A stretch of DNA of 28,376 nt from a virus: positions 1 to 28,376 of IMG/VR virus record IMGVR_UViG_3300021964_000382; one strand, 5' to 3'. This document shows, in pieces, positions 1-28,376 of the stretch. The first letter of the stretch is position 1, and every line of letters starts with the position of its first letter. The notes under the pieces are model-generated. The model had not been told where the DNA came from. It was given only the letters and a program-made list of their open reading frames with translations, and did no database searches. The position numbers were made by a program, and so were the translations under genes.

Positions 1-1287
1 ATCCAACTCAGTAAACTCTTCTACGAAAGATTCTTAAGTGATGGTGAGATAACTCTATTCTCACCTCATGATGTTCCAGGATTGTACGATGCCTTTGGTA
101 CACCTGAGTTTGACGAGATGTATGAGAAGTATGAGAGAGCAACTTCAGTACCCAAAAAGAAAGTAAGTGCTAGAGAACTGATTACTGATTTGCTCAAAGA
201 AAGAGCAGAAACAGGTCGTATCTATATTATGAATATCGATCACTCTAACAGTCATAGTTCTTTCTTAGATAAAGTCAATATGAGTAATCTATGTCAAGAG
301 ATCACTTTACCCACAGTTCCATTAGAACATATTGATGGAGAGGGTGAAATTGCTTTATGTATTCTCTCAGCAATTAATGTGGGTACACTTAAAGATGATC
401 TTTCCGAATTACCTAATCTATGTGAATTGGCAGTACGAGGATTAGAAGAAGTTATAGATTACCAAAGATATCCTGTCGTTGCTGCTGAACGATCTACTAA
501 GTCTAGAAGATCATTAGGAATAGGATACATTGGTCTTGCTCATTACTTAGCAAGACATAAAGTTAAGTATGATGATCCACAAGCATGGAAAATTGTTCAC
601 GATCTTACCGAATCATTCCAGTATCATTTACTTAAAGCATCTAATGAATTAGCAAAAGAAAAGGGTACATGCGAAGGATACGAAAGAACAAAATACAGTC
701 AGGGATTACTTCCTATAGATCATTATAAGAAAGAAGTTGATGATCTTGTAGCACCCAAGTACAATTGTGATTGGAATGCTTTAAGAAAAGATATTAAAGA
801 ACACGGACTAAGACATTCTACACTTACAGCACAAATGCCTAGTGAGTCATCATCTGTAGTATCTAATGAGACAAATGGTATTGAACCACCAAGAGATTTC
901 TTATCTGTTAAGAAGTCAAAGAAAGGACCATTGAAACAAATCGTTCCTGGATATAAAAAGTTAATGTCTTATTACACTTTGCTATGGGATATGCCTAACA
1001 ATGATGGGTACATTAAAGTGGTGGCAGTAATGCAGAAGTTCTTTGATCAAGCAATTTCAGGTAATTGGTCATACAATCCTGAGAACTATGATAACAACGA
1101 AGTACCTATTTCTAGTATGGCAACTGACTTACTCAATACATATAAGTATGGATGGAAAACTTCATATTATCAAAACACTTATGATATGAAGACAGATGAT
1201 AGTGTGGTTGAAGAAGTAGAGGTTATAAATACACCTGCTTCTGAAGACCCATTTGAACAGGAAGAATGTGATGCGTGCAATATCTAG
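1..1287 (+). CDS. nrdA: Ribonucleoside-diphosphate reductase, large (alpha) subunit, class Ia; 5' end outside window
   Basis: This is the C-terminal part of the large subunit of aerobic class Ia ribonucleotide reductase, which reduces ribonucleoside diphosphates to dNDPs for phage DNA synthesis. The frame is open from base 1, so the gene starts upstream. The active-site block NLCQE (Cys at 292-294, Glu at 298-300) and the partner cysteine in EIALC (358-360) match E. coli C439, E441 and C462. The block MPSESSS...NGIEPPR and the radical-transfer pair of tyrosines in SYYQNTYD are present. The protein ends in CDACNI, like the redox-active C-terminal cysteine pair that glutaredoxin or thioredoxin recharges. 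A glutaredoxin lies 2.2 kb downstream. The end overlaps the next gene by 17 bases. Identity is very secure; only the N-terminal part, with any ATP cone, cannot be seen. Confidence 0.97.
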   Translation: MQLSKLFYERFLSDGEITLFSPHDVPGLYDAFGTPEFDEMYEKYERATSVPKKKVSARELITDLLKERAETGRIYIMNIDHSNSHSSFLDKVNMSNLCQEITLPTVPLEHIDGEGEIALCILSAINVGTLKDDLSELPNLCELAVRGLEEVIDYQRYPVVAAERSTKSRRSLGIGYIGLAHYLARHKVKYDDPQAWKIVHDLTESFQYHLLKASNELAKEKGTCEGYERTKYSQGLLPIDHYKKEVDDLVAPKYNCDWNALRKDIKEHGLRHSTLTAQMPSESSSVVSNETNGIEPPRDFLSVKKSKKGPLKQIVPGYKKLMSYYTLLWDMPNNDGYIKVVAVMQKFFDQAISGNWSYNPENYDNNEVPISSMATDLLNTYKYGWKTSYYQNTYDMKTDDSVVEEVEVINTPASEDPFEQEECDACNI

Positions 1288-2149
1288 AGTATTGAACAAA
1301 GAAGGAATAACACCTACTGCCGAAACCTTTAGACGCAATAGATTTGTAGTTCTTAGAAACTTTATTCCTCAGGGAATGATAGAATTCGCAAGGCACTGTT
1401 GGTTGAGAACTGAAAATTCCCAAGAATGGGGTAGTTCTAAGCAACAAGAACGATCAGTTGTAGATACACCTGATGGTGCTGGTAAACAAATAGAATATGT
1501 ATCAGAGCATATGGCAAATGTTCCTTTTGGCGAAGCAATGTTGCTAATGTTGAAAGAACCTTTACAAGATGCATTAGAATTAGAACTAGTACCAACTTAC
1601 AGTTTTGCTAGAACATACTTTAGAGATGCTAAATTATTTGGGCATACAGATAGACCAAGTTGTGAAGTGTCTATGACATTCCCCATAGAATATGAAACAG
1701 ATGACAAGAAACCATGGTCAATATGGGTATTAGCAGATCAAAATTATGTGGGTGTTGATTACCAAGAAGCATGGGATACAGTACAAGGTAAAAACTTTGA
1801 AGAAAGATTTAAGATGGGTGCTGCGAGAGTCTATCTTGAACCTGGAGATGTATTAGCATATCAAGGATGTAATGCTATACACTGGAGAGATAAACTTGTC
1901 GGCAAATATTCTAGACATATTTTTACTCACTATGTTGATAAGAATGGTCCTCTATTTAATGGTTGCAATGAATTAGCATTTGATGGTAGACGAAGTATCT
2001 ATGATGATCATGACCATTCTACGATAGCAGAACAAAGAAAAAACAAATATGGAGCAGAACTGAATAAAAGAGGTGAGGTTGCTATGCGTGCATGTGCAAA
2101 CATAACAGATCCTCATACTAACGAAGCAATATTACATGACGATATTTAA
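1271..2149 (+). CDS. 2OG-Fe(II) oxygenase-like protein between nrdA and nrdB
   Basis: A 292-residue protein of the iron/2-oxoglutarate dioxygenase fold. The facial triad is visible as H125-x-D127 (in FGHTDRPS) and H204 (in AIHWRD), with R215 (YSRHIF) as the likely 2OG carboxylate anchor, and GDVLAYQG just before the distal His. The substrate is unknown. ATG 1271 is chosen because AGGAAG lies 6 bases upstream; upstream TTG (1253) and GTG (1268) codons are weaker alternatives. It overlaps nrdA by 17 bases and nrdB by 14, so it is translationally coupled inside the ribonucleotide reductase operon. That position suggests co-expression with dNTP synthesis, but no direct role in it is shown. The C-terminal 70 residues beyond the core are charged and unrecognised. 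Confidence 0.8.
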   Translation: MRAISRVLNKEGITPTAETFRRNRFVVLRNFIPQGMIEFARHCWLRTENSQEWGSSKQQERSVVDTPDGAGKQIEYVSEHMANVPFGEAMLLMLKEPLQDALELELVPTYSFARTYFRDAKLFGHTDRPSCEVSMTFPIEYETDDKKPWSIWVLADQNYVGVDYQEAWDTVQGKNFEERFKMGAARVYLEPGDVLAYQGCNAIHWRDKLVGKYSRHIFTHYVDKNGPLFNGCNELAFDGRRSIYDDHDHSTIAEQRKNKYGAELNKRGEVAMRACANITDPHTNEAILHDDI

Positions 2150-3233
2150 CAGAAAAAAAGTCAACTTCCTAAAAGAACCGATGTTCTTTGGCGAAGCACT
2201 TAATACTCAGAGGTTCGATGAATTCAAATATCCAATCTTTGATAAACTCACGCAAACACAATTAGGATACTTTTGGAGACCAGAAGAAGTATCATTACAA
2301 AAAGATAGAAATGATTATCAGCAACTGAATGATGCTCAAAAGCACATCTTCACTTCTAATCTTAAATACCAAACATTGTTAGACAGTGTACAAGGTAGAG
2401 GTCCAGCAATAGCATTGTTGCCTTACACTACACTGCCTGAATTAGAAGCATGTATTATTGCTTGGGACTTTATGGAAACTATACATTCTAGATCGTATAC
2501 ATATATGATAAAGAATCTATATCCTAATCCTAGTGATGTATTTGATACCATACTAGAAGAGGAAGCAATACTCAAACGAGCAAAAAGTGTAACAAAAGCA
2601 TACGATGATTTTATAGACACAGCAAAAAGATTTGATATTGGACATAAGATAGATAAAGAAGAGTTGTACACCAAGTTATATCTAACACTCATAAGTATAA
2701 ACATTTTAGAAGGAATTAGATTTTTTGTTTCTTTTGCCTGTACTTTTGGATTTGGGGAACTGCGACTCATGGAAGGATCAGCGAAGATTATATCATTGAT
2801 CGCCAGAGATGAATCTCAACATCTGGCAGTATCACAGCATATCATTAAGAACTACATGAAGTCTGAGAATGACAAACTTATGTTAAAAGTTATTAAAGAT
2901 CAACAAGATACTGTATACAAAATGTATGAGGAAGCAGTAGATCAGGAAAAAGAATGGGCAGAATTTTTGTTCCAAAAGGGAAGTATGATAGGACTGAGTG
3001 CTTCCCTTCTTGGATCATATGTAGAGTTTATTGCTAACAAGCGATTAAGAGCATTGGGTATGGATGCTATATACAACATACCACAAAACAACAATCCATT
3101 ACCATGGACACAACATTGGTTATCTAGTAGAGGATTACAAAATGCTCCACAGGAAACTGAGATAGAGTCTTATGTAATGGGTGGTATTAAACAAGATGTA
3201 ACAAATGAAACTTTTAAAGGATTTAAATTATGA
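2136..3233 (+). CDS. nrdB: Ribonucleoside-diphosphate reductase, small (beta) subunit, class Ia
   Basis: A 365-residue radical-generating subunit that pairs with NrdA. The di-iron ligands are visible: D83 (LDSVQGR), E114 and H117 (METIH), E192 (EGIRFF), E226 and H229 (RDESQH). The radical tyrosine Y121 is in HSRSYTY, equivalent to E. coli Y122, so this is a true tyrosyl-radical class Ia enzyme. Length and motif order match the family. The C-terminal tail, which in the family docks onto NrdA, is present (ends KGFKL). The start overlaps the oxygenase gene by 14 bases, and the stop overlaps the next start as ATGA. Confidence 0.98.
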   Translation: MTIFNRKKVNFLKEPMFFGEALNTQRFDEFKYPIFDKLTQTQLGYFWRPEEVSLQKDRNDYQQLNDAQKHIFTSNLKYQTLLDSVQGRGPAIALLPYTTLPELEACIIAWDFMETIHSRSYTYMIKNLYPNPSDVFDTILEEEAILKRAKSVTKAYDDFIDTAKRFDIGHKIDKEELYTKLYLTLISINILEGIRFFVSFACTFGFGELRLMEGSAKIISLIARDESQHLAVSQHIIKNYMKSENDKLMLKVIKDQQDTVYKMYEEAVDQEKEWAEFLFQKGSMIGLSASLLGSYVEFIANKRLRALGMDAIYNIPQNNNPLPWTQHWLSSRGLQNAPQETEIESYVMGGIKQDVTNETFKGFKL

Positions 3234-3460
3234 GCAGAGAATATGACAAGGTAGTAAACATTCAAGAAGGACCAATGACTAGTGTGGCATTCCCTAATGG
3301 TATTGAAGATACAAAAGATGTTTTACGCAGAGAGATTATTACCACAAGAGTGGTTGATGGTTATCTAACTGAAGAAAAAGTTGTAAGAGACTATACTGCA
3401 TTTGGTGACTACAATGATGTGACAACGATTAGAAGAATAGTAGAGGTCAAAAATGCCTAA
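3230..3460 (+). CDS. Small protein of unknown function in the nrd operon
   Basis: A 76-residue protein that I do not recognise. It is charged and mostly beta-like by pattern, with repeated V/T/R stretches (REIITTRVVDG, EEKVVRDY), no cysteines and no membrane segment. It starts at ATG 3230 inside the last codons of nrdB (ATGA overlap) and runs 8 bases into the glutaredoxin gene, so it is translated as part of the nrdA-nrdB-glutaredoxin run. The tight coupling makes it a real gene. Any role in ribonucleotide reduction is only a guess from position. Confidence 0.75.
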   Translation: MSREYDKVVNIQEGPMTSVAFPNGIEDTKDVLRREIITTRVVDGYLTEEKVVRDYTAFGDYNDVTTIRRIVEVKNA

Positions 3461-3707
3461 GAAAAAACAAGCAGAAGTTGTGATCTATAGTAAAGACAAC
3501 TGCCCTTATTGTGTAAGAGCAGAAGATGCTGCAAGATCACAAGGATTTACCATAGAAGTTAAGAAACTGGACGAGGACTTTACCAGAGAGCAACTCTTTG
3601 AAGAGTTTCCAGAAGCAAGAACATTCCCACAAATTATTTTCAAAGGTGAAAAGATAGGTGGTTATGATGCTTTAATCGGTCAAATCAATAAAACGCAAAG
3701 AACTTAA
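3453..3707 (+). CDS. Glutaredoxin
   Basis: An 84-residue glutaredoxin with the dithiol active site CPYC (C17, C20), the cis-proline region TFPQ (P59) and the glutathione-binding GGYD motif. In T4-like phages such proteins supply electrons to ribonucleotide reductase; T4 calls its version nrdC. The position directly after nrdA and nrdB supports the same role here. It starts inside the preceding small gene, and its TAA shares one base with the ATG of the next gene. Function is secure. The symbol is withheld because T4 nrdC is a more divergent thioredoxin/glutaredoxin hybrid. Confidence 0.93.
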   Translation: MPKKKQAEVVIYSKDNCPYCVRAEDAARSQGFTIEVKKLDEDFTREQLFEEFPEARTFPQIIFKGEKIGGYDALIGQINKTQRT

Positions 3708-3886
3708 TGGTATCATTAACAGACACATATTCGCGATATCTTATACATTGTGATGAATGTGATGCTGATTGTTCTATTGAACACAATCTTAGATTACCTT
3801 ATCAATTACATTTTTGCCCATTCTGTGGCAGCCAACTAGATCTGGAGGACGGAGTCGACGAGAACGAAAGTTATTACGACGAGTAG
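3707..3886 (+). CDS. Small zinc-ribbon protein
   Basis: A 59-residue protein with two knuckles, HCDEC at residues 14-18 and FCPFCG at 36-41, about 20 residues apart. This is the layout of a single zinc ribbon. The C-terminal 15 residues are strongly acidic. The start ATG overlaps the stop of the glutaredoxin gene by one base, and its TAG is followed at once by the ATG of the RuvC-like gene, so it fills the gap exactly. Such ribbons often bind nucleic acid or act as protein adaptors; which applies here is unknown. Confidence 0.82.
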   Translation: MVSLTDTYSRYLIHCDECDADCSIEHNLRLPYQLHFCPFCGSQLDLEDGVDENESYYDE

Positions 3887-4468
3887 ATGAATATTGTTGG
3901 CATAGACTATGCCATGGGTTGTCCAGCAATCTGTGGTTATACAGGTGGTGAGTTTAATTTTGAAAACTGCACCTTCCATTATCTTATAGATAAAAAAAAC
4001 CCACCATTCGCGAATAACATTATTGGGGATACAAAACCTGATTATGTCTCACAAGAGGAGCGATTCGATTGGATATCAACATGGGCACTATCTCAAGTGC
4101 TTTGTTATAATCCTGATCTAGTTGTGCTAGAGGACTACAGTTTCGGAAGTAAAGGACGAGTGTTTCACATTGCTGAAAACACTGGACTGCTAAAACACAA
4201 ACTGTTTAAGACGAATATTCCCTTTATAGTAGTAGCACCTACAAAGATAAAGAAATTTGCTACTAACAAAGGGAATGCAAACAAAGATCTAATGTATGAA
4301 AAGTTTACAGAACTAGAAGGCATAGATCTCAAAAAACTATTAGATACAGAAGTAGAACATCCTATTTCTGATATCGTTGACTCATTTTACTTAGCAAAAT
4401 ATGGATATAGCGAACTTATTAGACAAAGCGAACTGTCTATGCGTGATGAAAACAATCTCGCCAAGTGA
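3887..4468 (+). CDS. RuvC-like Holliday junction resolvase / RNase H-fold nuclease
   Basis: A 193-residue protein with the RuvC pattern of acidic residues on an RNase H fold: D7 at the end of strand 1 (VGIDYA), E81 (VVLEDYSF), and D161 with D164 in HPISDIVDSFYLA. The conserved PTKIKKFAT block before a Lys/Asn-rich stretch also fits RuvC, where it precedes the last catalytic helix. In the phage it would cut branched DNA made by recombination-dependent replication before packaging. T4 uses the unrelated gp49 for this task, whereas many marine T4-like phages carry a RuvC-type protein. The 3' end overlaps the next gene by 23 bases. Confidence 0.85.
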   Translation: MNIVGIDYAMGCPAICGYTGGEFNFENCTFHYLIDKKNPPFANNIIGDTKPDYVSQEERFDWISTWALSQVLCYNPDLVVLEDYSFGSKGRVFHIAENTGLLKHKLFKTNIPFIVVAPTKIKKFATNKGNANKDLMYEKFTELEGIDLKKLLDTEVEHPISDIVDSFYLAKYGYSELIRQSELSMRDENNLAK

Positions 4469-5027
4469 CGAAGAAGTAGATACTCTCATATCAGAAGGAA
4501 CTTCATCATTGACAGATTTCTATGATGCTTATGCAGGTAGAAGTGTGCCTGAGTTAAAATTCCAACCTGATGCTTATTATTCTACAAATTACTTTCTTAC
4601 AGCATCAGATAACTTTCCCATTGAACCTCCTTTCATGGTGAAGGCAAACATCGATGCTTTTCCTATGCTTCATTCAAATGATGTATCTTCCTTTCTTAAG
4701 AAATACTTTAATCTAGATACCGATTTTGCTTGGTCTGAATATGGTTGGAGAAATCAAGTTCAATGGCATTCCGATTATCATCCTAATGGTATAGATGAAT
4801 TCACTGATCCATTAATCTTACCATTAAGTTCAGATTGGACTTTTCAAGTTAAAAGCAAATCTGGCAAAATACATTCACTCAAAGTTGAGAAATACAAACC
4901 CTTTATATTCGATGGTTCTCTGCAGCATACAGTACCATTAGACAAACAAAATCCAGCCAAGTTCATATCCCTCAGATTCTTTGGTAATTTTAGATCAATC
5001 GTAGAACACTACAAAAATAATTTGTAA
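4446..5027 (+). CDS. 2OG-Fe(II) oxygenase-like / cupin-fold protein
   Basis: A 193-residue protein with an H108-x-D110 motif (QWHSDYH), a distal H161 (GSLQHTVP) and R177 (ISLRFFG). These positions match the iron and 2-oxoglutarate ligands of the 2OG-Fe(II) superfamily. Its block DPLILPLS followed by a strand pair before the distal His resembles the same region of the tandem proteins at 22269 and 22870, so the three probably form one family. ATG 4446 is chosen; GTG 4443 and ATG 4401 are in frame upstream but would lengthen the overlap with the RuvC-like gene. There is no clear Shine-Dalgarno, so translation is probably coupled. Substrate unknown. Confidence 0.65.
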   Translation: MKTISPSDEEVDTLISEGTSSLTDFYDAYAGRSVPELKFQPDAYYSTNYFLTASDNFPIEPPFMVKANIDAFPMLHSNDVSSFLKKYFNLDTDFAWSEYGWRNQVQWHSDYHPNGIDEFTDPLILPLSSDWTFQVKSKSGKIHSLKVEKYKPFIFDGSLQHTVPLDKQNPAKFISLRFFGNFRSIVEHYKNNL

Positions 5028-5033
5028 AAAGAC

Positions 5034-5063
5034 TTTACGACACCCCTCGTTTTTTAGTATGAT
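5034..5063 (+). promoter_or_regulatory. Sigma70-like (early-type) promoter, copy 1
   Basis: TTTACG (5034-5039) and TATGAT (5058-5063) are separated by 18 bases. The spacer begins ACACCCCTCG and ends in a T run plus AG. The whole block, including its spacer, recurs at 5324, 7878 and 10261. It lies in a gene gap just upstream of a well-spaced ribosome binding site (AAAGGAG, 5087-5093). A start near 5070 would give a leader of about 28 bases. Confidence 0.75.
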
Positions 5064-5097
5064 TATAATACTAGGAAAAAACATTAAAGGAGTGAAT

Positions 5098-5313
5098 ATG
5101 TCAAACTTAGCAAATGAAACAACCCTCGAAAGAATCTTCGACGAGGTCTCAGAAATGAACACTGGAAACATTCTAAGAGAATTAGATGGTGGTGTTAGCA
5201 GACCTGGATTGTGTGAATCTTTCGATATGAGAGTAGCAATGACTGATAGAAATAAAGTTATTGATCTACTCGTTAACAAAAGATTTGAAGAATTACCTGA
5301 TGGTCCCTTTTAA
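5098..5313 (+). CDS. Small protein of unknown function, first gene after promoter 1
   Basis: A 71-residue soluble, acidic protein that I do not recognise. ATG 5098 is chosen because AAAGGAG lies five bases upstream; an in-frame ATG at 5059 falls inside the promoter -10 region and is rejected. The gene stands alone between two promoters of the same type and ends inside a short hairpin (5305-5323). A small protein behind its own strong promoter fits an early host-takeover product, but this is inference. Confidence 0.75.
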   Translation: MSNLANETTLERIFDEVSEMNTGNILRELDGGVSRPGLCESFDMRVAMTDRNKVIDLLVNKRFEELPDGPF

Positions 5314-5323
5314 TAAAAAAGGG
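5305..5323 (+). terminator. Short hairpin over the stop codon, possible weak terminator
   Basis: CCCTTTT (5305-5311) pairs perfectly with AAAAGGG (5317-5323) around a five-base loop that holds most of the stop codon. Only three T follow, so termination would be weak. A second small stem, TACCA/TGGTA (5326-5330 and 5334-5338), followed by C and six T, lies directly downstream inside the next promoter spacer and may complete the terminator. Confidence 0.4.
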
Positions 5324-5353
5324 TTTACCACACTGGTACTTTTTTAGTATGAT
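5324..5353 (+). promoter_or_regulatory. Sigma70-like (early-type) promoter, copy 2
   Basis: TTTACC (5324-5329) and TATGAT (5348-5353) with an 18-base spacer that starts ACAC and ends in a T run plus AG, as in the other copies. The spacer middle differs (TGGTA replaces CCTCG). It stands upstream of the candidate structured RNA and the small membrane protein gene at 5512, about 160 bases from the first convincing start codon, which implies a long leader or a separate RNA. Confidence 0.7.
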
Positions 5354-5356
5354 TAA

Positions 5357-5487
5357 CTTGATGATTGATAAACTGATAACGGAAATTGCTAGTCTGCTAT
5401 GGGATCGGGATCAATCAAGAATCAAAAGTGAGGTTTCTGGCGTCTTCGGACTAGGGCAAAATGCCACTGTTAACCTCACACCCTTTT
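5357..5487 (+). ncRNA. Candidate structured RNA or leader with terminator-like 3' hairpin
   Basis: The 200-base gap after promoter 2 holds no convincing gene but strong potential structure. GATTGAT (5363-5369) pairs with ATCAATC (5410-5416), extended by CTT (5357-5359) and AAG (5417-5419) across a three-base bulge. A second domain has GTGAGGTT (5428-5435) pairing with AACCTCAC (5472-5479), an inner TGGC/GCCA helix (5438-5441 and 5463-5466), and GTC/GAC closing a TTCG tetraloop (5442-5451) with the stable C(UUCG)G form. A run of six T begins four bases after the outer stem. It could be a short regulatory RNA ending near 5489 or an attenuating leader of the gene at 5512. It matches no riboswitch class I can name. 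Confidence 0.5.
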
Positions 5488-5511
5488 TTAATTTATTATG
5501 TAGGAGTGAAA

Positions 5512-5700
5512 ATGAAAGAAATTGAAATAACAAAATTAAACCAAGACTACTTTGATAAGACTATCAAAAAGTTGAGAGCGATTGATAGTGAGATCAATAA
5601 AACTAATAAGATGCTACAAATTGCCTTTGGCATTTACTTGTTTGCATCAGGTTTCTTACTAGCAGTCATTATGTTTGACTTAGGTATCATGGTCTTATGA
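5512..5700 (+). CDS. Small single-pass membrane protein
   Basis: A 62-residue protein with a charged, helical N-terminal half (residues 1-34) and one hydrophobic segment at about 37-60 (AFGIYLFASGFLLAVIMF), so it probably sits in the inner membrane by its C-terminus. ATG 5512 follows TAGGAGTGAAA, a good ribosome binding site. The in-frame ATG at 5461 lies inside the hairpin described above and is rejected. The stop overlaps the next start (ATGA). Function unknown. Confidence 0.7.
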   Translation: MKEIEITKLNQDYFDKTIKKLRAIDSEINKTNKMLQIAFGIYLFASGFLLAVIMFDLGIMVL

Positions 5701-6233
5701 TTAAAGTTATCTACTTAGATATGGATGGAGTACTCGCTGACTTCAAATCTGGAGTCGAGAACATGCTTTCAGTAGTAATAGAAAATGACCATCAAGGTCA
5801 TTTGGCATATGATGCTCAAAAAGAAAAACTGACTTCTCATAGATTATTCAGACATTTGGATGTTTATCCAGATATGTTTGAATTGGTGCAGTTCTGCAGA
5901 TCACTTAAAGATAGTCATGGTATCCGAACTGAGATATTAACAGCAACAGGTTCTATCAATAGAGAGATCGTGGTTAAAGACAAAAGAGAATGGATTGACG
6001 AATGGGTTGATCCGAACATGATTGTTAACTGCGTAGAAAAGGGTGGATCTAAAAGAGGATTTGCTCAACCTGGATATCTGTTAGTTGATGACAGGAAATC
6101 AAACATCAAATCATTTACCGATGTCGGTGGGTTAGGAATCTTACATATCTCGGGAGATTCTAAATCCACCATTGATCAAATCAAGTCTATGCTTGATCCT
6201 GATTATGATCCTAATCAAAAGGAACTTTTTTGA
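5697..6233 (+). CDS. HAD-family 5'(3')-deoxyribonucleotidase-like phosphatase
   Basis: A 178-residue HAD-superfamily protein. Motif I is D8-M-D10-G (YLDMDGVLADF), motif II is LTATG (about 81-85), a basic motif III lies near K95-R97, and motif IV is LVDDRKSN (D131, D132). The small size and DMDGVLADF motif fit the nucleotidase (NT5C-like) branch, which removes phosphate from (deoxy)nucleoside monophosphates. In a phage this would recycle nucleotides from degraded host DNA or shape the dNTP pool, in keeping with the nrd genes upstream. It overlaps both neighbours by four bases. Confidence 0.8.
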   Translation: MIKVIYLDMDGVLADFKSGVENMLSVVIENDHQGHLAYDAQKEKLTSHRLFRHLDVYPDMFELVQFCRSLKDSHGIRTEILTATGSINREIVVKDKREWIDEWVDPNMIVNCVEKGGSKRGFAQPGYLLVDDRKSNIKSFTDVGGLGILHISGDSKSTIDQIKSMLDPDYDPNQKELF

Positions 6234-6469
6234 ATACACGTGAAAGGTCAGTTGCCAGAGAAACATCATGGATTGTTTTTTCTGGCACTGTTATTAATTA
6301 TCCTTTGCAACTTTTGTGCTTATGGGTTATTATTGACCATTGGGACATAACAAGTGCTTTCTGGATAGGCACATACACTACATTAATGATGACTGTATTC
6401 GCATGGTTGCGAGTATATGCTGTGAGAGATTATCATGACCGAAAAGAGAAACGAAAACGAATGTCTTGA
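6230..6469 (+). CDS. Small two-pass membrane protein, TTG start
   Basis: A 79-residue protein with two predicted membrane helices (about 14-34 and 40-60) and a very basic C-terminus (RDYHDRKEKRKRMS). No ATG is available near the 5' end. TTG 6230 overlaps the stop of the nucleotidase gene (TTGA) and has AAAAGGAAC upstream, so it is the likely start. The pattern of a polar entry, helix, short turn, helix and RxYxxR tail resembles small phage membrane proteins of unknown function. It overlaps the next zinc-ribbon gene by 35 bases. Confidence 0.65.
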   Translation: MNTRERSVARETSWIVFSGTVINYPLQLLCLWVIIDHWDITSAFWIGTYTTLMMTVFAWLRVYAVRDYHDRKEKRKRMS

Positions 6470-6575
6470 TTGCGGATATAAATATACTAGTCCTTTGAAT
6501 AATGACACATGTATAGAGTGTCAACAAACAGGGGATGAGGAAAGATATGCCGACAAAGAATATCAAGTTGCCTAG
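6435..6575 (+). CDS. Tiny zinc-ribbon protein
   Basis: A 46-residue protein with two CxxC knuckles, ECLDCG (C10, C13) and CIEC (C26, C29), 12 residues apart, then an acidic tail. It starts at ATG 6435 inside the 3' end of the membrane protein gene and overlaps the sulfotransferase-like gene by 29 bases. Without it there would be an 80-base gap. The knuckle pattern makes it credible despite its size. It may bind nucleic acid or a protein partner. Confidence 0.65.
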   Translation: MTEKRNENECLDCGYKYTSPLNNDTCIECQQTGDEERYADKEYQVA

Positions 6576-7263
6576 ATACGCAGTTTTTGCTAAACCAAGA
6601 ACATCATCAGTAGTTCTACAAGAACTGCTTAAATCAGTTTGGGAATCTAAGTATAGAAAACTAGATATAGATGAGATGATGTGGTGTAATGGCAGAGGTG
6701 TGTCATTATACAGAACAGGCATAGGCACATTCTTTGAAGATTGCCCTGAAGATTTCCCACCTTTTAAAATTGAAGCATGTAATGTGCTTTCCGAGCATAT
6801 GCCTTTCCTAGAAACATTTGTTCACAATAACAATTACATACCAATCTTTATAGATAGAGATAAACTCGAGTTGTTAACAAGTTTTTACATATCCAGTCTC
6901 ACATACTTTCATGATTATGGTATTAATAAGCAAAGAAACTTTGCCACTCCTCCTGTTACAGGATCAAGGAAAGAAGAATTCTTTTCTTGGAGTATAGATG
7001 AAAGACTAGAAAGACTAAAAGAAATTGTAAACATAGTTCTTGTTTTCCATGATAGAGATAAATCTATAAGAGCAAAGTTTCCTAATCATGTAGTGTTAAA
7101 TCATGAGGACTTTAAAGATGATGTTCCTTCTGCTTTACAATTACTTGATATAGAATTAGAGGAACCAATATCATATATGCCACTAACTAAAAAATCTAAA
7201 CACTTTGAAATATCAACAGAAGAGAAGATAGCATTGGCAGAATTCGCAGAGTTAATGACATGA
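6547..7263 (+). CDS. Sulfotransferase-like protein
   Basis: A 238-residue protein with features of the PAPS-dependent sulfotransferase fold. The N-terminal strand and loop YAVFAKPRTSS (residues 11-21) is a 5'-phosphosulfate-binding loop of the PRxxS type. IFIDRDKLELLTSFYISS (about 100-117) fits the 3'-phosphate-binding strand and helix with R104 and S116. NHEDF near residue 180 fits the Y/NxxL-type motif of the family. ATG 6547 is chosen because GAGGAAAG stands just upstream; ATG 6535 is in frame. The acceptor is unknown. A clearer sulfotransferase is at 15098. Confidence 0.6.
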   Translation: MPTKNIKLPRYAVFAKPRTSSVVLQELLKSVWESKYRKLDIDEMMWCNGRGVSLYRTGIGTFFEDCPEDFPPFKIEACNVLSEHMPFLETFVHNNNYIPIFIDRDKLELLTSFYISSLTYFHDYGINKQRNFATPPVTGSRKEEFFSWSIDERLERLKEIVNIVLVFHDRDKSIRAKFPNHVVLNHEDFKDDVPSALQLLDIELEEPISYMPLTKKSKHFEISTEEKIALAEFAELMT

Positions 7264-7874
7264 ACCCAAATTGTAAAATAGAATATAGAGATCACATAGG
7301 TATCTATGAGAATGCCTTAACACTAGAACAGTGTGATTCTTTAATCAGTCAATTTCACTTTAGTAAAGATGCTGGTCAAACTAGAATGCGATCAGAATAC
7401 GATCCATCTCCATCAACTAATAAGAAAGATGAATCTATGTCATTGCTAGATTGGAACGATTATACAAGTGAAGAATCCAAAATCACTTGGCAAAATCAAA
7501 AAGAATTTATAGAATACATAGAAGGTGCTATTGTAGGTCATTACATTGATCAACATCCTGTACTCAAAGAAGCAAATTATAGAATCTTTCAAGGAAAAGT
7601 GCAAAGAACAGTTCCTGGAGAAGGATATCATATTTGGCATTGCGAAATAGTAGGAACAAAAGGTGAGGATAGAGATAGATTCTTAGCATGGTCAGTATTT
7701 CTTAACGATGTAGAAGAAGGTGGAGAAACTGAATTCCTACATCAGTCAGTCAGATTTAAACCAAAGGCAGGAACAGCAATCGTATTCCCTGCTTATTTTA
7801 CTCATATGCATAGAGGTAATCCACCATTGAGTGGCGAGAAGTTTATAGCAACAGGTTGGGTTGAATACTTTTAG
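7260..7874 (+). CDS. 2OG-Fe(II) oxygenase, prolyl-4-hydroxylase type, with HxE motif
   Basis: A 204-residue protein of the P4H-like 2OG-Fe(II) family. The double-stranded beta-helix signature is clear: GYHIWHCE (H127-x-E129), FLNDVEEGGETEF (149-159), GTAIVFP (171-177), HMHRGNPP (distal H184) and K194 as the 2OG anchor. The first motif has Glu where most members have Asp, a conservative change. The substrate is unknown; phage members have been proposed to hydroxylate proteins or modify DNA. The start overlaps the sulfotransferase-like stop (ATGA). It ends just before promoter 3. Confidence 0.85.
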   Translation: MNPNCKIEYRDHIGIYENALTLEQCDSLISQFHFSKDAGQTRMRSEYDPSPSTNKKDESMSLLDWNDYTSEESKITWQNQKEFIEYIEGAIVGHYIDQHPVLKEANYRIFQGKVQRTVPGEGYHIWHCEIVGTKGEDRDRFLAWSVFLNDVEEGGETEFLHQSVRFKPKAGTAIVFPAYFTHMHRGNPPLSGEKFIATGWVEYF

Positions 7875-7877
7875 GAC

Positions 7878-7907
7878 TTTACGACACCCCCCACTTTTTA
7901 GTATGAT
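7878..7907 (+). promoter_or_regulatory. Sigma70-like (early-type) promoter, copy 3
   Basis: TTTACG (7878-7883) and TATGAT (7902-7907), spacer 18 bases. With flanking bases it shares GACTTTACGACACCCC and TTTTTAGTATGAT with copy 1. It is followed by AGAGGAG and the ATG at 7936, so the leader would be about 22 bases. It drives the run of small genes up to the SleB hydrolase. Confidence 0.75.
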
Positions 7908-7935
7908 ATAAAGACTATAAAAAGAGGAGTAATTT

Positions 7936-8046
7936 ATGGAAGAAATAAAAGCAATGCTTCAAGAGATTCTTGATAAGCAAAAGGAGCAAGATAAAGATCT
8001 TGCTAAAATTCACGATCTAGTTGATCAAATTGACAACAGGGTATAA
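7936..8046 (+). CDS. 36-residue coiled-coil peptide
   Basis: A very short, charged helical peptide with hydrophobic residues at heptad-like positions (I4, L8, I11, L12, L22, I25, L28, I32). It begins at ATG 7936 behind AAAGAGGAGT, a strong ribosome binding site, 28 bases after the -10 of promoter 3. Being first behind a strong promoter with a strong binding site argues that it is real. It could act by binding a host protein, but nothing specific can be read. Confidence 0.6.
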   Translation: MEEIKAMLQEILDKQKEQDKDLAKIHDLVDQIDNRV

Positions 8047-8048
8047 AG

Positions 8049-8222
8049 ATGACAATACAAGAATTTAAAGATATTGTTCAAAGAGACAGAGAGTGGAGAG
8101 ATACTGCTCCAGGATATACCGAATCAGTGGTAGAAGTAAAAGCAAAATCTTCTGACGAAACTTGTTGTTGTGGGGAAGATAACTGCCCAGAGTCTTATGT
8201 ACATTGGACTTCTGGATTTTAA
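8049..8222 (+). CDS. Small cysteine-cluster protein
   Basis: A 57-residue protein with a C-terminal cluster TCCCGEDNC (C39, C40, C41, C46), which could bind a metal. The N-terminal 30 residues are charged and probably helical. It starts two bases after the preceding stop and ends three bases before the next start, so it fits the gene run. Unknown function. Confidence 0.6.
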   Translation: MTIQEFKDIVQRDREWRDTAPGYTESVVEVKAKSSDETCCCGEDNCPESYVHWTSGF

Positions 8223-8225
8223 ACT

Positions 8226-8540
8226 ATGCCTATGATCTTTAGACCAGATACCATGCGATATTCCATGGTGGGTAAAAAACGCAAGAAGAAGAAACTTCTT
8301 CCTTCTACAGCATATCGTCCAGATTTCAAACCATCTGATCCAGTTGAAAAGAGTGGGTTGGATCGTTATAATGAAGAACGATCTACGAAACAATATGCGT
8401 CTTATGATTCTGGTAAGACAGGAGCATTAACACCCAAAGAAGAACCCAAAGTGGTTGAGGGTGTAACAATTGCTCCTGCTTATAACAAAGGTGCATACCA
8501 AGTCATCCCTAAAGATGAAGTCAAACATATAGGCAGATAA
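8226..8540 (+). CDS. Basic protein of unknown function
   Basis: A 104-residue protein, strongly basic near the start (GKKRKKKK, residues 16-23), then a proline- and charge-rich, probably disordered stretch. No enzymatic motif, membrane segment or cysteine is present. The basic patch could bind nucleic acid. ATG 8226 is used; ATG 8232 is in frame two codons later. It lies in the operon behind promoter 3. Confidence 0.6.
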   Translation: MPMIFRPDTMRYSMVGKKRKKKKLLPSTAYRPDFKPSDPVEKSGLDRYNEERSTKQYASYDSGKTGALTPKEEPKVVEGVTIAPAYNKGAYQVIPKDEVKHIGR

Positions 8541-8541
8541 T

Positions 8542-8724
8542 ATGAATATGAATGTAGAATTAGCAATAACAATGATCGTATTGTTCATCGCATGGATTAT
8601 AGCATGGATGTTTTTCTTTGATCCAGATGACAGAACAACAACACTCAGAAGAGAAAGAAAGAAAGCATTTAAACAGGGTGACTATGAAAAAGGTCATTCA
8701 ATCAACAAGGAGTTCGACAAATGA
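8542..8724 (+). CDS. Small membrane protein upstream of the lysis hydrolase
   Basis: A 60-residue protein with one N-terminal membrane helix (about residues 5-26, ITMIVLFIAWIIAWMFFF) and a charged cytoplasmic-type tail rich in Arg and Lys. It overlaps the start of the SleB hydrolase by four bases. The coupling to a cell-wall hydrolase and the single-helix form raise the idea of a holin- or spanin-like lysis helper, but no motif proves it. Confidence 0.6.
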   Translation: MNMNVELAITMIVLFIAWIIAWMFFFDPDDRTTTLRRERKKAFKQGDYEKGHSINKEFDK

Positions 8725-9374
8725 AACAAGGTAAATTTGAATTCGCGAAAGTACCTGTTTGGGCAAAGATATCATATGCCCTCTCAGGTTTGCTTATTAT
8801 ACTAGGATTGTTCAATGCTAGAGAAATCTATCAAGTTGAAATATACTTAGAAGAATTACAACTAAGGCAAGACATGTATTCTGAAGAGATAGAGATTATC
8901 GGAGACAAGGTAGATCTAATGATAGGAATAACCGATTCCTATTATAACTTATCAGATGATGTGTATTGCTTAGCACTTAACATGTATCATGAAGCAAGAG
9001 GTGAAACTTTAGAAGGCATGACAGCAGTCGGTAATGTGACCATGAATAGAGTGGCATCTAATCGTTTTCCCAATGAAGTATGTGCTGTTGTTTTTCAAGG
9101 AAAGCATAGAACCAATTGGCGAGATGAACAAGTTCCCACTAGGCATGCTTGTCATTTTAGTTGGTATTGTGATGGCAAATCAGACGAACCCAAAGATTAC
9201 GAAGCATGGGCAACTTCTGTGATGCTTGCTCATATGCTTTTGACTAACATTAAAGGTGTGGATATAACTTTTGGTGCTACACACTATCATTCTATTGGGG
9301 TTAAACCCACATGGTGTAAGGATATGAAACCTATGGGAACCATCGGAAATCATGCCTTTTATTTTGAGTTATAA
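8721..9374 (+). CDS. Cell-wall hydrolase, SleB family, membrane-anchored
   Basis: A 217-residue protein with an N-terminal uncleaved signal-anchor helix (about 15-33), a coiled linker (35-75) and a SleB-type Hydrolase_2 domain from about 82 to the end. The domain shows LALNMYHEARGE (E91 is the likely catalytic Glu), AVGNVTMNRV, FPNEVCAVVF, FSWYCD and GATHYHS, in the usual order. SleB-type enzymes cut peptidoglycan glycan strands as lytic transglycosylases. Here it is the best candidate for the phage endolysin, with export through the N-terminal anchor. It overlaps the small membrane gene upstream by four bases. Confidence 0.88.
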   Translation: MKQGKFEFAKVPVWAKISYALSGLLIILGLFNAREIYQVEIYLEELQLRQDMYSEEIEIIGDKVDLMIGITDSYYNLSDDVYCLALNMYHEARGETLEGMTAVGNVTMNRVASNRFPNEVCAVVFQGKHRTNWRDEQVPTRHACHFSWYCDGKSDEPKDYEAWATSVMLAHMLLTNIKGVDITFGATHYHSIGVKPTWCKDMKPMGTIGNHAFYFEL

Positions 9375-9377
9375 ATA
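9370..9377 (+). promoter_or_regulatory. Possible T4-type late promoter box
   Basis: Exact TATAAATA lies over the SleB stop codon, 23 bases before the next ATG. T4 late promoters consist of this octamer alone, read by gp55 with gp33. In AT-rich DNA about three such octamers are expected by chance in this window on one strand, so position rather than sequence is the support. Confidence 0.35.
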
Positions 9378-9400
9378 GAAGTGATATCTAGGAAGAAGGA

Positions 9401-9655
9401 ATGTATTTAATGTTAGAATGCCCAAAGTGTGGTAACACCAGAGCAGAATGTGAATGCTTTGTGAAAAAAGAAGATAAGAATTACGAGTTTTGGTTTCACA
9501 ATTGTCCCGATAGTGGACCGACTGATACTCTAATGGGAGAAGATTGTAATTGGTGCGATGCTAAATCACCTGTTGACGAAAGCAACCCCAATAGTGTAGG
9601 ATATTATGGATATAATGAAAAGACAGACAACTACTTTCCCGAAGTCGACGAATAG
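9401..9655 (+). CDS. Cysteine-rich protein, two zinc knuckles
   Basis: An 84-residue acidic protein with CPKCG (C8, C11) and CNWC (near 49-52), plus extra cysteines in CEC (18-20) and NCP (about 35), so one or two zinc sites are likely. ATG 9401 follows AGGAAG by five bases; ATG 9410, after AAGGA, is an equally reasonable start. Unknown function. It lies after a possible late promoter box. Confidence 0.65.
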   Translation: MYLMLECPKCGNTRAECECFVKKEDKNYEFWFHNCPDSGPTDTLMGEDCNWCDAKSPVDESNPNSVGYYGYNEKTDNYFPEVDE

Positions 9656-9658
9656 ATC

Positions 9659-9868
9659 ATGATTAAGAAACTAGAAACTGAAATCCCAATCTATGAATAC
9701 TGGATTGGTGATAAGAGAGCAATTATCACTGAGAAGAGTCATGACTATAAAGTGCAAATGCTTACTGATAAAGGTTATGAAGCATATATAAGTTATAAAT
9801 CGTTAGATGATGCTCGTGCGATTGCTCAGAAATGGGTTTCTGGTTTATCACCCACATTAGATGATTGA
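9659..9868 (+). CDS. Small protein of unknown function
   Basis: A 69-residue soluble protein, not recognised. It has a beta-rich start (IPIYEYWIGDKRAIITE) and an amphipathic helix with the end pattern SLDDARAIAQKWV. It starts three bases after the preceding stop and overlaps the SprT-like gene by eight bases, which supports it as a translated gene. Confidence 0.65.
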   Translation: MIKKLETEIPIYEYWIGDKRAIITEKSHDYKVQMLTDKGYEAYISYKSLDDARAIAQKWVSGLSPTLDD

Positions 9869-10259
9869 CATTATAGTATCTGGACATAAACAAAAAGATC
9901 GCATAGAAGATTATGCCAGAAGTATTATTACTTATCTGATGCCACGCAAAAGAAAAGGTTTGATTGTTATAGATATAGTCAAAAAGGTTAAGTATGAAGA
10001 CTCAATCTTTTGTGGTCTATGCTATGGTGATAGGCATACAGCAGAAATAGAATTAGCAAAGAACACTACAGAAAAATTGACTCTAGAAGAAATGATGATT
10101 AATCTTGCTCACGAATTAGTTCATGCCAAACAATTTTTTAGGGGAGAACTTCATCCTTATCTTAGAAAGTGGAAGGGTGATGAAGTTCATTTCTCTCAAC
10201 CTTGGGAAAAAGAAGCATACAAATTAGAGGATCAATTGTTTCAGCAATTTTGGAAATAA
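9861..10259 (+). CDS. SprT-like zinc metallopeptidase
   Basis: A 132-residue protein with the zinc-protease motif H84-E85-LV-H88 (NLAHELVHAKQ) and a downstream PWEKEAYKLE segment whose E118 is the likely third zinc ligand. This matches the small SprT-like proteins of phages. Related cellular enzymes (SPRTN) cut proteins cross-linked to DNA; the phage role is not established. It overlaps the preceding gene by eight bases and ends just before promoter 4. Confidence 0.8.
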   Translation: MIDIIVSGHKQKDRIEDYARSIITYLMPRKRKGLIVIDIVKKVKYEDSIFCGLCYGDRHTAEIELAKNTTEKLTLEEMMINLAHELVHAKQFFRGELHPYLRKWKGDEVHFSQPWEKEAYKLEDQLFQQFWK

Positions 10260-10260
10260 C

Positions 10261-10290
10261 TATACGACACCCATCGTTTTTTTATATAAT
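10261..10290 (+). promoter_or_regulatory. Sigma70-like (early-type) promoter, copy 4
   Basis: TATACG (10261-10266) and a perfect TATAAT (10285-10290), spacer 18 bases, with the shared block ACACCC-TCG and a T run. It lies directly between two genes. The next start codon (ATG 10297) begins six bases after the -10 box, where transcription itself should begin, so the mRNA may have no leader. Confidence 0.7.
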
Positions 10291-10296
10291 TTGAAA

Positions 10297-11397
10297 ATGA
10301 AGAAAAAACTTAAAAGATCAAACAAGGATTTAAACTCTATTCATTATGGACCAGAGCCAATCCTAACTCACTTACAAGATAATGTCAAAGAATTGGGACC
10401 TGTTCTCAATTGGTATGCTATCATGACGGATAACACCACTCGTGCTAGATGGTTGAATGAATATGTAAAGGAAAACTACGATAAGGACTTCTACAGTTCT
10501 TTCTTAGGTATCCCGAATAGTTTCTTTACTGCATCTTTGACAGGAATAGCAAGGCAAAAGGTACACAAAGCAGTATTGGGTGGAAATTTAGAATCATGGT
10601 TAGATACTCGGATTCGAGAATTACAGCAAAGAAAAGGTAAACCCACCGAACCCAAAACCTATAACAAGAAACCAAAGAAAAGCATACAGCAATTAATGGA
10701 AGATAAACTCTATGAGATGTTAGGTGAAGTCGAGCATGAGATTGATGAGTTTATAGATAATGATTTTACATCAGAGTTCAATATGTACGAATGGTGCGAG
10801 AAGCATGATCTAAATGCCAAGATGGCTGCATTGATTGCACCTCATTATAGGGAACTTGCCATTGAGGTTAAGAACGAAGAAGAAGATGAACAACTCAAAG
10901 AGGGTTATGCCTATATGGGTTTGAGTGGTAGAAGAAAGTTCGTGGGTTTCTTAAGAAACATTATAGATGATGCCGAAAGATGGGCAAACAATAAAAAGCA
11001 ACAATTCAAACCTCGTATGAGAAAATCTAAATTGGTTGATGCTACCACTAAAGTTAAACGACTCAAATTCAAGCAAGATGATAGAAACCTTAAGATTAGC
11101 AGTATTAATCCTGCAACAATCATAGGTGCTAGTGAATTATGGGTTTATAATACCAAGAGCAAAGTGCTACAAGTGTATCGTGGCAAGTTAGATGTAAGAG
11201 GTACTACCATATATGGATATGGACCGAACAGTGCTAAGCAAAAGAGTATTGGTAGAAGTCCTGCCAAGTATATTAAGAAATGCTTAGAGGGTGGAAAATT
11301 AGTTTTAAGAAAGTTAATGGACGAAATTAACTCAACAGAAAAGAATGCAAATGGTCGCATTAATGAGCATTGTATCTTATTAAGGGTAGATAAATGA
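10297..11397 (+). CDS. Conserved T4-like marine phage protein, unknown function
   Basis: A 366-residue protein with no enzyme motif I can name. The first 20 residues are basic. The middle (about 115-235) is charged and helical. The C-terminal 110 residues form a compact beta-rich block (GASELWVYNT, VRGTTIYGYG, KSIGRSPAKYIKKCLEGGK). It lies immediately before the RNase H gene and overlaps it by four bases, suggesting a DNA-related role. ATG 10297 is preferred; TTG 10291 is in frame, but both start at or before the expected transcription start of promoter 4. No Shine-Dalgarno is present. Confidence 0.75.
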   Translation: MKKKLKRSNKDLNSIHYGPEPILTHLQDNVKELGPVLNWYAIMTDNTTRARWLNEYVKENYDKDFYSSFLGIPNSFFTASLTGIARQKVHKAVLGGNLESWLDTRIRELQQRKGKPTEPKTYNKKPKKSIQQLMEDKLYEMLGEVEHEIDEFIDNDFTSEFNMYEWCEKHDLNAKMAALIAPHYRELAIEVKNEEEDEQLKEGYAYMGLSGRRKFVGFLRNIIDDAERWANNKKQQFKPRMRKSKLVDATTKVKRLKFKQDDRNLKISSINPATIIGASELWVYNTKSKVLQVYRGKLDVRGTTIYGYGPNSAKQKSIGRSPAKYIKKCLEGGKLVLRKLMDEINSTEKNANGRINEHCILLRVDK

Positions 11398-12230
11398 TTT
11401 TGGTAGATTTAACCCAGACAATGATTGCTGGGGTAATGGTACAAGTGAAGATGAATCGCTTAAAAGGTGATGAGATATCTGAAGACTTGCTACGACACAT
11501 GGTGCTTAATACCATTAGAAGTTATGCTAAGAAGTTTAAGAATGAGTATGGCGACATAGTCTTATGTGCTGATGATAGAAAGTATTGGCGAAGAGAATAC
11601 TTTCCCAACTACAAGGCAAATCGTAAGAAGCATCGTGAAGAATCTGATATAGATTGGGATGTTATCTTTGGTATGCTAAATAAGATACGAGATGAGATAG
11701 AAAATAATCTACCTTATCGATTCTTACGAGTAGAGGGTGCGGAAGCAGATGATATCATCGGAGTACTCACTAAAGATAGCAAAGAGAAAGTTCTCATTGT
11801 ATCTGGCGATAAAGACTTTCAGCAATTACAGAAGTATGATTATGTTAAGCAGTACTCCCCGAATTTAAGTAAGTTTGTTTCACCTGATAATGCTGAGGAG
11901 TTTCTCGCTGAGCATATCCTAAGAGGTGACAAAGGTGATGGGATACCAAATATCCTGTCAGGTGATGATGTTATTGTTGATGGTGATAGGCAAAAACCTA
12001 TGAGAAGATCAACACTAAATAAGTATATAAATGGAGTCGACAAATACGACAACTATTATCGTAATTATGTAAGGAACAAAACTCTTATCGATCTAGATGA
12101 GATACCTGAAGAAGTGAATCTGAGAATACTAAAAGCATTTGATGAATCGGAACCTCCTTCTGGGAAGTTATTACCATATATGATGAAGCACTCCTTAAAG
12201 GAATTATTAAATGCTATTGGAGATTTTTAG
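11394..12230 (+). CDS. rnh: T4-like RNase H / 5' to 3' flap exonuclease
   Basis: A 278-residue FEN-1/T4 RNase H family nuclease, which removes RNA primers and short flaps on the lagging strand. The metal-binding acids appear in order: D5 (ILVDLTQ), D60-D61 (LCADDRKYWRREYFP), E117, D119 and D120 (GAEADDIIG), D139 and D141 (VSGDKDFQQL), D179 and D182 (RGDKGDGIPN). The length is close to the 305 residues of T4 Rnh. The ATGA overlap with the upstream gene shows coupling. It belongs to the same replication module as gp33, gp59 and gp32, though here 12 kb away from them, whereas in T4 it is close. Confidence 0.9.
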   Translation: MILVDLTQTMIAGVMVQVKMNRLKGDEISEDLLRHMVLNTIRSYAKKFKNEYGDIVLCADDRKYWRREYFPNYKANRKKHREESDIDWDVIFGMLNKIRDEIENNLPYRFLRVEGAEADDIIGVLTKDSKEKVLIVSGDKDFQQLQKYDYVKQYSPNLSKFVSPDNAEEFLAEHILRGDKGDGIPNILSGDDVIVDGDRQKPMRRSTLNKYINGVDKYDNYYRNYVRNKTLIDLDEIPEEVNLRILKAFDESEPPSGKLLPYMMKHSLKELLNAIGDF

Positions 12231-12234
12231 AAAA

Positions 12235-12855
12235 ATGGCTGAGAAAGTGAAAAGAGGTAGAGGTCGTCCACCAGGATCCTTAAACAAAAAGACCTTACAA
12301 AATATGGCGAAGGAAGAAAAGTTGCAAACAGTACAACCTGTTGAAGCAAAAGATACAGGTACAGTTAAACAAGTACCAGATCCTGTTCTTGCTGCTATAC
12401 CTAAAGAGAAGATAAGACTGTTACCAACTGCCAATGTCTTTGAGATATTAGTTGCAGTTGAACAAGCAGAAGATGAGGACACTAGAATTAAGGGTCTTAG
12501 GTATTGGGCAGATAAGAATGGTGCATTGAGACCTGTTCTCAAGTGGCAGTTCGATAATGTTATCGTATCTAAACTACCAGATGGCAAAACACCTTTTACT
12601 AGGAATTCTGCTCCTGGACCTGATCTAACAGAGTCATCTTTAAGGCATGAATTCAAAATGTTCAAATACTTTGTAGAAAGTGCATCTGATGTACAGCAGA
12701 CAAAGAGAGAACATATGTGGATAGAAATGTTAGAAAAGATTCCAACTGAAGAAGCATCACTTATGGATCAAGTAAAAGATAAGAAGTTAGTTGCCTTCAA
12801 AAATTTAACAAAAAATTTAGTACAAAAAGCATTCCCAGACCTTATTTCTAACTAA
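12235..12855 (+). CDS. Conserved phage protein with AT-hook-like N-terminus
   Basis: A 206-residue protein beginning with a basic AT-hook-like motif (KRGRGRPPGSLNKK, residues 5-18) that would bind the minor groove of AT-rich DNA. The rest is helical, with no recognised catalytic motif; the segment around 70-100 (VFEILVAVEQAEDEDTR) is the most regular. ATG 12235 is chosen: it follows the rnh stop by four bases, while ATG 12211 in the same frame would overlap rnh. In T4 a DNA-binding protein gene (dsbA) follows rnh, but this is not recognisably DsbA. Probably a DNA-binding accessory protein. Confidence 0.7.
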   Translation: MAEKVKRGRGRPPGSLNKKTLQNMAKEEKLQTVQPVEAKDTGTVKQVPDPVLAAIPKEKIRLLPTANVFEILVAVEQAEDEDTRIKGLRYWADKNGALRPVLKWQFDNVIVSKLPDGKTPFTRNSAPGPDLTESSLRHEFKMFKYFVESASDVQQTKREHMWIEMLEKIPTEEASLMDQVKDKKLVAFKNLTKNLVQKAFPDLISN

Positions 12856-12864
12856 ATATTCTAT

Positions 12865-13155
12865 ATGAATAAGTTAGGATTAACAGGAGATGATAGATTC
12901 ATCCAATATGATAGAGATGGATCTGTAGGTGTTGGAGAACTCCGACACTTTGACCCGATTGCTGGGTTACTAAAACTGTATGATCCTCTAATAAATTCAC
13001 TAGTTGAGTTTTTGTATGATCATACAAACAGTCAGTGGAAGAGTACAGGTGATAGAATAACATGGACCTGTGATTGGCATTTTGACGATGTAGAGATACC
13101 TGTTGAAAAGCAAGAAGATAGAACGACTGGTGTGAGTACAATCTCTCGACTATAA
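12865..13155 (+). CDS. Small acidic protein of unknown function
   Basis: A 96-residue acidic, beta-rich protein, not recognised. It has no Shine-Dalgarno; the ten bases before the ATG read CTATAT and follow CTAAATATT, an arrangement repeated before the gene at 20993. It is the last gene before the strong ribosome binding site at 13182. Confidence 0.6.
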   Translation: MNKLGLTGDDRFIQYDRDGSVGVGELRHFDPIAGLLKLYDPLINSLVEFLYDHTNSQWKSTGDRITWTCDWHFDDVEIPVEKQEDRTTGVSTISRL

Positions 13156-13181
13156 CAGACGACGGATAGGAGAACCAACTA

Positions 13182-13196
13182 TAAAGGAGGTGATCC
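13182..13196 (+). promoter_or_regulatory. Full-length complement to the 16S rRNA 3' tail as ribosome binding site
   Basis: The 15 bases TAAAGGAGGTGATCC are a perfect complement to the canonical 3' end of bacterial 16S rRNA (GGATCACCTCCTTTA). Ordinary Shine-Dalgarno sites pair over four to seven bases. The AGGAGG core ends six bases before GTG 13197, the standard spacing, so it decides that start. Confidence 0.85.
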
Positions 13197-13370
13197 GTGT
13201 ATCATAGTAAAGTGTTGTCCAGACCTACACATAAGGTTGATAGAACTATTCATGCTATCAATCGAAAGATTAGGCATAAAAGGACAGCGAATACCAAACT
13301 TGCAAAACTTAGGAGAAGTCGTTATAAGTTGATAGAGGATTTAAACGAACTATCAGAATTGTTGAGATAA
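13197..13370 (+). CDS. Very basic 57-residue protein behind an extreme ribosome binding site
   Basis: A 57-residue protein starting at GTG, rich in Arg, Lys and His, with a basic middle (RKIRHKRT, KLAKLRRSRYK) and an acidic leucine-rich C-terminal helix (IEDLNELSELL). It has no cysteines and no membrane segment. The size and charge suggest binding to nucleic acid or the ribosome, but no family is recognised. The GTG start is firmly set by the perfect anti-16S site just upstream. Such a site implies very strong or competitive initiation. Confidence 0.7.
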   Translation: MYHSKVLSRPTHKVDRTIHAINRKIRHKRTANTKLAKLRRSRYKLIEDLNELSELLR

Positions 13371-13394
13371 AAAGTATGAGATGAGTTCGTTTAG

Positions 13395-13493
13395 TAAGGT
13401 CTTCAAAAAGACTATAAATAAATTCTGCTAGACATACTTTTGATAATTGTTTAGAACATCATGTCACTATGCTAGTCGAAGACCTTATTTTTT
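13395..13493 (+). terminator. Long hairpin terminator enclosing a late promoter box
   Basis: TAAGGTCTTC (13395-13404) pairs perfectly with GAAGACCTTA (13478-13487). After a five-A bulge the stem continues with GACTA (13410-13414) and TAGTC (13473-13477). Inside, GACAT (13431-13435) can pair with ATGTC (13461-13465). Six T follow directly (13488-13493), as in an intrinsic terminator. The 140 bases around it hold no gene. The stem would form only in RNA started upstream of 13395. Confidence 0.6.
13413..13420 (+). promoter_or_regulatory. T4-type late promoter box inside the hairpin
   Basis: Exact TATAAATA in a gene-free stretch, 90 bases before the coiled-coil gene at 13511. A start about six bases downstream (near 13426) would leave out the 5' arm of the surrounding hairpin, so late transcripts should escape the terminator. 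It is the best-placed of the five exact octamers, being intergenic and followed by probable late genes. Confidence 0.55.
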
Positions 13494-13510
13494 AAATTAT
13501 GGAGTAAATA

Positions 13511-14431
13511 ATGCAAACCCAATATATAACAATTGAAGATTTAACTGCAGTTGTAAACCTAGTCGATGTCGTCTGTACAAGAGGAGGACTAAGAGGCAAC
13601 GAGTTGTCCCCCATTGCTAGACTTCGCGATGTCTGCGAAGCAGAAGCAAGATACCAAACAGAAGAACGAATCAAACAACAGCAAGAAACTGCTAAGCAAA
13701 TGGCAGAACAAGAAGCAATCAAAGAAACTTCTACAGAAAATGCACTTGCTAATGAAAGACAACAAAGAAAAGAACTTCAGCAAAGAGTTGCTCAACTACA
13801 GGCACAATTGTCTGGAGCACCAGCACCAGTGGTAGGAGAGGAAATGCCAAAAGCAGTTAAAATGAGTACACCTGTTGTTAATCAAGATGCACCTAAAAAA
13901 CCATCTAGAGCAATTAAGATGGCACAAATGCTTAGAGATACAGCAGATGAGTTTGTAGCAGGTGATGTAATAGAAACTAGACCATCAGCAGTAGAAGATG
14001 CTGCCAATGTGATGAGCGACTATGTACCACCTATTGAACCAGAGATAGCACCCATACCTCCAGTAGAAATAGAAGTAGAAGGGGACTTACCAGAAACTCC
14101 AATCGATCTAGAAGAATTGATGAAAGCAACTGAGAAAAAGGCAGAGCAAGAGAAAGAGGATCTTAAAAAAGAGTTTGAAGATACTCTAGAAGAACAAGGT
14201 GATACTTTGGTGATACCAGATAAGAAAGAACTGAATGCTATGACTAAAAAAACGATAGAAGAAGTAGCAACAGGATTGGGTCTAGAAGTGAATGTTAAAG
14301 ATACAAAAGCAAACATGATCAAATCTTTTGATAAACAAGCAAAGAAAATGGTCAAAGAATTAGAAGCATCAGGTTCAGTAGAATCTACTACCGAATCTGA
14401 ATGGACAGAAGCAACATACATTAAAGAATAA
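13511..14431 (+). CDS. Coiled-coil protein with SAP/HeH-like C-terminal segment, likely late
   Basis: A 306-residue acidic protein. Residues 6-50 form a compact helical domain (ITIEDLTAVVNLVDVVCTRGG...). Residues 50-102 are a Gln- and Glu-rich coiled coil, 105-195 are low-complexity and proline-rich, 195-230 are a second charged helix, and 238-285 (KKELNAMTKKTIEEVATGLGLEVN) resemble a SAP or HeH/LEM-type helix-turn-helix. The start follows GGAG. It may be a virion or assembly protein, given its shape and the late box upstream, but there is no direct match to a T4 structural gene. The stop shares a base with the next ATG. Confidence 0.7.
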   Translation: MQTQYITIEDLTAVVNLVDVVCTRGGLRGNELSPIARLRDVCEAEARYQTEERIKQQQETAKQMAEQEAIKETSTENALANERQQRKELQQRVAQLQAQLSGAPAPVVGEEMPKAVKMSTPVVNQDAPKKPSRAIKMAQMLRDTADEFVAGDVIETRPSAVEDAANVMSDYVPPIEPEIAPIPPVEIEVEGDLPETPIDLEELMKATEKKAEQEKEDLKKEFEDTLEEQGDTLVIPDKKELNAMTKKTIEEVATGLGLEVNVKDTKANMIKSFDKQAKKMVKELEASGSVESTTESEWTEATYIKE

Positions 14432-15120
14432 TGGCAAAAATATCTAGAGAAGGAATTACATATTGGTCAAGTAGATTATATTCTCACGCAGATCAAAAAG
14501 TAAACTTAAGCACTCCATGCGAACTAGCAGTCAAGATGGGAGCCAAAAGTTCAGAAGCACCTTTTGGTTGGTTTGTTTATGTAAAGTCTAAGAAAGAAGT
14601 TAGATTTTACATTGATGAAAATTGGCAAAATGTTTTATCACCTACAACCAACACATGGTGGGTATGTGAAAGAATGTGGCAATCTAAAATCAAAGGACAA
14701 GCATCTAGTGATGATTATGTTACATATGCTTTCAATAGAGATGAATTATTTGCATTAGTAGACTGGAAGTTGGGTGATGAAATCTTATGGCAACATATAG
14801 TTCCTAAGACTGGTATTCCCTATGCTATAATCACATGGAACTGTAGAGACGAGGATATGCCCAAAATGCTTTACACTTCTCAAGAAAAAGAAATCTATCG
14901 TGTAATCAAAAACACTCTACTGATTCAAGGTGACGAAGATCTTGCTAACACATTACAAAAGAACAAAGCATTTGTAGAAATGAAAAACCAAGTAGATGAA
15001 GAAGGTAATCCAACATCAACTAAGATAACCATGTGGGATGGACAAGGTTCTATACTCCATGAATTTGATAGTGATGCATCAGAGCAACAATTGATCAATG
15101 TTCAACCTGTCGAACTATAA
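14431..15120 (+). CDS. Protein of unknown function
   Basis: A 229-residue soluble protein, rich in Trp (about ten), with a beta-rich first 150 residues (WFVYVKSKKEVRFYIDENW, TWWVCERMW) and a helical, acidic C-terminal part. No catalytic motif is seen. It is coupled to the coiled-coil gene upstream (TAATG overlap) and overlaps the sulfotransferase gene by 23 bases. It could be structural, since it shares a likely late transcript with its neighbour. Confidence 0.7.
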   Translation: MAKISREGITYWSSRLYSHADQKVNLSTPCELAVKMGAKSSEAPFGWFVYVKSKKEVRFYIDENWQNVLSPTTNTWWVCERMWQSKIKGQASSDDYVTYAFNRDELFALVDWKLGDEILWQHIVPKTGIPYAIITWNCRDEDMPKMLYTSQEKEIYRVIKNTLLIQGDEDLANTLQKNKAFVEMKNQVDEEGNPTSTKITMWDGQGSILHEFDSDASEQQLINVQPVEL

Positions 15121-16114
15121 TTACGAAACCAGAGATATTCCTGAGCAATGGTATGCCTTTGTAGATGGATTGAATAAGCATTATGGCAACTTCAATGACT
15201 TTGGTCGACAAGTTCTAGAAAACAATCTTATTCCTCATAGACTGAAGCAATACTTTGGTCTCAAAGCAGAATTTGAAAAGCACGAAGATCTAGACTTTGA
15301 TTTACCCATTATTCAAATCATGTCTATGCCAAGAAGTGGGTCAACCTATTTACATAGGTGTCTAGCAACTTCTGGTATATTTCATGGACCTCAGTTCTTT
15401 GAGTTCCAATCTCCATTACCCATTACAACTGATTTAAACCGACAAAAGAAGATAGATGACTGTAAAAAGATTACAGATCTATTTCAGTTTAAATCATTTG
15501 GTGGTACGCATACAGTAGAGGCAGAAGATTATGAAGAAGATCCGCAAGCACTATTTCCACCCATGTTGGCGGACAGTATTCACTTTGCATTTCGATGTAG
15601 ATCGTTTACTGAATACTGCAATGAAAGATACAAAAAAGACAATGATGCTCTCATATGGCAAAGATCATTTTATAATTTGCTATGGAGACATAAACAAACA
15701 GAGTACTTTCTCTGTAAAACCCCACTCCTAACAGCAAAGTCTGTAAAGTCATACAAAGAAGTATTCCCAAACAGCAAGATCATATGGATTACTCGAGATG
15801 AAGATGCACAATTAAACTCCTTACAAAATGCTTTGTATAACTACAGAGGATCTTATACTAACATCAGCGAAAAAGAATGTCTTTTAGATGCTTATAACAT
15901 CAATAGATTTGCCAGATCGAGATACTTTGATATAGAGGGATCAGATCATATACATGTCACATATGACGAGTTAATACAGAATCCTATGCGAGTAATGGCA
16001 AAAATTTTCGAGTATTGCGATATAGATGCGACTAAATACTATGGCAAGATGGAAACTGGAATTGCTAACTTAGTTGAAATAAGAAAAGCATTTGGTGCGA
16101 TTCCTCAAAAGTAA
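15098..16114 (+). CDS. Sulfotransferase family protein
   Basis: A 338-residue protein with the full sulfotransferase signature: the 5'-phosphosulfate loop MPRSGSTYL (residues 77-85), the CKTPLL segment (206-211) and the 3'-phosphate-binding block WITRDEDAQLNSL with R233, D234 and S241. TYDELIQNP near residue 290 fits the conserved Y-E/D-L motif. It would transfer sulfate from PAPS to an acceptor, in phage context perhaps a glycan or lipid, though the acceptor is unknown. The host must supply PAPS, since no PAPS synthesis gene is seen. ATG 15098 overlaps the preceding gene by 23 bases. The first 65 residues are not part of the core fold. Confidence 0.85.
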   Translation: MFNLSNYNYETRDIPEQWYAFVDGLNKHYGNFNDFGRQVLENNLIPHRLKQYFGLKAEFEKHEDLDFDLPIIQIMSMPRSGSTYLHRCLATSGIFHGPQFFEFQSPLPITTDLNRQKKIDDCKKITDLFQFKSFGGTHTVEAEDYEEDPQALFPPMLADSIHFAFRCRSFTEYCNERYKKDNDALIWQRSFYNLLWRHKQTEYFLCKTPLLTAKSVKSYKEVFPNSKIIWITRDEDAQLNSLQNALYNYRGSYTNISEKECLLDAYNINRFARSRYFDIEGSDHIHVTYDELIQNPMRVMAKIFEYCDIDATKYYGKMETGIANLVEIRKAFGAIPQK

Positions 16115-16115
16115 T

Positions 16116-16550
16116 ATGAGCGACGAATACTACGATATACAAAATGACTTTGGATTTACCGCAGTCGACAGTGACGAATTAGTCACAGCCACTGGTGAGT
16201 CCGCAGGTATTAATGAAGAACTAGCGAAACGATTAGAAGAAGTAGCAAGTTCTGGAGCATCTGCAGCAAGTTCATCACAACTCGCTGAATTAGATTCTAA
16301 GATTGATAACATGGGTAGATTGCTTTCCCAAGCATTAACTGAATTAGATAATGCCAAGGAAAACTCACTAGCGAGCACTGACCAACAAGTAGTATTATAT
16401 AAGGATAAGTTGATTGAATTGGAGAAGATGATATTGCCTTTACTCTATAACCTTATGAAGAATGAGGAGAAGGAATATATTTATTGGCCATCAAGAAAAC
16501 CAATAATCACGCAACAAATCGAAAACATTAAAAAACTCACTAGGAGTTAA
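16116..16550 (+). CDS. Conserved coiled-coil phage protein
   Basis: A 144-residue protein with an acidic start (MSDEYYDIQNDFGFTAVD), a long helical, Ala- and Ser-rich coiled coil (about 30-105) and a C-terminal block LPLLYNLMKNEEKEYIYWPSRK. A similar ending, leading to a YWPxR-type motif, recurs in small proteins of T4-like marine phages of unknown role. ATG 16116 is used because the in-frame TTG and GTG upstream overlap the sulfotransferase. It may be a structural or assembly factor. Confidence 0.7.
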   Translation: MSDEYYDIQNDFGFTAVDSDELVTATGESAGINEELAKRLEEVASSGASAASSSQLAELDSKIDNMGRLLSQALTELDNAKENSLASTDQQVVLYKDKLIELEKMILPLLYNLMKNEEKEYIYWPSRKPIITQQIENIKKLTRS

Positions 16551-16551
16551 C

Positions 16552-16725
16552 ATGACACCAGAACAGATTGTATATTTGATTTCTATAGTATGCTGTGCTA
16601 TTTTTAGTTACAACAAAGGTTTAAGAATAGGTGCAACAGCAATGGTAACTGAATTGGCAGATAACAAGATTATAAGTAAGAGAGACTTAGAGAAATTTAT
16701 AAATATAAAGATAGAGGAAATCTAA
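16552..16725 (+). CDS. Small single-pass membrane protein
   Basis: A 57-residue protein with one N-terminal hydrophobic helix (about 4-20, EQIVYLISIVCCAIFSY) and a charged helical tail. ATG 16552 follows CTAGGAGTT, a good ribosome binding site. The TAA shares its last base with the next ATG. Function unknown. Confidence 0.7.
   Translation: MTPEQIVYLISIVCCAIFSYNKGLRIGATAMVTELADNKIISKRDLEKFINIKIEEI
16698..16705 (+). promoter_or_regulatory. Possible T4-type late promoter box
   Basis: Exact TATAAATA within the 3' end of the small membrane gene, 19 bases upstream of ATG 16725. A start near 16711 would give a leader of about 14 bases that still holds the GAGGAAA ribosome binding site. Chance occurrence is possible in such AT-rich DNA. 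Confidence 0.4.
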
Positions 16726-17282
16726 TGAGAACAGTAGAAATGATAACAACATTTACATACACACCTAGTGATGTGGATGCATTTTATAACACAATGATCA
16801 ACAATGTGTTTGATCTTAGCACTAAGAAATACAGATCAACAGCAACTTTCAATCAGAAAGATGAATTCAATGCTTATGTTGATGCAGGTGATATTGAAAG
16901 TGTTACCATAGAAAAAACAGAATCTGACACTAAAGTATTGCTTACAATTAAATGGTACAGTTCAGCATCATGGTTAGAATTTATGAAAGGTGAAGACCAA
17001 TGGTTTGCTAAACTTACAGATGGTACATCCACAAGTATTCTACATACATATTTACAACAAAGAGTTGCTAATGCTATGGTCATAGATTACGATCATCAAG
17101 ATACCGAACCAGCATTATCACATTACAACCTATTCAGCGATTGGGTTGGTGCACAAAAACAAAAGTTTTTAGATGATGGTAAATCTGCAGCATTTGCTCA
17201 CACTGCTGCTGTTTTGTATGATGACAAACATGCAAACTTCAGTATCCCATCTGGTGGATGGGCATGGGAAGATTTTGCATAA
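16725..17282 (+). CDS. Unknown protein, first of a tandem paralogue pair
   Basis: A 185-residue protein related to the next gene product: both start with an ITxxTR/TYT strand, a segment VDxFY...NV, then EFN...GIES/DIES, then a K-I-W strand and SAxWLxF, and both end in IPSGGW or VPASGW. It is acidic, with no catalytic motif. The start follows GAGGAAA and a possible late promoter box. In marine T4-like phages such small paralogous proteins are common but uncharacterised; virion decoration is possible but not shown. Confidence 0.72.
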   Translation: MRTVEMITTFTYTPSDVDAFYNTMINNVFDLSTKKYRSTATFNQKDEFNAYVDAGDIESVTIEKTESDTKVLLTIKWYSSASWLEFMKGEDQWFAKLTDGTSTSILHTYLQQRVANAMVIDYDHQDTEPALSHYNLFSDWVGAQKQKFLDDGKSAAFAHTAAVLYDDKHANFSIPSGGWAWEDFA

Positions 17283-17291
17283 GGTATAATT

Positions 17292-17777
17292 ATGATAACA
17301 GTAATCACCAGATATTTTACATCTAATGTAGATAGTTACTATGAGCATTTAACCGAAAATGTAATGGATTGTGCAAACAAACAATATGTTGTTGATGTAC
17401 TACCTATTTTTTCAGGTGCACAAGAGTTTAATGATATCGCAACTGCAGATGGAATAGAATCCTGTAATGTTACAAAAACTGCAGTTAATGTAGATCTTAA
17501 AATAGTATGGAGAGATAGTGCACAGTGGTTACAATTTGCGAAAGATCATTTAGATACTGCTAATGGATTAAACACTCAACACAAATTTATCAGATCTAAT
17601 TATGATGGTGATATTTTTTACAGTTCAGATGATGATGCTGGAACCACACACATAAATGAATACTTCGACTATGTTTGCGAAGTACAAGATGCAAAAGATG
17701 ATTCTGATGATACTAAGTTCTACGCAACTTTGCCATCATCACACGATAGATATACAGTACCAGCATCTGGCTGGTAA
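17292..17777 (+). CDS. Unknown protein, second of a tandem paralogue pair
   Basis: A 161-residue paralogue of the gene just upstream, slightly shorter because the insert between the core and the C-terminal GW motif is reduced. Shared positions include SNVDSYY, EFNDIATADGIES, LKIVWRDSAQWLQFAK and the end VPASGW. It lacks a Shine-Dalgarno site; TATAAT lies directly before ATG 17292, nine bases after the preceding stop. Unknown function. Confidence 0.72.
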   Translation: MITVITRYFTSNVDSYYEHLTENVMDCANKQYVVDVLPIFSGAQEFNDIATADGIESCNVTKTAVNVDLKIVWRDSAQWLQFAKDHLDTANGLNTQHKFIRSNYDGDIFYSSDDDAGTTHINEYFDYVCEVQDAKDDSDDTKFYATLPSSHDRYTVPASGW

Positions 17778-17791
17778 ATCTTAGTTACATT

Positions 17792-18343
17792 ATGATCGAA
17801 GTGATTGACAATTTCATAAAAGATACACGCATACTTTCTGACATAGAATGGGATTCCTCATTCTGGAATAGAAAAGGTTTCTACTATTACTACAAAGGCA
17901 CACCTGCCAACACTCTTAAAAAACGAATTATCAATTACATATGGTCTCGTTGTCCACAAAAGCATGACACAGTAGCATATGAATATTGGACGCACAAAAT
18001 ATATGCCGAAGGAATAGGAGTGCACAAAAAGAAATTACCACCCCATAGAGATACAGATGAGCAAACATATATAAGGGATAAAGTTGAAACACTCTATCCG
18101 AACTATGGTTGTGTGTACTACCCTGTTGAGAATGATGTAGAGGGTGGAAACTTAGTCTTACATTTAGAAGATGGCGAGAAGATAGAAGTAGAACCTAAAA
18201 AGAATAGACTTGTTTGGTTTCCATCAGGTCAAATAGATCATGAAATTCTACCAGTGACTAGAGGTACCAGATATTCATTAGCAATTAACACTTGGAATTA
18301 TGAAAACTATACCATGAGAATGGGATTGGGTAATTACGAATGA
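17792..18343 (+). CDS. 2OG-Fe(II) oxygenase, prolyl-hydroxylase-like
   Basis: A 183-residue 2OG-Fe(II) oxygenase with H85-x-D87 (LPPHRDTDE), the strand block EGGNLVLH (117-124), RLVWFPSG (139-146), distal H150 (QIDHEI) and R160 (GTRYSLAINTW) as the 2OG anchor. These are all the catalytic elements. The HRDTD context is typical of phage P4Hc-like members. Substrate unknown. It overlaps the SDR gene by four bases, so the two may act on the same pathway. Confidence 0.85.
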   Translation: MIEVIDNFIKDTRILSDIEWDSSFWNRKGFYYYYKGTPANTLKKRIINYIWSRCPQKHDTVAYEYWTHKIYAEGIGVHKKKLPPHRDTDEQTYIRDKVETLYPNYGCVYYPVENDVEGGNLVLHLEDGEKIEVEPKKNRLVWFPSGQIDHEILPVTRGTRYSLAINTWNYENYTMRMGLGNYE

Positions 18344-18954
18344 GAGTTTTAATTATAGGTGGTAGAACAGGATTGGGTAAAGCACTCTATGAAGAGTTAT
18401 CCCCCCAACATGAAGTACTCCGAACAACTAGAAGTTGGCAAAAGACGCAAAAACAAAGTATAGATAAATACATTCAGTTGAATCTAAACAATCTAATGCA
18501 AGTCCAAAACTTTGTAGACGATGCACCTGAAGTTGATGTAGTAATAGGAGTTGCTCATCAATGGGATAAAGAACGAGAAGAATCAGATTATATGATGACT
18601 GGCATGAATGGTGCACCAATCATGGAACAAAACTTATGGAAACTAAACGAAAGATTTACAGCAAATGTTACAGCATATATGGCAATCTATCGCGAGTATG
18701 TAAAGAGAGGTACACCCATTGTTCACATCTCTAGTATTGCTGCCAATCTGGATCATAAAGACAATCGTGTCTCTGCTAGTTATCGGATATATAAGTTATC
18801 GCAAGTGGAAATCTGCAGGTCCCTCAACGAAGAAGCAGGTGGAAAAATTCTTGTCCTCGACCCAGGAGTTTGGGGACTTCAAGACGAAATTGCGAAAATT
18901 AAAGCAAAAGAAATAGCAAAATACACTTTAAAGCACTCAACAAAAAACCTATAA
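18340..18954 (+). CDS. Short-chain dehydrogenase/reductase
   Basis: A 204-residue Rossmann-fold protein of the SDR family. The dinucleotide-binding motif is GGRTGLG (residues 7-13), followed by TTRSW near 30. The catalytic Ser is at HISSIA (S131 or S132) and the YxxxK pair is Y148 and K152. The motif DPGVWGL (about 174-180) fits the SDR PG motif. The protein is short, so the C-terminal substrate lid is reduced. It is coupled to the oxygenase upstream, suggesting that oxidation and reduction steps are made together, perhaps on a sugar or lipid. Substrate unknown. Confidence 0.82.
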   Translation: MRVLIIGGRTGLGKALYEELSPQHEVLRTTRSWQKTQKQSIDKYIQLNLNNLMQVQNFVDDAPEVDVVIGVAHQWDKEREESDYMMTGMNGAPIMEQNLWKLNERFTANVTAYMAIYREYVKRGTPIVHISSIAANLDHKDNRVSASYRIYKLSQVEICRSLNEEAGGKILVLDPGVWGLQDEIAKIKAKEIAKYTLKHSTKNL

Positions 18955-18961
18955 TATAACT

Positions 18962-19129
18962 ATGAAAGATTGGGGTAGTTTGAACGATACATTAGAAGAA
19001 CAGTTAAGAAGGCAGATTATCGCACTCAAGAAAGAGAACAAAACATTAACATCAGAAAATGCTGTTCTCAAAACCAATGTAAACCAATTACAAAAACTAT
19101 ACTATGAAACTCTCAAGGAGAAAAAATGA
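18962..19129 (+). CDS. Small leucine-zipper-like coiled-coil protein
   Basis: A 55-residue helical protein with heptad leucines and isoleucines (L11, L15, I19, L22, L29, L36, L43), strongly charged at the other positions, so it probably forms a parallel coiled coil. It lies between the SDR gene and the gene at 19126, overlapping the latter by four bases (ATGA), which supports it as real. Function unknown. Confidence 0.65.
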   Translation: MKDWGSLNDTLEEQLRRQIIALKKENKTLTSENAVLKTNVNQLQKLYYETLKEKK

Positions 19130-19368
19130 ATATACATTACTTTGGTATGTCTGAAGCAGAAAAGTACATGGCAGACTTAGGAAGAAAACTAGTCAAGTCT
19201 GCTGAAGAAATGACAATAGAATACAACGATGAAGAATGGAATGCTGCTGTGACTGCTGGTGATAAACTTACTAGATTTGGTACAACCTATGGACCAAAGA
19301 GTTTAACTAAAGACTTCTCGAAAGAAGAGAGAAAAGTCATATTACAGTATCTAGATTACAATGGTTAA
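19126..19368 (+). CDS. Small protein of unknown function
   Basis: An 80-residue soluble, mixed-charge protein, not recognised. It starts behind AAGGAG (19115-19120) with five bases of spacing and overlaps its upstream neighbour by four bases and the Rieske-like gene downstream by eight. It has no cysteines and so does not supply a missing Rieske iron-sulfur domain. Confidence 0.65.
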   Translation: MNIHYFGMSEAEKYMADLGRKLVKSAEEMTIEYNDEEWNAAVTAGDKLTRFGTTYGPKSLTKDFSKEERKVILQYLDYNG

Positions 19369-19906
19369 CCTATCCCCTCAAGCACAAAAAACATTTGACA
19401 GAATGACTGAGTATCGTACACACTATCTTACGATGCCAGCATCTGCTCACACGATGACCATGAATGCTTTTGATGTACCCCATCTAATACATCTACATAA
19501 ATTTACAGATGTAAAAGTTATACACAGCGACTTTAGTACCTATGCTTTTTTATGTGTAGATGCTACTATGCCCAGAAGCACTCATAAATTTAGAATGAAA
19601 GTAAGATCGTTTGTACCCAATGAGTTGATAGTTGATGTATTTACCACTTCAGGTGACCATATGTATACGACAATAGAAATCAACGAAGATTTAGAAGAAA
19701 ATAAGTGTAAACACACCGAAATCTTCCTATATAACAAAGAATCTACACGATTTACACGACCTTTTATGGAGTCAGTGTTTAAGTCTAAGCAACCTATAAC
19801 ACATGAAGATGAAGTCATATTGGATCAAGTGACTACACATCTTCCCGAAGAAGGCATTGATCCCATTATGGATGAGTATATAAAATGGTACCAGAGAACG
19901 ATTTAG
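19361..19906 (+). CDS. Stand-alone Rieske-oxygenase-like catalytic domain, first of pair
   Basis: A 181-residue protein with the mononuclear-iron signature of Rieske oxygenases: N35-x2-D38-x2-H41-x4-H46 in MNAFDVPHLIHLHKF. About 105 residues later HEDEVILDQV supplies the carboxylate region (E149 or D150), and the end DEYIKWYQR resembles the family's terminal RxWYxQF-type strand. The middle is beta-rich, as in the Bet v1/START-like catalytic domain. No Rieske [2Fe-2S] motif (CxH...CxxH) is present, and the length is about half that of a full enzyme. It could work with a Rieske partner encoded elsewhere, or have a non-redox role. It overlaps its paralogue by 22 bases. Confidence 0.6.
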   Translation: MVNLSPQAQKTFDRMTEYRTHYLTMPASAHTMTMNAFDVPHLIHLHKFTDVKVIHSDFSTYAFLCVDATMPRSTHKFRMKVRSFVPNELIVDVFTTSGDHMYTTIEINEDLEENKCKHTEIFLYNKESTRFTRPFMESVFKSKQPITHEDEVILDQVTTHLPEEGIDPIMDEYIKWYQRTI

Positions 19907-20445
19907 TATTTTACGATGTTGTAGAGATGGATATCCCTACAAACTATATTAACATTACACGGAATGCTTTTGACATTCCTCATTTCACTTCAGTTCATGG
20001 ATGGCAAACTGTAGAACTTGTAGACTTTGGTTATGAAGCAGGGCATGAGTTATATCCTCATACTGCTTACATAGAATTGTACTTAGGTGATAATCGTAAT
20101 GACAAAGAAGGAGATGTGAATACTCTACCTCCAGGAAAGAAATCACTTATCAAGACTAGAAACTTTGACCCTTTCAATAATCGTATCGATGTATCAGTTG
20201 ATGGTGTGCATTTGGTTACTGCTTTTAATAAACTTACAGAAGTTGATGAGTATGAAACTAGTTTATCGTCAGAGTTTTGGGTGCCAGAAGGATTACCATT
20301 ATCTATTGGTAAACTATACGCAGAAGATGCTGTTAAGCAAACAGCACAAGACATACCCATATGGAAAACTATAGATCATAAACAGTTTATACCAACTACT
20401 GAATTAGATGAGTTTTATTTAGAATGGATCGGGAGGTTTGAATGA
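19885..20445 (+). CDS. Stand-alone Rieske-oxygenase-like catalytic domain, second of pair
   Basis: A 186-residue paralogue of the preceding gene. It has N27-x2-D30-x2-H33-x4-H38 in RNAFDIPHFTSVHGW, the exact spacing of the iron site in Rieske oxygenases. QDIPIWKT (D156) lies in the place of the third iron ligand, and the end ELDEFYLEWIGRF resembles the family terminus. There is no Rieske cluster motif. The substrate is unknown; related catalytic domains act on sterols, chlorophylls and aromatic or N-methyl compounds. The pair may form a heteromer, as with alpha and beta subunits. Confidence 0.62.
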   Translation: MVPENDLVFYDVVEMDIPTNYINITRNAFDIPHFTSVHGWQTVELVDFGYEAGHELYPHTAYIELYLGDNRNDKEGDVNTLPPGKKSLIKTRNFDPFNNRIDVSVDGVHLVTAFNKLTEVDEYETSLSSEFWVPEGLPLSIGKLYAEDAVKQTAQDIPIWKTIDHKQFIPTTELDEFYLEWIGRFE

Positions 20446-20984
20446 ACATCTTTTACTTAGATAAAGCACCAAAGGTTGCTGCGGAATTACATTGTGACAA
20501 GCATGTAGTTAAAATGATCATAGAGTATGCTCAACTTATGAGTACTGCTCATCGTATATTGGATGGTACAGAGTACATGGACAAAACTGCGAATGGTAGA
20601 AACATACGCAGATGGTTACATGAGAACTCTAACTATGAGAATACACTTTACAAAGCATCTCATATTAACCATCCGAGTGCCAAATGGACTAGAGAATCTG
20701 CTTACAACTACAACTATGTGTACAAGTTGTTCTGTGCACTCTGTGACGAATACACCTACAGATATGGTAAAGTACATATGACTGATGAAAAACTCAGAGA
20801 ACTACTTGCTATGCCACCGAAGAACATACCCATTAATCGTAAGTTCTTTCAACCACCACAAGCAATGCCAGATGATGTGAAAGAAGAATGTTCTATCATT
20901 GCTTATCAGAATTATTATCGAAATTACAAAAAAAGTTTCGCAAAATGGACTAATAGACCTATCCCAGCATTTATGTCAACCTAA
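20442..20984 (+). CDS. Conserved phage protein, His- and Tyr-rich, unknown function
   Basis: A 180-residue protein with a strongly conserved-looking start (MNIFYLDKAPKVAAELHCDKHVVKM) and blocks STAHRILDG, HINHPSAKWTRES and YRYGKVH. This pattern is familiar from hypothetical proteins of many phages; the conserved His, Asp and Arg suggest an enzyme or metal site, but I cannot name the family with confidence. It overlaps the Rieske-like gene by four bases. Confidence 0.7.
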   Translation: MNIFYLDKAPKVAAELHCDKHVVKMIIEYAQLMSTAHRILDGTEYMDKTANGRNIRRWLHENSNYENTLYKASHINHPSAKWTRESAYNYNYVYKLFCALCDEYTYRYGKVHMTDEKLRELLAMPPKNIPINRKFFQPPQAMPDDVKEECSIIAYQNYYRNYKKSFAKWTNRPIPAFMST

Positions 20985-20992
20985 ATATTGGT

Positions 20993-21331
20993 ATGGCAAA
21001 AACAAGATTTACAACAGAATGGTATTGCGATGAAACTGACGCATGGTATACGGATTATGTGGATGCAGAATCATATGAATTTGCTTCTCACATCGTAAGA
21101 TTTCGTAGACCAGAAGAGCATGTCGTTGGAGAAATGTCTAACGAATTTACAATACCTGATGAATTGGCAGATAGATTGATCAACGCATTAGGAACAGGCA
21201 GAGATGTGCCTGTTGATATCGGTGACGATGTCGTAGATCTCATAGAAGAACTAGTTGCAAGTGCAGGTAGTGCTAAAGATGTAGACTCTATATTATTACA
21301 GATTGCAGAAAGCATGAGAAACGCAAGGTGA
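20993..21331 (+). CDS. Small acidic protein of unknown function
   Basis: A 112-residue acidic protein (many Asp, Glu), with a beta-like first half and a helical second half (VVDLIEELVASAG, DSILLQIAES). No motif is recognised. There is no Shine-Dalgarno; CTAAATATT spans the preceding stop, five to six bases before ATG 20993, as before the gene at 12865. Confidence 0.65.
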   Translation: MAKTRFTTEWYCDETDAWYTDYVDAESYEFASHIVRFRRPEEHVVGEMSNEFTIPDELADRLINALGTGRDVPVDIGDDVVDLIEELVASAGSAKDVDSILLQIAESMRNAR

Positions 21332-21334
21332 AGA

Positions 21335-21646
21335 ATGCCAACATATACATTTTTAAATACTGAAACAGGTGATCTCGAAGATCACTTTATGTCTTACACT
21401 AAGTTAGACGAGTTCAAAGAAAACAACCCAACTCTAAAACAACAAATTGGTGCACCTGCTATAGTAGGTGGTCATGGTGATAGAGCAAAGACTAGTTCTG
21501 GGTTCAAAGAAGTCATGAGTAAGATCGGAGAAGCACATCCTGGATCTGAAGTTGCTCGCAGGTATGGTGACAATAGAACTATTAAGCAAAAGAAAACTAT
21601 TGACACTGTCGCCAAGCATGTAGTGAAACAAGCAAAGAAGAAGTGA
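21335..21646 (+). CDS. Conserved T4-like phage protein, FmdB-like start
   Basis: A 103-residue protein with the start MPTYTFLNTETGDLEDHFM, which resembles FmdB-type regulatory proteins but lacks their zinc-binding cysteines. The core APAIVGGHGDR and the segment GFKEVMSKIGEAHPGSEVARRYG followed by a Lys-rich end are typical of a protein found widely in marine T4-like phages. Function unknown. It starts behind AAGGTGAAG and overlaps the next gene by four bases. Confidence 0.7.
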   Translation: MPTYTFLNTETGDLEDHFMSYTKLDEFKENNPTLKQQIGAPAIVGGHGDRAKTSSGFKEVMSKIGEAHPGSEVARRYGDNRTIKQKKTIDTVAKHVVKQAKKK

Positions 21647-21873
21647 CAAAAGAAGAACTTATAGAATTGATAACAAATCTTCATCCCGAAGATACAAAAG
21701 GAGAATTGACAGGTGTATTTATTGGAAGACATGGTGAGGTGGTCACCACTGATTCTATTAGGGTTGACATGGATGGGGGTCGAGTTATATTGGCTCAGAA
21801 GGGATCGGGCGAATCAGAACAGAATAAAAAGAACTGGGAACAAGAATTGGTATTCATAAGGAATAAAAAATGA
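21643..21873 (+). CDS. Small protein of unknown function, GTG start
   Basis: A 76-residue protein, not recognised. The start is GTG 21643, overlapping the preceding stop (GTGA), because no ATG lies near and the reading begins TKEELIELIT. It has a beta-hairpin-like centre (GVFIGRHGEVVTTDSIRVDM). It overlaps the next gene by four bases. Confidence 0.6.
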   Translation: MTKEELIELITNLHPEDTKGELTGVFIGRHGEVVTTDSIRVDMDGGRVILAQKGSGESEQNKKNWEQELVFIRNKK

Positions 21874-22157
21874 GCATCAATGTCGTACAAATGTATTCCG
21901 CACTCAAAGAGGGTGCATGCAACATTCACTTTCGAAAGATAGATACAGGTGAATTGCGTATCATGGCGAGTACACTTAACAGAGATATCGCAGGGCATAG
22001 TAATCTACCAGAAAGTTTCAATCAAGACGTGCTGTCTGATCATTTAGTGGTATGGTGTTTAGATAAAGATGCTTATCGTTCATTTAGAGTGAGTACAGTT
22101 GAGCATTGGGAAGAAATAAAATGGCAGGAAAAGGAAGTAGACGAAGACCAGAAGTAG
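21870..22157 (+). CDS. WYL_2/DUF2693-like small beta-barrel protein
   Basis: A 95-residue protein with the pattern LKEG-CNIHFRKIDTGELRIMASTLN...LVVWCLDKDAYRSFRVSTV. This fits the small Sm/SH3-like barrel domain called WYL_2 (DUF2693), common in T4-like phages. Such domains are thought to bind nucleotides or nucleic acid, but their phage function is not known. It overlaps the next gene by 37 bases. Confidence 0.68.
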   Translation: MSINVVQMYSALKEGACNIHFRKIDTGELRIMASTLNRDIAGHSNLPESFNQDVLSDHLVVWCLDKDAYRSFRVSTVEHWEEIKWQEKEVDEDQK

Positions 22158-22294
22158 GCACAAAATATCAGGATGAGTGGGAAAGAATCTTTGGTTCTAA
22201 AGAACAAGAGAAACAAGATATCTTAGACGAACTAAATCCAGATAAGTTGCCAGATATAGAGAACATAAATGTATCCAAGTTTCGTAAAGTTTAA
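22121..22294 (+). CDS. Small conserved phage protein (WxRIFG motif)
   Basis: A 57-residue protein starting MAGKGSRRRPEVG, followed by YQDEWERIFGSKE, a pattern shared by many tiny phage proteins (GxGSxxRP...WdrIFG). Function is unknown. ATG 22121 is chosen because GGGAAG lies upstream; ATG 22106 is in frame. It overlaps both neighbours, by 37 and 26 bases. Confidence 0.65.
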   Translation: MAGKGSRRRPEVGTKYQDEWERIFGSKEQEKQDILDELNPDKLPDIENINVSKFRKV

Positions 22295-22883
22295 AAACAT
22301 AGAGATTCCCGAAGACGCAAGGATATTGTGGAAAGATATCTTTAGATACAAGTCTTCACCTGATGATCCATTCTGGGTCAAAAGTAAAAACAAATTCGCA
22401 ACAGAAGGAACTACAGTCAAAGAAATTCCACAAGATCTAAGTGGAAGCGAGCATATGGAAAGAATTTATAAGTTGTTGCCAAGAGTGCTACTTAAACATA
22501 TGTTTCCTGAAGTTGATTTAAGTATCTTTGAAGAACTCATGCCCCAAGCAGGTTATATGTATGCTGGTTCTAGTGTCACCGAGCACACAGATAATTGGAT
22601 GATGCCAAAAGATCCACTCATATTAGCATTCACAGATATGAGTTTAACAGTAAACAAAAAGAGATATGAAGTAGCAAAGGGAGACATCGTATCTATACCG
22701 ACCAACATTCCACACTCAATGGATCCTGCTCCTCATGATCAAATATGGGTAGCAGTTAGATGTGGTATAGATATAGCAAGATGTAGCATCGAACATCTTG
22801 CGGATATGTTTGAGTATGAATACATAGACTATCTGGATCTTAAAGAAATAAAGGGTGGATTAAAAAGACGTGGGATATCCTAA
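22269..22883 (+). CDS. 2OG-Fe(II) oxygenase-like protein, first of tandem pair
   Basis: A 204-residue protein with H106-x-D108 (VTEHTDNW), distal H149 (NIPHSM) and R164 (WVAVRCG), matching the iron and 2OG ligands of the 2OG-Fe(II) fold. Between them lie the strand blocks DPLILAFTDMSLTV and YEVAKGDIVSIPT. It is a paralogue of the next gene product (shared starts YPSFVKFKNI and YPKFVKWRNI). The gene at 4446 appears to be a more distant relative. It lies in a chain of overlapping genes. Substrate unknown. Confidence 0.65.
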   Translation: MYPSFVKFKNIEIPEDARILWKDIFRYKSSPDDPFWVKSKNKFATEGTTVKEIPQDLSGSEHMERIYKLLPRVLLKHMFPEVDLSIFEELMPQAGYMYAGSSVTEHTDNWMMPKDPLILAFTDMSLTVNKKRYEVAKGDIVSIPTNIPHSMDPAPHDQIWVAVRCGIDIARCSIEHLADMFEYEYIDYLDLKEIKGGLKRRGIS

Positions 22884-23454
22884 GTTTGTAAAATGGCGAA
22901 ACATAGGTGAGGTCCCAGAAGAATCTTATCTATATTGGGATGGTGTTCTTAATTATGACAACGAAGATGGAGCAACTTCTCACACACGCATCAATCAAAT
23001 CGTCACCACTGGATTATATAGACCCAGAGAAAAACTTATGGGTGAAGAGTGGTTTCGTAAGATCTATATAGATTACACTCAAAACTTTTTAAAATACACT
23101 GGTACATGGTTTCCTTATGGGGAAGAAACAATTGTTGTTCCTCAAGCAGGATTCTGTGGTACTGATCACTCTGTGCCCTTGCATAGAGATACAGTTTTTG
23201 AACCTGTAGATCCTATATTGCTTGCTCTCACCGATATGAAATTATTTGTACACGATACCACCTATGATATATACAAGGGTGATGTTTTTAGTCTTGCCAC
23301 TAATCTACAACATAATGTTCCTAAACAAGATTATGATCAACAATGGGTGGGTGTTAGATTCAACACGCAGAAAGGCAAATACAATATCACGCATCTCTTA
23401 GAAGAATTAGAACACGAAGAATTATCTGAAATCACCTATACAGCACGAACTTAA
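22870..23454 (+). CDS. 2OG-Fe(II) oxygenase-like protein, second of tandem pair, GTG start
   Basis: A 194-residue paralogue of the upstream gene product. Ligands are H105-x-D107 (VPLHRDTV), H148 (NLQHNVP) and R163 (WVGVRFN); strands DPILLALTDMKLFV and YDIYKGDVFSLAT align with the first copy. GTG 22870 is chosen because the first residues then align with the ATG start of the paralogue; it overlaps the upstream stop by 14 bases. The N-terminal third differs, so substrates may differ. Confidence 0.67.
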   Translation: MGYPKFVKWRNIGEVPEESYLYWDGVLNYDNEDGATSHTRINQIVTTGLYRPREKLMGEEWFRKIYIDYTQNFLKYTGTWFPYGEETIVVPQAGFCGTDHSVPLHRDTVFEPVDPILLALTDMKLFVHDTTYDIYKGDVFSLATNLQHNVPKQDYDQQWVGVRFNTQKGKYNITHLLEELEHEELSEITYTART

Positions 23455-23471
23455 TACAGTATAATTATATT

Positions 23472-24128
23472 ATGACATTTGATGAATTGTCTGAGTTTAA
23501 TCTCAAGACTGAAACTATCGATGGGAAACGACACTATGTCACTCCCGAAGGCAACAAGTATCCTAGTGTGACTTCTGTCACTGGACTCTTAACCAAAAAG
23601 CACATACAAGCATGGCGAAAGAGAGTCGGTGAAAAGAAAGCAACTGAGATATCTAGTCGAGCATCTCGCAGAGGTACTTCTTTTCATACACTATGTGAAA
23701 AGTATCTACGCAATGAAGAGTTCGAGTTCGACAATCCCCTACAAGAAATGAATTTCAAATCTATGATCCCATTGTTGGATAAGATTGAACCATTTGCTAT
23801 TGAGTCTGCTATGTACAGCGATCATTATCGTATCGCTGGTAGATGTGACTGTGTAGGTTTGTTTAGAGGTGAGTTAGCAATCATCGATTTCAAGACTTCA
23901 AATAAAGCAAAGACTGAAAGCAGAATACAATCGTATCTTATACAAGAGAGTGCGTATGCTGCATGTGTAAAAGAGATGACAGGTGAAATGCCTAAGATCA
24001 TCGTGACTTTGATTTCTGTAGATGAAGATAGTTCTACTCAACTATTTGTTGATGAACCTGATCGTCATCTAACTGATCTTGTAAAACTTCGAACGCAATA
24101 CTATAATTTGTATGAAAAAGTTTCATAA
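23472..24128 (+). CDS. PD-(D/E)XK nuclease, RecB/Cas4-like exonuclease
   Basis: A 218-residue protein with RecB-type nuclease motifs: RGTSFH (H72), E111 (AIESAMYS), D126 (AGRCDCVG), D139 and K141 in AIIDFKTSNK, and the YLIQESAYA segment with Q158. This is a single-domain nuclease of the kind found in marine T4-like phages, probably acting on DNA ends in recombination or host DNA degradation. It has no CxxC-type iron-sulfur site, unlike Cas4. The gap of 17 bases upstream holds TATAATTATATT but no Shine-Dalgarno. Confidence 0.83.
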   Translation: MTFDELSEFNLKTETIDGKRHYVTPEGNKYPSVTSVTGLLTKKHIQAWRKRVGEKKATEISSRASRRGTSFHTLCEKYLRNEEFEFDNPLQEMNFKSMIPLLDKIEPFAIESAMYSDHYRIAGRCDCVGLFRGELAIIDFKTSNKAKTESRIQSYLIQESAYAACVKEMTGEMPKIIVTLISVDEDSSTQLFVDEPDRHLTDLVKLRTQYYNLYEKVS

Positions 24129-24148
24129 GTGCCTCTTATAGGCAATCA

Positions 24149-24194
24149 TAAATTATAAATATAGTCCAAATTGGTTCAACTTTTTTATAATTTA
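24149..24194 (+). promoter_or_regulatory. Late promoter box within an AT-rich hairpin near a ribosome binding site
   Basis: TAAATTATAAA (24149-24159) is an 11-base perfect inverted repeat of TTTATAATTTA (24184-24194). The 5' arm overlaps an exact TATAAATA box (24154-24161). The 3' arm runs into TTAGGAAA, the ribosome binding site of the small gene at 24202. Late transcripts starting near 24167 would lack the 5' arm. The pairing is all A-T, so the hairpin is weak. A small stem, TGCCT/AGGCA (24130-24144), precedes it. Confidence 0.45.
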
Positions 24195-24201
24195 GGAAAT
24201 C

Positions 24202-24285
24202 ATGTTAAAGAATATACATCGCGATTTTGTTTTCTGTTTACTTTTTGCAGCATTAACAGTGCCATTCATTTTAATAAATGGATGA
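24202..24285 (+). CDS. 27-residue hydrophobic peptide
   Basis: A tiny peptide with one hydrophobic helix (about 9-26, FVFCLLFAALTVPFILI) after a short charged start. It begins at ATG 24202 behind AGGA, close to the hairpin described at 24149. It is short enough to doubt, but it is the first of four successive small membrane genes and has the best ribosome binding site. Confidence 0.5.
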   Translation: MLKNIHRDFVFCLLFAALTVPFILING

Positions 24286-24288
24286 GCA

Positions 24289-24399
24289 ATGAGTGAGAGA
24301 AGACTACAAAAACTGAAAGACAATGTAGGGTTGCTCATGCTGATATGCATGTTTGGATTTTCAATCGCAGCAACCACAGGGTCTGTGAGTTTTATATAA
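24289..24399 (+). CDS. 36-residue membrane peptide
   Basis: A charged helical start (SERRLQKLKDN) is followed by a single membrane helix (about 13-35, VGLLMLICMFGFSIAATTG). It begins three bases after the previous stop, and its TAA shares its last base with the next ATG. This is the typical packing of small phage genes. Unknown function. Confidence 0.55.
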   Translation: MSERRLQKLKDNVGLLMLICMFGFSIAATTGSVSFI

Positions 24400-24599
24400 T
24401 GGCACAACAATTACCTTTGCCATTGAATGCTACGAAGGATGCTTCACCTGAAGAAGTTTCCGAGTGGGAGAAAAAGGATTTCTTCCGTGCTGGCAAATTC
24501 AGTGCAATGGTTTGCTTTGTTGTAATACCAGCAATTGTACAAGCAGTTGCTTTTGGTTCAATGCTGGTGATTTTTTATATTAATGATAAAATTTTTTAA
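24399..24599 (+). CDS. 66-residue membrane protein
   Basis: Polar first 30 residues (PLPLNATKDASPEEVSEWEKKD) followed by one long hydrophobic segment (about 33-62, FSAMVCFVVIPAIVQAVAF...). ATG 24399 is chosen because it follows the upstream stop directly; ATG 24345 in the same frame would overlap the previous gene fully. It overlaps the next small gene by 17 bases. Unknown function. Confidence 0.6.
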   Translation: MAQQLPLPLNATKDASPEEVSEWEKKDFFRAGKFSAMVCFVVIPAIVQAVAFGSMLVIFYINDKIF

Positions 24600-24750
24600 G
24601 GTGATAGCAAAACTCCTAACAGGAGTGGGTACTGAGGTAAACGATATACAGTTGACTCCCAGTGCTGTTCTAATGGTAGCAATATCATTAGCATTTGCTT
24701 TCTTAGGAATCGTAATGTTGCTGATGTTTACAGCATCGTTACTTATATAA
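24583..24750 (+). CDS. 55-residue membrane protein
   Basis: A short basic helix (IKFFKVIAKLLTG) and a polar linker (TEVNDIQLTP) are followed by a strong membrane helix (about 29-54, VLMVAISLAFAFLGIVMLLMF). It begins inside the 3' end of the previous gene and ends ten bases before gene 33. The form is holin-like in general terms, but so are its three neighbours. Function unknown. Confidence 0.55.
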   Translation: MIKFFKVIAKLLTGVGTEVNDIQLTPSAVLMVAISLAFAFLGIVMLLMFTASLLI

Positions 24751-24759
24751 TGGATAATT

Positions 24760-24981
24760 ATGATACTATCAAAAAAGCAATTCTCTGAACAAGTTGAATC
24801 AAAGATTAGTAAAGGTGCAGAAGTCATCGATGCTATCTTAGGAGTATGCGAATCTTATTCTCTAGAACCTGAATCTGCTAAAAGATTATTGAGTGATGGA
24901 CTCAAACAAAAACTTACAGCAGAAGCATCCAATCTTAATTTGATTAAGGGGAGCAAGTCTAGAGGAAAACTTCCCATATGA
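24760..24981 (+). CDS. 33: gp33-like late transcription co-activator
   Basis: A 73-residue protein resembling gp33 of marine T4-like phages: a start LSKKQFSEQVESKI, then VIDAILGVCESYSLEPESAKRLLSD, then LKQKLTAEASNLNLIKG. T4 gp33 bridges host RNA polymerase and the gp45 sliding clamp to activate late promoters, and its C-terminus binds the clamp. The present C-terminus (KLPI) could do so. It is shorter than T4 gp33 (112 residues), as usual in marine relatives. The place just before gene 59 and gene 32 supports the call. It overlaps the next gene by four bases (ATGA). Confidence 0.75.
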   Translation: MILSKKQFSEQVESKISKGAEVIDAILGVCESYSLEPESAKRLLSDGLKQKLTAEASNLNLIKGSKSRGKLPI

Positions 24982-25862
24982 GAATACTCGAAAGATCTTC
25001 CAGATATTCAATACGAGAGGACTTAAAAACTAAGTTCGCAGTCCTCGTACATCTAGGAGATATGACAGAGCAGGAGTTTTATGACTTCTCCTTATCCATA
25101 GGTGATATTGATTTAGAATGTTATGATGATACACATCATCAAAAAGAGGTAAGTCGTATTGCCAACTCTACTCGAATGTCTGAGTTTAAACAGCAAGATT
25201 CTGAATCACGCAATGTACTAGCAAAGTCCAGTCTGCCAGGAATGGCAATCTTTGACTATGCTGGATTAGATCAAGAAGAAGATGTAGAAATAGGTCTATC
25301 TGGTTTTGGCGATATGAGTGATGAGTATAAAGCAAAAAGAGCATTGATCGGTGGTTTCAAAAACTGGCATGTAGACTTTCCACATAGGAAGGAACTTGCC
25401 GACATAGGAATTTTATATGCAAAGAATTATAAACCAACTCAGACAGATAGAGATGCCGATATCCACGGATACAATATTATTAATCCGAGACTTGGTGGTG
25501 GTTCCACTTTGCTTGTTGACTTTTGCTTGGCATATGATAAACATCATGATGCCTTTGCTGGGAAACATGTAGAGTTTTACTACTCCGAAGAGGTTGCTCA
25601 TCCATTACTGAGATACAATAAGATACTTGACAGAGAGACAATGTATATCTCTCCTGTATCAGTATTGCCTACGAAAAGCAATAGTATCTTAGCAAATGAA
25701 ATCTTTATGTTGTTGGTTAATGATGACGAACTACTATGGCAAGTGAATTGGGAAGAAGGTGATTGTTTGATATTTAACAACACTGCCTGTATGCACAGAG
25801 GTGCGTATCATAAGTTTGCTGGTGAAAGAACACTTTGGAGAACCACTGTAAAGTATGACTAG
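24978..25862 (+). CDS. TauD/TfdA-family 2OG-Fe(II) dioxygenase
   Basis: A 294-residue protein of the TauD family. The iron motif H131-x-D133 (NWHVDFPH) is followed by the usual strand LADIGILYAKNY, the segment GGGSTLLVDFCLAYD (173-187), and near the end CLIFNNTACMHRG with distal H273 and the Arg pair R284 and R288 (ERTLWRTTV). In TauD-type enzymes 2-oxoglutarate-driven hydroxylation releases sulfite or modifies small molecules; here the substrate is unknown. It is inserted between genes 33 and 59, overlapping both by four and eight bases, so it is expressed with the replication genes. Confidence 0.87.
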   Translation: MRILERSSRYSIREDLKTKFAVLVHLGDMTEQEFYDFSLSIGDIDLECYDDTHHQKEVSRIANSTRMSEFKQQDSESRNVLAKSSLPGMAIFDYAGLDQEEDVEIGLSGFGDMSDEYKAKRALIGGFKNWHVDFPHRKELADIGILYAKNYKPTQTDRDADIHGYNIINPRLGGGSTLLVDFCLAYDKHHDAFAGKHVEFYYSEEVAHPLLRYNKILDRETMYISPVSVLPTKSNSILANEIFMLLVNDDELLWQVNWEEGDCLIFNNTACMHRGAYHKFAGERTLWRTTVKYD

Positions 25863-26445
25863 TCGCGAAGGATTTGATGCATACTGCCTTTACTTAGGGA
25901 TTAAATTACATTTTACACAGGAGTCATACGACTATGTCAAATACAATGGAGTCGTTAAAGCAGACCTCAAGTCGTTTCTTAGAAGAAAGGATAAATACCA
26001 CTTTGCAAAACTCGCAAGGAAGTATGGAACTGATCTCAAGTCTTTCCTCATCGCCAACCTTTCAGTTTCCGACCGATGGGTTGGGGAACTGCTGGGAAAC
26101 GATTCAGAAATGGTATTCTCAGAATACAAAAAACGACAGCAAAGTTTAACCTATCTTTTTCAAAAAGAATTAAGTTCTTTGTCGAATAAATACTCTTTGG
26201 ATGAATTGTTACAGGTAAAGAATGGACAACATCCTGTACTGCTTAAGCAATATCTAGCAAAAAAGGTTTCACCTGAAACTATGATACTGTTTGACGAACT
26301 TACTAAATACATAGCAGTTTGGGATAAACAAATATCTGAAACAATAGTCTGGAAAGAACAGAGTAAAAGGTTGAAGAAACATTCTACCTTTGTTTCAGGT
26401 GATCACAGTAAATTAAAAAAGATAGCAATGGAAATTTTTACATGA
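25855..26445 (+). CDS. 59: gp59-like loader of the DNA helicase
   Basis: A 196-residue protein resembling T4 gp59 (217 residues), which loads the gp41 helicase at forks and binds gp32. The start FDAYCLYLGIKLHFTQESYDY and the block KADLKSFLRRKDKYHFAKLARKYG are the conserved N-terminal domain of the family. The second half is helical and basic (ETIVWKEQSKRLKKH). The gene order 33, 59, 32 agrees with T4. It overlaps the next gene by four bases. No helicase gene is in the window. Confidence 0.9.
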   Translation: MTSREGFDAYCLYLGIKLHFTQESYDYVKYNGVVKADLKSFLRRKDKYHFAKLARKYGTDLKSFLIANLSVSDRWVGELLGNDSEMVFSEYKKRQQSLTYLFQKELSSLSNKYSLDELLQVKNGQHPVLLKQYLAKKVSPETMILFDELTKYIAVWDKQISETIVWKEQSKRLKKHSTFVSGDHSKLKKIAMEIFT

Positions 26446-26963
26446 ACAAGTATAATGATCTAAGACAAAACCTTATGATTTTTGATTTTGCTTTAGAAAT
26501 GAGAAAGCAAACCTATGATCGTATTGCCGAAGGCAACTACGATTCTTTCAGCAGATGGTTGAAGACCAACTTTATGTTGAATAAGAAAGATCATATAGAA
26601 TGGCAATTAAATGCTGAAAGACACGATGCTCGTAGGCAGTTACATAGTTTCACTGATTACGATAGAGGTGTCGTACTCGCTGTGTTCAATGAACCTGTTA
26701 CCCTTGTACATTCTTCTACATCTTTTGGAAGATTGGCAAGTAAGAAGATGACCCATGTTCCTACTATTGTTGAAGAAGGTAAAAACACAAGTAATCATTT
26801 TAATTACACTGTAAAACCTTATCAACCTATGCTTGTGAATCTAAATGTAGCACATGGTGTGCTCAAGCATCAAAAAGAATGGAGTATGATCAGTCTAAGA
26901 CTAGATTGGACAATGAGAGAATGGTTAGAATACATTCTTGCTATGGGACAGCAACAACAATAA
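26442..26963 (+). CDS. Unknown protein with a cupin/2OG-like C-terminal pattern
   Basis: A 173-residue protein. Its first 70 residues are helical and charged. The C-terminal half ends with PYQPMLVNLNVAHGV (H138) and MISLRLDW (R153), which resembles the distal His and Arg of 2OG-Fe(II) or aspartyl-hydroxylase-like proteins. The expected upstream HxD is not visible, so it may be a degenerate member or a different fold. It lies between genes 59 and 32, and overlaps gene 59 by four bases. No function can be assigned. Confidence 0.55.
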   Translation: MNKYNDLRQNLMIFDFALEMRKQTYDRIAEGNYDSFSRWLKTNFMLNKKDHIEWQLNAERHDARRQLHSFTDYDRGVVLAVFNEPVTLVHSSTSFGRLASKKMTHVPTIVEEGKNTSNHFNYTVKPYQPMLVNLNVAHGVLKHQKEWSMISLRLDWTMREWLEYILAMGQQQQ

Positions 26964-26970
26964 CTTTATT

Positions 26971-27714
26971 ATGATCGCAAACATTATTGGTAATGGTCCG
27001 AGTAGGACGCAATTTGATTTAAGCAAACTTGAGAATACTTATGGGTGTAATGCACTCTACAGAGATTTCTCACCAAACACTTTAGTAGCAGTAGACATTC
27101 CTATGCAAATAGAGATAGTCAATTCTGGATACTATAAAGAGCATAGAGTAGCATTTGCGGATTGGGATGCTACTCCTATAGATATGCTCGAACAGTTTAA
27201 GATGATGTTGACTTTTGATACTCGTAACAATGAGATCACTACACATAATCTTACTGATGCTTCAACGCATTTTTTCAGTCAAGGATCCTCTCTTCAAGGA
27301 ACGACTGAAATACTATGCTTTGAAGAACCAAACCAAATCACACCTTTCACTGATCCTTTATTAAGGGATCTTGTATGTGGTTCTACTGCTGTAGGATTAG
27401 CATGCTTGGAAGGTGCGACGGAAGTCAACTTGATAGGTTTTGACTCATTATGGAGCGAATCCTATGACAATATCTACAAGGGGACTAACAACTATGATTG
27501 GGAAGAAGAAGATACTTTCCGTGTATTAACTGCACAGAAAGACCAACTGATGGCGATTGTAAAACATTTTGAAAATGTTTCATTTAATTTTCAAAAGTCA
27601 CTTACTGACACCCATGAAATAGAATATAATATACTTAATAATCAAGAAGAATGGGTTCTTGGCTCGGGATATGTAGACCGAATACCGATGTTCCCAGATT
27701 ATGAAGTTGAATAA
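26971..27714 (+). CDS. MAF/DUF115-like Rossmann protein
   Basis: A 247-residue protein beginning MIANIIGNGPSRTQFDL, then GCNALYRDFSPNTLVAVDIPMQ, and later CGSTAVGLACLEGATEVNLIGFDS (about 136-159). This pairing of a GNGPS loop with a G-A-x-x-AxxLGAxxVxLIGFD element resembles the MAF/DUF115 proteins, which act in surface glycan (e.g. pseudaminic acid) pathways, and distant glycosyltransferases. ATG 26971 is preferred; ATG 26938 would overlap the previous gene. It is the last gene before gp32. The function in a phage is unknown. Confidence 0.6.
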   Translation: MIANIIGNGPSRTQFDLSKLENTYGCNALYRDFSPNTLVAVDIPMQIEIVNSGYYKEHRVAFADWDATPIDMLEQFKMMLTFDTRNNEITTHNLTDASTHFFSQGSSLQGTTEILCFEEPNQITPFTDPLLRDLVCGSTAVGLACLEGATEVNLIGFDSLWSESYDNIYKGTNNYDWEEEDTFRVLTAQKDQLMAIVKHFENVSFNFQKSLTDTHEIEYNILNNQEEWVLGSGYVDRIPMFPDYEVE

Positions 27715-27749
27715 TACAACGCAATACTTAGTAAATAAAGGAGAAATAT

Positions 27750-28376
27750 ATGTCATTTGCCGACTTAAAACGCAATCGAGGTTCACTCGATAAACTAAAA
27801 ACTGCTATGGCTGATGCCGATGGTGGTAAATCAACAACTAAATCCTATGTAGATGAAAGATTCTGGAAACCAGAAATGGATAAATCTGGCAATGGGTTTG
27901 CTGTAGTTAGATTCTTACCATCCCCAGCAGGAGAAGAACAACCATGGGTTACTTATTGGGATCATGGATTCCAAGGTCCAGGTGGTTGGTACATCGAGAA
28001 GTCCTTGACTACTCTTGGGAAACAAGATCCAGTTTCAGAGTATAACACTCAACTATGGAACTCTGGTATCGAAGCAAACAAGGATCAAGCAAGGAAACAA
28101 AAGAGAAGATTACACTATGTGTCTAACATTTTAGTGGTATCTGATCCTAAGCATCCTGAAAACGAAGGAAAGGTATTCTTATACAGATATGGTAAGAAGA
28201 TCTTTGAAATGCTAAAAGAGGCAATGTGCCCAGCATTTGAAGATGAATCACCTTTAAATCCTTTCGACTTTTGGGAAGGTGCAAACTTCAAAATCAAACT
28301 AAGAAAAGTTGATGGATTCTGGAACTATGATAAATCAGAGTTCGATCCAGTGACTCCTCTGTTTGATGGCGACGAT
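27750..28376 (+). CDS. 32: gp32-like single-stranded DNA-binding protein; 3' end outside window
   Basis: The first 209 residues of gp32, the ssDNA-binding protein that organises T4-type replication and recombination. The N-terminal basic segment (LKRNRGSLDKLK) fits the cooperative domain. The core has NGFAVVRFLPSP, TYWDHGF...GGWYIEK, the segment RRLHYVSNILVV, HPENEGKVFLYRYGKKIF and FDFWEGANFKIKLRKVDGF in T4 order. The Cys-x9-Cys-x2-Cys zinc ligands of T4 gp32 are absent: the matching stretch reads TTLGKQDPVSEYN. The ATG follows AAAGGAG by six bases. The stop and acidic tail lie outside the window. Confidence 0.93.
   Translation, partial: MSFADLKRNRGSLDKLKTAMADADGGKSTTKSYVDERFWKPEMDKSGNGFAVVRFLPSPAGEEQPWVTYWDHGFQGPGGWYIEKSLTTLGKQDPVSEYNTQLWNSGIEANKDQARKQKRRLHYVSNILVVSDPKHPENEGKVFLYRYGKKIFEMLKEAMCPAFEDESPLNPFDFWEGANFKIKLRKVDGFWNYDKSEFDPVTPLFDGDD

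What the first reader, a model, noticed from the sequence alone, without database searches (positions are those of the whole stretch)
19361..20445. Tandem pair of Rieske-oxygenase catalytic domains without a Rieske cluster
Both proteins carry the iron-site signature N-x2-D-x2-H-x4-H (N35/D38/H41/H46; N27/D30/H33/H38) at the same place, a carboxylate region about 105-120 residues later, and a terminal D/E-E-Y/F-x-x-W element. These features define the catalytic domain of Rieske oxygenases (KshA, CAO and PAO-like). Neither has CxH...CxxH, and no gene in the window supplies it. A mononuclear-iron oxygenase domain detached from its electron donor and duplicated is unusual. It may need a host Rieske protein or ferredoxin, or may have been turned to another use.
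Basis: partly seen in the sequence, partly recalled or inferred. Interest (0 to 1): 0.78.

Follow-up and report, generated by a model that had tools for sequence, protein, structure and literature searches.

The report
Phage Rieske-oxygenase catalytic domains lacking Rieske
A marine bacteriophage carries two side-by-side genes for the iron-bearing catalytic half of a well-known class of oxygen-using enzymes but not the electron-supplying half, so the enzyme, if active, probably borrows its electrons from another protein, most likely one of the host cell.

Summary
Two overlapping genes (19361-19906, 181 aa; 19885-20445, 186 aa) are under purifying selection, homologous to each other, and conserved as a pair in five other IMG/VR contigs, including a lineage 61-66% identical. 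Their profile aligns end to end with the catalytic domain of KshA-type Rieske oxygenases (hhalign E about 1e-11; best shuffle about 0.04). AlphaFold models have the helix-grip order and match Rieske oxygenases first in Foldseek. All iron-site residues are in register with M. tuberculosis KshA Asp178/His181/His186/Asp304, in P0002 with identical spacing. Neither chain has a Rieske domain, nor does any gene in the window or the five relatives; 41 of 41 comparable domains in 289 alphaproteobacteria lie in ORFs of 324 aa or more. I found no phage Rieske oxygenase in INPHARED or PHROGs.

Detached catalytic domains are known (NdmC; two-chain Micromonas CAO), so this is a new variant of a known kind: phage-borne, tandem, far diverged, without a local electron donor. 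Because both copies keep the bridging aspartate, the best reading is an oxygenase fed in trans by a Rieske protein, probably the host's. Substrate, donor and activity are unproven, and the viral genomes are fragments. In passing I found a split Rieske + catalytic-like gene pair in SAR11.

The parts
19361..19906 (+). P0001, 181 aa: Rieske-less Rieske-oxygenase catalytic domain A (bridging D38; predicted ligands H41, H46, D150; N35)
   Evidence: AF2 pLDDT 86, pTM 0.84, helix-grip; Foldseek top hits CntA/KshA5/SxtT/NdmA, TMq up to 0.68; hhalign to KshA set E=7e-4 in register; dN/dS 0.15
19463..19498 (+). N35-x2-D38-x2-H41-x4-H46 iron-site motif of P0001
   Evidence: invariant in 4/4 orthologues and aligned with P0002
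19808..19810 (+). D150, predicted third iron ligand of P0001
   Evidence: aligned with D156 of P0002 and with the qD.xIW column of KshA-type enzymes
19885..20445 (+). P0002, 186 aa: Rieske-less Rieske-oxygenase catalytic domain B (bridging D30; predicted ligands H33, H38, D156; N27, W160)
   Evidence: KshA_C E=0.0018, relative 1.2e-4; hhalign E about 1e-11; AF2 pLDDT 65, pTM 0.64; Foldseek top hits SxtT/GxtA/KshA5; dN/dS 0.135
19963..19998 (+). N27-x2-D30-x2-H33-x4-H38 iron-site motif of P0002
20350..20352 (+). D156, predicted third iron ligand of P0002 (QDIPIW motif; QDIPIW also in a bacterial KshA homologue)
   Evidence: spacing H33-D156 = 123, as KshA His181-Asp304
19126..19368 (+). 80-aa upstream gene, overlaps P0001 start; no Cys, no family; conserved with the pair
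18340..18954 (+). short-chain dehydrogenase/reductase (S131/S132, Y148-x3-K152), conserved upstream of the pair; possible pathway partner
   Evidence: 83% identical in relatives
20442..20984 (+). downstream gene, phrog_624 'DNA binding protein' / weak pyrimidine-dimer glycosylase; overlaps P0002 end; conserved

Best explanation
P0001 and P0002 are stand-alone catalytic (helix-grip, mononuclear iron) domains of a KshA-type Rieske oxygenase, made from one overlapping run of genes of a Kyanoviridae-like marine phage and probably assembling together. Each binds Fe(II) through two His and one Asp. Because both keep the Asp that in Rieske oxygenases relays electrons from the Rieske cluster of a neighbouring chain, they most likely oxygenate a small molecule with electrons handed over in trans by a separately encoded Rieske protein, most likely the host's (or one on the unsequenced part of the phage genome). 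Shown: the genes, their homology, fold class, residue register, conservation and selection, and absence of a Rieske gene in the sequenced parts. Inferred: iron binding, oxygenase activity, hetero-assembly, trans electron supply, substrate.
For: Homology: profile alignment over the whole catalytic domain, E about 1e-11 for the pair profile, 4e-11 for the P0002 family and 7e-4 for the P0001 family, against 0.02-0.04 for the best of 50 shuffles. Fold. Residues: D30/H33/H38/D156/W160 spaced exactly as Asp178/His181/His186/Asp304/Trp308 of M. tuberculosis KshA; the bridging Asp is the electron relay (PMC12445004; PMC4064121) and is kept in 8/8 sequences of both paralogues. Selection dN/dS about 0.14. 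Pair and gene order conserved between lineages. Precedents for a trans Rieske donor: NdmC with NdmD (PMC4408171), two-chain MpCAO (PMC9615114). Putative hosts (SAR11; nearest named phage HTVC008M) carry Rieske proteins in 115 of 117 genomes, many in oxygenase-length frames, and a few carry stand-alone Rieske genes.
Against: No donor identified. The host is inferred only from relatedness to HTVC008M, and the A4 profile finds no convincing relative in 247 SAR11 genomes. Sampled SAR11 oxygenases are GbcA-like, not KshA-like, so the fit of a host Rieske domain is untested, and some SAR11 Rieske hits are short frames of about 170-200 aa that look like bc1-type proteins. PF19298 scores stay below the curated cut-off. 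The P0002 model is of modest confidence (65), and both alignments hold only 8 sequences. No model coordinates were available to measure the site.
Confidence: 0.55

Rival explanations
1. The phage encodes its own Rieske partner (and perhaps reductase) elsewhere in its genome; the pair is simply part of a split Rieske oxygenase whose other gene lies outside the fragment.
For: All records are fragments (28 kb window, 42.9 kb longest); split Rieske + catalytic-like gene pairs exist in bacteria, adjacent in 4/4 cases.
Against: No Rieske in the sequenced stretches around the pair (up to about 38 kb upstream in the 42.9 kb record); no PF00355 in four complete Kyanoviridae genomes; the SAR11-type Rieske is not found in IMG/VR.
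Confidence: 0.17
2. The domains are Rieske-independent iron oxygenases, reduced by another route (substrate, a thiol or ascorbate-type reductant, flavin, peroxide).
For: No Rieske gene nearby; the same window encodes glutaredoxin and several 2OG-Fe(II) oxygenases that need no Rieske.
Against: The bridging Asp, thought to serve Rieske-to-iron electron transfer, is invariant in both paralogues, although it also affects catalysis.
Confidence: 0.13
3. The pair has lost enzyme function and uses the helix-grip fold to bind a ligand or as a structural/host-takeover protein.
For: Foldseek also matches Bet v1/START-like binders and cyclases; no substrate is apparent.
Against: The full iron triad plus bridging Asp and Asn is invariant in 8/8 sequences of two paralogues 24% identical; loss of function usually breaks such sites.
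Confidence: 0.12
4. The resemblance is chance convergence of a short motif in unrelated phage proteins.
For: Sequence identity to known Rieske oxygenases is about 20% or less; no PDB sequence hit.
Against: Motif expected 0.027 times and seen twice in adjacent genes; end-to-end profile alignment far above shuffles; independent fold match.
Confidence: 0.03

Closest known systems
KshA, 3-ketosteroid 9alpha-hydroxylase oxygenase (PF19298 catalytic domain)
   Same: Helix-grip fold, N-x2-D-x2-H-x4-H, third-ligand Asp 123 residues after the first His, QDxxIW motif, C-terminal W
   Different: No N-terminal Rieske domain; 181-186 aa instead of about 330-420; only 19-20% identity; two tandem copies; in a phage
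NdmC, N7-demethylase catalytic subunit of NdmCDE (Pseudomonas putida CBB5)
   Same: Rieske-oxygenase catalytic chain without its own Rieske cluster, fed in trans (PMC4408171)
   Different: NdmC works with NdmD (Rieske-bearing reductase) and NdmE; nothing like these is near the phage pair; two paralogues rather than one
Micromonas pusilla chlorophyllide a oxygenase (two-chain CAO)
   Same: Oxygenase found in two polypeptide chains (PMC9615114)
   Different: As I recall one chain carries the Rieske site and the other the iron site; here both chains carry the iron site and none a Rieske
SAR11/alphaproteobacterial split pair found here (Rieske gene + 205-221 aa N-x2-D-x2-H-x4-H gene)
   Same: Stand-alone small protein with the same motif and a C-terminal ED carboxylate
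   Different: Always next to a Rieske gene (4/4); no demonstrable sequence homology to the phage pair (best local E=0.04)

Membership tests
Rieske oxygenase (RO) superfamily | Helix-grip (START/Bet v1-like) catalytic domain | tested here: met
Rieske oxygenase (RO) superfamily | 2-His-1-carboxylate mononuclear iron site | tested here: met
   By sequence register only; spatial clustering not measured
Rieske oxygenase (RO) superfamily | Bridging Asp between Rieske and iron sites | tested here: met
   D30/D38, 8/8 sequences
Rieske oxygenase (RO) superfamily | N-terminal Rieske [2Fe-2S] domain, CxH...CxxH, in the same chain | tested here: not met
   the ORFs begin at the start of the catalytic domain
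Rieske oxygenase (RO) superfamily | Head-to-tail alpha3 (or alpha3beta3) trimer | not testable with these tools
   No complex prediction available
Rieske oxygenase (RO) superfamily | Dedicated reductase (with or without ferredoxin) | tested here: inconclusive
   None recognised among the window proteins scanned, but the genome is a fragment
KshA_C, Pfam PF19298 | Score above gathering cut-off (23.3 bits) | tested here: not met
   18.9 bits for P0002, 22.7 for the L010 relative, no hit for P0001
NdmC-type Rieske-less oxygenase subunit | Catalytic chain lacking a Rieske domain | tested here: met
NdmC-type Rieske-less oxygenase subunit | Neighbouring Rieske-bearing reductase (NdmD) and GST-like NdmE | tested here: not met
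   None among the neighbouring window genes scanned; no Rieske domain in five relative contigs

The most novel reading that the evidence does not exclude
A phage-encoded, two-chain Rieske-less oxygenase that plugs into a host Rieske electron-transfer chain: a virus supplies only the substrate-specific catalytic halves and captures host electrons, which would be the first phage Rieske-oxygenase-type enzyme.
Probability: 0.35. Interest if true: 0.8.

Novelty: new variant of a known kind. Interest (0 to 1): 0.62.

Why it matters
Rieske oxygenases are defined by two metal sites, and modularity between them is rarely seen in nature. A conserved tandem of catalytic halves without the donor half, in a phage lineage where no Rieske oxygenase family has been catalogued, makes a testable case for trans electron supply and for a phage adding a new oxygenation step to the cell it infects. 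It also warns that such genes escape annotation: neither protein passes a Pfam, NCBIfam or PHROG cut-off.

Tried and rejected
Direct sequence search of PDB with P0002 or with either family profile found nothing meaningful. tblastn of both proteins against INPHARED found nothing. The genome-contig scan with the pair profile found no cellular relative; the A4 profile in 247 SAR11 genomes gave only partial matches of about 28 residues at E of 0.045 or worse, which I reject as chance. Scanning IMG/VR with neighbouring genes (80-aa gene, SDR) returned only contigs already known. Scanning IMG/VR for a bacterial KshA homologue and for the SAR11 split pair found nothing. INPHARED hits to bacterial Rieske oxygenases were only 'Acinetobacter phage MD-2021a' records, whose gene content (kshA, antA) suggests bacterial DNA. 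Rejected: that P0001/P0002 are a broken full-length gene: both ORFs are intact in all records, start with the catalytic domain, and are under purifying selection. Rejected: that the upstream 80-aa gene is a Rieske remnant (no Cys). The HTVC008M 'ferredoxin' (YP_007518017.1) shows no Pfam match at E<=0.1, so it is no evidence for a donor. The first mixed alignment (A1) misplaced the C-terminal carboxylate of P0001; the 8-sequence alignment corrected it.

Full report
Observation. They overlap each other by 22 nt, the first overlaps the end of an 80-aa gene and the second overlaps the start of the next gene, so the run 19126-20984 looks translationally coupled. The iron-site motif N-x2-D-x2-H-x4-H occurs in both and in no other plus-strand ORF of 60 aa or more; 0.027 such motifs are expected by chance in the window. 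Substitutions between the window and its nearest non-identical relative give dN/dS 0.15 and 0.135, so both proteins are maintained.

Relatives. The window is a 28.4 kb virus record. The best nucleotide relatives are Kyanoviridae, first of all Pelagibacter phage HTVC008M. The pair occurs in five other IMG/VR contigs: two essentially identical, one 96/93% identical (P0002/P0001), and two 64-66/61%. In the distant two the order SDR - 80-aa gene - P0001 - P0002 - phrog_624 gene is the same. The two paralogues are only about 24% identical to each other, so the duplication, or joint capture, predates the split of these phage lineages.

What it is. Alone, P0002 touches PF19298 (KshA catalytic domain) at E=0.0018 and its relative at 1.2e-4, both just under the curated cut-off; P0001 touches nothing relevant. 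I therefore collected 30 KshA-type enzymes from alphaproteobacteria and compared profiles. The pair profile aligns from its first to its last residue with the catalytic domain, beginning after the Rieske domain (template 184-379), E about 1e-11; the P0002 family alone gives 4e-11 and the P0001 family 7e-4, while the best of 50 column shuffles gives 0.02-0.04 (or 0.13-0.2, depending on family and mode) and unrelated window families give 0.36 or worse. In these alignments N27/D30/H33/H38 and D156/W160 of P0002 meet the KshA columns; in M. tuberculosis KshA these are Asp178 (bridge), His181, His186 and Asp304 (ligands), with Trp308 among the putative substrate-contacting residues (PMC4064121). 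The spacings 3, 5 and 123 are identical. In P0001 the site is D38/H41/H46/D150, with a shortened middle.

Structure. AlphaFold2 on the 8-sequence alignment gives P0001 pLDDT 86, pTM 0.84 and P0002 65, 0.64. Both show strand - two helices - six strands - C-terminal helix, the helix-grip order. Foldseek against PDB ranks Rieske oxygenases first for both: SxtT, GxtA and KshA5 for P0002; CntA, KshA5, SxtT and NdmA for P0001, TMq up to 0.68; Bet v1/START proteins follow, as expected of one fold class. I could not measure ligand distances because coordinates are not returned.

Is the missing Rieske real? In the window and the five relatives, PF00355 finds nothing at E<=10, and C.H..C..H occurs only in short antisense frames. 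Four complete Kyanoviridae, including HTVC008M, lack it too, but they also lack the pair. All records with the pair are fragments, so a Rieske gene elsewhere in the phage genome is not excluded. As a yardstick, all 41 PF19298 hits in 289 alphaproteobacteria lie in open frames of 324-607 aa, and all 30 fetched carry CxH...CxxH. A detached catalytic domain is therefore exceptional for this family.

How it probably works. In Rieske oxygenases the Rieske cluster of one chain feeds the iron of the next through a conserved Asp (PMC12445004; PMC4064121). That Asp is invariant in both phage paralogues, which argues that electrons still arrive from a Rieske protein, in trans. This is known elsewhere: NdmC has no Rieske cluster and uses the extra one on its reductase NdmD (PMC4408171), and Micromonas CAO is found in two chains (PMC9615114). 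Candidate donors abound in the putative host: 115 of 117 SAR11 genomes have a Rieske protein, many in oxygenase-length frames. The upstream SDR keeps S, Y-x3-K and would suit a follow-up oxidation, a pairing documented for Rieske oxygenases (PMC10579966), but this link is only positional. Substrate unknown.

Side discovery. Looking for host donors I found in three SAR11 genomes and one other alphaproteobacterium a stand-alone Rieske gene (about 105 aa) immediately upstream of a 205-221 aa gene with N-x2-D-x2-H-x4-H and a C-terminal ED carboxylate. The second gene has no Pfam or PDB sequence match, and no demonstrable homology to KshA or to the phage pair. It looks like a split oxygenase and deserves its own study; it suggests that both halves can live apart in the putative host clade.

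Novelty. No Rieske oxygenase family appears in PHROGs when two bacterial enzymes are scanned; INPHARED matches to the same two are only in records that look bacterial; paper searches for Rieske with pelagiphage or cyanophage showed no report of such a phage gene by title or abstract.

Noticed in passing
L201 654-1307 and 1313-1768 (-); L204 1420-2396 (+); L205 1664-2594 (+); L206 1486-2738 (-): Cellular split pair: stand-alone Rieske protein followed by a 205-221 aa protein with conserved WNYxDHEH...H (N-x2-D-x2-H-x4-H) and a C-terminal ED carboxylate, in SAR11 (3 genomes) and one other alphaproteobacterium; no Pfam or PDB match for the second protein.
   Followed up: partly
window 16725-17282, 17292-17777; L010 2875-4436: Tandem paralogous family of unknown small proteins (two copies here, three in the relative), just upstream of the 2OG oxygenase and SDR genes.
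   Followed up: no
window 22269-22883 and 22870-23454; L010 8750-10086: Another tandem paralogue pair, cupin-like (weak Cupin_2 hit, H-x-D present), also conserved in the relative: several paired iron-enzyme-like genes in one phage.
   Followed up: no
window 7260-7874, 17792-18343, 24978-25862: Three 2OG-Fe(II)/TauD oxygenases in the same 28 kb; the one at 17792 found no match in G004/G005 although its neighbours did.
   Followed up: partly
window 15098-16114: Sulfotransferase (Sulfotransfer_3, E=4e-22), 84% identical in relatives but no match in INPHARED phages.
   Followed up: partly
INPHARED records CAKLQH02/CAKLQF02: 'Acinetobacter phage MD-2021a' records contain kshA/antA-type genes and look like bacterial contigs filed as phage.
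   Followed up: no
L027 2820-3467 (HTVC008M YP_007518017.1): Annotated 'ferredoxin' but without a Pfam match at E<=0.1; the RefSeq name looks doubtful.
   Followed up: partly
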